From the NCBI RefSeq assembly GCF_029023725.1, contig NZ_CP119075.1:4211501-4275500 (forward strand): a DNA stretch of 64,000 bases, in the 5' to 3' direction. Of the stretch, positions 1 to 64,000 are shown piece by piece (the first letter of the stretch is position 1; each line of letters begins with the position of its first letter). Position numbers and translations under genes: made by a program. The stretch is from Synoicihabitans lomoniglobus. GTDB taxonomy: Bacteria; Verrucomicrobiota; Verrucomicrobiia; Opitutales; Opitutaceae. The notes beneath the pieces are model-generated. The model was not told where the DNA came from and ran no database searches. It saw only the letters and a list, made by a program, of their open reading frames with translations.

Positions 1-371
1 GTTTGTGGTCGGGGTTTTTCGTCCATGCGGGCGGCCGCACCGCCTACTACACCGGCGACACCGCCTGGGATGATCACATGTTTGCCGCCGTGCGTGATCA
101 ATGTGGTTCACCGGATCTCGGGATCATTCCCATCGGCGCTTACGAACCTCGCTGGTTCATGAGTGCCCAGCATTGCAATCCCACCGAAGCCGTCCGCATC
201 CACCAAACCGTGGGCGCCGGCCGCAGCATAGGTGTGCACTGGGGCACGTTTCAACTCACCGACGAAGGCCGCGATGACCCCGTGAACGGGCTGGCCGCCG
301 CTCGCGGAGCGGTCGGTCTCACCGCCGCGGCATTTCAAACCGTGGCTCCGGGACAAACATTAGCGGTCTGA
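1..371 (+). CDS. MBL-fold metal-dependent hydrolase (C-terminal part)
   Basis: The 5' part lies outside the window; the visible frame starts at base 3 and ends at the TGA at 369-371. It encodes about 122 residues of a metallo-beta-lactamase-fold hydrolase of the UlaG/NAPE-PLD-like type. The visible motifs are YYTGDTAW, where the Asp is an expected metal ligand, GIIPIGAYEPRWFM, and GVHWGTFQLTDE, whose His is the last metal ligand of this family. The text around YEPRWFM and HWGTFQLTDE resembles the N-acyl-phosphatidylethanolamine phospholipase D-like branch. The true substrate cannot be told from this fragment. The first codon of the track is an internal TTG, not the start. Confidence 0.8.
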   Translation, partial: LWSGFFVHAGGRTAYYTGDTAWDDHMFAAVRDQCGSPDLGIIPIGAYEPRWFMSAQHCNPTEAVRIHQTVGAGRSIGVHWGTFQLTDEGRDDPVNGLAAARGAVGLTAAAFQTVAPGQTLAV

Positions 372-459
372 AAATCGAAATCGAGTTGCGCACCATGGTT
401 TCCCTGCCGTTGAAGCAAGAGATGCGATGGAGTGATTGCATTTACGGAACCTCCGATTT

Positions 460-475
460 AGTTAGGGTCCTAACT
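460..475. promoter_or_regulatory. Inverted repeat upstream of the Mla-type operon
   Basis: AGTTAGG and CCTAACT form 7-bp perfect arms separated by GT. The site lies 58 bp before the ATG of the WPL-repeat gene, in the 162-bp gap after the hydrolase. It could be a repressor operator. The run of four Ts after it also allows a weak terminator. Neither is proven. Confidence 0.3.
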
Positions 476-533
476 GTTTTACTCGAGCGGCGCCCTTCGC
501 CGCCTCGCCGTCCCTCTTCAACTTACGCCTTTC

Positions 534-2009
534 ATGCGCCCCCATTTCGCCATGCTGCTCGCAGTGGGCGGGCTCGCCCTCACGGCCAGCCCCGGCGGAG
601 CGCAGGCGGATGAGAGGAATTGGTGGCCGCTGTGGGTGAGCCGCACCGACCCCTCGACCGGAGATGAACGCACCTCTTTTCTGGGACCGCTCGGATTTGA
701 ACAAACCGCCGCCGACGCCACCACGATTCACGGTCTGCGGCCTTTCTTTGACGAAGCCCACTCGGCCGACGGCAGCCTGACCGCGACATCCGCCTTCTAT
801 CCGCTCTGGCATCGGGAATCGGATGCGACCACGGCAGATCAGCGGTGGTCCTTTTTTAATTTGATCAACTTCGAGCACGACGCATCGAGCGACGTCACCC
901 GTTTCGATGCCTGGCCGTTTTACTTCTCCCGCGACACGGGTTCACCGGAAGATTCCTACCAAGCCGTGATGCCGCTTTACGGCGATGTGCCGCAGCGATT
1001 CGGCCAGGATCGGTTCCTCTGGGCACTCTTCCCGCTCTTCGGCCGCTTTGAAAAGCAAGGCGTGACCACGACCACCACACCGTGGCCGTTCATTAAAACG
1101 GTCACCGGCGAAGGCCACCGCGGCTTCGAGGTCTGGCCTCTCGCGGGTCATCGCGAGGAAACCGGCGTCTCCTCCGATTCGTTTGCACTCTGGCCGCTGT
1201 ATTATCGCAAACAAGCCGGTCTCGATACCGACGCGCCCAGCCTGCAAACAGGTTTGCTCCCGCTCTACGCCCTGGATCGCTCGGACGGCTACATCAGCGA
1301 GACCTACCTGTGGCCATTTTTCGGATACGTGGACCGGACGTTGCCCTACCAGTATCACGCCACCCACTACCTGTGGCCTTTCTGGGTGCAAGGTCAGGGA
1401 GAGGATCGTCGGGTCAACCGCTGGGCGCCATTCTACTCCCACTCCCGGATGCGGGGATACGAAAAGACTTGGCTGCTGTGGCCGCTCTGGCGCCAGGCCA
1501 ATTGGAACGACCACCAACTCCACCACGAGCGACGACAATTGCTGTATTTTATCTACCACGCGGACACCCAGCGCAGTCTGACTCAGCCCGATGCCGCGCC
1601 GGCGTCCAAGGTGCACCTGTGGCCACTCTTCAGTTCGTGGGACAACGGAGCCGGTCGCAAACAGGTCCAGGCCCTCAGTCCGGTCGAGGTTTTCTTCCCG
1701 CACAACGAACGCGTCCGTCGACTATGGTCGCCGTTGTTTGCCCTTTACCGTTTCAACCAAACGGCGCCCGGCGAAGTGCGGCACGCGTTGCTCTGGGACG
1801 CGGTGACCTACGCTCGCAGTGAAGAACGGGACCGTCGCGAGTTTCACCTCGGTCCCCTTTTCGGCTATACCTCGGAACCCGGTGAACTGAACCTGGAGTT
1901 TCTGGGCGGCTTGATTCGTTTCAACCGATCAACTCCAGAACGAACCTGGCAGGCGCACGTGGGTCCAAGACCAACGTCCGAGGCCGCCGCCCCCCTTTCT
2001 TCCCGATGA
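534..2009 (+). CDS. Exported WPL/WPF-repeat protein, first gene of Mla-type operon
   Basis: This 491-residue protein has a signal peptide (about residues 1-25, with the cleavage zone near GGAQA). The rest is built of loosely repeated units of roughly 20-30 residues centred on an aromatic-Pro-aromatic core: WWPLW, GLRPFF, AFYPLW, AWPFYF, ALFPLF, LWPLYY, LWPFFG, LWPFW, LLWPLW, HLWPLF and similar, at least 15 times. The pattern of short alternating hydrophobic stretches suggests repeated beta-hairpins, and an outer-membrane or periplasmic location is plausible. I do not recognise a named family with known function. Its stop codon overlaps the MlaE start (ATGA), so it is translationally coupled to a phospholipid transport system. 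The ATG at 534 gives a good signal peptide. Confidence 0.75.
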   Translation: MRPHFAMLLAVGGLALTASPGGAQADERNWWPLWVSRTDPSTGDERTSFLGPLGFEQTAADATTIHGLRPFFDEAHSADGSLTATSAFYPLWHRESDATTADQRWSFFNLINFEHDASSDVTRFDAWPFYFSRDTGSPEDSYQAVMPLYGDVPQRFGQDRFLWALFPLFGRFEKQGVTTTTTPWPFIKTVTGEGHRGFEVWPLAGHREETGVSSDSFALWPLYYRKQAGLDTDAPSLQTGLLPLYALDRSDGYISETYLWPFFGYVDRTLPYQYHATHYLWPFWVQGQGEDRRVNRWAPFYSHSRMRGYEKTWLLWPLWRQANWNDHQLHHERRQLLYFIYHADTQRSLTQPDAAPASKVHLWPLFSSWDNGAGRKQVQALSPVEVFFPHNERVRRLWSPLFALYRFNQTAPGEVRHALLWDAVTYARSEERDRREFHLGPLFGYTSEPGELNLEFLGGLIRFNRSTPERTWQAHVGPRPTSEAAAPLSSR

Positions 2010-2758
2010 ATCGTATTCACAACTTTCTCGACGCTTTCGGTAGCGGCATCGTGATGACGTGGCGGGCGTTCGTCTCGTTGCCCTCCGCGCCTCGTATTCT
2101 GAAGCGGGTGGCCGAACAAGGCTACTTCGCCGGCTACACCTCGTTGCCCATCATCAGCGTGCTGTGTTTCTTCATCGGTGCCGTGTTGGCGCTGCAAGCC
2201 GGCATCAGCCTGCGCGATTTCGGCGCCAAGGAATTTATCGGCGCACTCGTGGGGGAATCGATGGCACGCGAACTCGGCCCCGTCATGGTGGCGATTCTAT
2301 TGGCCGGTCGCGTCGGCAGCGCGACGACCGCCGAGCTCGCCTCGATGCGCGTCAATTCGGAGATCGACGCACTCATCACGATGAACATTCCACCCGAGCG
2401 GCTGCTCGTATTGCCGCGATTGCTGGCGGTGCTGCTCATCATGCCGGTGCTGACGATTCTCAGCAATCTCATCGGTTGGTTCGGGGGCGCCGTGGTTTGC
2501 GAATACGTGGATTTTATCGGCATATCCGGCGCCCAGTTCTTTCGCGCGCTGCGCGAATTTGTCTCCGTGCAGGATGTGCTCGACGGCATCATCAAGGCCG
2601 AAGTCTTCGGCTTTGTGATCACCATCATCGCCTGCAACACCGGCCTGCGCACCAGCGGGGGGCCGCGTGAGATCGGACTCGCCGTCACCAAATCGGTGGT
2701 GCTCTCCCTCGTCGCCATTCTGACCTTGGACTACTTCATCACCAAAGTGCTCGCCTGA
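2006..2758 (+). CDS. mlaE: MlaE-type ABC transporter permease
   Basis: This 250-residue polytopic inner-membrane protein belongs to the MlaE/YrbE permease family, which moves phospholipids between inner and outer membranes together with an MCE protein and an ATPase. The family core ARELGPVMVAILLAGRVGS followed by ELASMRVNSEIDAL (about residues 91-126) is present. Length matches the family (about 250-260). The start overlaps the previous stop by four bases, and the ATPase gene follows after 5 bp. The direction of lipid transport cannot be told from sequence. Confidence 0.93.
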   Translation: MNRIHNFLDAFGSGIVMTWRAFVSLPSAPRILKRVAEQGYFAGYTSLPIISVLCFFIGAVLALQAGISLRDFGAKEFIGALVGESMARELGPVMVAILLAGRVGSATTAELASMRVNSEIDALITMNIPPERLLVLPRLLAVLLIMPVLTILSNLIGWFGGAVVCEYVDFIGISGAQFFRALREFVSVQDVLDGIIKAEVFGFVITIIACNTGLRTSGGPREIGLAVTKSVVLSLVAILTLDYFITKVLA

Positions 2759-2763
2759 TCGCC

Positions 2764-3570
2764 ATGCCCTTGACCCGCACTCCATTTCCTCAGCGCGACG
2801 ACCGCAATCCCGTGACGGTCCAAGTCGAAGGCATGAGCAAGTCCTACGGCACGCAAAACGTGCTGCAGGACGTGTCTCTCTCCGTCGAGCCCGGCGAAAT
2901 TTTTGTCATCATGGGTCCCAGTGGCTCCGGCAAAAGCGTGTTGTTGCGACACATCGCCGGCTTGGAGCGGCCTACCAGTGGCACCGTGACCATCAACGGC
3001 GCCGACCCCATGCTCGCCGAAACCCGCAACCGCTTCGCGCTCGCCTTGGTTTTTCAGTCCGGCGCATTGCTCAACTCCCTTTCGGTCTACGACAACCTCG
3101 CACTGTATCCGCACGAACACACCCTGTGCTCGAAGCAGGACATTCGCGACCGCGTCATGCGCGCCCTGCGCATTCTCTCCATCGAACACGCAGCGCAAAA
3201 GATGCCGTCCGAACTCTCCGGCGGCATGCGCAAACGCGTCGCCATCGCCCGGGCACTCGTCATGGAACCTCAGCTCCTCCTTTACGACGAGCCCACCAGC
3301 GAACTGGACCCCATCATGGCGGCCACCATCGCCGAAATCATCGGCACGCTGCGCGAAGAATACGCCGTCACCAGCATCGTGGTGTCCCATGACCGCGACC
3401 TGTCGCTCACCATCGCCGATCGCGTCGCCCTACTGCATCAAGGCCAAGTCGCCACCATCGCCCAACCCGACGACCTCAAGGCGTCGACCGATCCCATCGT
3501 CACCGAATTTCTCAATCCGCGGATCGACGTCCGCAATCCCCGCTTCAAATCACTGGAAGGCTCATCATGA
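2764..3570 (+). CDS. mlaF: MlaF-type ABC transporter ATP-binding protein
   Basis: This 268-residue ABC ATPase energises the MlaE permease. Walker A is GPSGSGKS at residues 51-58. The signature LSGGMRKR starts at residue 151 and Walker B is LLLYDEP at 171-177. LSGGMRKRVAIARAL is the typical Mla/Ttg2A form of the signature. A short N-terminal extension of about 15 residues precedes the usual start, so MSKSYG at residue 24 is too late but VTVQVEG near residue 17 is the domain edge. The gene ends by overlapping the MlaD start (ATGA). Confidence 0.93.
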   Translation: MPLTRTPFPQRDDRNPVTVQVEGMSKSYGTQNVLQDVSLSVEPGEIFVIMGPSGSGKSVLLRHIAGLERPTSGTVTINGADPMLAETRNRFALALVFQSGALLNSLSVYDNLALYPHEHTLCSKQDIRDRVMRALRILSIEHAAQKMPSELSGGMRKRVAIARALVMEPQLLLYDEPTSELDPIMAATIAEIIGTLREEYAVTSIVVSHDRDLSLTIADRVALLHQGQVATIAQPDDLKASTDPIVTEFLNPRIDVRNPRFKSLEGSS

Positions 3571-4559
3571 ACAACGCACAAATGTCGGCCCGCGTCGGGC
3601 TGTTTTTCCTCCTCGGGCTCGCCCTGATCTGGGTGACGTTTGAGTCACTCAACGGCAACGTCCTCGACAGCGACAAGTCCTACGAACTGACCGCCCGCTT
3701 CGCCTCCATCAAGGAGCTCAAGGCCGGCGACGAGGTGCGCATGGCCGGTGTCGGCATCGGCATGGTCAAGGAAACCCGTCTCAACGGTCGCTTCGCCGAG
3801 GCTCTGCTGCAGGTCAAAAGCGAGATCGAGGTTCCGGAAAACTCCGTGGCCACCATCGCCATGGCCGGTCTGCTCGGCAGCAACTACGTGTCCCTCACCC
3901 TGGGCAGTGACGACGCGCCGGCGTTGAGTGCCGGCGCGGTCATCCGCTCCGAAGACACGCCCGACCTCAACACCGTCGTTTCTCAAATCGGCGAAGTCGG
4001 ACGCAAAGTGGAGCAGGCCCTCAGCCAGTTTACCGGCGCCATGGGCGCGGGTGATTCCAACGAAGGTCTGATGGGCAAAATCAACGCCATGGTCGATGAC
4101 AACCGCAGCAAACTCGACACCATCACCTCCAACCTTGAGATCGTCACCACCCGGCTGCGCGATGGCGAGGGCACGTTGGGCAAACTCCTCAGCGACGACA
4201 CCGGCTACACCGAACTCATCGCCGCCATTGAAGAGATCCGCGGCGCCGCCGAGGAGGCGAAAACCTTCATGGCCAGCGCCCAAGGTCTGGTGGCCGACGT
4301 CAAGAGCGGTCAAGGCACCCTCGGCCAACTCATCTATGACGGCAAAGCCGGTGAAGACATACGTCTCACCGCGCAAAACCTGCGTGAACTCTCTGCCAAG
4401 CTCAACAACGGCGAGGGCACGCTCGGTCGCCTCATCAACGACGACAGCCTGTTCATCGAAGCCCAGAACGCGGTGAAGAAAGTGAACCGCGCCGTGGATG
4501 GCATGGCCGACCAAGGTCCGATCACCGCCGTCGGCGTCGCCGCCAACTCGCTGTTCTAA
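3567..4559 (+). CDS. mlaD: MlaD-type MCE-domain lipid-binding protein
   Basis: This 330-residue protein has one N-terminal membrane helix (about residues 8-25) followed by an MCE domain (about 35-115), with the recognisable KAGDEVRMAGVGIGMVKE stretch. MCE proteins form hexameric rings that carry phospholipid in the periplasm. The C-terminal region (about 150-310) is longer than in E. coli MlaD (183 residues). It contains three repeats of the form GEGTLGKLL / GQGTLGQLI / GEGTLGRLI, each preceded by a helix, as seen in extended MCE proteins. It closes the operon; the next gene is convergent, with a 12-bp gap. MlaA, MlaB and MlaC homologues are not visible here. Confidence 0.92.
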   Translation: MNNAQMSARVGLFFLLGLALIWVTFESLNGNVLDSDKSYELTARFASIKELKAGDEVRMAGVGIGMVKETRLNGRFAEALLQVKSEIEVPENSVATIAMAGLLGSNYVSLTLGSDDAPALSAGAVIRSEDTPDLNTVVSQIGEVGRKVEQALSQFTGAMGAGDSNEGLMGKINAMVDDNRSKLDTITSNLEIVTTRLRDGEGTLGKLLSDDTGYTELIAAIEEIRGAAEEAKTFMASAQGLVADVKSGQGTLGQLIYDGKAGEDIRLTAQNLRELSAKLNNGEGTLGRLINDDSLFIEAQNAVKKVNRAVDGMADQGPITAVGVAANSLF

Positions 4560-4571
4560 ATCAGCGCCCGC

Positions 4572-5024
4572 TTATTGCTTGGTCGCCGTAAACGACCAAG
4601 TCGTTTTCGTGCCGTCGGACGTCACCCCCACGCCTTCCCACTCGACCTTGCCACCTTCGGCCACGGTGCCGCGGTATTCGACCCGCTCGCGTTCATTGTC
4701 GACCCAGCGATATGTGGTGATCCAGACGCGACCGTTCTTGAGGCTGTAGTAGCCGCGCTCCGGTCGCGGCTCTCCCGCCCATTTGAGAAAGAAAGAGCCA
4801 TCGGACCACTGGGATTCGCCCGGGCTCACGCCCATGATCGTAAACTGCTCGCGATTGCGCGAGTGCATGAGCGACGGAGATTCATCGACCATGATCCAGC
4901 TACCGGTCAACACATCGGGTAACGCCGCCGCGCTCGAAAGTGCTCCCAACGCGAGCAACACGAGCAACACGCCCCAGCTCAACCAGCCGCGCACGTTGCC
5001 GAAACCAAGTAATCGCCGATTCAT
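4572..5024 (-). CDS. Small membrane-anchored or exported protein, unknown function
   Basis: This 150-residue protein has an N-terminal hydrophobic segment (about residues 17-34), which could be an uncleaved anchor or a signal peptide ending near SSAAALP. The remainder reads as a small beta-rich domain (LTGSWIMVDESPS, FFLKWAG, YYSLKNGRVWITTYRW, VEWEGVGVTSDGTKTTWSF), similar in flavour to lipocalin-like stress domains. I do not recognise a family. It is convergent with mlaD and may be transcribed from its own promoter in the 87-bp gap before it. Confidence 0.65.
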   Translation of the reverse strand: MNRRLLGFGNVRGWLSWGVLLVLLALGALSSAAALPDVLTGSWIMVDESPSLMHSRNREQFTIMGVSPGESQWSDGSFFLKWAGEPRPERGYYSLKNGRVWITTYRWVDNERERVEYRGTVAEGGKVEWEGVGVTSDGTKTTWSFTATKQ

Positions 5025-5111
5025 GAATGCAGCCTAGGTTTGCCCGACCGGTTTGTCCCGCGCATTTTTAAAGCCGCCCCGTGACTCACGCGGCTCACCT
5101 GCGAACCGGGT

Positions 5112-5651
5112 TCAAGGTGTCGGGGGTGCCACCGGACGATACCGCCCGTCGAACGCGGGGGCCCAGGTCTCGCCGCCATCGCTGCTCGTCTCCCAAAACT
5201 GACGCACGGTGCCATCCGCCTGCGGCGTCCAGGTGATGCGATCGACGATTGAGGTTCCGGCCGGGGTCACCCGTTTCCCCTGCAACACCATCTGCCCGGC
5301 CGGGTTGAGGCCCCCGGTGAGGTGCAGGGCCAGTCCTGTGACATCGACCCAATATTGCTCCCAACGTTGGGCCGCCGCATTGTAGATATTGAAACTTCGT
5401 CCCGCATAGGTTCCGGGAGTGGTGTAGTTCTCGCGCAACACGCGCCCGCCCAGGATCGCTTCGATGTGATTGTGTCCCACCAGCTTTCCGTCCGGCGTGA
5501 CGACCTCCCACGATCCCAGCCAAAAATCGAAGTCATGAATTTCCGCCGGTGGCGGTGGCGCGGATGAAACCGGCGACACGGCGGATTCTGACTGGGCGAA
5601 CAACGACGAGCCGAAACCCACCAAAAGCCATGTGAGGACACTCCGCTTCAT
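5112..5651 (-). CDS. Exported DUF1579-like protein
   Basis: From the ATG at 5651 this is a 179-residue protein with a clean signal peptide (MKRSVLTWLLVGFGSSLFAQ). The frame is open 21 codons further upstream, but that part lacks signal-peptide character. The mature part starts with a proline-rich linker and then has FDFWLGSWEVVTPDGKLVGHN and later DRITWTPQADGTVRQFWETSSDGGETW. This layout (DFWLG.W.V.., then a predicted beta-barrel) is typical of DUF1579 and related lipocalin-like proteins. The molecular function is unknown. It shares direction with the kinase gene upstream but is separated by 89 bp. Confidence 0.7.
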   Translation of the reverse strand: MKRSVLTWLLVGFGSSLFAQSESAVSPVSSAPPPPAEIHDFDFWLGSWEVVTPDGKLVGHNHIEAILGGRVLRENYTTPGTYAGRSFNIYNAAAQRWEQYWVDVTGLALHLTGGLNPAGQMVLQGKRVTPAGTSIVDRITWTPQADGTVRQFWETSSDGGETWAPAFDGRYRPVAPPTP

Positions 5652-5740
5652 CCCCGAAATGTGCGGCACCGCACGTCGTGAGAGCGAGCCGGAAGCGTCG
5701 CCAAACCGGTTCAATCCGCAATTTTCCGGCCGCGGCTGCG

Positions 5741-7315
5741 CTACCCGTTTTCGCCCCGATCACCGCGAAGGATCGCGATCACTTTGCGCTCGAAGTCGGC
5801 CGGTTTAAAGGGCTTGGCCACGTAGTCGTTCACCCCGACTTCGTAGCATTCGGTGACCTCGGTCTTCAACACCGAGGCGGTCATCGCGATGATCTTGGTT
5901 TGACGGATGACGGGATCGCGCGAAGCCCGGATGCGGCGTGTCGTCTCCAGGCCGTCCAACTCCGGCATGTGGATGTCCATGAGCACGACGTCATACGGTC
6001 TCACCGACAGCAGCGCGAGCGCTTCCAATCCATTTTCCGCCAAGTCCCATTGGAGTCCGAGTCGCTTCAAAAATGCGCCCGCCACTTTCTGGTTCACCTG
6101 GTTGTCCTCGACCAACAATACACGCGACTTCGCCTGCTCTTCCGCGCTCAGCGGAGTCAGGCTGACGGCGACATCGGCCAAGGTTGCCTCCACCGGCTCA
6201 CACGCGTCCAACTGGATGCGAAAGGCAAAGCAACTCCCCTCGCCGAGCACGCTGTCCAACTGCAGCTTTCCTCCGTGCATCTCGACGAGCTTGCGCGTGA
6301 TGGAAAGACCGAGTCCGGTGCCGCCATACTTTCGGGCAATTCCGGAATTTGCCTGGGTGAAGTCGTCGAAAATCGTCGCCTTGAAATCCGCGGGCACGCC
6401 GATGCCGGTATCGGTCACTCGGAACAGCAGTTCGTGGCGCTCTTTGCCACGGGCGGTGGCTTCGACTTCCACCGTGACCGAACCTTGGTCGGTAAACTTC
6501 ACCGCGTTGCCCGCCAGATTCATCAATATCTGGCCGAGTCGAACCGGATCACCCCGCAAACTGCGCGGAAGATCTGTAGGCGTTTTCACTTCAAAGTGAA
6601 TGCGTTTGCGCGCCGCTTCGCCGCGCAAGGAACGCTCCACAAATCGCATCACATCGCGCAGGTCGAAAGAGATCTGCTCCAGCTCGAGCTTGTTGACGTT
6701 GGCTTTGGCCAGATCGAGCAGGTCGTTGATGATGACCATCAAATTGCGGGCGGAATACTCGATCGCCTGCAACGACTCGCGTTGCGTTTCCGAGAGCTCC
6801 GTCCGCAGCATGACCTCGGTCATGCCAAGCACTCCGTTCATGGGTGTGCGGATTTCGTGACTGATGCTGGACACGAATTGATCCTTGGCGCGGCGCCCCG
6901 CCTCGGCCGCCTCATAGGCTTCGACGAGCTGCTTCTCCCGTTGTTCACGGGCCTCGATCTCGCGCTTGAGCGTGCCGTTGGCCTCGCGCAAATCCTGGGT
7001 CTGCTCCCGCACCTTCTCCGCGAGGGAATCGTTGATGTGTTTGATGTAATCCTGCTTCGCCCCGGCGAGATAAGCAAAGAAGCCTAAAAATATCGGAGCG
7101 GTGTCGATGATCCACAAAAGCGCATTCAAGCGCTGCGCCATCACCAAGTGCGCGAAATCGATGGCTCCGAATTGTTGCCAACACACGATAAACGTCCCCA
7201 GAACCGGGAACAATAAACCAAAGATGGCTCCCAACAAACCATAGCGAATCGCCGCGTTAAAATTCATGACCAACGGACGAACAGCGGAGATGGTGGGTTC
7301 GGAGTTCGAGGCCAT
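5741..7315 (-). CDS. Hybrid sensor histidine kinase/response regulator
   Basis: This 524-residue protein has two membrane helices (about residues 24-48 and 63-85) and a coiled-coil linker (about 90-140). It then has a HisKA domain with the phospho-acceptor His at 153 in SHEIRTPMNG, and a HATPase domain (N box with Asn270, G1 DTGIGVP, G2 GGTGLGLSI). The C-terminal receiver domain (about 396-515) has acidic VEDN, phospho-acceptor Asp447 in VLMDIHMPELDG, and Lys501 in the conserved KPF. No HPt domain is present, so phosphotransfer to an external HPt or output protein is expected. There is no periplasmic sensor domain of any size; the sensed signal is unknown. No cognate regulator is adjacent. 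Confidence 0.92.
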   Translation of the reverse strand: MASNSEPTISAVRPLVMNFNAAIRYGLLGAIFGLLFPVLGTFIVCWQQFGAIDFAHLVMAQRLNALLWIIDTAPIFLGFFAYLAGAKQDYIKHINDSLAEKVREQTQDLREANGTLKREIEAREQREKQLVEAYEAAEAGRRAKDQFVSSISHEIRTPMNGVLGMTEVMLRTELSETQRESLQAIEYSARNLMVIINDLLDLAKANVNKLELEQISFDLRDVMRFVERSLRGEAARKRIHFEVKTPTDLPRSLRGDPVRLGQILMNLAGNAVKFTDQGSVTVEVEATARGKERHELLFRVTDTGIGVPADFKATIFDDFTQANSGIARKYGGTGLGLSITRKLVEMHGGKLQLDSVLGEGSCFAFRIQLDACEPVEATLADVAVSLTPLSAEEQAKSRVLLVEDNQVNQKVAGAFLKRLGLQWDLAENGLEALALLSVRPYDVVLMDIHMPELDGLETTRRIRASRDPVIRQTKIIAMTASVLKTEVTECYEVGVNDYVAKPFKPADFERKVIAILRGDRGENG

Positions 7316-7626
7316 CGCGACATAAAGCGGGCGCAGCTTCTCGAATCAGATTCCCCGCGCGCAAAGCCAAATCCGATCTTAGGGCTGATTAGCAAATTAC
7401 ACACTAGTCGGCGTTTGGGTAATTAACCTTAAGATCTTCCGGCCAGCCGGAGATGAGAGCGGGATTCGTCGTTTGGTGGCGCCGACGTATGGCCGCCCCG
7501 AGAGCAGTCGCTCCCGCCCGGCGGCGGGCGGGAACGACGGGGGCATGCGCGGGTGCGCCGCGCACGCCATGAACACGGGACGCGCAAACAGAGATTGCCC
7601 GCCACACGTGAACGTTTCCCACCGGA
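7316..7626. other. Intergenic region with several hairpins, no gene seen
   Basis: This 311-bp gap lies between the divergent 5' end of the kinase gene and the 3' end of argG. It contains TCCGGC-CA-GCCGGA (7438-7451) and a strong GC hairpin, TCCCGCCCG (7512-7520) paired with CGGGCGGGA (7525-7533). Another GTGCG/CGCAC pair lies near 7553. None is followed by a T-tract in the argG direction, so a classical terminator is not evident. The kinase promoter should lie in the AT-richer part near 7385-7435. Confidence 0.5.
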
Positions 7627-8853
7627 CTACTGTTTGGGACCGCCCTGGCCCATGTAGCGGGCGCGCAGTCGGAGGCCGTTGAGACGGATGAAACCCGTGG
7701 CGTCATTTTGGTTATACCAGCTTTGCACGCCTTCCATCGACGCGATGTTCTCGTCGTAGAGGGAATACTTCGACTTGGTGCCGCAGGTGGTGACGTTCCC
7801 CTTGTAGAGTTTGAGCCGCACCGTGCCGGTCACGAATTTCTGACTCTCGTCGATGAACGCCTGCAGGGCCTCGCGCTCCGGAGCGAACCAGAAGCCATTG
7901 TAAATCAATTTGGCATATTTCGGCATCAACTCGTCACGCAGGTGCATGACATCGCGGTCCATGGTGAGCGCTTCCACCTGACGGTGACCGTGCATCAAGA
8001 TCGTGCCGCCCGGAGTCTCGTAGACGCCACGCGATTTCATGCCGACGAAGCGATTTTCCACGATGTCGACGCGACCCACCCCGTGCTTGCCGCCCAGTGC
8101 ATTCAGCGTCTTCAACACCTTGCCCGGCGTGAGCTTCTTGCCGTTTACGCGGACGCAGTCGCCTTTTTCAAAATCGAGTTCGACGTATTCCGGTTTGTCC
8201 GGGGCGTCCTCCGGCGCAACGGACAACTTGAACATGCCCTTGTTTTCTTCGGTGGTCGGGTCGAACCAGGGATCCTCCAAGATGCCGGCTTCGTAGGAGA
8301 TATGCAGAAGATTACGGTCCATCGAATAAGGCTTCTTGGCCGATGCTTCGACGGGAATCTTGTGCTTCTTGCAGTAGGCGATCATCTCGGCGCGACCGGG
8401 GAATTCGGCGCGGTAGTTGTCCATCTTCCAGGGAGCCATGATCGTGAGATCCGGCGCCAACGCCATGTAGGTCAGCTCGAAACGACACTGATCATTGCCC
8501 TTGCCGGTGGCACCGTGGGCCACCGTGTCGGCGCCTTCTTTGCGCGCGATCTCGACCTGAGCCTTCGCGATGAGGGGCCGCGCGATCGACGTGCCGAGGT
8601 AATACTGCCCCTCGTAGATCGTGTTGGCCCGAATCATCGGGTAAATGTAATCGCGGGCAAACTCCTCCACGAGGTTGAGCGTGTAGTGCTTCGAGGCACC
8701 GGTCTTGCGCGCCTTGGCACTGAGCCCTTTGAGCTCTTCCTCTTGGCCGACATCGGCCGCGTAGGTGATAATTTCAGCTCCGTAGGTTTCTTTGAGCCAT
8801 TTGACGACGACCGACGTGTCGAGGCCACCCGAGTATGCGAGGACAATTTTCAT
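7627..8853 (-). CDS. argG: Argininosuccinate synthase
   Basis: From the ATG at 8853 this is a 408-residue enzyme that condenses citrulline and aspartate with ATP to argininosuccinate. The N-terminus [15 protein letters not shown] holds the PP-loop (AYSGGLDTS) typical of the family. [14 protein letters not shown] carries the citrulline/aspartate-binding region. Length fits the usual 395-410. The frame extends 11 codons upstream, but the PP-loop position argues for the internal ATG. It is separated from argF by a plus-strand pseudopilin gene. Confidence 0.96.
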
Positions 8854-9006
8854 AGGGAAAGGAACGGACGTTGTAGAGCGAGGCACTACACTCGCAAAGC
8901 AAAACCCGTCAGGATGTTGGCTCGGGTTGAAATTTCAGCGATTCGCGCTGTTCGGTGATTGGCAAACGAGAGAAATAAGCTACTGATAGGTGAAATACCC
9001 TAATTT

Positions 9007-9510
9007 TTGAGGTCCACGAAATCACAATTCCCCGACAGATCAGGTTTACGCGCGTTCACCGTGATCGAGATCATGATCGCGGTGTTGATCATCGGATTGC
9101 TGGCCGCGATGGCGATTCCTGCTTTTACGCGAATGAAGGAAACTTCGCGTGCCGTCGCCTTCGTGAACGATCTCCGCATCGCCAGCGACGCCTTCAACAC
9201 CTACGCGGCCACGGAGGGAATCTGGCCACCCGACGCGGAAGGCACCTTGCCGGCAGAGATCGATGGTTACCTCAAATTGGATCTCTGGAACGGTGCCACA
9301 CCGTTGGGGGGATCATGGGACTGGGACGTGGATAAATTTGGCGCCGCCGCGGGAATTTCGGTCCATCAACCGACGGCCAATATCACGACCATGGAAATGG
9401 TGGATAAACGCATCGACGACGGCAATCTCGGGACGGGAACTTTCCGCACGCGCGCCGACGGATTCATCTTCATCATCGAATTCCCGCCCGTGGTGGAAGA
9501 GGAAGTGTAA
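9007..9510 (+). CDS. Type IV pilin-like / type II secretion pseudopilin
   Basis: This 167-residue protein has a class III prepilin leader: a 16-residue basic leader ending ...GLRA, then FTVIEIMIAVLIIGLLAAM with Glu at position 5 of the mature protein. Prepilin peptidase normally cleaves after Gly; here the residue before Phe is Ala. The start must be the TTG at 9007, because a TAA stands in frame at 9001 and no ATG occurs before the hydrophobic segment. The globular part (WPPDAEG, GYLKLDLWNG, SWDWDVDKFG) resembles the small soluble domains of verrucomicrobial pseudopilins. No pilus assembly or secretion genes are adjacent, so it is an orphan here. It sits between argG and argF on the opposite strand. 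Confidence 0.82.
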   Translation: MRSTKSQFPDRSGLRAFTVIEIMIAVLIIGLLAAMAIPAFTRMKETSRAVAFVNDLRIASDAFNTYAATEGIWPPDAEGTLPAEIDGYLKLDLWNGATPLGGSWDWDVDKFGAAAGISVHQPTANITTMEMVDKRIDDGNLGTGTFRTRADGFIFIIEFPPVVEEEV

Positions 9511-9559
9511 CGTTTAATCGGACCAGAGACTCCTCGCCTCCCCCGCTTCGCGGTGCGGA

Positions 9560-10507
9560 CTAGCCGCGAGGTTGTTGGGCGAGCACCGCCATGATCGCTT
9601 TTTGCGTGTGCAGACGGTTCTCCGCTTGGTCAAAGATGATGCAGCGCTCGTTATCGAGCACGCCTTGAGAGACTTCCTCCCCGGCGTGCGCCGGCAGACA
9701 GTGCATGAATAGCGCGTCCGGTTTGGCCGACGCGAAGAGTTCCTCCGTGACTTGATAGGGGGCCATCTGAGCGAGACGGGCCTTGGTTTCCTCTTCCTTG
9801 CCCATGCTGACCCACACGTCGGTGTAGACCACATCGGCATCTTTCACCGCCTCGAACGGGTCGGTTGTAAACGTGTAAACATCGTCGAAACCTTCGGCGG
9901 TCGCGAGTGCTTTGATCTCCGCCGTGGGCTCGAACTCCGCCGGTCCGGCGAGCGCGATCTGCATGCCAAACATGCCCGCGCCCAAAATCCATGAATTGGG
10001 CATGTTGCAGGCGGTGTCGCCGAGAAACGCAATTTTGCGTCCCTTTAGCGAAGCCAACAAATCGCCGCCGCGCTCCGCCCAACGTTCCGCCATGGTGAAA
10101 GCATCGGTGTAGATTTGGCAGGGATGGAGAAAGTCGGTCAGGGCATTGATCACCGGCACCGAACCCGCCGCTGCCAGTCGTTCGACATCGCTGTGATCAT
10201 GGGTGCGCACGATCAAGCCATGCACGAACCGCGACAAAACCTTGGCGGTGTCCTCGATCGATTCGCCCCGGTCCAGCTGGATATCGTTGCGATTGAGAAA
10301 CAGCGGATTCCCCCCGAGCTCATGGATGCCGACTTCAAACGAAACACGGGTGCGGGTGCTCGACTTGGAAAAAATCATCGCCCACGTCTGCTGCGCCAAA
10401 ACCGGCGGCACATGCCGACCGCGCTTGGCTTTGAATTCTCGGGCCAAGGCGAACACCTCAGCCACTTCATGGGACTGCAGATCGGTTTCTTTGAGGAAGT
10501 GCTTCAT
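9560..10507 (-). CDS. argF: Ornithine carbamoyltransferase
   Basis: This 315-residue cytosolic enzyme makes citrulline from ornithine and carbamoyl phosphate. The carbamoyl-phosphate motif STRTR is at residues 50-54 (SKSSTRTRVSFE). HPCQ and the ornithine-site Cys in HCLPA are both present. Length matches the family. It is followed on the same strand by argG after the interrupting pseudopilin, and preceded by argD with a 117-bp gap. Confidence 0.96.
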   Translation of the reverse strand: MKHFLKETDLQSHEVAEVFALAREFKAKRGRHVPPVLAQQTWAMIFSKSSTRTRVSFEVGIHELGGNPLFLNRNDIQLDRGESIEDTAKVLSRFVHGLIVRTHDHSDVERLAAAGSVPVINALTDFLHPCQIYTDAFTMAERWAERGGDLLASLKGRKIAFLGDTACNMPNSWILGAGMFGMQIALAGPAEFEPTAEIKALATAEGFDDVYTFTTDPFEAVKDADVVYTDVWVSMGKEEETKARLAQMAPYQVTEELFASAKPDALFMHCLPAHAGEEVSQGVLDNERCIIFDQAENRLHTQKAIMAVLAQQPRG

Positions 10508-10624
10508 GGGGGGAAAAGGTCAAAATTGCCAAATTCGGGCGGACGGGGCCAGTGAAAACCCCCGCTTTACCGGATGGTCACCTGCCCTTCACGCCAGCGT
10601 GACTTCTCCGAACGCAGTCAAGCG

Positions 10625-11845
10625 TCAGGCCGATCGCGCCTGCAGCACCTTGGTGAGCAGAGCCACGGCTTCATTCAGTTCCGCCGTCGATGCATTCAGC
10701 GGTGGCAGCAGCCGCACTACATTGCCGCCCGCCATCGGCACGAGCAATCCGGCTTCACGCAAGGCCGTGACCCAACCGGGCGCATCCTCGGTCATTTGAA
10801 TTCCGATCATGAAACCCTGGCCGCGAACACCTTTGATGTGGACCGGGAACGCCGCGGCCAAAGCGGTGAGTTCGGCGTGCCACGCCACACTCGCCTTGGT
10901 CACATGAGCCAGCAGGTCTTCCCGCTCCAAAATATCGAGCACGGCCAGCGCCGCCGCACACGCCAACGGCGTGCCGCCAAACGTGGTGCCATGGGAGCCC
11001 GGTTTGAACAATTCGGCGGATGTCTCGCCGATCCAGATCGCGCCGATCGGGAAGCCGCCGCCCAGGCCTTTGGCCATGCCGATCGCATCGGGACGCACGT
11101 CCGCATGCTCGAAGGCAAAGAACTTTCCGGTGCGCCCCACGCCGCATTGCACCTCGTCGAGCATGAGTAACACGTTGTGCTGCGAACACAGCGCGCGCAG
11201 ACCACGCAAAAATTCCGGCGTCGCGGCATTCACGCCGCCTTCGCCTTGAATGGTTTCAATGAAAATCGCCGCCGTTTGGTCATCGATCAGGTCGGTAAAA
11301 CTCTGCAGATCGTTGAGTTTACCAAACGCAAACCCCGGCACCAGCGGACGAAACCCGCCTTGGATTTTCTCCTGCGGCGTGGCACTCATGCCGCCGAAGG
11401 TGCGACCGTGAAACGCGTTCTCGGCGCAGATGACCTTGTAGCATTTGCCTTCCTCGCCCCCGGCTTTGCGCATGCCGTGCAAACGCGCCAGCTTGAGCAA
11501 ACCTTCGTTGGCCTCGGCGCCACTGTTGCAGAAAAACACGCGCCCCGGCCCCGCCCGTTGCACGAGCCGCCGAGCCAATTCCCCTTGCAGCGGATTGCGA
11601 AAAAGATTGCTCGCGTGAATGAGCTCGCCGGCCTGATGCCGCACGGACTCCACCCAATGCGGGTGGCAATGGCCCAACGCGCTCACCGCGATGCCGGACG
11701 TGAAATCCAGGAATTTGCGACCGTCATCGTCCCAAACATAAGAACCACGCCCGCGCACCAGCGTCAGCGGCGCGCGTCCGTAGTTTTTCAATACGTGGGC
11801 GTCGTAGAGGTCGGCAGTATGGGGGCGAACGATTTCAGAACTCAT
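10625..11845 (-). CDS. argD: Acetylornithine aminotransferase
   Basis: This 406-residue PLP-dependent class III aminotransferase converts N-acetylglutamate semialdehyde to N-acetylornithine. It has FCNSGAEANEG for phosphate binding and MLDEVQCGVGRTG with the PLP-ring Asp. The PLP Lys is at about residue 259 in AMKG-type context (GMAKGLGGGFPIGA). Length and motifs are standard. It lies 54 bp downstream of argB and so is probably cotranscribed with it. It could also serve succinyldiaminopimelate in lysine synthesis, as ArgD does in E. coli. Confidence 0.94.
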   Translation of the reverse strand: MSSEIVRPHTADLYDAHVLKNYGRAPLTLVRGRGSYVWDDDGRKFLDFTSGIAVSALGHCHPHWVESVRHQAGELIHASNLFRNPLQGELARRLVQRAGPGRVFFCNSGAEANEGLLKLARLHGMRKAGGEEGKCYKVICAENAFHGRTFGGMSATPQEKIQGGFRPLVPGFAFGKLNDLQSFTDLIDDQTAAIFIETIQGEGGVNAATPEFLRGLRALCSQHNVLLMLDEVQCGVGRTGKFFAFEHADVRPDAIGMAKGLGGGFPIGAIWIGETSAELFKPGSHGTTFGGTPLACAAALAVLDILEREDLLAHVTKASVAWHAELTALAAAFPVHIKGVRGQGFMIGIQMTEDAPGWVTALREAGLLVPMAGGNVVRLLPPLNASTAELNEAVALLTKVLQARSA

Positions 11846-11899
11846 GGCAGAAAGGGGACGAGCAGCGTCGCGAGAGTTACGGACAATCCCCGGTGGGAT

Positions 11900-12790
11900 T
11901 CAACCGTGCACGATTTCGGTGCCGATGCCTTTGTCGGTGAAGATCTCCAACAGCAACGAATGCGGCAGCCGACCGTCGATGAAGTGAACCCGGTGCACGC
12001 CGTCCTGCAGCGCCCGCATCGCGCCCCCCACCTTGGGTCGCATGCCCTTGCTGATGATGCCCGCTTCGCGCAGCGCATCGATTTCGGAAATCTTAAGCGT
12101 GGAGATCAAGGTCTCCGGGGCGGAGGGATCACGCATCAACCCCGGCACATCGCTCATGTAAACAAGACGGCGCGCCCGCAACGCGCTGGCTACGCGACCC
12201 GCCGCCATGTCCGCGTTCACATTGTGTGGCTGACCATCGTGGTCGAGCGCGACCGGCGAGATCACCGGGATCAGTCCATCCGCGATGACTTTCTTGATCA
12301 GCTTCGCCTTCACTTCGGTCACTTCGCCCACGAACCCCAGATCGATCGGATTGCCCTCGTCGTCCCGGTCCAATTTGCGGCACAACAGCACTTCGTCGCC
12401 CGCGATGCCCTTGGGTTTGCCCCGCGCTTCGGTGATCGCCGTGCACACGTCGGAATTGACGACGCCATTGAGGGTGCGGCGCACGATGTTGACCGTCTCC
12501 GCATCGGTGACCCGCATGCCGTTGATAAATTTCGCCTGCAACCCCGACTCTTCCATCGCGCGAGTGATGGCTTTGCCGCCACCGTGCACGACCACCGTGT
12601 TGATGCCGCAGGCGGCGAAGAAGGCGATGTCGTAGGCCACCCGACTACGCACCGTGGGATCCGGGTCGTCCATAAAACTGCCGCCATACTTCACGACAAA
12701 CGTCGCTCCGCGGAAGTTTTGAATATACGGCAGGGCTTCGAGCAGCACCTTGGCTTTGGCAGTGATTTCTTCGACGTTCATGTCAGACAT
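11900..12790 (-). CDS. argB: Acetylglutamate kinase
   Basis: From the ATG at 12790 this is a 296-residue amino-acid kinase that phosphorylates N-acetylglutamate. It has VVKYGGSF (nucleotide-binding Lys), VVHGGGKAI, and [10 protein letters not shown] near the C-terminal half. An ATG three codons later (12781) is also possible; the 18 codons upstream of 12790 do not look family-like. The substrate-side segment [19 protein letters not shown] is typical. The gene is divergent from argJ, with 161 bp between starts. Confidence 0.94.
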
Positions 12791-12951
12791 TTCGTTTTCC
12801 CGCGCACTCCCGCGCCAGCAGCGGCGCCGGACTTTAACGACCAAACGAGCCTGCGGTTATGGCGGCGGGTGGTCGGTTTTCGATTCAATTCTGAGGTCAC
12901 TTCTGCATCCGGCGGCAGAATCGGCTTAACACCGACGCTTCCCATCGCCAC

Positions 12952-14277
12952 TTGTCGCCCGTGCCCAGCACTCAATTGACCTTCAACGATCGCGAGCAAC
13001 ATCGCAGCTGGCTGTCAAACCAGGCGACCCTGCCCCGCGGTTTTCGCGTCGGCACCCATCGGTTCGCATTTACGCCCATCGAGGCCCCGAAGCCGGCCAA
13101 AATGACGCTCACGCTCATCGCGCTCGATGCACCCACCCCGGATTTCGCAGCGGTGTTCACCCGCAATGCATTTCCCGGCGCCCCGATCGTGGTGGGCCGC
13201 CAACGCTTGGACGAGCCGACGCTCGGAGCCATTGTCATCAACAACAAGATATCCAACGTGTGCGCCCCCGGCGGCACCGCGACCGCCGAACGGGTGTGCG
13301 CCGCCGCCGCCACCGCCTTGAATCTGCGTAGCGCTCAAATCCTGCCGAGTTCCACGGGCGTGATCGGCTGGTCGCTTCCCGCCGATGCGATGATTGCAGC
13401 GCTACCCGACGCCGCCGCTGCGCTGCAGGCCGACTCCATTCTCCCGGCGGCCGAAGGTATCGTGACGACCGACCTCTATCCCAAGATCCGTTCCCGCGCC
13501 CTCGGCGCAGGCCGCCTCGTGGGGATCGCCAAGGGAGCCGGTATGATCGAGCCCAACCTGGCGACCATGCTGGTCTACATCCTCACCGATATCGCCGTGC
13601 CTCGCGCCGAGCTGCGCGCCATGCTGAAGCGGGCCGTCGACGAGAGTTTTAACCGGATCAGCATCGATAGTGACACCAGCACCTCGGATACGGTCGCCCT
13701 CGTTTCGAGCGGCAAAATCACCGATGTGGCCCCCGCTGAGTTTGAATCAGCCTTGCACCAAATTTGTCGCGACCTCGCCGAAGATGTCGTGCGCAACGGT
13801 GAAGGCGTGCGGCACGTCATTCGCGTCGCGACCACCGGTGCTCCCGATGCCAGACTGGCGACCCAAATCGGCAAAGCCGTTGTCAATGCGCCGTTATTCA
13901 AATGTGCAGTCGCGGGCAACGACCCCAATGTGGGTCGATTGGTGCAGGCCATTGGCCGCTACTTGGGCAATTTGCCCTCCCCGATCGATACTTCGGCCAT
14001 GCGGCTGACGATCGGCGGCATCGAAATCTTCGCCGAGGGGGTGTTCAAACTCGACCCCACCAAAGAGATCGCCCTCACCCAACATCTGCAACAGGCCGAG
14101 CTCTATGTCAGTCAGCCCACGGCCGAGGGAGCGTTCGTGCCGCCGATCGATTTTCCACCGCACGAACGCTGCGTGGAAATCGGGATCGAACTTGGCTTGG
14201 GCAACGACGCAGCCGTCGTGATCGGCGGCGACCTCACCCACGAATACGTAACGGAGAACGCGGACTACCGCAGTTAA
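12952..14277 (+). CDS. argJ: Bifunctional glutamate N-acetyltransferase / N-acetylglutamate synthase
   Basis: This 441-residue ArgJ recycles the acetyl group from N-acetylornithine to glutamate. ArgJ self-cleaves before a Thr in the ATML motif; here that is Thr205 in KGAGMIEPNLATML, with LPSSTGVIG (substrate site) upstream. Both conserved segments are intact, so autoprocessing into alpha and beta chains is expected. The start is taken as TTG at 12952; GTG at 12961 is an alternative. It is transcribed divergently from argB. With ArgJ present, a separate ArgA is not strictly needed; argC and argH are not in the window. Confidence 0.94.
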   Translation: MSPVPSTQLTFNDREQHRSWLSNQATLPRGFRVGTHRFAFTPIEAPKPAKMTLTLIALDAPTPDFAAVFTRNAFPGAPIVVGRQRLDEPTLGAIVINNKISNVCAPGGTATAERVCAAAATALNLRSAQILPSSTGVIGWSLPADAMIAALPDAAAALQADSILPAAEGIVTTDLYPKIRSRALGAGRLVGIAKGAGMIEPNLATMLVYILTDIAVPRAELRAMLKRAVDESFNRISIDSDTSTSDTVALVSSGKITDVAPAEFESALHQICRDLAEDVVRNGEGVRHVIRVATTGAPDARLATQIGKAVVNAPLFKCAVAGNDPNVGRLVQAIGRYLGNLPSPIDTSAMRLTIGGIEIFAEGVFKLDPTKEIALTQHLQQAELYVSQPTAEGAFVPPIDFPPHERCVEIGIELGLGNDAAVVIGGDLTHEYVTENADYRS

Positions 14278-14592
14278 ACCCAATTAACGCAGTTCACAGA
14301 AGGTAACAAAGTTAACAAAGCTTTGTAATAACGTGAGTTAAATCGAGTAAACTGCATGGCATCCAACTCACCCTACGGGTGAATGAATTGATGCCCATAA
14401 TCGCCTGCAACTCGTTCCAGCTTCGTGCTCTTCGTTGCGTTCTGTAAAATCAAACTGCGGAATCTCGGTTAAGCCGCATCGGCCGCGCCATCGATGCGGG
14501 CGCGCGCCTCCGTCGGCCGTCGACCGCCCGCGCCAACGCACAAAAAAGCCGCCCCAACGTGGGACGGCTTTTTGAAAAGGTTCGAAGGGCGA
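14278..14592. other. Intergenic region between convergent argJ and rpsI
   Basis: This 315-bp stretch separates argJ from rpsI. The first 200 bp are AT-rich for this genome (AACAAAGTTAACAAAGC and similar) with CACCCTACGGGTG forming a small hairpin near 14370. No open frame with coding character is seen. The end holds the bidirectional-looking terminator of rpsI. Confidence 0.5.
14542..14573 (-). terminator. Rho-independent terminator of rplM-rpsI
   Basis: A stem of about eight pairs (GCCGcCCC with GGGaCGGC, loop AACGT) is flanked by A6 and T5. On the minus strand it lies about 20 bp after the rpsI stop and is followed by six Ts. It can also stop argJ transcripts from the other side. Confidence 0.85.
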
Positions 14593-14994
14593 TTAGCGCT
14601 TGGAGAACTGGAAGCGCTTACGAGCACCCGGTTGACCCGCTTTCTTACGCTCTTTCTGACGCGGGTCACGCTTGAGGTGGCCGGCCTTCTTGAGGGGCGA
14701 ACGCAGTTCTGCATCCATCTTCTCAAGCGCACGAGCGATACCGTGGGCAACCGCGCCGGCTTGGCCGGTCACACCGCCGCCGGTGACGTTGACGGTGACG
14801 TCGATTTGGTCCTTCAGCTCGGCCGTGGTGAGCGGAGCGGAAGCCAGTTTGGCGAAATTCTCGTGGGAGAAATAAGCCTCAAACTCACGACCATTGGCGA
14901 CGAGTTTGCCGGTGCCAGTGGTGATGCGCACGCGGGCGGTCGCGGTCTTGCGACGGCCGGTGGCGATAAAGATGGTAGCAGGTTCAGCAGTCAT
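14593..14994 (-). CDS. rpsI: 30S ribosomal protein S9
   Basis: This 133-residue protein carries the S9 hallmarks GRRKTATARVRI near the N-terminus, GGGVTGQAGAVAHGIARAL in the middle, and the basic tail KKAGQPGARKRFQFSKR. The tail ends in SKR, as in the family, where it reaches the P-site tRNA. It lies 9 bp downstream of rplM, the usual pairing. Confidence 0.98.
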   Translation of the reverse strand: MTAEPATIFIATGRRKTATARVRITTGTGKLVANGREFEAYFSHENFAKLASAPLTTAELKDQIDVTVNVTGGGVTGQAGAVAHGIARALEKMDAELRSPLKKAGHLKRDPRQKERKKAGQPGARKRFQFSKR

Positions 14995-15003
14995 GGGACG
15001 TGA

Positions 15004-15432
15004 TTAGAGAGGGAGCGGAGTCGGAGTTTGAGCTTCGTGCGTATGCTCCGGGCCGGCGAAGACGCGCAGCTTCGTCAACATCTGACGGGCGAGACGATTC
15101 TTCGGCAGCATGCCCTTGACGGCGTGCTCGATGATGAATTGCGGATTGCGCACGCGCTGTTCGGAGAACGAACGGTAGCTTTCGCCGCCGACGAAGCCGG
15201 AGAAGAACATGTAGCTGTTCTGCTCTTCCTTCTTGCCGGTCACGACGATCTTCTCGGCGTTAACAACGATGACGTAGTCGCCGGTGTCGACGTGTGGCGT
15301 GTAAGTGGCTTTGTGGCGACCGCGCAGAACGTTGGCGATCTTGACTGCCATACGCCCAAGCACCTGCCCCTCGGCATCGATAATATGCCACTTGGGTTGC
15401 ACGGTTTCCTTTTTGGCGAGGAATGTTTTCAT
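15004..15432 (-). CDS. rplM: 50S ribosomal protein L13
   Basis: From the ATG at 15432 this is a 142-residue L13. It begins MKTFLAKKETVQPKWHIIDA, the usual N-terminus, with GRMAVKIANVLRGRHKATYTPH and VVVNAEKIVVTGKK following. A frame-open extension of five codons upstream is not family-like. It is the first gene of the rplM-rpsI pair. Confidence 0.97.
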   Translation of the reverse strand: MKTFLAKKETVQPKWHIIDAEGQVLGRMAVKIANVLRGRHKATYTPHVDTGDYVIVVNAEKIVVTGKKEEQNSYMFFSGFVGGESYRSFSEQRVRNPQFIIEHAVKGMLPKNRLARQMLTKLRVFAGPEHTHEAQTPTPLPL

Positions 15433-15446
15433 GGGAAAAGGGGCCA

Positions 15447-15475
15447 ATAGCTAAGTTTTGCGGAATGCGTGTCAA
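15447..15475 (-). promoter_or_regulatory. Candidate sigma-70 promoter for rplM-rpsI
   Basis: On the minus strand TTGACA (15475-15470) is followed after 17 bases by AGCTAT (15452-15447). The -35 box is a perfect match and the -10 is weak. The site ends 14 bp before the rplM ATG, which implies a very short leader. Confidence 0.45.
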
Positions 15476-15500
15476 CCTGCATTTTGGTTGGAGAAAAGAA

Positions 15501-15532
15501 ATCCCGCTCCAGCCTCTCAGCCGGAACGGGAT
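15501..15532 (-). terminator. Terminator of the TorF-like porin gene
   Basis: ATCCCGcTCC pairs with GGAaCGGGAT around a 12-base loop. On the minus strand it is followed by TTCTTTTC. It lies 30 bp after the porin stop codon and just upstream of the rplM promoter. Confidence 0.8.
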
Positions 15533-15562
15533 TAAAACTAAAAAACGAGATGAAAGCGGGGC

Positions 15563-16240
15563 TTAGAAGCCCATGCTGATACCCGTGATCACGTAGAAGT
15601 GAGAATCTTCACCCGCGAGATCGCTGTCGGCATAGACCAAACCGAAGTAGGAGCTGGCGACGTCGTTCAGCGTGTAGTTGAACGTGCCGCTCAGGCCGTA
15701 ATAGGTGTAGTCGGTGCCACCGCTGGCAACGACGAAGCCGAGATCCATGGCCAAGTCGAACGTGGAGGAGTCCGACAATTCAGCACTGTAACCGAGACCA
15801 CCTTGCATGGTGGAGGTCTCAAGCTCGGTGTCGTAGTAGAAGTAACCGGAGGCGCTCAAACCGCCACCGAGGTCACCGGAGAGACCAACGTAGGGTTCGA
15901 AAGACTCATCACCGGAAGGCGTTTCCGGGTAGTAGTAATAGGTGGCGCCGAAATCCAGCGACCACGTGTCGCTGAGAGCAGCGCCGTAACCGATGTAGAA
16001 GTCGAATTCATTGGCGATGGAGCCCGTGACGGGTTGGCTGGTCCACATACCCGCGTAGAAATCGCCGGAAGCGAATTCGATCGAGGGCTGGATGGAGTCA
16101 CTCGCGAGCTTGATGCCGCGAAAGACGTAGTCGCTAACGAAAGGGAAATCCAACGAGATGGAATAGGAGGATTCCTCTTGGGCACTCAGGCTTCCACCGG
16201 TCAAGGCGGCGGCCAGCAGTAGGGCAGCAGTTTTCTTCAT
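15563..16240 (-). CDS. TorF-family putative outer-membrane porin
   Basis: This 225-residue protein has a signal peptide (MKKTAALLLAAALTGGSLSA) and a mature part made of alternating amphipathic strands with aromatic girdles. SLDFPFVSDYVFRGI at the N-terminus is typical of the TorF/TIGR02001 family, as are FYAGMWTSQPV and EFDFYIGYG. It ends in Phe (SMGF), the usual outer-membrane beta-barrel C-terminal residue. The transported solute is unknown. It is a single-gene unit with its own terminator; the 5' leader is AC-rich without a Shine-Dalgarno site. Confidence 0.8.
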   Translation of the reverse strand: MKKTAALLLAAALTGGSLSAQEESSYSISLDFPFVSDYVFRGIKLASDSIQPSIEFASGDFYAGMWTSQPVTGSIANEFDFYIGYGAALSDTWSLDFGATYYYYPETPSGDESFEPYVGLSGDLGGGLSASGYFYYDTELETSTMQGGLGYSAELSDSSTFDLAMDLGFVVASGGTDYTYYGLSGTFNYTLNDVASSYFGLVYADSDLAGEDSHFYVITGISMGF

Positions 16241-16407
16241 TTGTAGGTATAGTCTGTAGTTTTAGATCAACTTCATCCCGTGGATCCGTCGGATCAGGTC
16301 TCGCAACGCACCGGGGTGAGTGACGATATTTCCCAAAACCAACGAATCAAAACAGTCCGAAGCAGACGTAACGTTTAAGCAAAGTTCGCGCCAAATCCAG
16401 AACTACT

Positions 16408-16794
16408 ATGAAAAATATTTCACCAATTGCCGCAACTGCTGCCCTGCTGGGAGTTATCTTTGGTGCGTTTGGGGCTCATGCGTTGCAGGAAACCCTCAGA
16501 GCGGCGGAAATGACGAAGACTTGGGACACGGCCGTGCTTTACCACTTGGTGCATGCCCTCGCTGCCTGGACCCTCGCTGGTCGCCCGGAACGAGAGTTCG
16601 CCGCCGCCCGCTGGGCCGGTCGGTTTTGGTTGGTGGGCATACTACTCTTCAGCGGCTCCCTCTACTTACTCGCCCTCGGTGGTCCGCGGTGGCTCGGCCC
16701 GGTAACCCCACTCGGCGGGCTGGCCCTGATCGCCGGATGGGCCTGCGCCGTAAAGGCGGCGTTGAGCGAGCCTGCCGGAATGGAAAATTCGTGA
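16408..16794 (+). CDS. DUF423 family small membrane protein
   Basis: This 128-residue protein has four predicted membrane helices. It begins ATAALLGVIFGAFGAHAL, the conserved DUF423 (YgdD-like) opening, and continues YHLVHALAAW and PLGGLALIAGW, all typical. The function is unknown. The stop overlaps the GTG start of the next gene by four bases (GTGA), so the two are coupled. The leader CCAGAACTACT before the ATG has no Shine-Dalgarno site. Confidence 0.88.
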   Translation: MKNISPIAATAALLGVIFGAFGAHALQETLRAAEMTKTWDTAVLYHLVHALAAWTLAGRPEREFAAARWAGRFWLVGILLFSGSLYLLALGGPRWLGPVTPLGGLALIAGWACAVKAALSEPAGMENS

Positions 16795-18191
16795 TCACCC
16801 TCCCCGCTTCACTGGCCCCCGTGCTTGAGGCGATTCGTCGCGTCGGCCGTCCCCGCCTGGTCGGGGGCTGCGTGCGGGACGCCTTACTCGGCACCACGCC
16901 CGGCGACCTCGACATTGAGGTAGGGGGCACCGATTTCGATACCTTGCTCGCGGTGCTTCGCCCGTTCGGCTCCACCGATGTGGTGGGCCGCAGCTTTGGC
17001 ACCATTAAACTCCGGCGAAATGGCACCGTTTACGATTTCTCGCTCCCTCGTCGTGAATCCAAAACCGGCACGGGACACCGCGGATTCAAGGTCGAGCCCG
17101 ATCCGCTCTTGAGCGACGCCGAAGCCGCCGCCCGTCGCGACTTCACCATTAACTCGATGGCCTGGGACCCCTTCGATTCACAGCTCATCGACCCGCACGG
17201 CGGCCAGCGCGACCTCCAGGTTCGCGTGCTCCGACACACCAGTCCGGCGTTCGGGGAAGATCCCCTGAGGGTGCTGCGCGGTATGCAGCTGGCCGCTCGA
17301 TTCGACCTCACACTCGCCCCGGAAACCCGCGAATTGTGTCGTGGCATCGTCGCATCCGGTCGCGAACTGCCCCTCGAGCGTATTTGGGGAGAATGGGATA
17401 AATTGTGCCTGCACGCGACGACGCCCTCGCGCGGTTTACACGTGCTGCGCGAAACCGGATGGACCGTTCTTTTCCCCGAAATCGACGCGCTGATCGATAC
17501 GCCCCAAGAGCCGGAGTGGCATCCCGAGGGAGACGTTTTTGCCCACACCTGTCACTGTGTTGACGCACTCGTCGGTTCCGCCGCGTGGCACCACAGCCCG
17601 CCGGATCGACGCCGCATTCTGATACTCGCCGTGCTCGCTCACGACTTCGGCAAACCCCTTACCACGGTTCGGATCGAAAAACACGGAACGTGGCGCTGGA
17701 CGAGCCCACGTCATGCCAGCGAGGGCCTCGCCCCTACGGAAACCTTTCTCGCTCGGATTGGCGCGCCCCTGCGGCTGGCCCCCGGCATTCTGCCCCTGGT
17801 GAAGTTTCACCTCGCCCACATCGACGGCGGCGCCGATGGCTTGACCGACGCCCAGCTCCGACGATTGGCGCGCAAACTCGCCCCAGCTTCGATCGCCGAC
17901 CTCGTGGAGGTGATGCGAGCCGACGCGCTCGGGCGTCCGCCACTCGATGGCAGGGCCACGGAAAAGCTCATCTCCGGTCTCGCCGAACGCGCCGCACAAT
18001 TGGCCGTTCAGGATCGCGCTCCAACTCCGCTGGTGCAGGGCCGGGATCTGGTGAAACGTGGTCTCAAACCGGGACCTGCCTTCGCACCGATTATCGCCGC
18101 CGCCTATGAGGCTCAGCTCGAGGGCGCTTTTTCTGATGAACAAAGCTCATCAATTTGGTTGGATGATTATTTGAAGCACGCGCCTTTATGA
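16791..18191 (+). CDS. CCA-adding-enzyme-type tRNA nucleotidyltransferase with HD domain
   Basis: From the GTG at 16791 this is a 466-residue protein. The head domain has RLVGGCVRDALLG and the catalytic GDLDIEV (DxD-type metal ligands). RRDFTINSMAWDPFD and DPLRVLRGMQLAARF follow, all class II nucleotidyltransferase/poly(A) polymerase head-and-neck motifs. An HD domain (about residues 230-340) has HTCHCVDAL and VLAHDFGKP. The family repairs the CCA end of tRNA. The DLDIEV form is found in a bacterial branch annotated only as HD-domain nucleotidyltransferase, so exact substrate is not certain. The frame is open far upstream (to 16320), but that part runs antisense to sense inside the DUF423 gene and is not coding. 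Confidence 0.87.
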   Translation: MITLPASLAPVLEAIRRVGRPRLVGGCVRDALLGTTPGDLDIEVGGTDFDTLLAVLRPFGSTDVVGRSFGTIKLRRNGTVYDFSLPRRESKTGTGHRGFKVEPDPLLSDAEAAARRDFTINSMAWDPFDSQLIDPHGGQRDLQVRVLRHTSPAFGEDPLRVLRGMQLAARFDLTLAPETRELCRGIVASGRELPLERIWGEWDKLCLHATTPSRGLHVLRETGWTVLFPEIDALIDTPQEPEWHPEGDVFAHTCHCVDALVGSAAWHHSPPDRRRILILAVLAHDFGKPLTTVRIEKHGTWRWTSPRHASEGLAPTETFLARIGAPLRLAPGILPLVKFHLAHIDGGADGLTDAQLRRLARKLAPASIADLVEVMRADALGRPPLDGRATEKLISGLAERAAQLAVQDRAPTPLVQGRDLVKRGLKPGPAFAPIIAAAYEAQLEGAFSDEQSSSIWLDDYLKHAPL

Positions 18192-18208
18192 GCTAGGGTT
18201 CGTGCGAC

Positions 18209-19153
18209 ATGCCCTCCCAACTCGAACAACTTAAATCGTTCACAACCGTGGTCGCCGACACCGGCGACTTCGAAAGCATGAAGGCTTTCACGCCGCAGGA
18301 CGCGACCACGAACCCTTCCCTAATTCTCAAAGCCGCGGGACTTCCCGCCTACGAGGCCCTCGTTGATCGAGCCATTGCCGACGCCGGGGCCGACGCTTCG
18401 ATGGACACCATCATCGACCGCCTGCTCGTCACTTTCGGCGAGGAGATCTTAAAGATCGTCCCGGGTCGCGTTTCCAGCGAAGTGGACGCCCGCTTGTCCT
18501 TCGACACCGCCGGCACCATTGCCCGGGGTCGCAGCATTATCGAGCTCTACGAATCACGCGGCATCTCACGTGACCGCGTGCTGATCAAAATCGCTTCCAC
18601 CTGGGAAGGCATCAAAGCCGCCGAGGAACTCGAAAAAGAAGGGATTCATTGCAATCTCACCCTGCTGTTTTCCTTCGCTCAAGCCGTCGCTTGTGCCGAG
18701 GCCAAGGTGCAGCTCATCTCCCCGTTTGTGGGTCGCATCCTCGATTGGCACAAGAAGGCCACGGGCAAGGAATTTGTCGGTGCCGAAGATCCGGGAGTGA
18801 TTTCCGTCACCGAGATCTACAACTACTACAAAAAGTTTGGCTACAAGACCGAAGTCATGGGCGCCAGCTTCCGCAACACGGGTGAAATCCTCGAACTCGC
18901 CGGCTGCGATCTACTCACCATCGCGCCTGCGCTGCTCAAGGAACTCGCCGAGTCTGACAGCACCGTGGCCCGCAAGCTCGATCCAAGCACCTCGGGTGAG
19001 GCCGATCTCCAGCAGGTCAGCTTCGACGAAAAGGGATTCCGCTACGCCCTGAACGAAGACGCCATGGCGACTGAAAAAACCGCCGAAGGCATCCGCAACT
19101 TCGCCGCCGACATCGTGAAACTCGAGAAACTCATCGCAGCCAAGATTGGCTGA
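18209..19153 (+). CDS. tal: Transaldolase
   Basis: This 314-residue enzyme of the non-oxidative pentose phosphate pathway transfers a dihydroxyacetone unit. The Schiff-base Lys is at about residue 127 in [35 protein letters not shown] and [11 protein letters not shown] are all conserved TalB-type motifs. The length (about 315) places it in the long (E. coli TalB) subclass. It begins 17 bp after the CCA-type gene and ends before a strong terminator. Confidence 0.96.
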
Positions 19154-19180
19154 GTCTCGCTTCATCGATTCTGCTTTCAA

Positions 19181-19206
19181 GCCGGACCTGGGTCCGGCTT
19201 TTCTTT
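19181..19206 (+). terminator. Terminator of tal
   Basis: GCCGGACC and GGTCCGGC form a stem with a two-base loop followed by TTTTCTTTT. It begins 28 bp after the tal stop codon. Confidence 0.88.
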
Positions 19207-19213
19207 TGCCCAC

Positions 19214-21151
19214 ATGATTCGCGCCTTTCAATGGGACCTCGCCCGCCAGGTGGAGCGGCTGGATTGGCTGCTCGCCCAGCTCCCCCGGTATTCACGCTGG
19301 GGATACCAGGAGCTGCACTTGCACTTGGAGGATGCCGTCGACTACCCCAGTCTGCCCGGCATCGCCCGGCGCGACGCCTACTCGTGGGCGCAGTTACAGC
19401 AACTGGTGACCGCGGCCTCCGCGGTCGGCATCAAAGTCGTGCCCATCGTCAATCTGCTCGGGCACACCCAATATTTGATCAAACACCCCGATTATCGGGA
19501 TCTCAACGAGCTGCGCGCGTCCGACGGGAGTCCGCTGCCGACCGGGCAAATTTGCCCCAGTCACCCTCGCTCCCTGGAAGTCGCCCGTCGCTTGATCGCC
19601 GATGTCGCGCCGCTGTGCACCGCCGGCAAAGTGCATGTCGGATTGGACGAATCGTTTCACCTCGGCCGCCACCCTGACAGTGCCCGCACCATCGCCGCGA
19701 CCGGACTCGCCCGATATTTCGCCGACTATGTCACGGCGTTGCACGGCATCGCCGCCGAACACGGCCTGCGCACCGGCATCTGGGCTGACATGTTGGTCTT
19801 ACTCCCGGATGCCATCGCGCACCTCCCGCGCGGGCTGATCGCCTACGACTGGTATTACCACGCGTTCGCCCGTCATCCGCGCTTCGAGCTGCACAATTTT
19901 CGCGAGTATAACCTGGTGCCCGCCTTGCGCGCCCAAGGCATCGACTATTGGGGCTGCCCCATGAACGGCGCATTTCGTTTTGAACCGATGCCCGTTTTCG
20001 GCGAGCGCATCGCCAACGCCCAAGCGTGGTGGCAACGATGCCGGAAAACGCACGCTGAAGGCTTCCTCGTCACGGGCTGGGAGGCCTATCGCCTCGCTCT
20101 GGAAACCACGGTGGTCGTCGACGCCGCCATCGCCGGGCTGTGGCTCGACGACGATGAAGCCGACCAAGTGACCTTGCTGAAGCGGGGTTTCGAACGCGCC
20201 TGCGGTAAGACGCGGGCGGGCGAACGAGCACGGCAGATGTTGGGAAGCGACGAACGCGCTTTCGCCGGCTACGCGCGTTGGGAATTAAACCAACGCTGGG
20301 ACACCGTCCACGGGCGTGACGGCGCATCCCGCTATGCCGCCGACGTGCGATACTTCCAACGGACTCGATCGGTGTCGTGGCCGCCTGCATTCGACGCCAG
20401 TCTCCGTTGGCGCGAGTATCTCGCCATTCGCGATCACTTTGTCCGCGATGCGGCGCACCGAATATTCCGGGCGCGCAAACTGCGGGCGCGAAACCGACAG
20501 CAGGAATTGACCACGTTCATCAAGGCTTCGCTGGCGCTGATAAACCAATTTGTTGACGCAACGAAATCCGCCGAGGATGCCGCGCGAACCATGTGGCGGA
20601 CGACTCGAGCGGACGATCAAGTTAATCCCAACGAATCCATCCTCGAATGTGATCGTGAGCGGGCTCAATCCCTGCGACAGTGGTGGTCCGCCGCGCACAC
20701 CTCCCCGGCTCTGGTTCAGTCCGCCTCCAACCTCGTAGGAGAATGGCAACTACAGGCTATCGTGCACACCACCCATCCCTGCTTGCAGGCCGTGGTGATC
20801 CAGACGCGGGACGCCGCTGGCCGATGGACGGATCAGCTCCAACGCTATCTGATCGAATTTCGCACCAAGGCCGCCCGCCGGCGGACGAACATCCGTCATT
20901 GGATCAGCCTCCCGCTCCCCTCACCCGACACCCCGGTGCGGTTTGCGCTGCGTGGCAGCGGTCAGTTTGCCCTCAGTGACGTGCACCTGACCGACGGAAT
21001 AACTGAGCTGAGAACGGTGCGTCAGCCCACCGCCCGGAGCCGCCGGGTGACCTTGGGCAGAGCCCAACCCGTGATAAACTTCTTCGCACTCGACCGCACC
21101 GCCAATCAAGCCGTGTGGCAGCCGAGATGGCGGAAGCCGCCAGCGGGTTAA
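19214..21151 (+). CDS. GH20-like glycoside hydrolase (beta-N-acetylhexosaminidase family), no signal peptide
   Basis: This 645-residue protein has a TIM-barrel-like domain (about residues 1-340). The barrel shows YQELHLHLEDAVDYP, VPIVNLLGHTQYL and KVHVGLDESFHLG, where the Asp145-Glu146 pair matches the catalytic D-E pair of family GH20. DYWGCPMNGAFRF and TGWEAYR come later. The C-terminal half (about 340-645) is not recognised. No signal peptide is visible at the ATG, so a cytoplasmic role is likely. It follows the tal terminator by 7 bp and meets the S9 peptidase gene tail to tail with a 4-bp overlap. Confidence 0.75.
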   Translation: MIRAFQWDLARQVERLDWLLAQLPRYSRWGYQELHLHLEDAVDYPSLPGIARRDAYSWAQLQQLVTAASAVGIKVVPIVNLLGHTQYLIKHPDYRDLNELRASDGSPLPTGQICPSHPRSLEVARRLIADVAPLCTAGKVHVGLDESFHLGRHPDSARTIAATGLARYFADYVTALHGIAAEHGLRTGIWADMLVLLPDAIAHLPRGLIAYDWYYHAFARHPRFELHNFREYNLVPALRAQGIDYWGCPMNGAFRFEPMPVFGERIANAQAWWQRCRKTHAEGFLVTGWEAYRLALETTVVVDAAIAGLWLDDDEADQVTLLKRGFERACGKTRAGERARQMLGSDERAFAGYARWELNQRWDTVHGRDGASRYAADVRYFQRTRSVSWPPAFDASLRWREYLAIRDHFVRDAAHRIFRARKLRARNRQQELTTFIKASLALINQFVDATKSAEDAARTMWRTTRADDQVNPNESILECDRERAQSLRQWWSAAHTSPALVQSASNLVGEWQLQAIVHTTHPCLQAVVIQTRDAAGRWTDQLQRYLIEFRTKAARRRTNIRHWISLPLPSPDTPVRFALRGSGQFALSDVHLTDGITELRTVRQPTARSRRVTLGRAQPVINFFALDRTANQAVWQPRWRKPPAG

Positions 21152-23073
21152 TCGGTCGACTCGGGCGTCCCCACCGGCACCTCTGCTCGATTGGTCGGAA
21201 AGTATTTTATCAGGAAAGAATCGAGCGCCTCCAAATAGGCGGCTTGCGCCTCTGCCGCCGCAAAACCATGGGCGGAATCACCCTCGTAATAAGTCTCGTG
21301 CGGCGTGCCGTTTGACTTAAGCGCGCGCTCCAGTCGCACGGATTGAGAGATATCCACGCGGATGTCCTGCCGACCATGGGCGATGAAGACCGGTATCCGA
21401 ATATCGTCGACTTGCTTGAGCGGGGAAAAGGCCGCGACTTTGGCCGGATCATTGCCGATATTCTTCATCAACCAATGATAGGATGTGTAGGACTCCCGGC
21501 GGGAATCCGAGATAAGCATGTCCCAGTCAAACACGCCGACATTGGTGATCGCCACTCGATAGAGATCAGGCTCCCACGCGGCCCCCGCGATAGCCAGATA
21601 GCCGCCGAAGCTGGCCCCCATTATGCCCAATTGATCCGGATCGGCGATACCCCCCTTAACCAGGGCGCGAACGGCATCGGTCACGTCATCGTGCATCTTA
21701 CGAAATTCAAAACGGTCGTGTAGCGAGACCGCCGCTCGAAAGCCCGTCGACCCGCGGTAGTTGGGCTGCAGCACCGCGTAGCCCCGGGAAGCGAGAAACT
21801 GCACCTCCGGATCGAACCGCCAGTTGTCCCGCGCCCACGGACCACCATGGCCCAACACCATCAGGGGATAAGGCTTTTGGGCCTTGGGCCCGGTGGGCAA
21901 CGTCAGGTAAGCCTGCAACTGCAGCCCGTCGCGCGCCTCGTAATTAAATGAAGCGGTCGGCGACAGCGGCTGCCCTTCCAGCCACGGCGCGGACGCCGCG
22001 ATATGCTGGATCGCCCCCGTGCCGAGATCGGCGAGGAAGTATTGGCCCGGTTCGGTTGAACTCACCGCCGCGAAGATAACGCGCTGCTCATCCCGCGAAC
22101 GATCAACCAGCACGATGTCGTAGCCGGCCAACGCCTCACTGATGCGGGCGTGCGCTTGCTCCAGCTTGTCATCGAACCAGACGGCATGCATGCGCACGCG
22201 GGAATAGACAATGGCCCGCAACGTCCGACCCGTCCGGTCGAGCACGAGTCGCGCGCCACGCAGATCGTAGTCCGAATCCTGATACACCTTTTCCCCAAAA
22301 CGGCCGGCCGCCAAGTCGTAGTGCACGATTTCACTGCCTCCATCCGCGGTTTGACGCGCCACCCACGCCAACTGTCGGTCAGCGGCGATCGCGAGTATGG
22401 GCGTCGTCTCCAGGTCGAGACCGGACTCCGACCAAGTCTCCGCCTCCCGGTTTAGCACATAAGCCCGTTCGCTCCCGTCTTTGAAAACGGCCGCGAGCAC
22501 GGGCTCTCCGGTCACATCGGCGAAATACGCCCGCAGCCGACCGGCCGGTGGCGGCGGATAGGTTTGCTTCACCGGATCGAAGTTGGAGCCAAAGGCCTTG
22601 TTCTTTCGATCGACGCTCGTGGTGTATTCGATCAACACTCCTTGGTCGCCGCCTGTGCGGGCGACCACCCGATTGCGCCGATCACGCGGGATGCTCACCA
22701 GTCCGAAGCCGCCTTCCGTGATGGCGGCGAGTCGGCCGGTGTCGCGATCGTAGACATACAGTCCGACTCCGTAGATTTTATCCTTCGTGAGAATGACCGC
22801 GAGTTGCGTGTCGTTCACCCACGAGTAACCGCCCACGTCGTAATTTTCGGTGCCAGCGACACCCTGCTTTTCTCCCGTAGCTAGATCGAGCACTTCCAGG
22901 CTGATCAGGTCATCATCATTGATGCGCTGGTAAGCAATGGACTGGCCGTTCGGGGACAGCTGGATGTTGGTAAACTCGGGCTTGCGCGCCAACCGCTTGG
23001 CCGGAATCGGTTGGGCAAAGGCGGTGGCCGCGATCAGCGAAACCAGGAGAAAGGGGATGAAAGATTTGAACAT
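21148..23073 (-). CDS. Exported S9-family prolyl-oligopeptidase-type peptidase
   Basis: From the ATG at 23073 this is a 641-residue protein with a signal peptide (MFKSFIPFLLVSLIAATAFA). The N-terminal part (about residues 35-370) reads as a beta-propeller (NIQLSPNGQSIAYQ and similar blades). The alpha/beta-hydrolase domain (about 390-640) has the nucleophile in GASFGGYLA, the Asp in HGRQDIRVD and the His in GDSAHGF, so the triad is complete. It belongs to the acylaminoacyl-peptidase/DPP-like branch of S9. It lies in the same direction as a TonB-dependent receptor gene, which suggests a role in peptide use. The frame is open seven codons upstream, but the signal peptide fixes the start. Confidence 0.9.
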   Translation of the reverse strand: MFKSFIPFLLVSLIAATAFAQPIPAKRLARKPEFTNIQLSPNGQSIAYQRINDDDLISLEVLDLATGEKQGVAGTENYDVGGYSWVNDTQLAVILTKDKIYGVGLYVYDRDTGRLAAITEGGFGLVSIPRDRRNRVVARTGGDQGVLIEYTTSVDRKNKAFGSNFDPVKQTYPPPPAGRLRAYFADVTGEPVLAAVFKDGSERAYVLNREAETWSESGLDLETTPILAIAADRQLAWVARQTADGGSEIVHYDLAAGRFGEKVYQDSDYDLRGARLVLDRTGRTLRAIVYSRVRMHAVWFDDKLEQAHARISEALAGYDIVLVDRSRDEQRVIFAAVSSTEPGQYFLADLGTGAIQHIAASAPWLEGQPLSPTASFNYEARDGLQLQAYLTLPTGPKAQKPYPLMVLGHGGPWARDNWRFDPEVQFLASRGYAVLQPNYRGSTGFRAAVSLHDRFEFRKMHDDVTDAVRALVKGGIADPDQLGIMGASFGGYLAIAGAAWEPDLYRVAITNVGVFDWDMLISDSRRESYTSYHWLMKNIGNDPAKVAAFSPLKQVDDIRIPVFIAHGRQDIRVDISQSVRLERALKSNGTPHETYYEGDSAHGFAAAEAQAAYLEALDSFLIKYFPTNRAEVPVGTPESTD

Positions 23074-23105
23074 AACTATAACTGAAGACGGCAAGTCGGC
23101 CGTGA

Positions 23106-23696
23106 TTAGGGTCGTCCTTCCACCAACATGACTTTGGGCGTTTGACGCACTCCCTCAATGGCGATGAAAAATCCGCCAAACGCTCCCGGATTAATGGTGA
23201 CGGCTTTCCCGGCATCTTCCTGTGGGGACCAGTATTTGCCTTCGGTCACGCGCCAGATTTGACCGTTCTCCAGCACGAACTCCGTGCCGGGTTTCCAACC
23301 GCGAAACTCGTTTTTCAGCCGGGAACTCAGCGCCGCGTATTCAATCTTGGTGCCCGGAAGCAGCAGCACTTTGGCGCGCTCCAGAAATCCGGTATTATCG
23401 TTCTCACCGCTGTCGCCCCAGACGGCCTTGGCGGCGGAGACTTCGCTGCGCACTTCTGCCGTCGCGGCCGCCACCGCGACCTCGCTGCGACCCGCCACGT
23501 ATCGTTCCACCGCCGCTTCCAAGGCGGCGATTTGGGCTTCGCTCAAACTAGCCAGACCAATGGCATCGCGCTCCGCGCGGGTGAGCCCGGCGGAAAAATC
23601 ATGCGGGGGTGGGCTCGATTCGGCCATGACGGCCGTGATGCCCAGCAACAGAAAAGCGAAAAGGCGGATCGACGAAAGGAAGCGGTAAGGGGTCAT
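23106..23696 (-). CDS. Exported protein of unknown function
   Basis: From the ATG at 23696 this is a 196-residue protein with a signal peptide (about residues 1-25, ending VMAESS). The next part has HDFSAGLTRAERDAIGLASL and a helical, Ala/Glu-rich stretch. The C-terminal domain has GTEFVLENGQIWRVTEGKY and AFGGFFIAIEGV.QTPKVMLVE, probably a small beta domain. I do not recognise a functional family. It lies 32 bp upstream of the S9 peptidase gene and is probably cotranscribed with it. The terminator of the upstream receptor gene ends only about one base before its start codon region. Confidence 0.7.
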   Translation of the reverse strand: MTPYRFLSSIRLFAFLLLGITAVMAESSPPPHDFSAGLTRAERDAIGLASLSEAQIAALEAAVERYVAGRSEVAVAAATAEVRSEVSAAKAVWGDSGENDNTGFLERAKVLLLPGTKIEYAALSSRLKNEFRGWKPGTEFVLENGQIWRVTEGKYWSPQEDAGKAVTINPGAFGGFFIAIEGVRQTPKVMLVEGRP

Positions 23697-23697
23697 G

Positions 23698-23736
23698 ATA
23701 AAAAAGAAGCCGTGCCCCGTGTCAGGGGCACGGCTT
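23698..23736 (-). terminator. Strong terminator of the upstream TonB-dependent receptor gene
   Basis: AAGCCGTGCCCC (23707-23718) and GGGGCACGGCTT (23725-23736) form a perfect 12-bp stem with a six-base loop. On the minus strand it is followed by CTTTTTT. It lies 34 bp after the receptor stop and directly before the ATG at 23696. Confidence 0.92.
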
Positions 23737-23769
23737 GGAATTGCCAATGTGTTGACTTAGATCGCGCGA

Positions 23770-26589
23770 TTAAAATTCGCGGGTGATCTTGGCATACCAG
23801 AAGGCCGGAGCCAAGTCGTTCACACCCGGGGTCGAGCCCGAAGCGTCGAAGCCGTCGAGGGGCGGATCTTCATTGAGCACGTTGTTCACGCCGAGCAGCA
23901 GCTTCGTCTTCTCAAAGCCGTTGTAGGAAACCGAAGCGTTGAGCGTGATCTGGGCCTTCACGTCGTAAACGAGGAAGAGCTCGTCATCGGCGGTGAAGAT
24001 GTTGCCGAACGACAGGGAACGCGTGCGCTCGCCACGGTAAACCGCGAAGAGGCTGGTGCTCCAATCCTTGTAGGTCCAACCGAGGTTGGCGTTGCCGTTC
24101 CACTTCGGGGTCAGGTAGCCACCGACCTGCTCGGAGTCGTCGATGGTGTAGCTGTCGAGGTAGGTCGCGGAGACGCCAGCGGCGAAGCGGCCCATCGTGT
24201 CGGTGTCCCAATGGTAGGCGATGTTGAAGTCGTAACCCTTGTATTCAGACTCCGAGATGTTCGCGTAATCGTCGCGGATGAAGAGCACTTGATTCGTCGC
24301 AGGATCGCGCGCCACCTTGCCGGCAAACGTCGGGTTGCCCGCGAACTCTTCGGAGAGGAATTCGGCGTAACCGAAGAAGTCGGAGAGTTGGGCGAGTTGG
24401 TTCGACTGCTGGAAGTTGAAGTAGTCGACCGAAACGCTGAGTCCCTCGAGACGGCCTTCCGGCTCGAAGGAAACACCGAAGTAGTAGGTGTCGGTGGTCT
24501 CCGGCTTGAGGTTCGGGTTACCACCCGACTTGACCTGAATTTGGTCGATCTGCTGCTGCGTCACCGGATCGATGATCTGGTTGCTCGAGAACGTGGTCGT
24601 GCCCGAGTTGTAGAGGTAGGCCAAGTCCGGCGCCTTGAAGGATTCGGCGTAGGACGCGCGGAAGATCACCCATTCAAACGGACGGAACTTGATCGCGGCC
24701 TTCGGGCGAACCTTTTTGTCGAAGCCGTCGTCGGAATATTCCTCGTAACGACCGGCGAGTTGGAGCTCGAGCATCTCGTGCAGCGGAATGTTCGCCTCGG
24801 CGTAGAACGCGGTCAGGTCACGGTTGCCGAACGAGCTGGTGCCCTCGGAGCCGCCCAGGATGTTGCCGGTGGCGTTGAGATCGGTGGCAATGTCCTCGAA
24901 GTCTTCGGCCCGGTGTTCACCACCGAGGGCGAAGCCGACTTGGCCGGCGGGCAGATCCAACAGCGGACCGTCGAGACGGAAGTCGATGCCACGGTATTCG
25001 ATGGTGGAGCTGTTCGGGTTGGCGACGGCGAGGAAATCGACGAAGTTTTGTCCGTTGAGACCGAACCAGTTGAAGTAAGCACGATCGGCTTGCGGCGTGG
25101 TCGGATCCCAGGTGAGGGAGCCGTCACCGAGCAACGTGAGACCGTTGAGGGCCTGCTGCATGCGGTAGTCGGGAATCGCGTTGCGAGAGATATTCGTAAC
25201 GGAGTTCTTCGAATACATGAGACCGGATTCCCAGTTCCACTCTTCAAAGAAACCGCCCATGGCTTCGAAATCACCGCCGATGCCCACGAGGAAACGCGGC
25301 GTGTCGGACGTGACATCGTTGATGCGGTTGGGGAGCTCCACCATGCGGCGACGACCGTTGGTGATGTCCTCGTTCCACGGGTTGTAGGGATTATAGGCCG
25401 GGATGGTGAGCGGGTCACCCGGATCGAGACCGAGCGACGTTTCGATATCAACCGGCGTGGCGGCAGAGTAGACCACTACTTCGGAACGGCTGAAGGAGAG
25501 CTCGGCAAACACGCGGAGGTGCTCGTTGATCTCGTGCTCGATCGTGGTGAAGATGTTGAACCGCTGGTTGGGCGGGAACATGCCGTTGGTCTCGTTGTAG
25601 TTGTAGAGGTTGCGACCACCGATAGCGTTGGCCGGGTCCGGGTTGTTGGTCGGCGAGGCGAAGGTGAAGCGACCGCTCGACGTGAGCACGTCGCCGGGGA
25701 ATCCGCGGCTGGAGCGATTGTCCCAGTAACCGTCATCGGTCGGGTTGGTCAGGCCGACGGCCGCGATGTATTCATCGATCGAATCGTAGCCGGCAGCGGC
25801 GACACCGCCGTCGTTGACTTCGTAGCGACCGTAACCAGCAGCGAGATCGGTTTTATCCGCATCCGCCGAGTAGGACAGATCGCGGGAAAACACCGCATCA
25901 TTTTCCTCCCAGCTGATGCTGGTGAACATGGTGGTGTCGCGGCCCACGGTGCCAAAGGACAAAGCGGCCTTTTTCATGAGACCACCCGTGTCGAAGAAGT
26001 TACCCACTTGGAGGGAAGCCTCGGCGCCGACGTAGTTCTTCTTGAGGCGGAAGTTAACCACTCCGGCCACGGCGTCAGAACCGTAGAGGGCGGAACCACC
26101 ATCCTTGAGGATGTCGAGTGACTCGATGGCGGCGTCCGGAATCGAGTTGAGGTCAAACACGGTCTGGAAGCCGTCGAAACCAGGCGAAGCGTAAGGCACG
26201 GCGCGACGGCCGTTGATGAGCACGAGCGTGCCGTTGTTGCCCAAGCCACGGAGATTGAAGCTGTTGACACCAGGGGTGAAGCTGGTGCCGGAATCGGTCG
26301 GGGTGAGCGCCTGGCCGTTGTTAAACGGGAGTGCGCGAACGGCGTCCGCGATGGTCGGGAAGCCCATGGCTTCGATGGAGCCTGCATTGAGCGAAACCAC
26401 CGGGCTGGGGGTTTCGGCGTCGAGGCGTTTGATCCGGGAGCCGGTGACCTCGAACTTTTCGAGGACGATCTCTTCTTCGGAAGAGTCGGTGGATCCGCTG
26501 GTGCTTTGCGCGTATGCGACAGAGCTGCCGGTCACACCCAAGATGAGCGCAAGCGGCATCGCGAATCCCTTGAAGGGACGGATGTTCAT
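23770..26589 (-). CDS. TonB-dependent receptor
   Basis: From the ATG at 26589 this is a 939-residue outer-membrane receptor. The signal peptide starts MNIRPFKGFAMPLALIL. The mature N-terminus has EEIVLEKFEVTGSRIKR as a TonB-box region. The plug domain (about residues 55-175) has NSFNLRGLGNNGTLVLINGRR and GGSALYGSDAVAGVVNFRLK. The barrel follows, with ...VIFRASYAESFKAPDLAYLY, and the C-terminus ends ITREF, with terminal Phe. No SusD partner is adjacent. The S9 peptidase gene downstream suggests that the ligand could be a peptide, but this is inference. The frame is open 28 codons upstream, but the signal peptide fixes the start. Confidence 0.93.
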   Translation of the reverse strand: MNIRPFKGFAMPLALILGVTGSSVAYAQSTSGSTDSSEEEIVLEKFEVTGSRIKRLDAETPSPVVSLNAGSIEAMGFPTIADAVRALPFNNGQALTPTDSGTSFTPGVNSFNLRGLGNNGTLVLINGRRAVPYASPGFDGFQTVFDLNSIPDAAIESLDILKDGGSALYGSDAVAGVVNFRLKKNYVGAEASLQVGNFFDTGGLMKKAALSFGTVGRDTTMFTSISWEENDAVFSRDLSYSADADKTDLAAGYGRYEVNDGGVAAAGYDSIDEYIAAVGLTNPTDDGYWDNRSSRGFPGDVLTSSGRFTFASPTNNPDPANAIGGRNLYNYNETNGMFPPNQRFNIFTTIEHEINEHLRVFAELSFSRSEVVVYSAATPVDIETSLGLDPGDPLTIPAYNPYNPWNEDITNGRRRMVELPNRINDVTSDTPRFLVGIGGDFEAMGGFFEEWNWESGLMYSKNSVTNISRNAIPDYRMQQALNGLTLLGDGSLTWDPTTPQADRAYFNWFGLNGQNFVDFLAVANPNSSTIEYRGIDFRLDGPLLDLPAGQVGFALGGEHRAEDFEDIATDLNATGNILGGSEGTSSFGNRDLTAFYAEANIPLHEMLELQLAGRYEEYSDDGFDKKVRPKAAIKFRPFEWVIFRASYAESFKAPDLAYLYNSGTTTFSSNQIIDPVTQQQIDQIQVKSGGNPNLKPETTDTYYFGVSFEPEGRLEGLSVSVDYFNFQQSNQLAQLSDFFGYAEFLSEEFAGNPTFAGKVARDPATNQVLFIRDDYANISESEYKGYDFNIAYHWDTDTMGRFAAGVSATYLDSYTIDDSEQVGGYLTPKWNGNANLGWTYKDWSTSLFAVYRGERTRSLSFGNIFTADDELFLVYDVKAQITLNASVSYNGFEKTKLLLGVNNVLNEDPPLDGFDASGSTPGVNDLAPAFWYAKITREF

Positions 26590-26609
26590 AGTTCGTGTAG
26601 TTGTGTTGT
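26546..26609 (-). repeat. 64-bp leader/signal-peptide block shared with the second receptor gene
   Basis: This block spans the start codon of the receptor gene and is identical to 30270-30333 except for one base (26584 versus 30308). It covers about 20 bp of leader and the first 14 or so codons. Flanking sequence on the coding side is similar and on the upstream side diverges. Confidence 0.9.
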
Positions 26610-26971
26610 GTAGTTGTCCAGAAACGGCGGCGAACCGCTGAATCTGGCGGCACGTAACTACCACGATTATCACTGCACAAGGATGAAGTTGCCTCGCAAC
26701 TCGTTGTGATAAACCGGTTTAACCGATTCAATCTAAACAACCTAACATGAGGCATTTTCGAAATTGCGTCGGGCGATAACCGAGCCAACTCACACCTGAA
26801 TGCGGCGCCAAACAGGTTGGAAGCGATCCGCTTCGTCTGCGTGGTAATCACCGTAAGATTTACGCACTCCGATCGGGCAAACGATCGTTGCTGGCAGCTC
26901 CTTCACCCCAACTCACCACCGGAAAGAAGCGATACTTGCCTTGCCTCCTCAAACGCATCTTACTCGCAATT
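26610..26971. other. Intergenic region between divergent receptor and lipoprotein genes
   Basis: This 362-bp gap holds the leader of the receptor gene and the promoter of the lipoprotein gene. AAACCGGTTT (26711-26720) is a perfect palindrome, and AGTTGC-CTC-GCAACT lies just before it. I see no coding frame with good character. Confidence 0.45.
26711..26720. promoter_or_regulatory. Candidate LacI-type operator
   Basis: AAACCGGTTT is a perfect 10-bp palindrome of the form often bound by LacI-family regulators (CG-centred). It lies 122 bp upstream of the receptor ATG. The related string ATAAACCGGT occurs at 30527-30536 upstream of the other receptor gene. No regulator gene is adjacent. Confidence 0.3.
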
Positions 26972-27241
26972 ATGCGAAGTGCCCCGATTCGAGTTCTGGC
27001 ATGCCTTGTCCTCGCGTCAGTTTTCTTAACTGGATGCGTTTCAGAATCTTCGGCTCGTCGTCAATTTGATCGAGAACATTTCGAATATGTCCGGGTGACA
27101 GGATCCAATTTGCGTATCAAAGTCCGTAAAGGTGAGGTTCCCACCAACAGCGGCACGGTCGGCATGGGAACCATGGACTCGGCGGCAGTTCATGATTCGT
27201 TCGAGATTCCATTGGCGTCCACCCCGCCCGACGGTGGGTGA
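26972..27241 (+). CDS. Small lipoprotein, unknown function
   Basis: From the ATG at 26972 this encodes 89 residues with a lipoprotein signal peptide ending in the lipobox LTGC (Cys22). The mature part (FEYVRVTGSNLRIKVRKGE, then Gly/Thr-rich) has no family I know. The stop is TGA at 27239. The same reading frame then stays open for another 74 codons to 27464-27466, and the first half of that extension looks protein-like, so the gene might be an interrupted longer one. An earlier in-frame start (26888) would place an unnatural segment before the signal peptide. Confidence 0.6.
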   Translation: MRSAPIRVLACLVLASVFLTGCVSESSARRQFDREHFEYVRVTGSNLRIKVRKGEVPTNSGTVGMGTMDSAAVHDSFEIPLASTPPDGG

Positions 27242-27485
27242 AACTCCAAAAATCACCTCATAACGGGTCGAGCGCCGAAGGAGGATGATTCGTTCTTCGT
27301 GACCCTCGGATCAAGCCGAACGACAACCGGTTTCACACTTCGGGGCGCAGTCGAAAAAATTTTCGCCAAAGTCCCAGTATATCAGCCTCGGATCGGGTGC
27401 GATAATCAGCGTGATTGTGGCATCGATGTTCGGATGAATTCAATTAACGCCGCCCGCCATCGATGAGTCGGCTCCGTCAAAGCAC
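27242..27485. other. Intergenic region with possible remnant of the lipoprotein frame
   Basis: The frame of the upstream lipoprotein gene continues after its TGA. It reads through EDDSFFVTLGSSRTTTGFTL and AVEKIFAKVPVYQ before composition turns atypical. A different frame from about 27380 ends with ISLGSGAIISVIVASMFG and a TGA near 27435. This looks like a decayed or frameshifted tail, but it is short and could be chance. Nothing else is seen. Confidence 0.3.
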
Positions 27486-27515
27486 AAAAAAGCACCCGCC
27501 ATTTACGGCGGGTGC
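27486..27515 (-). terminator. Terminator of the second TonB-dependent receptor gene
   Basis: GCACCCGCC (27492-27500) pairs with GGCGGGTGC (27507-27515) around a six-base loop. On the minus strand it is followed by six Ts. It lies 30 bp after the receptor stop. Confidence 0.9.
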
Positions 27516-27544
27516 GGGGAATTTCTAAAACTACGTCGGAAAGC

Positions 27545-30313
27545 TTAGAACTGTTGTTCGAGCTTCACGTAGAGGTAGCGGCCCAACGGGGAGTAGGAAC
27601 GCTCCGAGTAGTTGTTCGAGAACGCGCCCGGAGTGGTGGGGGGCGGGTTGTCGAGGAGGTTCGTGCCACCGATGGTGAGCTTGGTCTCGAACTGATCACG
27701 CGCCCGCAGCGTATAGCTGACATTGGCATTGATGATCCAGTCGGCCTCGATCTTCGGCTTGCCGCCGGTCTCGTCGATCGCCGAGCCCATGTAGTTGGCG
27801 TTCACTGCGGCACCCCAAGATCCCAAGGACCAGCGGGTGGAGAGACGGCCCTTAAACTCCGGATAAACCACATTACCATCGAACGTGCCGAGGTAGCTGT
27901 AGGTGTCGGAAGTCACGGCCGTTTGCTGCTCCTGCGTCAGGTAGTTGGTGAGTGAGGCGCCAAAGACGAAGTCGCCCACGGTATCGGTATTCCAGCGATA
28001 CGCAGCTTCCACGTCGACGTATTCCGTCTTTTGGAAGGCCACGTTGCGCGGGCCCACGCCCAGCAGCTGATCAATCGTGACCCCGTCCGGTGCGGTAGCA
28101 TCGGATTGAAGCACAATACGGTCAGCAAAATCGGCGTTGGGATTACCGGGACCGCCAGAACGAACCCAGGCGTCGACCACACCTTGCACCGAATAAACGA
28201 TGAGGTTGGACTGATCGATGAGCGCCCAGTCAACCGTGATCTCCAAGCCGGGAATGGCCTTGGGCGAGTAGGTCGCACCGAAGCTATAGATGTCGGACTC
28301 TTCGGGAGAGAGCGCTTCACCGGAACGTTGTGAGCCGATGTAGCTTACGGACACCTGATAGAGGCGCAACGGGTCGTTGGCGTCAAAACGGGTGTCGATG
28401 ATCTCAGGGAAGGACTCGAAGCCCGGATTGTAGAGGTCCAACAGAGCCGGAGCCACAAAGCCTTGAGAGAAGTTGGCGCGCAGCGTCAGCTCGTCTTCGA
28501 TGGCCTGCCAGCGCAGGCCGGCGGAACCGACCTTGGCTTCAAACTCGTCCGCATAATCTTCGAAACGGTAAGCCAGCGTGCCGGATAGCGTGTCGGTGAT
28601 CGGAATCGCCGTTTCGCCGTAAACACCCATGACCTTACGACCACCTTCGGTGATACCGTCAGCCGCATTCCAACCGACCGAACCGGACAGCTTGATCGCG
28701 TCAGGCTTGGAGAGGACGTCCTGCTTGCGATACTCGAAACCGACGACGCCTTCGACATAACCCGCCGGCAGCTCGAAGAGCTCGGTGCCGTTCAACTTGA
28801 GGTCGAAGACCTGGGTCTTGCTGTTGACCGCGGTGTTGGTATCGACCTTGAGCTCGTCGATCAAGCTTTGGGGGTTGTAAGGCGCGTCCGGGTCGATGCC
28901 GCCGCCACCGAGTTCGGGAGCGAGGATGAACGAACGCGTGAAGTAATTATAGTCAGCCGTCGTGTTGGTGCCGGAATAGCTACCTTCGAGTCGGGCTTGA
29001 TCGATACCATTCAGCTCCTTGTCGCTGGTCGACTCTTCGGAGTAAAGCCAGCTGGCCTCGAAGCTCACCGTGTCCGTGATCTCGCCGGTCATCGCACCAA
29101 CCAAACGGAATACGTCACGATCGACCACATTCATACGCGGACCGAAATCCACGAAACGATAAACGTTGTAGGGTTCGTTACCCGGAGTCGTCTCGGCCGC
29201 CGCACCAAACAACTGGTTATACCAATAATTGTTCAGGTTGATGCCTTGGAAGGAGGAATAGGGCGAAGGAGCCAACTGGAACTCGGAGTGCGTGTTCGCA
29301 TAGTTGACATCGAAGCTGAGTTCGAGGTTGTCCGTGATATCGTAGGCACCGTTGGCGTAGAAATTGTAACGCTTGTTCGGGTTAACCATCGTGGTGAAGT
29401 TTTCGTAAGGAAAACGAGAACCACCATCTTCCGGAGCTGCGTTGTTCCACGGTTGGAAGTCGGTCAACGAAGTCGCAACCGTGACACCTGGCTTGAGCGT
29501 CCAGTCGGTCGCCCCCGGGTTGCCGTTGGCCGCGTTGATCGCGTCGTAATCGGTGCCCCAGAAGTAGAAACGACCGGGGTTGCCATAGGTGGAGTTACCA
29601 CCGCCGAGCGCGTATTCGCGGTCGGGAGCATAGAGACCCGCTTGCTCATCAAAGCTGGCCCCGAGGAAGAAACGGAATTTGTCCCCGTTGCCACCGACGC
29701 TGAAGCTGGCCTGCTTGCGAGCCACATCCGTATCGGTCGTGTTACCATAATACATGGTAGCTTCGCCGCCATCGGGATTGCTCTTCAGGATAACGTTGAT
29801 GACACCCGCAACCGCGTCCGTTCCGTATACCACGGAACCGCCGCTTTTGAGGATTTCGATCCGCTCAACCATCGAGAAAGGAATCGCGTTGAGGTCAACC
29901 GCCGAGCCCGTGCCGGAAGGGGTCATGCGACGGCCATTGACGAGAACAAGGGTGTTCTCACCACCGATACCACGCAAAGCGATCTGCGAAGTGCCGTTAC
30001 CGCCATTGGTGTAGTTGCTGCCGATCGTGCCACCACCACCGGAGTAGGGCAGCTCGCGCATGTAATCAACGAGGGTGGTCGCGCCAGAGGCCGCGATGTC
30101 GACGCTATCGAAGCTAATCGTGGGGAGAGCACCTTCCACCGAAGCGGCGGAAAGGCGGGAGCCCGTGACTTCGAATTGCTCGAGGACGATTTCTTCATTT
30201 GCGGAAGAATCGGAGGATCCGCTGGTAGCCTGCGCAAAAGCAACAGAGCTGACGCTAGCGCTCAGGATAAGCGCAAGCGGCATCGCGAATCCCTTGAAGG
30301 GACGGATATTCAT
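27545..30313 (-). CDS. TonB-dependent receptor
   Basis: This 922-residue outer-membrane receptor begins with the signal-peptide text MNIRPFKGFAMPLALIL, identical to that of the receptor at 23770. EEIVLEQFEVTGSRLS forms the TonB-box region. The plug has IALRGIGGENTLVLVNGRR and GGSVVYGTDAVAGVINVIL. Barrel strands follow with LTLRANFSQGFVAPALLDLY, and the protein ends LYVKLEQQF with terminal Phe. It has no SusD partner and is a single-gene unit. The bodies of the two receptors differ clearly, so this is a paralogue and not a recent duplication of the whole gene. The ligand is unknown. Confidence 0.93.
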   Translation of the reverse strand: MNIRPFKGFAMPLALILSASVSSVAFAQATSGSSDSSANEEIVLEQFEVTGSRLSAASVEGALPTISFDSVDIAASGATTLVDYMRELPYSGGGGTIGSNYTNGGNGTSQIALRGIGGENTLVLVNGRRMTPSGTGSAVDLNAIPFSMVERIEILKSGGSVVYGTDAVAGVINVILKSNPDGGEATMYYGNTTDTDVARKQASFSVGGNGDKFRFFLGASFDEQAGLYAPDREYALGGGNSTYGNPGRFYFWGTDYDAINAANGNPGATDWTLKPGVTVATSLTDFQPWNNAAPEDGGSRFPYENFTTMVNPNKRYNFYANGAYDITDNLELSFDVNYANTHSEFQLAPSPYSSFQGINLNNYWYNQLFGAAAETTPGNEPYNVYRFVDFGPRMNVVDRDVFRLVGAMTGEITDTVSFEASWLYSEESTSDKELNGIDQARLEGSYSGTNTTADYNYFTRSFILAPELGGGGIDPDAPYNPQSLIDELKVDTNTAVNSKTQVFDLKLNGTELFELPAGYVEGVVGFEYRKQDVLSKPDAIKLSGSVGWNAADGITEGGRKVMGVYGETAIPITDTLSGTLAYRFEDYADEFEAKVGSAGLRWQAIEDELTLRANFSQGFVAPALLDLYNPGFESFPEIIDTRFDANDPLRLYQVSVSYIGSQRSGEALSPEESDIYSFGATYSPKAIPGLEITVDWALIDQSNLIVYSVQGVVDAWVRSGGPGNPNADFADRIVLQSDATAPDGVTIDQLLGVGPRNVAFQKTEYVDVEAAYRWNTDTVGDFVFGASLTNYLTQEQQTAVTSDTYSYLGTFDGNVVYPEFKGRLSTRWSLGSWGAAVNANYMGSAIDETGGKPKIEADWIINANVSYTLRARDQFETKLTIGGTNLLDNPPPTTPGAFSNNYSERSYSPLGRYLYVKLEQQF

Positions 30314-30333
30314 AGTTCGTGTAGTTGTGTTGT
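30270..30333 (-). repeat. Second copy of the 64-bp leader/signal-peptide block
   Basis: It matches 26546-26609 with one difference. The block spans the start codon at 30313. Upstream of 30333 the two leaders run on similarly after a 2-bp indel (TAGTTG) and then diverge. Confidence 0.9.
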
Positions 30334-30374
30334 AGTTGATCTAAGATCAGCTGACACGAGGCCAACTGATCCCC

Positions 30375-30476
30375 ATCACTCATGAACGAAACGTCACAAC
30401 GATGGATGAAACGCGCTTAATCACGGGTAATCTGCGACAAAACGGCTTCTCGTTGCGACGAACGGTCATGAGTGAT
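30375..30476. repeat. Long imperfect inverted repeat in the receptor/xdhC divergent region
   Basis: The left arm (30375-30402) and right arm (30450-30476) can form about 23 pairs, beginning with the perfect 11-bp ATCACTCATGA / TCATGAGTGAT and ending with CAACGA / TCGTTG. The loop is 47 bases. It lies between the divergent starts of the receptor gene (30313) and xdhC (30535). It could be paired regulator sites, a structured leader, or a mobile-element remnant. Confidence 0.7.
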
Positions 30477-30534
30477 TTTTGGTCTGGTGCGCCGAAGCTA
30501 ACGCCATGCCAAACCTTACAAACCATATAAACCG

Positions 30535-31521
30535 GTGTCTGAACAGTTCAAAATAGCCCACCGTCTGGCCCATAAACCGGGCTCAAGATACGTTTTGGCA
30601 ACATTAGTAAAAGTTGAGGGTTCATCTTACCGGCGAGCCGGTGCCCAACTGCTAATCCCGGCAAGGGGCTCTGTAATCGGTTCAATCAGTGGCGGTTGCT
30701 TGGAATCCGACCTCATTGCCCATGGCAGGTCCTTGCTGGCGTCGAAGCGCTCCACCGACCTGGTGACCTATGACACCACCTCCGAAAATGACCTGCTTTG
30801 GGGGGTGGGCACCGGCTGTCACGGCGTCGTGAAGATCCTACTCGAAGTAATCGACGGCGTCGTAAGCTGGCCAAATTTGATAGTTAAAACCGGTTTGTCA
30901 CGTCAGGTCAGTTATCTGGAAACAATATGGACCGAACCCGATGCCTCGAAGTGCGGAACGCGCGCGCTCACAGCGCTCGGGGACGCGGCGCCAAACGCGT
31001 TCGTCACGACCGTTGCTCCGCCTTGGCACCTGGTTATTTTTGGCGCGGGAGACGATGCTCAGCCGCTCGTTTCGTTGGCGGCGACCCTGGGTTGGGATTT
31101 ATCGGTGATCGATCCCAGGCAGGCCATGGCCCAGCCATCCCGTTTTCCCGCCGCGCAGCAGGTGCAGTGCTTGCCGGCGGAAACGGCGGCGACGCAACTC
31201 ACTTGGGATGACCGCACCGCCGCCGTGATCATGACCCACCACTACCGCTACGATTTGCCCCTGCTCCGCACGCTCGTGCCCTTGCATCTCCCCTTTTTGG
31301 GCCTCCTCGGTCCGCGCGAGCGGGGGTCACGCTTGATGAGAGATGCCGGTCTTGGTGACGTTACACCCGGCCAGTTACTTCGTAATCCGGTGGGGCTGGA
31401 CCTGGGGGGTGACGGCGCTGCCGCAGTCGCATTATCAATCATGGCCGAAATCCAAGCCACCATCCATGGCCGCGATGCTCGGCCGCTGTTTCAACGCGCC
31501 ACCGCTATTCACCATGAGTGA
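30535..31521 (+). CDS. XdhC/CoxI-family molybdenum cofactor insertion protein
   Basis: This 328-residue protein belongs to the XdhC family, which binds molybdenum cofactor, promotes its sulfuration and delivers it to xanthine dehydrogenase-type enzymes. The N-terminal domain has GSSYRRAGAQLLI and GSISGGCLESD, and WGVGTGCHGVVKILLE follows. The C-terminal Rossmann part has LVIFGAGDDAQPLVSLA and ends with LLGPRERGSRLMRD. The start is GTG at 30535. The last bases overlap the following mocA-like gene by 8 bp. The target molybdoenzyme genes are not in the window. Confidence 0.9.
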   Translation: MSEQFKIAHRLAHKPGSRYVLATLVKVEGSSYRRAGAQLLIPARGSVIGSISGGCLESDLIAHGRSLLASKRSTDLVTYDTTSENDLLWGVGTGCHGVVKILLEVIDGVVSWPNLIVKTGLSRQVSYLETIWTEPDASKCGTRALTALGDAAPNAFVTTVAPPWHLVIFGAGDDAQPLVSLAATLGWDLSVIDPRQAMAQPSRFPAAQQVQCLPAETAATQLTWDDRTAAVIMTHHYRYDLPLLRTLVPLHLPFLGLLGPRERGSRLMRDAGLGDVTPGQLLRNPVGLDLGGDGAAAVALSIMAEIQATIHGRDARPLFQRATAIHHE

Positions 31522-32137
31522 ATCCACCGCCCGCCCCGCCCCGTTTGAAGCCACCGCTTGCGCGTGCGTGATCCTGGCTGCAGGCGGTTCACGTCGACTC
31601 GGGCAACCCAAACAACTGGTGACCATCGATGGGCGCGCCTTGATCATTCACACCGTCGAGACTGCCCTCGCCGTGCCTGACCTTTGGCCCGTCGTCGTCG
31701 TGCTCGGTGGAGCGGCCGATCGGGTGCGACCGTTGTTGGCCAAATACCCGGTCCTCGTGACTGACAATCCCGCCTGGGAAGAAGGCGTGGCATCCTCGCT
31801 GCGCGCCGGGCTGACCACGGTAAATGAATTTTCGCGCCAAATTGGGAGCGTTCTGTTCACATTGTGCGATCAGCCTGCGCTGTCTTCCCCCGCATTGCAG
31901 GCGCTTTGGGCCGTCCGCCGCCAAACCGGTAAATCCGTGGTGGCCGCGTCTTACGGTGGACATCCCGGTGCTCCGGCTTTGATCGATCGCAAACATTTCG
32001 GCGCGCTCGCTCACCTCACCGGCGACGAAGGAGCCCGGCGTTTGATCAAGTCACTTCCACCCGACCAACTTGGCCTGGTGGAACGCCCCGAACTGGCGCT
32101 CGATATCGATACCCCGGAAGATCTCGCCCGCCTGTAA
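31514..32137 (+). CDS. MocA/MobA-like molybdenum cofactor nucleotidyltransferase
   Basis: From the ATG at 31514 this is a 207-residue NTP-transferase. CVILAAGGSRRLGQPKQLV is the nucleotide-binding signature, and LCDQPALSS carries the metal-binding Asp. DNPAWEEGVASSLRAGL and YGGHPGAPALI are typical of MocA (CTP:molybdopterin cytidylyltransferase) and its relatives. The gene overlaps xdhC by 8 bp, which supports a cofactor-maturation unit. CTP use is inferred from the pairing with XdhC; the specificity residues were not checked. The frame is open upstream to 31343, but that part lies inside xdhC. Confidence 0.87.
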   Translation: MSESTARPAPFEATACACVILAAGGSRRLGQPKQLVTIDGRALIIHTVETALAVPDLWPVVVVLGGAADRVRPLLAKYPVLVTDNPAWEEGVASSLRAGLTTVNEFSRQIGSVLFTLCDQPALSSPALQALWAVRRQTGKSVVAASYGGHPGAPALIDRKHFGALAHLTGDEGARRLIKSLPPDQLGLVERPELALDIDTPEDLARL

Positions 32138-32142
32138 TCGGG

Positions 32143-33300
32143 CTAATCGGTGGCGCCGCGCAGCACGTCCTTGAGATCACGCGCCAAGTCAAACGTCTGG
32201 TCGACGTGGTCGCCGGTGACGGTAAAGTGCCCCATTTTGCGCCCGCGCCGCGGCTCGGACTTGCCGTAAAGGTGCAGCTTCGCTCGAGGCTCCTGCAACA
32301 AAGCGTTCCAATCAGGCGCTCCGGCGGGCGAATCGCCCTCCCACTGCCAGGCATCACCGAGAATGTTAACCATGATGGCAGCCGGCACGGTCATGGCAGT
32401 GTCGCCCAGTGGAAGTCCCGCGACCGCCCGAATCTGTTGCTCGAACTGGGATGTCACGCAGCCATCCAGCGTCCAGTGGCCGGAGTTGTGGGTGCGAGGC
32501 GCCATCTCATTCACGAGGAGCTCGCCTTCGTCCGTGAGAAACAGCTCGACCGCCAGGATTCCGACCAGACCAAACGCCTCCGCAATGTTCACCGCCAGCT
32601 TTGCCGCCGCCGCGGTAACCGACTCGCTCACACGTGCCGGAGCGATGGTGAAGTCGAGGATGTGATGCGTGTGAATATTCTCCACCACCGGAAACGTCCG
32701 CGTCTCCCCCGCCGAGTTGCGGGCGACGATCACCGAAAGCTCACACTTAAAATCGATGAAGCGCTCCACCACCGCGCGTTGTTTGGCGAACGCTTGGGTC
32801 GCGGTGGCGACCGCCGCCGCCGAGGTCACTTTGAGCTGACCCTTGCCGTCGTAGCCAAAATCCGCGGTTTTCACCACACACGGCATCCCGATGCGTTTGA
32901 TCGCCTTGGCCATGTCGCCGCCGGCCTCGACTTCCGCAAACGGGACGTGGGGAAACCCATGGCGTTTGAGCCACTTCTTTTCACGCATCCGGTTCTGGCA
33001 GACTTCCAGCACTTCCCAGTGCGGCCGCAGCGGCACGAGTTTTTCGATTTCCCACAACGGCTCCACCGGCACGTTCTCGAACTCATAGGTCACCGCCGCA
33101 CAAGTCCGGGCAAAATCCTGCAGGCGCGCGATATCCTTGTAGGGTGAGTTGAACTCCCGCGTGGCCACTTCTCCGGCCGGGCAATCCTCCGCCGGCTCAT
33201 ACACGTGCAAATGGTAACCCATCCGCGTCGCCGCGTGGGCGAGCATGCGACCGAGTTGGCCGCCACCAAGGACGCCGAGAGTGCTGCCAGGAGGAATCAT
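32143..33300 (-). CDS. purK: 5-(carboxyamino)imidazole ribonucleotide synthase
   Basis: This 385-residue ATP-grasp enzyme carboxylates AIR with bicarbonate and ATP in purine synthesis. The N-terminus has LGVLGGGQLGRMLAHAATRMG. KTADFGYDGKGQ is the ATP-binding loop, and LAVELFLTDEGELLVNEMAPRTHNSGHWT is reached in two parts as the metal-binding core. Length fits PurK. It follows purE by 92 bp on the same strand. Confidence 0.95.
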   Translation of the reverse strand: MIPPGSTLGVLGGGQLGRMLAHAATRMGYHLHVYEPAEDCPAGEVATREFNSPYKDIARLQDFARTCAAVTYEFENVPVEPLWEIEKLVPLRPHWEVLEVCQNRMREKKWLKRHGFPHVPFAEVEAGGDMAKAIKRIGMPCVVKTADFGYDGKGQLKVTSAAAVATATQAFAKQRAVVERFIDFKCELSVIVARNSAGETRTFPVVENIHTHHILDFTIAPARVSESVTAAAAKLAVNIAEAFGLVGILAVELFLTDEGELLVNEMAPRTHNSGHWTLDGCVTSQFEQQIRAVAGLPLGDTAMTVPAAIMVNILGDAWQWEGDSPAGAPDWNALLQEPRAKLHLYGKSEPRRGRKMGHFTVTGDHVDQTFDLARDLKDVLRGATD

Positions 33301-33360
33301 CGCGAAAACTGAAACGCTGATTTCCGAAAAGCTGAAACGCTAAAACGCGAAAAGCGGAAA
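33301..33360. repeat. Short reiterated sequence between purE and purK
   Basis: CTGAAACGCT occurs at 33309-33318 and 33332-33341, with CGCGAAAA and CGAAAAG words repeated around it. The period is about 23 bp. The stretch is more AT-rich than its neighbours and is not coding. Confidence 0.5.
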
Positions 33361-33392
33361 GATCCCGCGATCTGTTCCGACATCGTGCCGAT

Positions 33393-33881
33393 TTACTCGG
33401 GCAACTTGGCCTGCAGGACCGTGGCGGTTTGCTCCGCCCGAAACGCATCCAATGCCTTTTTGATGCGCTTACTGGTCGTCGCGAGCATGGCCGCCGCGAA
33501 CAGCGCCGCGTTTTTCGCTCCGGCTTTACCGATCGCAAACGTCGCGACCGGCACGCCCCCGGGCATTTGCACGATTGAAAGCAGTGAATCCTGGCCCTTG
33601 AGGGTGCGCGATTCCACCGGCACGCCCAGCACGGGCAAGGGCGTGAGTGCCGCCGTCATTCCCGGCAGGTGAGCCGCGCCCCCCGCTCCCGCGATGATAA
33701 CCTTGAGCCCCCGCTCCTCGGCGGTTCGCGCATAGTCATACATGCGATCCGGGGTGCGGTGCGCGCTGACGACGTGTTTTTCAAACGGCACCCCCAGATC
33801 GCTGAGCGTCTGCGTGGCGTGCTGCATCGTCTCCCAATCGGACGTGCTGCCCATGATGATTCCTACCAGTGGCTTGGCCAT
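33393..33881 (-). CDS. purE: N5-carboxyaminoimidazole ribonucleotide mutase
   Basis: This 162-residue class I PurE moves the carboxyl group on N5-[31 protein letters not shown] and [12 protein letters not shown] are all intact active-site motifs. [19 protein letters not shown] follows. PurE and PurK together do the two-step carboxylation of AIR. Length is standard. Confidence 0.96.
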
Positions 33882-33932
33882 GAAGGAGCTATCAGCGGCG
33901 AGTGATCTGCTGTCAGCTTTTTTCAGCTCAAC

Positions 33933-34145
33933 TCACGTTGCGGCCGGGCGCCATCCCAGCAAACGGGCTGGCAGCGTGAGCAGCGCCTCGAGGAAGCGAA
34001 ACACTCCCGTGACCACGACTCCCACCAGTCGAAACGGCAGCAACACCAACCAGACCACGGGATAAAGCATCAGCGCCAGAAACGCAATCGGCCAACACAG
34101 GACAAACAACACACACCAAAGCATGAAGGTGAACAGGGTTCTCAT
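33933..34145 (-). CDS. Short membrane protein, unknown function
   Basis: From the ATG at 34145 this is a 70-residue protein with two hydrophobic segments (LFTFMLWCVLFVLCWPIAFL and MLYPVVWLVLLPFRLVGVVV, joined). AAGGAG (34161-34156) stands 10 bp before the start, one of the few clear Shine-Dalgarno sites in this window, and it decides the start over an upstream in-frame codon at 34193. It follows the RDD/bactofilin-like gene by 51 bp. No family is recognised. Confidence 0.65.
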   Translation of the reverse strand: MRTLFTFMLWCVLFVLCWPIAFLALMLYPVVWLVLLPFRLVGVVVTGVFRFLEALLTLPARLLGWRPAAT

Positions 34146-34196
34146 AACTCGATTTCTCCTTGGTTTAATATTAACGGTTGCAGCGTCACCCACCGA

Positions 34197-35984
34197 TCAG
34201 ATGAGCGAAACGCCTTTGGGCATGTGCACAATGGTCGTGCCCGCGATTTTATCGTGCCAGGATTGGCGCTCCGGATCGAACGCGACCCAAATGAAGCCCA
34301 ACCCGATGGCGAAGAGTGACAGAAACGCGCCGAGTCCGCGCACGATCGCGACCGACCAATCCACCGGCCGATCATCCAGGCGCACGACTTTCAGGCCAAA
34401 AACAATCCCGCCGATCGTGGTGCCCTTCAGCGCCCACAACACGATGAAGTAAACGGCGGCGATCAACGGGAACATGTCATCCACATCGAGGAAGCTCGAA
34501 TCGAGCATGTTGACCACAATGGCCACGAGGATGACATCGAGCAACGTCGCGCCAAGCCGCGCCCAAAACCCTGCGCGCGGCAAGGTGGAGAGGTCCCGCA
34601 CTTTTCCAGAACGAGGGGGCGTCGCCGCCGCCGACAACGGCGGTGGCGGTTCCGCCGGGGCGGTCGCGCCGGAGGGGTCCAATGGCGGCGGTTCGCCGAT
34701 CGGGCGCTCGGTCGACACCGATCCCGCCGTGACATTCGAAGCAGCGCTCGCGGCCGTCCCGGCGGACGAGCCCGTCGGCGTCGGTGCAGGTGAAGACGTG
34801 CCGCTCGGGGACGCTTTCCCACGGCCCGATTGCATGGCCAGGATGACCGTGTAAACCACCACGCCCGTGCCGAGGAATCCCGCCAATTTCTGGAACGCAA
34901 AACCCGCGATCGGAATCAGGTAAATGACCGTGGTAAGCAACCCACCCAGCAACACCGCGAGCACCGGAGCCATCGTGATCGGCTTGCTGGCAAAGCGTCG
35001 TCCCAGCCACGCGAGGAACACCACTTTGCCGAAGATCGATACGAAAAACATCAGGAAAATCAGCAGAAACGCGCCCAGCACCGTGAACGACAGCACGATA
35101 AACGCGAGCGGCGTGATCAACACGGTCAGGATCGCCGCCACGACCGATAGCCCCGGTCGTGCTTCAAACGTGCTCGCGCAGCGGTTGACCGCCCCCGGCA
35201 TGATCAACGCGATGAACATGTAAAGCACCAGCGCGGTGCCCGCGACCATCCAAGCCCAACCCAGGTGTTCGCCAAACCAGAGTGGTCGCCCCATCAACAA
35301 ACAGTGGCGAATCCAGGCCTTCAGCCAGTCGACATTGATATCCGTATTTCCCAGCAGCGCTATTTCCTGCGTCCCGCCGCCCACCCGCGCCCCGGGTGCC
35401 CGGGATACCTTGCTGCCAATCGAAACGACTTCACCTTGCACCCACGCTTCCGGACCGAGCGTCACCTTGCCCAGGACAACCACCAAATCACCGTCGACCT
35501 GACCGTTGACCGTGCCGTTGCCCAACACCGCCACAGCCCCGCCGCCGACATATCCATTCACCGTGATGTCACCCATCACCGCCACCGCGTCGTTGCGCAC
35601 TTCGCCGTCGATCACGTTGTTGCCCATGATCGCCACGGCTTCGGTCGCGACCTGCCCGCGTTCGAGCAACACGTCGGAGCCGATCTGGACGCGCTCCCGT
35701 GCACTGCGAAAACGTTCCCGTCGCGCTGCACGCTCGGTCATCACGATCGCCTCGTCGTCATCGGTCACAGCACCCAGTTCACGCAGTTCCGAGCTGTCTG
35801 CCGGTTCAACCGTCTCCGGCGGGGTCGGCGTCGGGGGTGGCGTCGCCTGTTCCGCCGGCGTCGCGGGATCTTCCGGCGTCGGGGGATTGGGCGGCGGTTC
35901 CTGCGCGGATGTGACCAGCGCCAAGGTGAGGGCCAAGGCCAGGCCACCGCCCGCGAGCGAGGTGAGGATTCGAGTCAGTTTCAT
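34197..35984 (-). CDS. Membrane protein with bactofilin-like repeat region and C-terminal RDD domain
   Basis: This 595-residue protein has a signal peptide (to about residue 27), a Pro-rich linker (28-62), and a beta-helix-like repeat region (about 95-205). The repeat region reads EAVAIMGNNVIDGEVRNDAV, AVMGDITVNGYVGGGAVAVL, GNGTVNGQVDGDLVVVLGKV and GPEAWVQGEVVSIGSKV, which is the regular G-x-V-x-G polymer-forming style. Four to five membrane helices (about 235-385) follow, then a second Pro/Ser-rich linker. The C-terminus (about 460-595) is an RDD domain (FWARLGATLLDVILV, GGIVFGLKVVRLDD). It is in the same direction as the sigma-factor genes upstream. The role is unknown; envelope or membrane organisation is a guess. 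Confidence 0.8.
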   Translation of the reverse strand: MKLTRILTSLAGGGLALALTLALVTSAQEPPPNPPTPEDPATPAEQATPPPTPTPPETVEPADSSELRELGAVTDDDEAIVMTERAARRERFRSARERVQIGSDVLLERGQVATEAVAIMGNNVIDGEVRNDAVAVMGDITVNGYVGGGAVAVLGNGTVNGQVDGDLVVVLGKVTLGPEAWVQGEVVSIGSKVSRAPGARVGGGTQEIALLGNTDINVDWLKAWIRHCLLMGRPLWFGEHLGWAWMVAGTALVLYMFIALIMPGAVNRCASTFEARPGLSVVAAILTVLITPLAFIVLSFTVLGAFLLIFLMFFVSIFGKVVFLAWLGRRFASKPITMAPVLAVLLGGLLTTVIYLIPIAGFAFQKLAGFLGTGVVVYTVILAMQSGRGKASPSGTSSPAPTPTGSSAGTAASAASNVTAGSVSTERPIGEPPPLDPSGATAPAEPPPPLSAAATPPRSGKVRDLSTLPRAGFWARLGATLLDVILVAIVVNMLDSSFLDVDDMFPLIAAVYFIVLWALKGTTIGGIVFGLKVVRLDDRPVDWSVAIVRGLGAFLSLFAIGLGFIWVAFDPERQSWHDKIAGTTIVHMPKGVSLI

Positions 35985-36008
35985 TGTAAAATAAAGGGGC
36001 TGATAAAA

Positions 36009-36476
36009 TTAGCGCGAGGGACTCCAAAACACGCGATAAGCCGTGGCCCCGAGTCCGAGCATCATCGCGTAGGCGGCCCCTATCACCGCGAGGGCGACAT
36101 AGAACCAGTGCGTGGAAAATTGGGGCACGTGACCGCGAACCAAGGTCACCATGGCGGCGCCCGCGGTGCGCAGCGTTGCCCAGGCGTCGGTCGCGGGGCG
36201 GAAGAAATCGCCGATCGCCTGCGCGCTCACCAGCCCGGCCAGTTGCACCGAGCCGAGCAACGCCGCCGCCATCAACGCGACGCCGATCACGATAAAGGCC
36301 ACCCGCATCGGCGCGGGCCAGTAGGCGTAGCTCTTGTGCCACCAGGGCAATGCCTGCCGACGCGCGATCTCGCCGAGCACACGGGCTTCGAGAGACATGG
36401 GAGCCCGGCGCGGGGGTTGGTTGCGCAACACCGCATTGAGCTTCTGTTCGAGTTGTTCGGGAGTGAGACGGGCCAT
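36009..36476 (-). CDS. Small membrane protein next to ECF sigma gene (possible anti-sigma factor)
   Basis: From the ATG at 36476 this is a 155-residue protein. The N-terminal 40 residues are soluble and charged (LTPEQLEQKLNAVLRNQPPRR). Two membrane helices follow (about 57-80 and 125-147). It lies 7 bp downstream of the ECF sigma gene, which is the usual place for an anti-sigma factor, but no zinc-binding anti-sigma motif (HxxxCxxC) is present. The frame is open much further upstream within the sigma gene; that part is not coding. Confidence 0.65.
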   Translation of the reverse strand: MARLTPEQLEQKLNAVLRNQPPRRAPMSLEARVLGEIARRQALPWWHKSYAYWPAPMRVAFIVIGVALMAAALLGSVQLAGLVSAQAIGDFFRPATDAWATLRTAGAAMVTLVRGHVPQFSTHWFYVALAVIGAAYAMMLGLGATAYRVFWSPSR

Positions 36477-36483
36477 GACGGTA

Positions 36484-37089
36484 TCAGGTTTGAGCGGTGA
36501 GGGTTTCGTGTTCGGTGCCGCTGCGCATGAGCACCTGCGCGAGCGCGGTCCGACCGCGGAGTATATCGGTTTTGACCTTCGACAAGGACACCCGCAGCTG
36601 GCGGGCGATCTCATCGTAAGGCATGTCTTCAAAGTGAAAGAGCACCAGCGGCACGCGCTGATGTTCGGGCAATTCCTCCAACGCGCGCTCCACCCACTCG
36701 CGACGATCGCCTTGGTTGAGGTCGGCCAGGAAATCACCATCCGGCGCGGCAAACTCCACCGGCTCGCTGTCCTGCCCATCGTCGTCCCGGTGGACGAGGT
36801 CGGAGAAGAAGCGCCAGCGCTTCCGGTAACGTTGCAGGTGATTGATGGAGAGATTGGTGGTCACAGTCTTAAGCCAGCCGCCCGCAGTGGGGCTGGTGCC
36901 GAGATCGTCGAACCGCTCGTAAGCCTTTAGAAAAACTTCCTGCGAGATATCCTCCGCCTGGGCGTCATTTCCCAGCAAGCGGACGGCGGTCGAATAAACC
37001 ATGTCTTGGTAGTTGCGCATAAACGTCGTGAAGTCGGGCGGGGTCATGTTCCCCGCAGGATCTGAGTGGACTGAAGCTTCATCGTTCAT
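36484..37089 (-). CDS. ECF-family RNA polymerase sigma factor
   Basis: From the ATG at 37089 this is a 201-residue sigma factor. Region 2 has DMVYSTAVRLLGNDAQAEDISQEVFLKAYERFDDL (in parts) with the conserved DISQEVF, and WLKTVTTNLSINHLQRYRKR follows. Region 4 has LEELPEHQRVPLVLFHFEDM and YDEIARQLRVSLSKVKTDI as the helix-turn-helix. A start at 37047 (MTPPDF) is possible and would leave a longer leader. The next gene may be its anti-sigma partner. The gene is divergent from putA. Confidence 0.92.
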   Translation of the reverse strand: MNDEASVHSDPAGNMTPPDFTTFMRNYQDMVYSTAVRLLGNDAQAEDISQEVFLKAYERFDDLGTSPTAGGWLKTVTTNLSINHLQRYRKRWRFFSDLVHRDDDGQDSEPVEFAAPDGDFLADLNQGDRREWVERALEELPEHQRVPLVLFHFEDMPYDEIARQLRVSLSKVKTDILRGRTALAQVLMRSGTEHETLTAQT

Positions 37090-37180
37090 ACCGAGAACAC
37101 CGCAGGACGGCGCGCAGTTGCAGAAAAACGTAAATCGGAACGATCCAGTCGACGAGCGCAAAAGAAACGCTTCCACGCCA

Positions 37181-37210
37181 GCAACTTACCTCAGCGTCGC
37201 CCATTGTCTT
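37181..37210 (+). promoter_or_regulatory. Candidate ECF-type promoter upstream of putA
   Basis: GCAACTT (37181-37187) and TGTCTT (37205-37210) are spaced by 17 bp, the layout of an ECF -35/-10 pair. A related pair, GCAACT with GTGTTCTC, lies on the minus strand (37121-37116 and 37100-37093) before the sigma gene. This is inference from layout only. Confidence 0.25.
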
Positions 37211-37265
37211 TCGTTCCGCTTGATTGCCGTCTTTCCCCCGCAGGCAAACCGGTGTAATCCGGGCC

Positions 37266-40235
37266 ATGCAAAACTCCAATCCGTCGGCGGCTCCCGCAAA
37301 CCTCGAACCGGTCGTCCACCGTATCGGCCGCGATCTCCTCGAGCGCATGGCCGCCCACCCCGCCCCGGGACTGCTCTCCAAATCCGGGGCCTATGCCCGT
37401 CTGATGGCGTGGTCGATGAAGGACCCCGCGTTTAAAGCTCAGCTGTTTCGCTTCGTCGACGTGCTTCCCAGCTTGCACTCATCGGCGGAAATCGTCCGCC
37501 ACCTCCAAGAGTATCTCGGTGATCAAGCCGTCATGCTCAACCCCGCGCTCAAAGCCGGTTTGGGCGCCGCCTCCTTCGCCCCCGCCCTCGTCGCCAAACC
37601 GGTCAAAGCCCAGGTCACCGACATGGCGCGGCAATTCGTCGCGGGCGAAACCCCGACCGATCTGGTCAAGCGTCTCCGCGACAACGCCCGACGCGGTATC
37701 GCCACCACGATCGACTTGCTCGGTGAAACCGTCGTCAGCGAAGCCGAGGCCGACGTCTTTCTCCAACGCAATCTCGAGGTGCTCGACATCGTGTCCGCCG
37801 CCCTCGCCCGTGAATCCGAACCTTGTGCCGGCGACCTCGGTCCGGTCGGCCCCCTGCCCCGCCTCAATTTGTCGGTGAAAATGTCGGCCCTCACTCCCGA
37901 TGTGAATCCCGCCGATCCAGCCACCAGCATCACGTCGCTCAAAACGCGGCTCCGGCCGATCCTGCGTCGCGCCATCGAAGTCGGCGCGTTCATCAATTTC
38001 GACATGGAGAGCTACAAGTTGAAGGACCTGACCTTCGCCCTTTTTCGCTCCATTCTCGAAGAAGACGAATTCGCCTCCCAGCCCGCCATGGGCATCGCGT
38101 TGCAGGCTTACCTGCGTTCGGCCGAGGCCGACTTGGACGCGCTCATTGCGTGGGTGCGCGAGCGCCACCGCCCCATCACCGTGCGTCTCGTCAAAGGCGC
38201 CTACTGGGACTATGAAACCATTATCGCTCAACAACGTGACTGGCCCATTCCCGTCTGGTCGCACAAAGCGGAGAGCGACGCTTCGTTCGAGCGTCTCACC
38301 TTCACGTTGCTCAAAAACGCGGACCTCGTCACATCGGCGTTCGCTTCTCACAACGTGCGCTCCTGCGCCCACGCCATTGCCCAGGCCGAAGCCCTCGGAC
38401 TCGATCCCCGCGCCTACGAGTTTCAAGCGCTCTTCGGCATGGCCGACGACCTCAAGGCCGCCCTCGCCGCCACCGGCCACCGCGTCCGCGAATACTGTCC
38501 CGTCGGCGAGTTGTTGCCCGGCATGGCCTACCTCGTGCGCCGCCTCCTGGAGAATACCAGCAACGAAGGGTTCCTGCGCACCGCCGCCTCCGGCGAAGTG
38601 TCCTACGACGAGCTCCTGGCCGCGCCACACCCGCCACCATTCAATATCCAGAATCCCAAATCCCAAGGATTTCACAATGTTCCCAACACCGATTTTTCCC
38701 TCGCCCCGGCGCGGGCGGAACTCGCCGCCGCCCTCGACCGCGTCCGCCAAAAACTCGGGCGCGACCACCCGCCCGTTATCGCGGGTAAAGCGCTCAAACC
38801 CGCGGCATGGATAACCTCGACCAATCCCGCTCAACCTCGCGAAGTGATCGGCCGTTGGGGCCGCGCCACACCCGCCGACGCCGATACCGCCATCGCCGCC
38901 GCCAAAACCGCCTTCCCCGCGTGGCGTGACACCGCGCCCGCCGCCCGGGCCGACATCCTTGAACGCACCGCCGATTTGATGGTCGCCCGCCGCCATGACT
39001 TGTCGGCGTTGATCATCCTCGAGGCTGGCAAGCCCTGGCCCGAAGCCGATGGCGATGTCTCCGAAGCCATCGATTTCTGCCGGTTTTACGCCCAGGAAAT
39101 GCGCGAGCTCGCCAGGCCACGTCTCAGCCAAATCGTGCCCGGCGAACGCAACACCCTCCAATGGATTCCCCGCGGCATTGGCGTCGCCATCGCCCCATGG
39201 AACTTCCCCCTCGCGATCCTGTGCGGACTCACCGTCGCGCCCCTGGTCGCGGGCAATTGCGTGATCATGAAGCCGGCCGAACAGACGACGGTCATTGCCG
39301 CCACCCTCTTCGATTTGTTGGTCGAAGCCGGACTACCGTCAGGCGTGGTCAATTTCCTCCCCGGCTTCGGCGAGGACGTCGGCGCCCACCTCGTCGCGCA
39401 CCCGGACATCGCGTTCATCGCCTTCACCGGTTCGCGCACCGTCGGCACTGCCATCTGGGAAACCGCCGGGCACGCGTGGCCCGACCAACGCCATCTCAAG
39501 AAAGTCGTGTGCGAAATGGGGGGCAAAAACGCCCTCATCATCGACAACGACGCCGATCTCGATGAAGCCATTCCCGCCGCACTGTATTCAGCTTTCGGAT
39601 TCAGCGGACAAAAGTGCTCCGCCCTCTCCCGCCTGATCGTGCTCGACGCGGTTTACGACACCTTCGTTGAACGCTTCACCGCCGCCTGCCCCAGTCTGCA
39701 CGTGGGCAACCCCGCCGATCCCGGCACCATCGTGGGTCCCGTGATCGACGCCGAAGCCAAGGCCAAAATCGAAGGCCTGATCGCCACCGGGCGCAGTGAA
39801 GCCACGCTGGCGTTTCAGGGCGATTCACCCGCCGAAGGCTGGTTCGTGCCCCCGACCGTGTTCACCGATGTAAAACCCGACCACGCCATCGCCCGCGAAG
39901 AGATATTCGGCCCTGTCGTGACCATCATTCGCGCCCGGGATTTGGACACGGCCTTTGCCATCGCCAACGACACCGACTACGCACTGACCGGCGGTCTGTT
40001 CTCCCGCAGCCCCGCGGCATTGGCGCGTGCCCAACGCGAAATGGAAGTCGGCAACCTCTACCTCAATCGCCCGATCACCGGGGCCATCGTCGAACGCCAA
40101 CCCTTCGGCGGTTATCGCATGAGCGGCGGCGGCACCAAGGCCGGCGGCAAAGGTTATCTGGAAAACTTCCTTAACCCGCGGGCGATCTCCGAAAACGTCC
40201 TGCGTCGCGGTTTCACCCCACCCGAACCCGCCTAA
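37266..40235 (+). CDS. putA: Bifunctional proline dehydrogenase / L-glutamate gamma-semialdehyde dehydrogenase
   Basis: From the ATG at 37266 this is a 989-residue protein with two domains. The FAD-dependent proline dehydrogenase domain (about residues 80-430) has LNLSVKMSALTP, INFDMESYKLKDLT and RLVKGAYWDYET. The NAD-dependent dehydrogenase domain (about 490-975) has APWNFPLAIL, CEMGGKNALI and the catalytic Cys784 in SGQKCSALSR. It oxidises proline to glutamate in two steps. There is no N-terminal DNA-binding domain, so it is a short PutA without autorepressor function. The linker near residues 457-478 is unusually AT-rich. The start is set at the ATG 37266 instead of the in-frame codon at 37224. 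Confidence 0.95.
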   Translation: MQNSNPSAAPANLEPVVHRIGRDLLERMAAHPAPGLLSKSGAYARLMAWSMKDPAFKAQLFRFVDVLPSLHSSAEIVRHLQEYLGDQAVMLNPALKAGLGAASFAPALVAKPVKAQVTDMARQFVAGETPTDLVKRLRDNARRGIATTIDLLGETVVSEAEADVFLQRNLEVLDIVSAALARESEPCAGDLGPVGPLPRLNLSVKMSALTPDVNPADPATSITSLKTRLRPILRRAIEVGAFINFDMESYKLKDLTFALFRSILEEDEFASQPAMGIALQAYLRSAEADLDALIAWVRERHRPITVRLVKGAYWDYETIIAQQRDWPIPVWSHKAESDASFERLTFTLLKNADLVTSAFASHNVRSCAHAIAQAEALGLDPRAYEFQALFGMADDLKAALAATGHRVREYCPVGELLPGMAYLVRRLLENTSNEGFLRTAASGEVSYDELLAAPHPPPFNIQNPKSQGFHNVPNTDFSLAPARAELAAALDRVRQKLGRDHPPVIAGKALKPAAWITSTNPAQPREVIGRWGRATPADADTAIAAAKTAFPAWRDTAPAARADILERTADLMVARRHDLSALIILEAGKPWPEADGDVSEAIDFCRFYAQEMRELARPRLSQIVPGERNTLQWIPRGIGVAIAPWNFPLAILCGLTVAPLVAGNCVIMKPAEQTTVIAATLFDLLVEAGLPSGVVNFLPGFGEDVGAHLVAHPDIAFIAFTGSRTVGTAIWETAGHAWPDQRHLKKVVCEMGGKNALIIDNDADLDEAIPAALYSAFGFSGQKCSALSRLIVLDAVYDTFVERFTAACPSLHVGNPADPGTIVGPVIDAEAKAKIEGLIATGRSEATLAFQGDSPAEGWFVPPTVFTDVKPDHAIAREEIFGPVVTIIRARDLDTAFAIANDTDYALTGGLFSRSPAALARAQREMEVGNLYLNRPITGAIVERQPFGGYRMSGGGTKAGGKGYLENFLNPRAISENVLRRGFTPPEPA

Positions 40236-40276
40236 CCCTTCCGCCCCGACTGCATCGTCGCCACCCTCGGGCCCCA

Positions 40277-40297
40277 AAAGTTCGTAATAGGAACTTT
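40277..40297. repeat. Palindromic hairpin after putA
   Basis: AAAGTTC (40277-40283) and GAACTTT (40291-40297) form a perfect stem with a seven-base loop, 42 bp after the putA stop. No T-tract follows, so it is not a typical terminator. The rest of the 197-bp gap to the DUF456 gene shows nothing else. Confidence 0.45.
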
Positions 40298-40432
40298 CAG
40301 GGCGCGGTGACCGCCGGGCTTGAGCGCGCGGGCACAAAGGAAGAACGGGGACGGAAAGCGAAAAGAAGTGGGGCGACGGTGCCGGATCGTCCGAGTTGCA
40401 ACAAATCGCCGGGTGAGCGTGTATTGGGGCGT

Positions 40433-40936
40433 ATGGAGATCGCCGTTTGGACGCTCACACTTTTTTTAGCCTTTGTCGGTTTCGTCGGCGTGATCGTGCC
40501 GTTGGTGCCGGGCACGACGCTTATGCTTTTGGGCTTCGTCGTTCATAAGCTCCTGCTGCCCGATTCCATGTCATGGAGTATGATTGGCTGGATCGCGGTG
40601 GCCTGGTTCGCTTCCGTGGTGGTTGATTTCCTGGGCGTCCTGCTCGGGACGCGACTCTTTGGCGGCACCAAATGGGGCATGGCGGGAGCCAGCGGCGGCG
40701 CGTTCGTCGGCATGTTTTTCTCTCTGCCCGCCCTCCTGCTCGGCACCATTTTTGGCGCGGTGGTGGCGGAGCGCTACGCCGCGAAGCGCACCCATCGGGA
40801 TTCGTTGCGCGCCGGCTTCGGGGCCGCGTTCGGTTTCGTGCTCTCCACGGCGGGTCGACTGGCCTGCGCCGTGGTGATGTTGGGGCTGTTTCTCTATGTC
40901 GCGCCGTGGCCGCACTGGCCCCAGTGGCCGTGGTAA
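40433..40936 (+). CDS. DUF456 family membrane protein
   Basis: From the ATG at 40433 this is a 167-residue protein with about five membrane helices. It has FVGVIVPLVPGTTLMLLGFVVH, WFASVVVDFLGVLLGTRLFGG (in parts) and GASGGAFVGMFF, which match the DUF456 family pattern of Gly-rich helices. The function is unknown. It is separated from the convergent pckG by 22 bp. Confidence 0.83.
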   Translation: MEIAVWTLTLFLAFVGFVGVIVPLVPGTTLMLLGFVVHKLLLPDSMSWSMIGWIAVAWFASVVVDFLGVLLGTRLFGGTKWGMAGASGGAFVGMFFSLPALLLGTIFGAVVAERYAAKRTHRDSLRAGFGAAFGFVLSTAGRLACAVVMLGLFLYVAPWPHWPQWPW

Positions 40937-40958
40937 ACGGCCCCGGGGCGAGGTCGGG

Positions 40959-42773
40959 TCACAACCGACAAATCAGGAGTTCGCGCTCGTAAATCATCTC
41001 CTTGGGGAGATGGGCGTGGAGGTTGAGGAACAATTCCTCGTGCCCCATGATTTCCTGCCGCCACGCCGCGTGATCGACGCGTTGCAACTCCTCGAATTTT
41101 TCGCGGGGAAAATCGAGGCCGGTCCAATCGATATCGTCGTAGCGGGGTTGCCAACCTAGCGGCGTCTCGAGCGGGGCGGTGCGGCCGCGCACGCGGTCCA
41201 CGATCCAACACAATACGCGCATGTTTTCGCTGAAGCCCGGCCAGATGAACTTGCCGTTCTCGTCTTTGCGGAACCAGTTCACGCTGAATACGCGCGGGGT
41301 CTCGGCGAGCGAACGCTGCATCTTCAACCAGTGGCGGAAATAGTCGCCCATGTTGTAGCCGCAGAAGGGCAACATCGCCATGGGGTCGCGCCGCACTTTG
41401 CCGATCGTGCCGGCGGCGGCGGCGGTCATCTCCGAACCCATGGTTGCGCCAATATAGACGCCACCCGACCAGTTGAACGCTTGGTGGATCAACGGCATGG
41501 TGGTGGCGCGCCGGCCACCGAAGATGAAGGCCGAAATCGGCACGCCCGCCGGATCTTCCCAGGCGGAGTCGATCGTCGGGCACTGCGAGGCGGGCGCGGT
41601 GAAACGAGAGTTGGGATGCGCCGCCGGTTTTTCGCTGGCCGGCGTCCAGGGGTTGCCCCGCCAATCGGTGAGTTGAGCGGGCGGCTCATCGGTCATACCC
41701 TCCCACCAAACGCCCCCTTCGGGTGTGAGCGCCACGTTGGTGAAAATGGTGTTTTTCGCGAGAGACTTCATCGCGTTGGGATTGGTCTTTTCCGACGTGC
41801 CGGGCGCGACGCCGAAGAAACCAGCCTCGGGATTGATCGCCCGCAGATGGCCGGAGGCGTCGGGCTTTACCCAGGCGATATCGTCGCCGACCGTGCTGAC
41901 CTTCCAGCCCTTTTCGGCGAACGGCTCGGGCGGGATGAGCATGGCAAAGTTGGTCTTGCCGCAAGCGCTCGGGAACGCCGCCGCGACGTAGGTTTTTTCC
42001 CCGGTCGGATCCTCGACACCGAGAATCAGCATGTGCTCGGCCATCCAGCCTTCGTCACGCGCCATGTTGGAAGCAATGCGCAGGGCGAAACACTTTTTGC
42101 CCAACAACGCGTTGCCGCCGTATCCAGAACCATAGGACCAGATTTCACGGGTTTCGGGAAAGTGAACGATGTATTTCTCATCGTTGCACGGCCACGCCAC
42201 ATCGGCCTGACCGTCAGCGAGCGGAGCGCCCACGGAATGCACGCACGGCACGACGCGCTTTTCGCCTTTATCGATTTCGGCAAACACCGGTGCCCCGATG
42301 CGAGCCATGATGCGCATGTTGACCACCACGTAAGGGGAGTCGGTGAGTTCGACGCCGAGCTGCGACATGGGCGAACCGACGGGGCCCATGCTGAACGGCA
42401 GCACATATAGGGTGCGTCCCGCCATGCAGCCGTTGAAGAGTTTCTTCAATTTACGGCGCATGACGAAGGGGTCCTCCCAGTTGTTGGTGGGACCGGCGGC
42501 GTCCTTCGAAAGCGAGCAGATGAACGTGCGGTCCTCCACGCGGGCGACATCGTTGGGATCGGAGCGGGCATAGAAGCAACCCGGCCACAGCTCTTCATTG
42601 AGTTTTTGAAACGTGCCCCCCTCCACCATGGACGCGCAGAGGGAGTCATACTCCTCCGGCGAACCATCGACCCAATGGATCGCGGCGGGCTTACAAAGCG
42701 CCACCATTTTATCGACCCATTTCAGAAGGCCCTTGTTGCTGCTCAGCGGCTCGGCGGGGTTGCGCGTGCTCAT
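40959..42773 (-). CDS. pckG: Phosphoenolpyruvate carboxykinase (GTP)
   Basis: From the ATG at 42773 this is a 604-residue GTP-dependent [23 protein letters not shown] contains the P-loop and the active-site Cys. [20 protein letters not shown] and [20 protein letters not shown] are standard, and [14 protein letters not shown] lies in the nucleotide region. Length (about 600) matches the GTP family and not the ATP family (about 540). It makes PEP from oxaloacetate in gluconeogenesis. It stands as its own unit, divergent from the ACT-domain gene. Confidence 0.95.
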
Positions 42774-42921
42774 ATGCAAAAGAACTGAGGCCCATCCCGT
42801 GACGAGTAAATCGGAATTGCGTTCACTCCGTTAACTCGTCGTCAGGGTAATAGGGGGCATCAGGTTTACGTAAGCCTCAGGTTGACCGCGCCCACGTGTG
42901 GCCTCACGCTCCGACCCCACC

Positions 42922-43377
42922 ATGCCGGACTTTGCCACCGCGCTCGCTCTCGATCCTGTGAAACAGTTTTCGGTCTTTGCCGAGAATCGGGTCGGCCGAC
43001 TCTATGATCTCAGCTCCGTGCTGCAGTCGCACAACGTGCACATGGTGGCGTTGACGGTGCTCGACACCACCGACAGTGCCATCCTGCGGGTGATTGTCGA
43101 TGATCCCGATTTGGCCCGGGAGTTGATGATCAACAATGACTTCCCTTTCACCGAGACCAGCGTGATCGCGATCGAAATTGCCGGTGAGCACCGCATCAAA
43201 GACGTGCTGGGCGCACTGCTGGAGGCCGAAATCAACATCCACTACGTCTACAGTTTTCTCATGCGACCGAGCGACAAAACCGCCCTCGCCATCAACGTGG
43301 AGGACCCCGATGTCGCCGCTCAAGCCCTCAACAACTGCGGTTTCCGCGTGCTCACCCAGGGGGATATTTCGCGGTAA
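42922..43377 (+). CDS. Tandem ACT-domain protein
   Basis: From the ATG at 42922 this is a 151-residue protein of two ACT-like domains. The first (VKQFSVFAENRVGRLYDLSSVLQ) and second (HRIKDVLGALLEAEINIHYVYSF) each have the beta-alpha-beta start. ACT domains bind amino acids and regulate enzymes. Such stand-alone proteins are often annotated as acetolactate-synthase regulatory subunits, but it lacks the usual IlvH C-terminal domain, so an amino-acid-sensing role is safer. The in-frame GTG at 42898 is a weaker start. Confidence 0.78.
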   Translation: MPDFATALALDPVKQFSVFAENRVGRLYDLSSVLQSHNVHMVALTVLDTTDSAILRVIVDDPDLARELMINNDFPFTETSVIAIEIAGEHRIKDVLGALLEAEINIHYVYSFLMRPSDKTALAINVEDPDVAAQALNNCGFRVLTQGDISR

Positions 43378-43413
43378 AACGGCCACCGCGAGGGCGCGGC
43401 AGAATGGCGACGA

Positions 43414-43905
43414 TCAGCGCTTCACCGGTCCCGCGTCATCCATCTCATAAATGGTGGTGAGGTAGCCGTTGTCCAACACCGGCCCGACCCGCAACACCCC
43501 CGCGAAGGCGAGCGGCACATCCATCAGCGGCTCAATCCCATCGGCCAACCGCACCGTGATCCACTCGTTGACCTTGGGCACGGCGCCGTAGCAACACACC
43601 ATCGGATCGCTCACTAACAAAAACTCCGTGACCAAGCCTTCCTTGAGTCGCACGGGCAACATGAAGCCGGTGACCGACACATTTTGCCCGTCCAGTTGGG
43701 CGATCTCCGCCGGAATCTGCCGCACGCTTTGCGCTTTGATGTCACCGTCGTCCTGACCCGGTTCATAAGCCGGGGCCTCAAAATCAAATCCGGCCAACCG
43801 ATCCCAACCGATCTCCACGCCCGCCGCCGACCCGGCGACCGCCCCGGCACCTATCGCGACCACCAACCGCAACCCTCGCCGCCAGACTTGGAAAAAATTT
43901 GCCAT
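43414..43905 (-). CDS. Exported DUF3299 protein
   Basis: This 163-residue protein has a signal peptide (about residues 1-29). The mature domain has IPAEIAQLDGQNVSVTGFML, FLLVSDPMVCCYGAVPKVNEW and PLAFAGVLRVGP, typical of DUF3299 (DUF3299 members are periplasmic or anchored proteins with an MxCCxG motif). The paired Cys could bind metal. The function is unknown. It is convergent with the ACT-domain gene. Confidence 0.8.
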   Translation of the reverse strand: MANFFQVWRRGLRLVVAIGAGAVAGSAAGVEIGWDRLAGFDFEAPAYEPGQDDGDIKAQSVRQIPAEIAQLDGQNVSVTGFMLPVRLKEGLVTEFLLVSDPMVCCYGAVPKVNEWITVRLADGIEPLMDVPLAFAGVLRVGPVLDNGYLTTIYEMDDAGPVKR

Positions 43906-44023
43906 ACGCCTTTACCTTGAACCGGACCCGTCGCGCCGTCAACGCCACCGCCGATGAACGCTCACCCGGCGCGCCGGTTCGCGCTTCTCAAGTGCACGAT
44001 TCCTGCTCAGGGTTTCCGCCATC

Positions 44024-44983
44024 ATGCCCCGCTCCGACAGCGAAAGTCCTCCTCCACTGCCTGGGCACTGCCTGAATTGCGGCACAAAACTGCAGGGGCA
44101 CTGGTGCCACGAATGCGGCCAGCGAGAGTTCAACTTCCGCCGTGGATTCTGGCACATGGTGATCGAGACCCTCGAGCACCTCGTGCACCTCGACGGACGT
44201 TTCAGCCAAAGCGTGGTTTCGCTGTTGTTCAAACCGGGCCGCCTGACGGAGGCATTTCTCGTCGGCAAACGCGCCGCCCAAGTGCCGCCGCTGCGTTTCT
44301 ATCTGTTCGTATCGCTGCTGTTTTTTTTAACGTTGCCGCTGCGCACCAACATCCATCTGCCCGCCTTCGAAATCGACCCGAACCCGGCGGATGTGGCTGC
44401 AGCCGAAACGGTCCTGGCTGACATCCCCGAAGTCGAACAATACGGCGGCACGGATTTCATCAAAGGACTACGGGATGGCCAGAGCCTGAAGGCCCTGGCC
44501 AATGCCGAAGAAGTCACCGCGGAAGAAAAACGGTTTCTGGAAATCTTGGATAACTTGAGAGTCCGATTCTCCCACCCCCAGGACTTCGTCGACTTTCTCC
44601 TGCGCCACGCGGCCAACGTCATATTCTTTTCGCTACCGGTCTTCGCGCTGTTGACTCGGATCCTCTTTCGCAGTGCTCGACGCACCTATCTCGAGCACCT
44701 CGTCGTCGCGCTACATCTGGGTTCCTTCTACTTCGCCTTTAGCCTGGTCGAGGAAGGTTGGTCCCGACTGCTCGGACTCGTCGCCACCCCGTTGGCCGCG
44801 ATCGTGTCCGCCCTCGCCGGACTCTACACCTTCGCGTTCCTCCCCTGGATGTTTCACCGCGTGTTCAAACGAGGCATCTGGGGCACGCTATGGCGCACCG
44901 CGTTCTTTCTCATGGCGGGCACATTCTATTTCGTCTTCGCGCTATTGGCAACCACCGTGGTCTACGCCATGGCGGGCGGTTGA
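44024..44983 (+). CDS. DUF3667 family membrane protein with N-terminal zinc ribbon
   Basis: This 319-residue protein begins with a short zinc-ribbon-like segment (CLNCGTKLQGHWCHECGQ: Cys-x2-Cys, Cys-x2-Cys). RFSQSVVSLLFKPGRLTEAF and PPLRFYLFVSLLFFLTLPL follow, which together are the DUF3667 signature. Four to five further hydrophobic stretches lie at about 205-315. The function is unknown. Its 3' end overlaps the convergent helicase gene by 22 bp. Confidence 0.8.
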   Translation: MPRSDSESPPPLPGHCLNCGTKLQGHWCHECGQREFNFRRGFWHMVIETLEHLVHLDGRFSQSVVSLLFKPGRLTEAFLVGKRAAQVPPLRFYLFVSLLFFLTLPLRTNIHLPAFEIDPNPADVAAAETVLADIPEVEQYGGTDFIKGLRDGQSLKALANAEEVTAEEKRFLEILDNLRVRFSHPQDFVDFLLRHAANVIFFSLPVFALLTRILFRSARRTYLEHLVVALHLGSFYFAFSLVEEGWSRLLGLVATPLAAIVSALAGLYTFAFLPWMFHRVFKRGIWGTLWRTAFFLMAGTFYFVFALLATTVVYAMAGG

Positions 44984-47034
44984 CGCCGCACCACATGACT
45001 GAAGCGATGCTCCACCGGTCGACGTTGCTCCGCGGTGAGCATCGGCACCCGGGGGAGGGTCGCATCGATCTGGGATTCCACCGTTGAGCGACAAAGGGCG
45101 CGAAACACATCCCACCGTTCCGCCAGCTTCAGCTCCCGCGCCGTGAGGCCGTCGGCTTCGATCGGAGCGGCGTGGGCAACCTGTCGCAGCAGCGAGCGCC
45201 ACTCCGTCATCAAACGGTCCACGTCGCCCCGTCCCGCCTGCTCCAAATTGGCAATCAATGCCGGAGCCCGCGCGGTGCGCTGCGTCAACGCGCGCAACAC
45301 TTCATCGGCCCCCGCGCCGTAACTCGGAGGCACGCCTTCCTCCAAAAACCCGTCGAAAGTGAAGCGGTGATATGCCTTCTCCGCCACCTGCACCAGTCGC
45401 CCCAATCGCCGCGGGTCATCCCCGCAGAACCGTTCGCCGCCAAACAAGTTGCCCATGTCGAAGAGCAGATCGTCGAGCGGATAACGGGCATCTTCCAACG
45501 CCGCCGCCAACACCAGCCCTTCCGGACCACTGAAACCCGCCACGATCGCCCCGCGGGCCGTCAGTCGCAGTTCCCGGTCCAGCACCCCGAGCCGCTGCAA
45601 CGACCAGAGCAAAGTCGGCTCAGGCGACAACCGTCGACAATCGTCCCGCCACGCGCAGCTGCGGCAGGCCCGGTGGGGATTGCGCTTGCGCCGCACCACT
45701 CGCGCCCGACCCGTATCCGTTTTCTGGCCACACGGAATCGTCGCCGAATCCAGCAATGCGGTGGCTTCGTGCCCCAACGCGATGGCGTCCTTGGTAAAAA
45801 AGCGCGTGCCCCACGCCACCGCCGCCGTCGCCGCGTCGTCCCCCACCTGGAGCCGACGCAGCCAGAAGGTCCACGGCAGCGGCAACGCTCGCTTGAGCCG
45901 CTGCGATGCCGCCCGGCTCAATCGCGGCGTGCGGCTGCTCACGAGCATGTAACCGACTTCATCCAATCCGCGCCGCCCCGCCCGGCCGATCATCTGCAGC
46001 AACTCGTGCGGCGCGATGGGTTTTTCCATCACCCCCACCCGGTATTTGTCGGCCGTCAGCATCACGGAGCGCAGTGAAAAATTGATCCCGGCACTCAGTC
46101 CCAGTGTCGCCACAACCGCCCGCAACTGTCCGGCCTTGGCCAGTGGTTCCACCACCCCCGCCCGCTGACCGTAGGACAATCCGCTGTGATGATACGCGAT
46201 GCGCTGCCGCAACAACTTGGCCAGATGCGGCCCCGCCGCCTGTTCTTGCGCTGTGGTGAGGGTCAGCGGCTCGGACAGCGGCATTTCGCGGGCGAATTGC
46301 CGGGCCAACCGTTCCGCGTCACGGCGGTGCGGAGCAAACACCAACACCGGCCCTAAACCTTCGCGCAGCGCCCCGGCCAATCGCCGCGACCAAAAGCCAG
46401 TGATTTCCTTGGGCAAACCGTGCACGAGATCATCGGCATCGACTTCCTCCAATGGCACCGGCCGTGTCGCCGTGCGCACCACCACCGCATCGCGCCCCAT
46501 GCGTATCAACCAATCCATTACATCAACCGGATTCCCCACCGACCCCGACAACATCAGCAGCTGCACTGTCGGCGGCAGGGCCAAGAGCACACCTTCGTAG
46601 TGATTGCCCCGCGCCGGGTCGGACAACCACTGGTATTCATCCACCACCAACAACCGGCGCGGTGCTTCCGCCGTCGAGTCCGGCGGAGCCGTCAGGTCGC
46701 GTTGCACGGCTTCGAGCGTGGCGACCACGATCGGTGCTTGCGGGTCGATCGAAACATCACCCGTCACGATCCCGACCCGCCAACCGCGTTCGCGCCACTC
46801 CGCATACTTGTCGTTGGCCAACGCCCGCGTCGGCACCGTGAAAATAGCCGGAATCGAAAAGCTCGTCTGCTCCACCCAACATTCGAACACGTAGGTTTTG
46901 CCCGCTCCCGTCGGTGCATCCACCACCACGTCGCGACCTTGGCCGAGGGCGGTGATGGCCTCGGCTTGCCAGCCGTCGGGCAACATCAGTCGTTGCAATC
47001 CCACGGACCAGTCTGCGGAGCCAAAGCGTGCCAT
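44962..47034 (-). CDS. Ski2-like DExH helicase with a C-terminal cysteine cluster
   Basis: From the ATG at 47034 this is a 690-residue helicase; GTG at 47076 would add 14 residues. Motif I is APTGAGKT (40-47) and TVPTRALANDKY is Ia. Motif II is DEYQ (132-135) where DEAH is usual, LSGSV is motif III, and QMIGRAGRRGLDE is motif VI. The C-terminal half has Cys435 then Cys457, Cys460 and Cys466 (CRSCAWRDDC), a possible zinc or iron-sulfur site, and predicted helical domains after it. Ski2-like proteins unwind RNA or DNA. The substrate is unknown. Confidence 0.85.
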   Translation of the reverse strand: MARFGSADWSVGLQRLMLPDGWQAEAITALGQGRDVVVDAPTGAGKTYVFECWVEQTSFSIPAIFTVPTRALANDKYAEWRERGWRVGIVTGDVSIDPQAPIVVATLEAVQRDLTAPPDSTAEAPRRLLVVDEYQWLSDPARGNHYEGVLLALPPTVQLLMLSGSVGNPVDVMDWLIRMGRDAVVVRTATRPVPLEEVDADDLVHGLPKEITGFWSRRLAGALREGLGPVLVFAPHRRDAERLARQFAREMPLSEPLTLTTAQEQAAGPHLAKLLRQRIAYHHSGLSYGQRAGVVEPLAKAGQLRAVVATLGLSAGINFSLRSVMLTADKYRVGVMEKPIAPHELLQMIGRAGRRGLDEVGYMLVSSRTPRLSRAASQRLKRALPLPWTFWLRRLQVGDDAATAAVAWGTRFFTKDAIALGHEATALLDSATIPCGQKTDTGRARVVRRKRNPHRACRSCAWRDDCRRLSPEPTLLWSLQRLGVLDRELRLTARGAIVAGFSGPEGLVLAAALEDARYPLDDLLFDMGNLFGGERFCGDDPRRLGRLVQVAEKAYHRFTFDGFLEEGVPPSYGAGADEVLRALTQRTARAPALIANLEQAGRGDVDRLMTEWRSLLRQVAHAAPIEADGLTARELKLAERWDVFRALCRSTVESQIDATLPRVPMLTAEQRRPVEHRFSHVVRRQPPAMA

Positions 47035-47345
47035 ATCGCTGAATTTCGATTGGTTGATCGCCACCGTCAACGACACGACTCCTTGGACGACGAAGCCGCC
47101 CCCCTCGGGGCATCACCCTACAAGCCACGGCAATTTTCGCCCAAAATAAGAACACATCCTAATAACGTGTAACATTTGTGAAACGAATACTGATCATCTC
47201 GGCAACAGGCCTCAACTTCCCTTGACCGCGACCGATTAGAAGCTCACGTCGAAAGGGTAATCTTTAACACGGATTTCGCCCGCAGTGGACCGGCCGACTT
47301 ATCACGAACCGAATCCTCCGCGGGTGCTAGCTAACACAAACTACC
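47035..47345. other. Intergenic region upstream of TonB-dependent receptor gene
   Basis: This 311-bp gap separates the divergent helicase and receptor genes. TTGACC (47223-47228) could be a -35 element of the receptor promoter, but no good -10 follows at the right distance. The last 30 bp before the receptor start are AC-rich without a Shine-Dalgarno site. No gene is seen. Confidence 0.4.
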
Positions 47346-49892
47346 ATGAACTACTATAAACGGGCCTTGGCCCTCACCGCTTCCGCTGCCCTCGCAGCGA
47401 CGCCAGCGTTCGCCCAAACGGCGACGTCGGAAGAGACGGTCCAACTCGACGCGTTCGTCGTCACGGAAATGTCGGACTTCGCCGATCAGGCGGTTCTCGG
47501 CACCACGCCGGTCGCCTTCACGTCGTTTGACAAAGAAAAAATCACCAAGGAACTCGGCTCACGCGACATCCCTCTGGTGCTTAACAGCGCGCCTTCCATC
47601 TATGCCACGGAAGACAGTGGTGGTGCCGGTGATGCCCGCGTCAACGTGCGCGGCTTCTCCCAGCGCAATGTCGCCATCATGATCAATGGTGTTCCCACCA
47701 ATGACATGGAAAACGGCTGGCTCTACTGGTCCAACTGGGACGCTCTCGGCGACGTTTCGCAGAGCATCCAGCTCCAGCGCGGCCTCTCCAACACCTCCCT
47801 CCCCATGCCGTCCATCGGTGGCACGTTGAACATCATCACCGATCCGTCCGCCTCCGAGCGCGGCGCTTCCGTGAAGTTCGAAGCGGGTAGCGATTCCTTC
47901 TACAAGGTCACCGGCGTGTTCAACACCGGCATCCTCGAAGACAAATTCGCGCTCACCGTCGCCGCCTTGCACAAGGAAGGTGACGGCAAATTCGACCAAG
48001 GCTGGACCAAGGGCGAAGGTTACTACCTCGGCGCCACGTGGTTCGTGAACGACACCAACCGCCTCGAGCTTTACGGCATCGCCTCGCCTCAGCAGCACGG
48101 TCAGCGTTTCGACGCCAACATCGCCAGCTGGAGCATCAAAGAAGCCAAAAAACTCGGCTACACCGACGCGCAAATCGCCGCCGTCAACGCCTACCACGGC
48201 AGCCCCCGTTTCTACGGTTCGGGTCCGCTCGACGCCGGCTTTGACTTCAATTCCAACGCCGCCCCCGTCAACCCGTCCTACACCGGTCAGCAATTCTACT
48301 GGGGTGGCTTGAACAACCGTTACGACGCGAACTTCATGAACGAGCGCGTCAACTACTTCAACAAGCCCCAGTTCAACCTGAACTGGTTCTCCGAGATTTC
48401 CGACACCATGAAACTCGCCTCGGTGTTCTACTGGAGCGGTGGTGAAGGCGGCGGCTCCGGCACCTATGGCAGCCTCAAGCGCTACGGTTACGATTCGCCC
48501 TACTCGCAAAACTACGACTGGAACGCGACCATCGCGGACAATCAGTCCCAAACACCTGACGCCAACGGCGAAATCGGCTCCCGCGGCATCCTGCGCAACT
48601 CGAACAACGAACAGAACACCTACGGCATCATCTCCAAACTCACGTATGACGTGAGCGAAGAGATCTCCCTGAACGCGGGTGTCGACTGGCGCACGGCAGA
48701 GGTCGACCACTATCGTGAAGTTCGCGACTTGCTCGGCGGCGATTACTACCTCTACACCGGCAATGATTTCGACACCACGCCGGAGTCCCAAAAGAAGCGT
48801 CTCGGCGACAAGCTGGCTTACTACAACACCAACACCATCGATTGGCTCGGTCTGTTCGTGACCAGCAAATATAAGTCCGGCCCGATCGACGCCTTCGGCA
48901 CCATCGGCTACTCCAGCATCGACTACAGCTACCTCGATCACTTCACCGACGTCGGTGGTGGCCAGGAACTCTACGCCGAAGCCAACGGTCTCGATGGCAG
49001 CCAAATCAAGGGTGGTATCAGCTACGAATTCACCGAGCAGTTCTCCGCCTTCGTCAACGCCGGTTGGGTTGACCGCGCCCCGATCTTCGACGGTGCCATC
49101 GACGACGTGACCGGTAACCTCGTGCCCGATCCGACCAACGAAACCTACACCTCCTTCGAGATCGGTGCTCGCTGGGCCACTCCGAGCGAGAACTTCTGGA
49201 TCGCCGCCAACGCCTACTTCACCACCTGGCGTGACCTCACCGGCACCGACGTCGACGAACAGGCCGACATCGTCACCTACCAACGCGGCATCAACTCCGA
49301 CTACAACGGTATCGAAATCGAAGCTGCCTATCAGGCCAATGACTGGATCCGCTTCGATGCCGCCGCCTCCTTCGGCGACTGGACCTACGTCAGCGACGTG
49401 GCTTACACCCAATACTCGATCAGCACCCGCACCGAGCTGCCGAGCACCGGCGACAAGCTCTATCTTGACGGTATCAAGGTGGGTGACCAACCGCAGACCC
49501 AACTCGCCTATGCCGTCACGGTGTTCCCGACCGACGGTCTGTCGATCAAGCTGCTGGGCCGTTCCTACTCCAACTACTACGCCGACTGGGACGTGTTCAC
49601 GCGCACCGATTCCAGCGATCGCGGACAGTCCTGGAAGATCCCGAGCTACACCGTGTTTGACCTGCACGTGAACTACGACCTGCCGATGGACTTCGGACCG
49701 GCCGATGTGAGCCTCTTCGCTCACGTGTTCAATGTGCTGGACGAAACCTACATCGCCGACGCTTCCGACAACAGCCAATACGAGGGCCTGCCCGCCGGTC
49801 TCGCCGGTGTGCAATCGCACAGCGCTCAATCGGCCGCAGTCTTCTTCGGCCAAAAGCTGAACTGGAACATCGGTGCCCGCCTGCGCTTCTAA
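47346..49892 (+). CDS. TonB-dependent receptor
   Basis: This 848-residue outer-membrane receptor has a signal peptide (MNYYKRALALTASAALAATPAFA) and a TonB-box region (EETVQLDAFVVTEM). The plug has NVRGFSQRNVAIMINGVPTND and SIGGTLNIITDP. The barrel follows, and the last residues NIGARLRF end in Phe. VFLHVFNVLDETYIADA-type strands are near the end. The plug text RNVAIMINGVPTNDMENGW resembles receptors of the FecA-like group, but no regulator (FecR or sigma) is adjacent. It differs from the two other receptors in this window in leader and signal peptide. The ligand is unknown. Confidence 0.92.
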   Translation: MNYYKRALALTASAALAATPAFAQTATSEETVQLDAFVVTEMSDFADQAVLGTTPVAFTSFDKEKITKELGSRDIPLVLNSAPSIYATEDSGGAGDARVNVRGFSQRNVAIMINGVPTNDMENGWLYWSNWDALGDVSQSIQLQRGLSNTSLPMPSIGGTLNIITDPSASERGASVKFEAGSDSFYKVTGVFNTGILEDKFALTVAALHKEGDGKFDQGWTKGEGYYLGATWFVNDTNRLELYGIASPQQHGQRFDANIASWSIKEAKKLGYTDAQIAAVNAYHGSPRFYGSGPLDAGFDFNSNAAPVNPSYTGQQFYWGGLNNRYDANFMNERVNYFNKPQFNLNWFSEISDTMKLASVFYWSGGEGGGSGTYGSLKRYGYDSPYSQNYDWNATIADNQSQTPDANGEIGSRGILRNSNNEQNTYGIISKLTYDVSEEISLNAGVDWRTAEVDHYREVRDLLGGDYYLYTGNDFDTTPESQKKRLGDKLAYYNTNTIDWLGLFVTSKYKSGPIDAFGTIGYSSIDYSYLDHFTDVGGGQELYAEANGLDGSQIKGGISYEFTEQFSAFVNAGWVDRAPIFDGAIDDVTGNLVPDPTNETYTSFEIGARWATPSENFWIAANAYFTTWRDLTGTDVDEQADIVTYQRGINSDYNGIEIEAAYQANDWIRFDAAASFGDWTYVSDVAYTQYSISTRTELPSTGDKLYLDGIKVGDQPQTQLAYAVTVFPTDGLSIKLLGRSYSNYYADWDVFTRTDSSDRGQSWKIPSYTVFDLHVNYDLPMDFGPADVSLFAHVFNVLDETYIADASDNSQYEGLPAGLAGVQSHSAQSAAVFFGQKLNWNIGARLRF

Positions 49893-49931
49893 GCAGTCGA
49901 GTCTCCCTTCAACTTAGGTTGCACTTCCTCA

Positions 49932-49960
49932 CCCCGCCGGTTCGCCGGCGGGGTTTTTTT
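49932..49960 (+). terminator. Terminator of the third receptor gene
   Basis: CCCCGCCGG and CCGGCGGGG form a perfect 9-bp stem with a TTCG tetraloop followed by seven Ts. It begins 40 bp after the stop. Confidence 0.95.
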
Positions 49961-50079
49961 GTGCTGTCGCCGGACCGACTTCATCGGGGAGATTGCCATT
50001 CCCATGCATGGTGCCATAAGGATGGGCGCGGGGATTTTTTCCAACAGCGCACCATTCACGCTCCCCCTTCGCCTGCCAC

Positions 50080-51342
50080 TTGACTTTCCCGACCTCGTTA
50101 CGCGCGCTCAACTCTCGGAACTACCGGCTGTTCTTTGCCGGCCAGGGGTTTTCTTTGCTGGGCAACTGGATGACGCTCACCACGTCGGCCTGGTTGATCT
50201 ACGAACTGTCCAACAATGCGTTTCTGGTCGGCTTCCTGCCCTTCGCCAACCAGATCCCGGTGCTGCTCCTCGCGCCGCTCGGGGGCATTCTCGGCGACCG
50301 GCTTCCCCGTCAGCGCCTCATGTGGTGGCTCAATATCCTGTGCGCGGCGCAGGCCGCCACGCTCGCCATTCTCACGCTCACCGATGCCATTACCGTGCCG
50401 CGACTCCTCATGTTGGTGACCTTCCGCGGACTCATCAACGCGGCGGAGTTTCCCACCCGGCAGTCGTTCATCGTCGATCTCGTCGATCGCAAGGCAGACT
50501 TGCCCAACGCCATCGCCCTCAATTCGTCGCTCTTCAACTCGGCGCGTCTCATCGGTCCGGGCATCGCCGGCGTGCTCATCGCCACCGCCGGTCCCGGCGT
50601 CTGCTACCTGCTCGATGCGACGTCTTACGCGGCCATCCTCACCTCGCTTCTCGCCATGCGCGTCGTGCGACGCGGCCGGCGGTCCAAACGCAAGCGCGGC
50701 CATCCGCTCAGTGATCTGCGGGCCGGTATTGTTTATGCCAGCAAATCTCCGCTGCTGCGTCCGTCTTTGATTATGGTGCCACTGGTGGCGATGACAGGGT
50801 TTGCCGGCTCCACCCTTGCCCCGGTATTCGCCCGCGATGTTTACGGTGGCGACAGCACCACGCTCGGTTTCATGTTTTCCGCCGTGGGTGCCGGGGCTTT
50901 GGTGAGTGCGATCATTCTGGCCCGATTGCCGTCTCCCGATGGCATTGCCCACTGGATTGTGCGGGGGGCGTTTGCCATCGCCATCGGTCAGATCGGTTTC
51001 GCCCTCAGTCCCGCCTTGCCCATCGCACTCTGCTTTTTAGCGGCCACGGGCTGGGGCACGGTGCTCACGATGGCGGGCAACAACACCCTCGTCCAATCCC
51101 AGGTCGACGACGACAAACGCAGTCGGGTCATGGGTTTGTTTGCGATGGGTCAGGGGATGTTTCCCATCGGCAGCATCACGGTGGGGGCCGCCGCCGCCAG
51201 TTTCGGTCCGCGGCCCGCGGTGATCGTCGCCGGCATCGGCACCGCCCTCGCCGGCCTCATCTTCATCCGCTCCAGCGCCGCATTTCGCCAGGTCCGCCCC
51301 CCCCGGCGTCCGGCACCGCTGCCGTCCGACTCACAGATGTGA
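50080..51342 (+). CDS. MFS transporter (MFS_3/EntS-like)
   Basis: This 420-residue protein has about 10-12 membrane helices. The N-terminus (FPTSLRALNSRNYRLFFAGQ) and LLLAPLGGILGDRLPRQRL, the inter-helix 2-3 motif, match the EntS-like MFS_3 subfamily. Members export siderophores, drugs or other small molecules. The start is a TTG at 50080, giving a soluble N-terminus of about 16 residues; no ATG is better placed. It lies 120 bp after the receptor terminator, so it is a separate unit. The substrate is unknown. Confidence 0.87.
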   Translation: MTFPTSLRALNSRNYRLFFAGQGFSLLGNWMTLTTSAWLIYELSNNAFLVGFLPFANQIPVLLLAPLGGILGDRLPRQRLMWWLNILCAAQAATLAILTLTDAITVPRLLMLVTFRGLINAAEFPTRQSFIVDLVDRKADLPNAIALNSSLFNSARLIGPGIAGVLIATAGPGVCYLLDATSYAAILTSLLAMRVVRRGRRSKRKRGHPLSDLRAGIVYASKSPLLRPSLIMVPLVAMTGFAGSTLAPVFARDVYGGDSTTLGFMFSAVGAGALVSAIILARLPSPDGIAHWIVRGAFAIAIGQIGFALSPALPIALCFLAATGWGTVLTMAGNNTLVQSQVDDDKRSRVMGLFAMGQGMFPIGSITVGAAAASFGPRPAVIVAGIGTALAGLIFIRSSAAFRQVRPPRRPAPLPSDSQM

Positions 51343-51350
51343 AGCGCGGA

Positions 51351-51373
51351 AGTGTAACCATTATGGTTACACT
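51351..51373. repeat. Palindromic repeat element, intergenic copy
   Basis: AGTGTAACCAT and its exact reverse complement flank a single T, giving 11-bp perfect arms. The same 23-bp core occurs at 60615-60637 inside the DUF1365 gene. It starts 8 bp after the MFS stop codon, in the 97-bp gap before the convergent VUT gene. No T-tract follows, so it is not a typical terminator. Confidence 0.9.
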
Positions 51374-51439
51374 GGGTGCCGGCCTGGGTCGGCTTGCGCC
51401 GGGGAAACTCGGCCAACCTCCGGGATTACGCTGACACCC

Positions 51440-51973
51440 TCAGGCCGAGGCGCGGTCGGAGACAGGGCGATCCGACTCCCGTCCGCGCCAAAAGGCGGAG
51501 ACCGCTCCGACCAATGTTTTCACCACGATTTCGCCAAAGATGATTGAAAGGATCACGGTGGGCGGAAACCCCGCCACGCCGGCGAAGGCGACCACGTTGA
51601 AAAAGATCGAATCCAGCGGGATACTCACCGCGTTCGATGTCAGCACGCGGTGCCACCAGGACTTGGCGAGCAAACGCTGATAGACTTCCGTATCCGCCGT
51701 CTCGGCCAACACGATGGCAATGACCGATGCGAGAATGATACGCGGCGGCACCTGCCCGAGCACTGAGAGCAGCGCGCTCAGTGCCGCCGTGATCGCGATG
51801 ACCGTGTAGACAAAACGACGGCCCTTCGCGTGCATGCGATCACGCTGGGTGAACGTGAATCCAAACACGAACGTGCCCACCGCGACCTGCCCGAAAATCG
51901 GGAAGTGCAGAAACCAGGTCGCGGTCAGATTCGCGACCAACACGGCGACAATGTAAATGACGGCGGAACGCAT
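51440..51973 (-). CDS. VUT (YhhQ-like) family transporter
   Basis: From the ATG at 51973 this is a 177-residue protein with five to six membrane helices. It has VLVANLTATWFLHFPIFGQV, DTEVYQRL and SNAVSIPLDSIFFNVVAF, all features of the VUT/ACR YhhQ family, which includes queuosine-precursor importers. The final charged tail is not conserved. The substrate here is only inferred. It is convergent with the MFS gene. Confidence 0.82.
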   Translation of the reverse strand: MRSAVIYIVAVLVANLTATWFLHFPIFGQVAVGTFVFGFTFTQRDRMHAKGRRFVYTVIAITAALSALLSVLGQVPPRIILASVIAIVLAETADTEVYQRLLAKSWWHRVLTSNAVSIPLDSIFFNVVAFAGVAGFPPTVILSIIFGEIVVKTLVGAVSAFWRGRESDRPVSDRASA

Positions 51974-52027
51974 CGGACCCGCCAACGTGAACCATCAATC
52001 GATTCGAGGCCAGCCCGGAAACCCGCC

Positions 52028-52912
52028 TCAGTCCGCTGCAGGCACGAGCTTCTCGGGCGCACCGGCCGATGCCCCCAGATCGGATCCGCGGTAATTAACC
52101 TGCGACGGCCGTCCCATCGGAATGCCTTCGCGGTCGAAGCGCAGTTTGATGGCGCGCTGCACATCCCACGTCATGTTCATGGCGGTCGGCAAATCCTGCG
52201 CCCATAGCGGCACCCGAAAATTGACCAAGGCGTCCTTGAAATCGAGCACCGGCACTTCGACCAGCGGCTTGCCATCGGACTTTTCCGCATCCGTGCGCAA
52301 ATCCAACAGATCCGGATGTTTCGTCGCCTCCTCGCGAATGATCGTCACCGCCTGATCCAGATCCGCTTCGAACCCAATGCTGATGAACATGAATTTCTGG
52401 GCCTTTTCGTCGCGAATGGTCCAGTTGATGATCGGCTCCGAATCGATGACCGAGTTCGGGTAAATCAAGCGTTTGTTTTCCAACGCCCGGATGACCGTAT
52501 GCCGCAGCGTGATGTCCTCGATCGTCCCAATTTCACCCCGGATCTTGATGATGTCGTCGACCCGAAACGGCTTGAAGACCACGATAAACACTCCGCTCAC
52601 GATGTTGGAAAACGCCTTCTGCGAAGCAAAACCAAGAAACGCCGCCAACACACTCGCGCCCGCAAAAACGCCCACGGCCAACGACCGCAACGACGGGATC
52701 GTGTAGATGATCGCCAGCATCGCCATGATGATGATCGTCGCCCTCACCGCATTGCTCAGAAACGTGATGCCGGTGCGCCGCTCACTGTTCATCGCCTTCT
52801 TTAAATGCACCGCAAAGATGCGGCGCGCGATCGTGCTCACCAACACCGCCACCAGCAGCACCGTCACGATATTGAGCAGAATGTGGTAGTCGATGAATTC
52901 GCTGAGCGGCAT
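52028..52912 (-). CDS. MscS-family small-conductance mechanosensitive channel
   Basis: This 294-residue protein has three membrane helices (about residues 10-30, 50-72 and 78-105). The pore-lining TM3 has ASVLAAFLGFASQKAFSNIVSG, and the beta domain follows with KPFRVDDIIKIRGEIGTIEDI and RALENKRLIYPNSV. The C-terminal domain (about 170-275) completes the MscS fold. It would release solutes on hypo-osmotic shock. It is divergent from the RimB-RimK-AstE cassette, with 126 bp between starts. Confidence 0.93.
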   Translation of the reverse strand: MPLSEFIDYHILLNIVTVLLVAVLVSTIARRIFAVHLKKAMNSERRTGITFLSNAVRATIIIMAMLAIIYTIPSLRSLAVGVFAGASVLAAFLGFASQKAFSNIVSGVFIVVFKPFRVDDIIKIRGEIGTIEDITLRHTVIRALENKRLIYPNSVIDSEPIINWTIRDEKAQKFMFISIGFEADLDQAVTIIREEATKHPDLLDLRTDAEKSDGKPLVEVPVLDFKDALVNFRVPLWAQDLPTAMNMTWDVQRAIKLRFDREGIPMGRPSQVNYRGSDLGASAGAPEKLVPAAD

Positions 52913-53038
52913 AAGGATGTCTTCCTGCGCACAAGCGGAATCGATGCCAGTTGCCGGTTTAAAACAGCTCTCGACCGCGCTTGCCTCGCCTCAAACCTCC
53001 GCGTTTCATGAAATCGGTCGCTCTCCCACGGCCCCCCG

Positions 53039-53497
53039 ATGCCACTGTCTTCCAAAATCACCGTCGGATGGCGCGAATCCATCGCGCTGCCCGATTGGCA
53101 CATCCCCGCCCTGCGCGCCAAAATCGATACCGGAGCCCGCACTTCAGCCATTGATGTGGACCAAATCGAACTCCTCCCCGACGGGCGCGTGCGCTTCGAC
53201 GTGGTCCTGAGCAACAAACACCGTCGCCGTCGTAAATGGATCACCGCGGACGTCGTGCGCACCACGACCATTCGTTCCAGCAACGGCGAACGCGACACAC
53301 GCTACGTCGTTGCCACGACCCTCTCCCTGGGCGGCCTGAAACGGCTGGCGGAATTTACCCTCGTGCGCCGGGAAAACATGTTGTGCCGCATGTTGATCGG
53401 CCGCTCCGCCCTTACTCGCCGCTACCTCGTCGATGTGTCTCGCACCTACGTCACCAAACCTCGCAGCACCAAACCCAAATCCCCCCTTTCCCCATGA
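53039..53497 (+). CDS. RimB-like retropepsin-type protein (ATP-dependent zinc protease family)
   Basis: This 152-residue protein matches the PF05618 family, often named ATP-dependent zinc protease. The active-site motif is KIDTGARTSAIDV with Asp30 in the D-T-G of retropepsin-like aspartic proteases, and the flap region is GRVRFDVVL. RRENMLCRMLIGRSALTRRYLVDV closes the fold. In Pseudomonas, RimB of this family is encoded next to RimK. Its stop overlaps the rimK start (ATGA), so the two are translationally coupled. No zinc-binding motif is seen, so the family name is misleading. Confidence 0.85.
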   Translation: MPLSSKITVGWRESIALPDWHIPALRAKIDTGARTSAIDVDQIELLPDGRVRFDVVLSNKHRRRRKWITADVVRTTTIRSSNGERDTRYVVATTLSLGGLKRLAEFTLVRRENMLCRMLIGRSALTRRYLVDVSRTYVTKPRSTKPKSPLSP

Positions 53498-54702
53498 AAA
53501 TTGCCCTGCTCACCCGCGAACCCAACAACTACTCCTCCCGCCGTCTGAAGGAGGCCGCCACCGCCCGCGGCCACAAAATTATCGGTCTCAACGTCATGAA
53601 GATGGGCATCCATCTCGACCGGCTCGGCCCGACCATCGTCTACGGCGACAAGGAACTCAGCTCCTACGACGCCGTTATCCCCCGCATCGGTGCCTCGGTC
53701 ACATTCTACGGCACGGCCGTGGTGCGGCAGTTTGAGCAAATGGGCGTGTTCACGCTCAACGGCTCCCATCCCATCACCGTTTCGCGCGACAAACTGCGCT
53801 CCCTCCAAATCCTCAGCCGCTACAAACTCGGCATGCCGGCCACCGCGTTCGTGCGCGACCGCAAACAGATCCTGCCCGCCATCGAACAAGTCGGCGGCGC
53901 CCCGGTCGTCATCAAACTCCTCGAAGGCACCCAGGGCATCGGGGTCATTCTCGCCGATTCGACCAAGATCGCCGAGGCCATCATCGAGACGCTGCAAAGC
54001 ACCAAGCAGCAGGTGATCATCCAAAAATTTGTCGCCGAATCCAAAGGCAAGGACGTCCGCGCCTTTGTCATCGGCGATCGTGTGGTCGCCGCCATGCGCC
54101 GCAGCGCGGTGGGCACCGAATTCCGCAGCAACGTCCACCGCGGCGGCACCACCCAGGCCATCACCCTGCCGCCCGAATACGAAGCCACCGCCGTGCGCGC
54201 CGCCCATATTCTCGGCTTGCGCGTCGCCGGTGTCGACATGCTCGAAGGCGCCGACGGCCCCCAGATCATGGAAGTCAACTCCTCGCCCGGCCTCGAAGGC
54301 ATCGAGACGGCCACCGGCATCGATATCGCCGGCGAGATCATCAAGCACCTCGAGGATCACGTGCGCTTCGCCGAGTTCGACATCCGCCAACGCCTCACCC
54401 TCGCCCGCGGCTACCAAGTCGCCGAGCTGCCCGTCGGCCCGGACTCCGAACTCGTGGGCAAGACCGTCAAGGAATCCAATTTGCGCGAGAAAGACATCGT
54501 CGTGCTCAGCATTCAACGCGGCTCCACCGTGATCCCCAACCCCCGCAACGATCGCCCGATTCTCGCCGGTGATGTGTTGGTGTGCTACGGGCTCAAAGCC
54601 GCGCTGCAAAACATGGTGCCCCATCTGCAGGCCCAAAAACGCCCCGACCGTCCCGGCGTCAAAAAGAAGAAAAAGAAAAGCGAGTCCCCCGAGGCCAAAT
54701 AA
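53494..54702 (+). CDS. rimK: RimK-family ATP-grasp glutamate ligase with C-terminal TrkA-C domain
   Basis: From the ATG at 53494 this is a 402-residue protein. The RimK part (residues 1-290) has SHPITVSRDKLRSLQILSRY, VVIKLLEGTQGIGVILAD and VDMLEGADGPQIMEVNSSPG, with the metal-binding E and N of the ATP-grasp core. A TrkA-C (RCK_C) domain follows (about 308-374: VAELPVGPDSELVGKTVKE), and a Lys-rich tail lies at 389-396. RimK adds glutamate residues to a protein C-terminus (ribosomal S6 in E. coli). A TrkA-C fusion would give a ligand-sensing input. The start is supported by the ATGA overlap; the frame open to 53236 is not coding before it. Confidence 0.9.
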   Translation: MKIALLTREPNNYSSRRLKEAATARGHKIIGLNVMKMGIHLDRLGPTIVYGDKELSSYDAVIPRIGASVTFYGTAVVRQFEQMGVFTLNGSHPITVSRDKLRSLQILSRYKLGMPATAFVRDRKQILPAIEQVGGAPVVIKLLEGTQGIGVILADSTKIAEAIIETLQSTKQQVIIQKFVAESKGKDVRAFVIGDRVVAAMRRSAVGTEFRSNVHRGGTTQAITLPPEYEATAVRAAHILGLRVAGVDMLEGADGPQIMEVNSSPGLEGIETATGIDIAGEIIKHLEDHVRFAEFDIRQRLTLARGYQVAELPVGPDSELVGKTVKESNLREKDIVVLSIQRGSTVIPNPRNDRPILAGDVLVCYGLKAALQNMVPHLQAQKRPDRPGVKKKKKKSESPEAK

Positions 54703-54723
54703 TCTCCGGCCTCCCGCCCGATT

Positions 54724-55839
54724 TTGAAACAGACCAAGTCCAAACGACGCCCGCCCCTCATCATCGGCGGTCAAACCATCGCCGCCGGCACCCGGGCCGA
54801 GATCAGACTCAAAGTCTCCGAGACCTACTTCGGCGACGACGTGTCCATTCACCTGCGTGTCATCCGCGCCAAAAAGCCCGGCCCCGCCGTGTTCGTGACC
54901 GCGGCGATTCACGGCGATGAATTGAATGGCGTGGGCGTGGTGCACGAACTCCTGTGCGATCCGGATCTCGAACTGGTCCGCGGCACCCTCGTGCTCGTGC
55001 CGGTGTGCAACGTGCTCGGGTTCGAGGCCAACGAACGCTACCTGCCCGACCGCCGCGACTTGAACCGGAGTTTCCCCGGCTCACCCACCGGCAGCCTGGC
55101 GAGCCGCATCGCGCACACGCTGTTTGAAAACGTCGTGCGAAACTGCGATCTGGGCATCGACCTCCACACCGCCGCCATTCAGCGCACCAACTATCCCAAC
55201 GTCCGCGGCCGCCTCGCCGACCCGGCGGTCAAGCGGCTCGCCGAAGCGTTCGGCGCCGAGCTCATCATGAACGGAGACGGTCCCGAAGGCTCGTTCCGCC
55301 GCGAAGCCGGGGCCGCCGGATGTCCGACCATTTGCGTGGAAACCGGCGAACCGTGGAAAATGGAGCCCGCCATGGTGCAGTTCGGGGTGCGCGGGGTGCG
55401 CAATGTTTTGATCGATCTCGGCATGATGCGCGGCGAGGTCACCCCTCCGCCCTACCAGACACGCATCACCCGCAACCGCTGGCTGCGCGCCAAGGTCGGG
55501 GGCATCCTGCGTTTCCACGTCGCGCCCGGACAAATCGTGCGCACCGGGCAGGACCTCGCGTCTAATTTCACGCTGCTGGGCGAGCAGCGCAACGTGCTCA
55601 GCTCCCCCTGTGATGGCATCGTGCTCGGCATGACCACTCTGCCCACCGTCAAACCGGGCGAGCCCGTTTGTCACATCGGTGAACCCGCCATGAGTCTCAA
55701 GCGGATTGAAAAAGCGCTCGCCGTTTCCCGACGGGAACAACCCGAGATCAACCGCGCCCGTCGCCATCTGGCCACCAGCATCCATCAGGTGGCACCGACC
55801 CCGGAACTCGGCACCGAAGACGCTTCTGCAGCATCTTAA
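54724..55839 (+). CDS. AstE/AspA-type zinc-dependent hydrolase
   Basis: This 371-residue protein belongs to the succinylglutamate desuccinylase/aspartoacylase family (M14-like). The zinc ligands are His63 and Glu66 in AAIHGDELNG and His148 in GIDLHTAA. DLNRSFPGSP is the conserved substrate loop and Glu206 in VETGEP is the likely general base. A C-terminal biotinyl-like beta domain is seen at about 250-330 (GGILRFHVAPGQIVRTGQDL). It follows rimK by 21 bp. Removal of an amino-acid-linked acyl or glutamyl group is the expected reaction type. The start is TTG at 54724. Confidence 0.85.
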   Translation: MKQTKSKRRPPLIIGGQTIAAGTRAEIRLKVSETYFGDDVSIHLRVIRAKKPGPAVFVTAAIHGDELNGVGVVHELLCDPDLELVRGTLVLVPVCNVLGFEANERYLPDRRDLNRSFPGSPTGSLASRIAHTLFENVVRNCDLGIDLHTAAIQRTNYPNVRGRLADPAVKRLAEAFGAELIMNGDGPEGSFRREAGAAGCPTICVETGEPWKMEPAMVQFGVRGVRNVLIDLGMMRGEVTPPPYQTRITRNRWLRAKVGGILRFHVAPGQIVRTGQDLASNFTLLGEQRNVLSSPCDGIVLGMTTLPTVKPGEPVCHIGEPAMSLKRIEKALAVSRREQPEINRARRHLATSIHQVAPTPELGTEDASAAS

Positions 55840-55846
55840 AACGAAA

Positions 55847-55882
55847 CAGGGCCGCCCCCGCATGAAGCGGAGACGGCCCTGG
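55847..55882. terminator. Terminator between the convergent AstE-like and TonB_C genes
   Basis: CAGGGCCG and CGGCCCTG pair around an inner CCGC-ATGAA-GCGG hairpin. It begins 7 bp after the AstE-like stop, and GGTTGTTTTC follows in the plus direction. It could serve both genes. Confidence 0.6.
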
Positions 55883-55915
55883 TTGTTTTCTCTATCAGGT
55901 GCGAACTATCGTCGC

Positions 55916-56311
55916 TCAGTAGACGAAGGCGTAACGACCGTTGTTGAAGGTCGGCAGCTCGGCGCGAACCGGCAGCTTGACCTTGGTTTCAACCGTTTCG
56001 CCGTCCTTCATGGCGGGCGTGAAGCGCCATTCCGCCACGGCTGCGACCGCGGCGGCGGCCAGAGCCTCGTCGTTGGACGACGCGACGGTGATGGCCTTGG
56101 GCACACCCGCTTTGTTCACGGTGAACTCGAGCACGACTTCCGCCCCGGGCGTGGTCGTGATCTTCGGTGCCACCACCTTCACGGGGACCGGCTTGCTACC
56201 CGGAGCGTCCTTGTAGGCGGAGACGTAGGCTTTCTCGGAGGTTGCCGCGAAGGCGGAACCGGCGAGAACACCGAGGCTGAGCACGATAGCGAGTTTCTTA
56301 ACTGCGTTCAT
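55916..56311 (-). CDS. Exported protein with a lone TonB C-terminal domain
   Basis: This 131-residue protein has a cleavable signal peptide (MNAVKKLAIVLSLGVLAGSAFA). The mature part holds a TonB_C-like domain (EVVLEFTVNKAGVPKAITV, AVAEWRFTPAMKDGETVETK). There is no membrane anchor and no Pro-rich spacer, so it is not a complete energy transducer. It would be soluble in the periplasm. Such short TonB-family proteins occur in Opitutaceae and their role is unknown. It is a single-gene unit with a terminator on its 3' side. Confidence 0.8.
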   Translation of the reverse strand: MNAVKKLAIVLSLGVLAGSAFAATSEKAYVSAYKDAPGSKPVPVKVVAPKITTTPGAEVVLEFTVNKAGVPKAITVASSNDEALAAAAVAAVAEWRFTPAMKDGETVETKVKLPVRAELPTFNNGRYAFVY

Positions 56312-56608
56312 GTTTAGGGATGTCCCGATAAACGACGGGACGGGCGTGTTGTTTTCTATTTGGTATTAAACATTCCAATACCTCCCGCGTTGCCGCGGCA
56401 CAGTAGTTGGAATGGCTTTGATCCCGCTAAAGCGGGACCAAAGGGAACGATCCATCGCCATGAAACTCGCAACCAACGATGGACCAAATTGTGCAGGCTG
56501 CCTCCCAGCAGCGTATCAAAGAACCTTTTTTGGGGGAGGTTCTAAGAAAGCAAAGCAGACGATGTCCGCTACCCCTGCCAATGCAACCCGCGTGCCAACC
56601 GGCTGTAG
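56312..56608. other. Intergenic region between TonB_C and UMF1 genes
   Basis: This 297-bp gap contains small hairpins (TCCCG..CGGGA near 56323-56342 and ATCCCGCTAAAGCGGGAC near 56420). The pair AGAACCT/AGGTTCT lies at 56520-56543. Short open frames occur, but none has convincing coding character. Confidence 0.4.
56520..56543 (-). terminator. Weak candidate terminator of the UMF1-type gene
   Basis: On the minus strand AGAACCT and AGGTTCT form a 7-bp stem around a ten-base loop, followed by TTGAT. It lies 66 bp after the UMF1-type stop. The T-tract is poor. Confidence 0.35.
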
Positions 56609-57892
56609 TTAAGAAATTGTTACCGATTTACCGGATCGTAACGACAGGGGGGCCAACAGCGCCAAACCGATCAAAAAGAAGCCGGCATTGAACAAAATCG
56701 CCTCCCGGTAGCCGAGCCACGCCACGGTCCAACCAAACACCAACGGCCCGACCACACCGGCCAGTTTACCGAAGAATCCCCAGTAGCCGAAAAACTCCCC
56801 GGCCCGCCCCGGGGGGGTCAACGTCGCCACCACCGCGCGACTCGCCGATTGCAGAGACCCCAGGCCCACTCCCGCCAAGACGCCAATGGCGTAAAACTCC
56901 CGCACTGAACTGCACACCGAGGCCCAGCCGCATGCCATGACCCAGAGCACCAAAGCGATGACCAACGGCGTTTTAGGTCCAACGCGGTCCTGAATCCAAC
57001 CAAAGCCAAACGCGCCCGCCACCCCCGCCAACTGCAGCACGGCGAACAACCCGATGACCTGATTTTGAGCCATCCCGATGACCTCGGTCGCGTAACCGGC
57101 GGAGAACGCGACGACTGCCATCAACCCCGAGATGTAAAAGGTGAGCGCGATAAAAAATCGCACCAGCTTTTCAAGCTGCGGCAGCTCCCGCTTCATCTGG
57201 GAAAATTGCGCCCAGGCCGTGCTCCAATACGTTTCTCCCGCCATCAGCTTACGGGGCCGCGCCCGTTCCTTGAGCAGTAAAAGCGTGGGCAGACTCGCCA
57301 GGAAAAAAAATCCGCCGGTGGCTAAAAATGTCCACGCTGCCCGCCCTTCTCCGCTGGTCACGATCGCCAGTGCGATACCTAGGCTCAGCAGTCCTCCAAA
57401 ATAACCGAAAGCCCAGCCATAGCCCGATATACGTCCCACGTTTTCCGCCGTGCTGATTTCCGGGAGAAAGGCTGAGCAGATATTCTCACTGAGCGAAAAT
57501 GCCACATTCGCCACCAGGACGATCGCCAACATGAGAAAAACTTGTCCCGGCCCCACCCACAGCAGGGCGGCCGTGGCGACGGAGCACACTACGGCGGTCG
57601 TGAGCAGAAAGCGTTTTTTGTGCGCTCGCACATCCGCGACCACCCCGATCAGCGGTGACATGAAAATCACCAGAATCTGCGACAAGCTCAACGCCGTGCC
57701 CCACCATCCCGCCGCCCGGGGGTCTCCGCCCGCCACCACACTGGTGAAATACGGCAGTCCCACCACCGTGATCACGATCGTGGTGAACGCCGAATTCGCG
57801 AAATCAAAACAGCACCAGCCAAAGACCTCCCGCTTCTGCACCGGCATGACGTCCGGCGCGACGGGCGGAGGGGGAACCGGGGGGGTATCCAT
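56609..57892 (-). CDS. UMF1-family (Atg22-like) MFS transporter
   Basis: This 427-residue protein has about 12 membrane helices. VFGWCCFDFANSAFTTIVITV is the signature of the UMF1/Atg22-like family. SLSENICSAFLPEISTAENVG and GYGWAFGYFGGLLSLGIAL follow and are also conserved. The Pro-rich N-terminus is probably cytoplasmic. Bacterial members are uncharacterised; the yeast relative exports amino acids from the vacuole. The divergent neighbour is the fatty-acid desaturase gene. Confidence 0.9.
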   Translation of the reverse strand: MDTPPVPPPPVAPDVMPVQKREVFGWCCFDFANSAFTTIVITVVGLPYFTSVVAGGDPRAAGWWGTALSLSQILVIFMSPLIGVVADVRAHKKRFLLTTAVVCSVATAALLWVGPGQVFLMLAIVLVANVAFSLSENICSAFLPEISTAENVGRISGYGWAFGYFGGLLSLGIALAIVTSGEGRAAWTFLATGGFFFLASLPTLLLLKERARPRKLMAGETYWSTAWAQFSQMKRELPQLEKLVRFFIALTFYISGLMAVVAFSAGYATEVIGMAQNQVIGLFAVLQLAGVAGAFGFGWIQDRVGPKTPLVIALVLWVMACGWASVCSSVREFYAIGVLAGVGLGSLQSASRAVVATLTPPGRAGEFFGYWGFFGKLAGVVGPLVFGWTVAWLGYREAILFNAGFFLIGLALLAPLSLRSGKSVTIS

Positions 57893-58055
57893 AGTCCAGC
57901 AGCCAACCGCGCCGCATCTCTGGTGGCAAGGACGCGCGGTGGGCAGAGAAAACTAAATCCGTCGCCCGCTTTTCGACGTTAATCCCGGCAAAGACTTGCA
58001 GCCAAGGACCCTTCCCGTTCCTTGACCCCTCTCCTCATCCCGTTTCCGACCAACC

Positions 58056-59066
58056 GTGCCCGCCACCAAACCTTCTTTTCTCCACCGCCTCCGCACCGCC
58101 CTGGTGCAATGGATCGATGCCGATTATTGCCCGGAAGGGGCCGCCAAAATGCGTCAGGAACCCGATCGCGTGGATTGGGTGCGGGTCGCGCCGTTCGTGG
58201 TTCTGCACCTTGGATGCTTCGGTGCCATCTGGACCGGATGGAGCCCGTTCGCGGTCGGGTTGGCCGTCGTGCTCTACTTCGCACGCATGTTCGCCGTGAC
58301 CGGAATTTATCACCGGTATTTCTCCCATAAAACCTACTCCACTTCGCGCGCCGGCCAGTTCCTGCTCGCGCTCTGGGGCGCGACGACTGTGCAACGCGGT
58401 CCCCTCTGGTGGGCTTATCATCACCGGCATCATCACCAACACAGCGACGAGGAAACGGATGCCCACTCGCCGCATGTGCACGGCTTCCTTTGGTCGCATA
58501 TCGGCTGGATCACGAGTCGCCGCAATTTTCCCACCGACTACTCCAAGGTGAAGGATCTGGCCAAATACCCGGAACTGGTGTGGCTCAATCGCTTCGACAT
58601 CGTGGTCCCGCTCCTTTTCGCCGGCTCGATGTATGCCCTCGGCGCGGTGCTGCAATCGTTCGCGCCCGGACTGGGCACGTCGGGACCGCAGTTGTTGGTG
58701 TGGGGATTTTTCATCAGCACGACCGCTCTCTTCCACGGCACGTCCTGCATCAACTCGATGGCCCACATCATGGGCCGCCGTCGTTTTCAAACCGACGACG
58801 ACTCCCGCAACAGCTTCCTCCTGTCCCTCATCTGCCTCGGCGAAGGCTGGCACAACAACCACCACCGCTATCAAAGCGCGACGCGCAACGGCTTCTACTG
58901 GTGGGAAATCGATCCGACCTACTACGGCCTGAAACTGTTGTCATGGACCGGGCTCATCTGGGGCCTCAAGGCCGTGCCCAAATCCGTCCTCGACGAAGGT
59001 GCCGGCAAACGGGTCCCCTCCCCGCCCGCATTCAATAAGGTCGTGCGCTCCTCGGGCCCCCGGTAA
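58056..59066 (+). CDS. Acyl-CoA/acyl-lipid delta-9-type fatty acid desaturase
   Basis: This 336-residue integral-membrane di-iron desaturase has three histidine boxes: HRYFSH at 86-91, HHRHHH within 122-127, and EGWHNNHHRY near 260-270. Together they coordinate two irons. Membrane helices lie around the boxes. It would insert a double bond in a saturated acyl chain. The start is GTG at 58056. It is the first gene of a lipid cluster that continues with the FAD oxidoreductase 9 bp later. Confidence 0.92.
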   Translation: MPATKPSFLHRLRTALVQWIDADYCPEGAAKMRQEPDRVDWVRVAPFVVLHLGCFGAIWTGWSPFAVGLAVVLYFARMFAVTGIYHRYFSHKTYSTSRAGQFLLALWGATTVQRGPLWWAYHHRHHHQHSDEETDAHSPHVHGFLWSHIGWITSRRNFPTDYSKVKDLAKYPELVWLNRFDIVVPLLFAGSMYALGAVLQSFAPGLGTSGPQLLVWGFFISTTALFHGTSCINSMAHIMGRRRFQTDDDSRNSFLLSLICLGEGWHNNHHRYQSATRNGFYWWEIDPTYYGLKLLSWTGLIWGLKAVPKSVLDEGAGKRVPSPPAFNKVVRSSGPR

Positions 59067-59075
59067 CCTGCCGCC

Positions 59076-60362
59076 ATGGCCCGCATTGCAATCATAGGTT
59101 CGGGGATTTCCGGACTGGGCTGCGCCCACTTTCTCCACCGTCACCACGACGTCACGGTGTTCGAGAGCGCCGACTACGCCGGTGGCCACGCCAACACCGT
59201 GGTCACGCCCGAAACCGGCACCGGCCGCGACGTGCCCATCGACACCGGCTTCATGGTCTACAATCGCGAGACCTATCCGCATCTCTGCCGGTTGTTCGAT
59301 GAACTCAAAGTCCCGGTTAAAAAGACGTCCATGTCGTTTGCCGTGCGCGATGACGAGAGCGGCCTCGAGTGGAGCGGCACGTCGCTCAACCACCTCTTTG
59401 CGCAGCGCAAGAACCTCTTCAATCTGCGTTTTCTCAAAATGCTCATGGCGGTGAATCGCTTCAACCGCGATGCCGTGAAGGCGCTCGACGACCCAACATT
59501 GCGCGAAAAATCCCTCGCCGAATTCGTGCGCGCACAGGGCTACGGCGAGGACTTTTTTAATCTCTACCTCGTGCCCATGAGCTCCGCCGTGTGGAGCACA
59601 CCGCCGGAACTCATGCTGGAGTTCCCCGCCGCCAGTTTGCTGCGGTTCTTTCACAACCACGGCTTCCTCGGTCTGCATACCCAGCATCAGTGGTGGACGG
59701 TGGACGGCGGCAGTCGCGAATACGTCACCCGACTCACCGCGCCGTGGCGTGATCGCATCGTGCTGAACAACGCCGCCACCCGTATCGTGCGCACCGGTCG
59801 CAACATCATCGTGATGACCGCCAGCGGCGAGGCCCGCTCCTTCGACCAGGTCGTGCTCGCCACTCACGCCGACGACGCGCTGCGTCTCATCGTGAATCCC
59901 ACGCGGGATGAAACGCGTCTGCTCAGCGCCTTTCGCTATCAACCCAACACCGCGACACTTCACACGGAATCCGCGGTGATGCCGCGGACCAAACGCGCCT
60001 GGTCGAGTTGGAACTACCAGCTCGTGCGCGGGGCCGACGGTCGGATCGAACCCGCCACCCACTACTGGATGAACTCGCTCCAAGGAGTGAGCGACCGCGA
60101 ACAGTTCTTCGTGTCGATCAACCGCGCCGGCGATATCGCGCCCAACAAACTGCGCCGCACCATCGCCTACTCCCACCCGTTGTTCGACCTCGCCGCGCTA
60201 CAGGCCCAGGAAGAACTGCCCGGGCTCAATGCCGACGCCTCCGGCACCACCAACACCTACTTCGCCGGCAGCTACTTTCGCTACGGTTTTCACGAAGACG
60301 GCTTCATGAGTGCCGTCCAACTCTGCGAGCTCCTCCTCGGGCGCGATCCGTGGGAAGCCTGA
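59076..60362 (+). CDS. FAD-dependent amine-oxidase-like oxidoreductase
   Basis: This 428-residue flavoprotein starts with the FAD-binding Rossmann motif IIGSGISGLG (6-15). GGHANTVV and a later DTGFMVYNRETYPHL follow. It belongs to the amine-oxidase superfamily members that pair with DUF1365 and cyclopropane synthase in bacterial lipid clusters. The exact reaction is unknown; an oxidation or isomerisation of a modified fatty acid is possible. It lies 9 bp after the desaturase gene and 26 bp before DUF1365. Confidence 0.87.
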   Translation: MARIAIIGSGISGLGCAHFLHRHHDVTVFESADYAGGHANTVVTPETGTGRDVPIDTGFMVYNRETYPHLCRLFDELKVPVKKTSMSFAVRDDESGLEWSGTSLNHLFAQRKNLFNLRFLKMLMAVNRFNRDAVKALDDPTLREKSLAEFVRAQGYGEDFFNLYLVPMSSAVWSTPPELMLEFPAASLLRFFHNHGFLGLHTQHQWWTVDGGSREYVTRLTAPWRDRIVLNNAATRIVRTGRNIIVMTASGEARSFDQVVLATHADDALRLIVNPTRDETRLLSAFRYQPNTATLHTESAVMPRTKRAWSSWNYQLVRGADGRIEPATHYWMNSLQGVSDREQFFVSINRAGDIAPNKLRRTIAYSHPLFDLAALQAQEELPGLNADASGTTNTYFAGSYFRYGFHEDGFMSAVQLCELLLGRDPWEA

Positions 60363-60388
60363 GCTCCCAGCCACGACCTATTCACGAC

Positions 60389-61246
60389 ATGCGCTCCCGG
60401 ATCTTCGAATGCCATGTCATGCACGCGCGTTTTTTGCCGCGGGTGCACCGGTTCGTCTACCGCCTGTTCATGCTGTCGGTCGATCTCGACGAACTCCCGC
60501 AACTCGATCGCGGCCTGCGTCTGTTTTCCGTCAATCGCGGCAACCTTTTCAGCCTGCGCGAGCGCGACTTCCTCCCCCTCACCGAACCGGCCCACAACGC
60601 CGCGCCTACGGGAGAGTGTAACCATTATGGTTACACTCTCGCCGACGCGCCGACGCTGAAGGAGCGCGTGTTGGCTTACTTGGAGGCCCATCAGGTCGAC
60701 CCGGGGGTCGGGGCCCGGGTCGAGCTGGTGACCTTGCCGCGGATGCTGGGGTATCGGTTCAATCCAGTGTCGTTCTACTACATCCGCAATGCCGCCGATG
60801 AACCCGTCGCCGCGATCTGCGAAGTGACCAATACGTTTCACGAGATGAAGCCGTATTTGCTTTCCGGTGACATGCTTACCTCGGCGGGATTTCGCCACCG
60901 CACGCCCAAATTCTTTTACGTCTCCCCGTTTTCCGACGTCGATGTCGCCTTCGATTTCAAACTGCGCGTGCCCACGGATCGACTGGCCGTGCAGATCGAC
61001 GATTACACTGGAGCCGACCGCACCCTCACCACCACGCTGGCGGGCCCGGCCCGCGCCTTCACCGATGGAGCGTTGGCACTCTTTTTAGTCAAATACCCCC
61101 TGCTCACGCTGCGGGTGATTTTTCTCATTCACTGGCACGCGATGCGGTTGTGGCTCAAGAAAGTGCCATGGTTTGCCAAGGCCGGCCGTGGGGCCGACCA
61201 ACGCGACCTCTACCGGCCGCACGCTTCGCTCAAGCGGGAGAAATAA
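60389..61246 (+). CDS. DUF1365 family protein carrying an in-frame palindromic insertion
   Basis: From the ATG at 60389 this is a 285-residue DUF1365 protein. It begins RSRIFECHVMHARFLPRVHRF and has YRFNPVSFYYIRN and EVTNTFHEMKPYLL as family segments. Two hydrophobic stretches lie near the C-terminus. The function is unknown, but it is usually found beside the FAD protein and cyclopropane synthase, as here. Residues 75-84 (GECNHYGYTL) are coded by a perfect 29-bp palindrome. This segment looks like an insertion relative to the family pattern. The start is fixed by the ATG after ACGAC; the frame open before it lies in the FAD gene. Confidence 0.87.
   Translation: MRSRIFECHVMHARFLPRVHRFVYRLFMLSVDLDELPQLDRGLRLFSVNRGNLFSLRERDFLPLTEPAHNAAPTGECNHYGYTLADAPTLKERVLAYLEAHQVDPGVGARVELVTLPRMLGYRFNPVSFYYIRNAADEPVAAICEVTNTFHEMKPYLLSGDMLTSAGFRHRTPKFFYVSPFSDVDVAFDFKLRVPTDRLAVQIDDYTGADRTLTTTLAGPARAFTDGALALFLVKYPLLTLRVIFLIHWHAMRLWLKKVPWFAKAGRGADQRDLYRPHASLKREK
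60612..60640. repeat. Palindromic repeat element, in-gene copy
   Basis: GAGAGTGTAACCAT and its exact reverse complement flank a single T, giving 14-bp perfect arms. The inner 23 bp are identical to 51351-51373. It lies within the DUF1365 gene and keeps the frame open. Confidence 0.92.
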
Positions 61247-61254
61247 GGCGACCG

Positions 61255-62118
61255 CTAAAGTGCGCCGACGAGGACCATTGGTCCCTCCGCCACGGGCACG
61301 CCGCCTTTGCGCTCAAGACTAATGGCAAACGCCGCGACTTCGCTGACCGGTTGTTTGGCGTGGAAGCGCACGCGGGTGCGTCCACTTTCATCAACTTGAA
61401 TGATGCCGCCGTCGACCGGGTTCGGATATTGGGGATCGACCACCCAAAGCTGAAAGTCCTGCGTATCGCCATCGATGGTCGGCATGTTGATCACCTCGAT
61501 CACGCCATCGTCGGTCTCGGGGTCGAACACGGCGAAGCCATACGAGGCCGCCTCCTCAAGCTGCGACGTCATGGCGGCGATCCGCAGGGTGTCGAGGCGT
61601 TGGCGGGATTCGAGCTCGGCCACGCGGGATGACAACGCGTCGCGATCGAGGAAGCTGCGGGCGAGGTCCTCGCTCACGGATTCGAGCGAGTCGCGGGCCG
61701 AGGCCAACTCGGTTTCCAGATTCACAATCGTGTCACCCCGCTCCTTGAGATTGAACGTGAGCACGGTCGCACCGACAGCCAACGCGGCGGCGACGCCCCA
61801 GCCCCACGCGGCGACGGCCGGGAAAGGAATCGGAGCCGATTCGTCGGGCGCTTCATCAGGCTGCTCAGCGCGGGACGTCGCCTCGGTCGCCGTCGGACGA
61901 GGTTCAATCGACGCCAGCACGCGGGATCGCAACTTGCGTGAAGGCGAAACCGCGGGCGTGTCGGACAGCACGCCCAGAGCGATGATCTCCTCCATCTCGC
62001 TGACCGCCCGGGCCAGTTTGGCGTCTTGCTGCATCCGCGCCTCGAAGGCGGCGTTGTCGCCGGGCAAGAGCTCGCCGAGCACGTAATCGGCGATCAATTC
62101 TTGATCACGATCAGTCAT
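61255..62118 (-). CDS. RskA-family anti-sigma factor
   Basis: This 287-residue protein has an N-terminal anti-sigma domain (about residues 1-70, DQELIADYVLGELLPGDNAAF), a Pro/Glu linker, one membrane helix (about 103-122) and a coiled-coil stretch (about 125-175). The C-terminal periplasmic RskA-like domain (about 185-287) has FAVFDPETDDGVIEVI and FQLWVVDPQYPNPVDGGI. It would hold the adjacent ECF sigma factor inactive at the membrane. Its start overlaps the sigma stop by 8 bp (ATGACTGA). It is convergent with the DUF1365 gene. Confidence 0.88.
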   Translation of the reverse strand: MTDRDQELIADYVLGELLPGDNAAFEARMQQDAKLARAVSEMEEIIALGVLSDTPAVSPSRKLRSRVLASIEPRPTATEATSRAEQPDEAPDESAPIPFPAVAAWGWGVAAALAVGATVLTFNLKERGDTIVNLETELASARDSLESVSEDLARSFLDRDALSSRVAELESRQRLDTLRIAAMTSQLEEAASYGFAVFDPETDDGVIEVINMPTIDGDTQDFQLWVVDPQYPNPVDGGIIQVDESGRTRVRFHAKQPVSEVAAFAISLERKGGVPVAEGPMVLVGAL

Positions 62119-62695
62119 GCGCGAGGCCCCCCATTTTGCTCTGCAGTTTGGTCAGTGCGTAACGCAGCCGCGATTTCACGGTGCCGAGCGGTTGGTTCAA
62201 TTTTTCCGCAATTTCCAGATGAGTCAGTCCGGAGAAAAAGGACAACCGCACGACTTCGGCTTGTTCGGCGGGGAGGATGGACATGGCTTCACGCACACGG
62301 GCGGCGGACTCGCGTTGCTCCATCGCTTCGCCGGCGGTCGGGAAACTACCGGTAAAGTTTTCCACCCGGGCGGCATCTGCTTCACCGAGGTCGGTCGCGT
62401 TGGGAATACGGCGTCGACGCCGGCGCAGCACATCGATGGCGCGTCGCCGGGCCGCCGTGATCAGCCAGGCCGCGAGGTTGAACTCACGTTCGGCAAGCGA
62501 GGCGGCGTGGGACCAGAGCGACTTGAAGGTATCCTGCACCACCTCCTCCGCCTCACCCGGCTCGTGCAGCACGCGCAGTGCGACCGCGTGCACCGTCGTG
62601 CCAAATTTGTCGTAGACTTCCTCCAGCGCGGCCGACTCGCCCTGCACGATACGCTGCACGAGCGTCGGGGAGTCTGGGGATTGGGCGGTGGACAT
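62111..62695 (-). CDS. ECF-family RNA polymerase sigma factor (SigK/RskA-linked)
   Basis: From the ATG at 62695 this is a 194-residue sigma factor. Region 2 has GEAEEVVQDTFKSLWSHAASL and WLITAARRRAIDVLRRRRRR. Region 4 has LPAEQAEVVRLSFFSGLTHLEIA and PLGTVKSRLRYALTKLQ as the recognition helix. An in-frame start at 62806 would add 37 residues without family-like character. Overlap with the anti-sigma gene supports coupled expression. The divergent lipid-modifying gene at 62933 is a probable target. Confidence 0.92.
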   Translation of the reverse strand: MSTAQSPDSPTLVQRIVQGESAALEEVYDKFGTTVHAVALRVLHEPGEAEEVVQDTFKSLWSHAASLAEREFNLAAWLITAARRRAIDVLRRRRRRIPNATDLGEADAARVENFTGSFPTAGEAMEQRESAARVREAMSILPAEQAEVVRLSFFSGLTHLEIAEKLNQPLGTVKSRLRYALTKLQSKMGGLAHD

Positions 62696-62824
62696 CTCGT
62701 GGGGCGCGATCAGCAAAAGCAGAGCAAGCGGGTTGAACGAACGCAAGGAGCGGCTCCCTGTCAAATCACGGAAAAGTCCGGGATATGTGCTCGTCGTTAC
62801 ATTCATTCAACCTCTCCAGACGAC

Positions 62825-62877
62825 GAATCCCGGATTCTGGATCTAAGTTCGAAACCAGTAATTATTTCTTAGATCCA
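62825..62877. promoter_or_regulatory. Dyad-rich regulatory region between ECF sigma and CFAS genes
   Basis: TGGATCTAAG (62838-62847) and CTTAGATCCA (62868-62877) are perfect 10-bp arms with a 20-bp spacer. Just before them, GAATCC-C-GGATTC (62825-62837) is another perfect palindrome. The block lies 56 bp upstream of the CFAS-family ATG. It probably holds operators or promoter elements for the divergent genes. Confidence 0.5.
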
Positions 62878-62932
62878 AACGATTCGTGCCGACGTTAAGA
62901 AGGGTAAGCCCCCCCTTTTCTTCTTACTCGCC

Positions 62933-64000
62933 ATGAATTCCTCCAGCAAAGCCTCCCACGATCCCGCCATCGTTCGTCCCATCACGCGGAAACCGTCGCT
63001 GTCCCGGAGGCTGGTGCTCGATACCTTGTCAAAAATGACCCTCGGACACCTGCGGTTGGAATTTCCCGAGGGTGGCGGCATTTCGATCGGCAACCCCCAA
63101 GACACGACGACGCTGCCGCACGGCATATCGTCGCAGGCCGTGATCCACGTCCGGCGGGAGGCGTTTTTTCGCAAGTGCGTGCTGGCCGGGGACGTGGGCT
63201 TTGGTGAGAGCTTCGTCGATGGTGACTGGGAAACCCCCGACCTTACGGCCGTGATCGCCTGGTTCATTCACAACGTGGAAAGTGCGCCCACCCTCTCCGG
63301 CTCGAAGCGCTCGTGGCGCGATTCCGCCGTGAATCTCCTCCGCGGCGCGAATCGTATCTCCCACCTGTTGCGGCCGAACAGTCGTGCCACCGCCCGCCGC
63401 AACATCGAGGAACACTACGATCTCTCCAACGAATTCTTCGCGCTCTTCCTCGATCCTTCGATGATGTATTCGGGCGCGCGCTGGCCCACGCCGGACCTCA
63501 CCCTGGCGGAGGCACAGACCGCCAAGAACGACATCCTTTGCCAACGCCTGCAGCTCAAACCGACGGACCGCGTGCTCGAGATCGGCAGCGGTTGGGGCGG
63601 GTGGTCCATGCACGCGGCGCGGACCTACGGCTGCCACGTCACGACGCTGACCATTTCCCAGCAACAATACGATCTCGCGACCACCCGCATCGCCGCCGCC
63701 GGTTTGGCCGACAAGATCGATGTCGTCATCTGCGACTACCGCGATGTGACCGGCACGTTCGACAAGATCGTATCCATCGAAATGATGGAAGCAATCGGCC
63801 ACCAATACCTGCCCGCATTTTGCGAGTCATTGAGTCGCCTGCTCAAACGCGACGGCTTGCTTGCGCTGCAGTTCATCACCTGCCCGGACGACCGCTACAA
63901 CTCCTTCCGCCAGGGTGTCGACTACATCCAAAAACACATTTTCCCGGGCTCGCTCCTGCTTTCGCTCAACCGCGTGAACGACCAGCTGGCGCGCGCCGGC
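62933..64000 (+). CDS. Cyclopropane-fatty-acyl-phospholipid synthase family enzyme (truncated by window end)
   Basis: The frame starts at the ATG at 62933 and is open to the last base, giving 356 residues with no stop. NIEEHYDLSNEFFALFLDPS and MMYSGA form the CFA synthase substrate-site pattern. EIGSGWGGWS at about residues 216-225 is the SAM-binding motif I, and FDKIVSIEMMEAIGHQY contains the motif with the active-site Glu. The enzyme adds a methylene or methyl group from SAM to an unsaturated acyl chain. It is divergent from the ECF sigma gene and continues the lipid cluster. The C-terminal end is outside the window. Confidence 0.92.
   Translation, partial: MNSSSKASHDPAIVRPITRKPSLSRRLVLDTLSKMTLGHLRLEFPEGGGISIGNPQDTTTLPHGISSQAVIHVRREAFFRKCVLAGDVGFGESFVDGDWETPDLTAVIAWFIHNVESAPTLSGSKRSWRDSAVNLLRGANRISHLLRPNSRATARRNIEEHYDLSNEFFALFLDPSMMYSGARWPTPDLTLAEAQTAKNDILCQRLQLKPTDRVLEIGSGWGGWSMHAARTYGCHVTTLTISQQQYDLATTRIAAAGLADKIDVVICDYRDVTGTFDKIVSIEMMEAIGHQYLPAFCESLSRLLKRDGLLALQFITCPDDRYNSFRQGVDYIQKHIFPGSLLLSLNRVNDQLARAG

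Follow-up and report, generated by a model that had tools for sequence, protein, structure and literature searches.

Species-spelled palindromes at inherited chromosomal places and a candidate HTH reader protein

A short palindrome recurs tens of times along the source genome of the DNA studied here, and related species carry it at many of the same chromosomal places, mostly in letters of their own. Many of these sites are therefore old, with the places kept and the letters mostly following the local spelling. We interpret the palindromes, at a probability of about 0.55, as dispersed binding sites of a co-evolving small HTH protein with a chromosome-wide role. Literature searches returned no description of the palindrome family or of its pairing with an HTH gene.

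Palindrome copies in the window and the source genome

The analysis began with two copies in a window of 64,000 nt, meaning the whole stretch of DNA that was analyzed (Table 1). Re-reading of the window sequence confirmed the perfect arms of the in-gene copy, the identity of its inner 23 bp (AGTGTAACCATTATGGTTACACT, positions 60615-60637) to the intergenic copy and its coding, in frame, of residues 75-84 (GECNHYGYTL) of the DUF1365 protein, all as originally predicted. None of 100 dinucleotide-preserving shuffles of the window contained a match at up to three mismatches, and together with the reversed-pattern controls described below this rules out a chance origin.

Table 1 Palindrome copies and adjoining genes in the window
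Feature	Position	Strand	Description
In-gene palindrome	60612..60640	.	GAGAGTGTAACCAT-T-ATGGTTACACTCTC, 14-bp arms around one T
Intergenic copy, same 23 bp	51351..51373	.	Between convergent genes
DUF1365 gene, host of in-gene copy	60389..61246	+	PF07103, E 5.8e-72, 285-aa protein
MFS gene, adjoining the 51351 copy	50080..51342	+	PF05977
Vut_1-type gene, other side of the 51351 copy	51440..51973	-	PF02592

The source genome (G000, 5.93 Mb, one contig) holds 42 exact copies of the 19-mer TGTAACCAT-N-ATGGTTACA, here called A-type, scattered along the whole chromosome. Their core is GTAACCATTATGGTTAC, and the 23-bp form is nearly fixed. Allowing up to three mismatches adds a single copy, located in a local array and altered in one arm letter; decayed A-type copies are thus rare (1/43). 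A second, B-type palindrome (GTCACCTATTAGGTGAC and kin) occurs in 20 copies, 12 of them listed and read; in some B-type palindromes, a position beside the TANTA centre is unpaired. Both types share a 17-bp frame, GTNAC-7 nt-GTNAC.

Small arrays occur in the source genome, for example five units at 90 bp and three at 124 bp. The five tandem 90-bp units (L016:3301-3683, G000 ~2648300-2648682) each join the palindrome to the 3' end of the gene preceding it, with the centre base flipped in one unit. A separate observation concerns a 2.77-kb inverted duplication of 95.8% identity (L323:2353-5123 and L330:36-2799; G000 ~470652-473422 and 2175635-2178398), whose segment end holds B-type palindrome pairs 344-345 bp apart; no HTH gene lies between the members of either pair, both being part of the duplicated segment. 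At L025:2023-2115 (G000 ~4684622-4684714), the palindrome may encode part of a signal peptide in a hydrophobic frame (MSLARLCRSVTIMVTLLAGLAWPVAA), the start codon being uncertain.

Distribution and spelling across relatives

Across 252 genomes of the bacterial family, representing 49 genera, the exact A-type 17-mer was found in five. The pattern TNACCATNATGGTNA was multicopy in G000 (42), G002 (2), G003 (9), G004 (55), G005 (15), G006 (7) and G131 (8) and occurred once in each of 35 further genomes, its reversed control giving single matches in 11 genomes. A further pattern, TAACCANNNTGGTTA, added G002 (26), G006 (39) and G007 (24) as well as six genomes from a different genus, each with 4-24 copies, against three copies at most for its control. 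Broadest of all was the B-type pattern GTNACNTANTANGTNAC, present in 139 of the 252 genomes and 34 of the 49 genera, where it reaches 124 copies; its reversed control matched once each in seven genomes. Copy number varies widely among near relatives, from 0 to tens within one genus, and G001 has no A-type copy.

Scanning contigs of species-level genomes with the A-type 19-mer yielded 18 stretches, three from one Verrucomicrobiota metagenome-assembled genome (MAG) and 15 representing single matches in other taxa. A phage link was considered and rejected: A-type matches appeared in three stretches of viral contigs, the three B-type patterns had no match in the viral scans and one viral scan revealed no relative of the HTH protein introduced below. 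We also observed a further palindrome, ATGTTCGTAATACGAACAT, common to two genera (L084:3496-3524 in G131 and L075:21-43 in G004), which is perhaps a third type.

Each genome tends to use one spelling. The source genome is spelled AGTGTAACC..., G004 mostly TTTGTCACC...GGTGACAAA, G003 and G005 TGTCACC...GGTGACA, G006 mostly AAGTAACC... and G131 mostly CAAAGTAACC.... Between species, letters change mostly symmetrically in the two arms, and hybrids with one changed arm occur. Beyond the core, the outer arms vary by copy, yet tend to pair: perfect extension in the source genome averaged 4.69 bp versus 3.51 bp with shuffled partners (reached by 0/500 shuffles) and, in 22 copies from relatives, 2.91 versus 1.25 bp (0/500), while the six G004 copies alone showed no excess (182/500). 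This control is not clean because an extension excess is seen too (6/500) among 17 unrelated matches, each occurring singly in other taxa or in viral contigs. Individual copies can have arms as long as 22-28 bp.

Inherited places

In the DUF1365 gene, an identical 17-mer occupies the same codons in G000, G004 and G006; it differs by one letter in G005, has degenerated in G003 and is absent from G001 and from 11 aligned homologues outside the genus, with linker length varying among homologues. The original prediction had been that of a small mobile palindrome able to land in genes without breaking them. Its general part stands, as the element is a dispersed repeat that is also found in relatives, lies mostly between genes and sits in frame in gene linkers, and neither the counts in the genome and its relatives nor the DUF1365 alignment refuted a mobile element. 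The DUF1365 copy itself, however, is no recent landing, since the same codons carry the 17-mer in G004 and G006.

Other places show inheritance through changing letters. In the exosortase gene, the linker joining the EpsH domain to DUF3485 carries a palindrome in six of eight species, with no more than one core pair unmatched and in five spellings (GTAACCATAATGGTTAC, GTCACCATAATGGTGAC, GTCACGTATTACGTGAC, GTAACGTAATACGTGAC and GTAACCTAATAGGTGAC); G006 is degenerate here, G001 has none and the encoded residues vary freely. The 51351 place is palindromic also in G003, G004 and G007, beside the MFS orthologue and each time locally spelled, giving three core spellings among the four species.

For a broader comparison, site clusters from eight relatives, covering part of each relative's sites, were searched for a neighbor orthologous to one at a G000 site (≥58% identity across ≥70 residues and no more than 1.2 kb away). 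Such a neighbor was found for 30 of 96 clusters, versus 1 of 96 with a background set of window ORFs about one-third as large; among the 30, L195 had been fetched as the DUF1365 orthologue and is therefore not independent, and in two instances a pair of clusters maps to a single G000 site. The remaining 66 clusters lacked a shared neighbor. Type was kept in 27 of the 30 orthologous pairs (22 A-A, 5 B-B). The three switches comprise two G000 A-type places that are B-type in G001, a genome without an A-type match, and one G000 B-type place that is A-type in G004. Outside this comparison, rsmE is a less clear-cut case, with a palindrome in the same linker in three of 18 genomes, each from a different genus (G131, G014 and G233), and none in 15; G131 has two in-frame palindromes within one rsmE gene. 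Linker 1 is about eight residues shorter in most relatives, and linker 2 of G233, with its palindrome, is no longer than in the others.

These data bear on a REP/RPE-like mobile hairpin, in which a transposase would spread a minimal palindrome, the HTH protein would be a regulator or accessory factor and old copies would be kept symmetric by hairpin self-correction or replacement. The two-thirds of relatives' clusters having no neighbor in common with G000 sites, the copy numbers from 0 to tens in one genus, the local arrays, the genome-specific outer letters with copy-wise pairing of outer arms and the in-frame copies in genes, including the two in rsmE of G131, are all in its favor. It leaves unexplained why inherited places with altered spelling are in excess; moreover, we found neither a transposase gene recurring at the sites nor a clean empty site, the palindrome-bearing G233 rsmE linker being of ordinary length, and very few G000 copies are decayed. 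We regard this alternative as doubtful, although far from negligible.

Placement relative to genes

Gene context was assessed for 46 G000 sites, namely all A-type and 12 of 20 B-type copies with neighbors closer than 200 bp counted once, using a home-made gene caller, for which reason start codons are approximate. Nine sites lie in genes, 19 between co-directional, eight between convergent and ten between divergent genes, where the null expectation is 87% coding DNA by length and, for intergenic DNA, 49% co-directional, 16% convergent and 36% divergent. Sites therefore avoid genes yet ignore gene orientation. Seven of the nine in-gene sites are internal, all in one phase and in unrelated genes. 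The other two, both B-type (L325:2346 and L331:2382), provide the called stop codon of the gene ahead of them.

An RNA hairpin or intrinsic terminator would fit the stem-loop shape and the many copies shortly past stop codons. We nevertheless rejected intrinsic termination and consider this explanation highly improbable, as a T-tract follows the stem in 0 of 42 A-type copies, including none at 51351, the window has no Rfam match, ten of 37 intergenic sites are divergent and seven sites are internal to genes.

A candidate HTH reader protein

Clustering of ORFs around 156 site loci recovered, besides inherited neighbors, a 118-124-aa HTH protein in five genomes; in a smaller comparison confined to A-type loci, no gene was common to all neighborhoods. 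Over six cases, the protein measures 118-152 aa. The G000 gene (5615348-5615716, minus strand) lies outside the window and has one palindrome 15 bp past its stop codon and three ahead of its start. A palindrome in the local spelling stands 8-51 bp upstream of the HTH start in all six cases, and a second is located at, overlapping or after the stop in five, with none found in G003. Further cases were sought in 20 regions picked mostly for close groups of copies, a choice guided by expectation, namely that the palindrome pair of G110 brackets an HTH gene. The gene was present in one of the 20, from G110, which belongs to another genus and has the sole pair spaced 400-500 bp (483 bp), and was not found in the remaining 19. 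The G110 protein is 64% identical to that of G000 over 83 residues.

HTH genes linked to dusB (G000, G003, G005 and G110) pair with A-type palindromes, and those located elsewhere (G007 and the genome of L310) pair with B-type palindromes. In the helix following a PRQR motif, the residues are VG in G000 (GTAAC), IH in G003 and G005 (GTCAC), LQ in G110 (GTAAC), IY in G007 and LN in the L310 genome (both GTAACG). The possible correspondence between these residues and the palindrome letters is suggestive only. Pfam returned sub-threshold YdaS-type similarity for four of five HTH proteins and nothing for the fifth, NCBIfam gave nothing above its cut-off for the four scanned and a search of solved structures with one protein produced only a weak, unrelated match (E 0.22).

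From this genomic arrangement, the small HTH protein bracketed by the palindrome is the candidate that probably reads the sites. The original prediction had considered a regulator binding site less likely given the in-gene place. The data do not bear that argument out: old sites, those in genes included, stay palindromic under symmetric letter change, and locally spelled palindromes flank a small HTH gene; both observations favor a binding site. If the sites were operators of a single ordinary metabolic regulon, they would also be symmetric, have an HTH partner and include an operator-like place ahead of its gene. However, the neighboring genes seen are diverse and largely housekeeping, eight of 37 intergenic sites are convergent and a further seven sites are internal to genes, making a regulon of this kind very unlikely. 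As the sites are indifferent to gene orientation and extend into genes, a chromosome-wide role is likelier than a regulon.

Comparison with known systems

REP-like palindromes are usually ascribed to a transposase or left without explanation. Within the phylum, O. terrae is reported to be rich in GTAG REPs, some of them intragenic (Di Nocera and colleagues, PMC3733652). Our palindromes resemble REPs and BIMEs in being short, dispersed, clustered in places and partly in genes, and they differ in lacking a GTAG tag, in their perfect symmetry, in the absence of an adjacent Y1 transposase at the loci seen and in the bracketed HTH gene. GTAG occurs in none of the 84 14-bp arms in G000, and GTAG or CTAC lies beside two of 42 copies. 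None of the 18 Y1_Tnp matches in G000 is within 4.9 kb of an A-type copy, and neither the A-type core nor B-type palindromes occurred in 40 fetched Y1 loci (10 of 18 in G000 and 30 of 53 in eight relatives). An exception is G007, with two A-type-like copies ~0.8-0.9 kb from a Y1 ORF. All nine genomes checked carry Y1 transposase genes; one of them, G001, has no A-type copies. Membership in the GTAG-type REP/RAYT family was therefore rejected: the palindrome is many-copy, and neither the GTAG tag nor, at the loci seen, an element-flanked RAYT gene was found. Independently, a distinct GC-rich inverted repeat (AATGCCGAGCGGGAGCTCGGCGTTCCC, L217:580-650) follows a Y1 gene in G007 and looks like a REP belonging to that gene, and a perfect 56-bp inverted repeat lies near a Y1 transposase gene in G004 (L209:885-940).

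Rickettsia palindromic elements (PMC10969869) are units of ~150 bp that sit in frame in unrelated genes. The seven internal G000 sites recall this behavior; the palindromes described here differ from that account in their constant core of 17-23 bp and in having many places inherited in changed spelling.

MatS/MatP, SBS/SlmA and NBS/Noc each comprise tens of dispersed palindromic sites, partly in genes, for one DNA-binding protein. With their dispersed symmetric sites and indifference to gene orientation, they may be the nearest functional analogues; the motif here is another, the candidate partner is a small HTH protein of no recognised family and copy number is very variable. DNA uptake sequences likewise form dialects, with a dispersed motif in lineage-specific spellings that are thought to track a receptor. 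Unlike these, our elements are far fewer and palindromic, and a lone half-site (ATGGTTAC) outside palindromes occurs once in the window, giving no sign of uptake-sequence half-sites.

Discussion

Returning to the co-evolving HTH protein, we propose that a dimer would bind the 17-bp core at tens of sites along the chromosome as well as at its own gene, where the copy just ahead of the start codon would be operator-like and another would mark the gene end. As the specificity of the protein drifts, all copies would change letters together and symmetrically because one protein reads them all; a single reader with drifting specificity would thus give rise to a species' own spelling at inherited places. 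The role may lie in nucleoid structure or bridging, plus autoregulation. Such a dimeric reader would explain the fixed letters within a genome, the symmetric change, the inherited places, the indifference to orientation and the bracketed gene. Counting against it are the uneven copy number among near relatives, the 66 of 96 clusters without a shared neighbor, the three type switches, the sub-threshold or absent Pfam similarity and the missing palindrome after the G003 gene.

Protein binding alone does not account for outer arms that pair copy by copy, nor for how entire 17-23-bp sites are gained. Both would follow from the mobile hairpin. Copying or hairpin self-correction is probably involved. 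A bolder version, tentative but conceivable, is a so far undescribed, self-spreading two-part system for marking the chromosome, made up of the HTH protein and its gene-bracketing palindrome. The palindrome would be copied to tens of places and all copies would then be rewritten in concert, so that addresses are largely inherited but spelled in each species' own way. More than one such pair (A-type, B-type and perhaps a GTTCGTATTACGAAC type) could coexist per genome.

Here, the same palindrome can be traced at orthologous places through changing spellings, and its candidate reader sits between two copies. The co-evolution of a protein with tens of its sites is therefore directly testable. The palindrome is a likely ligand for an undescribed HTH protein family and could bring to light a system, extending across a bacterial family, that organises the chromosome or spreads sites.
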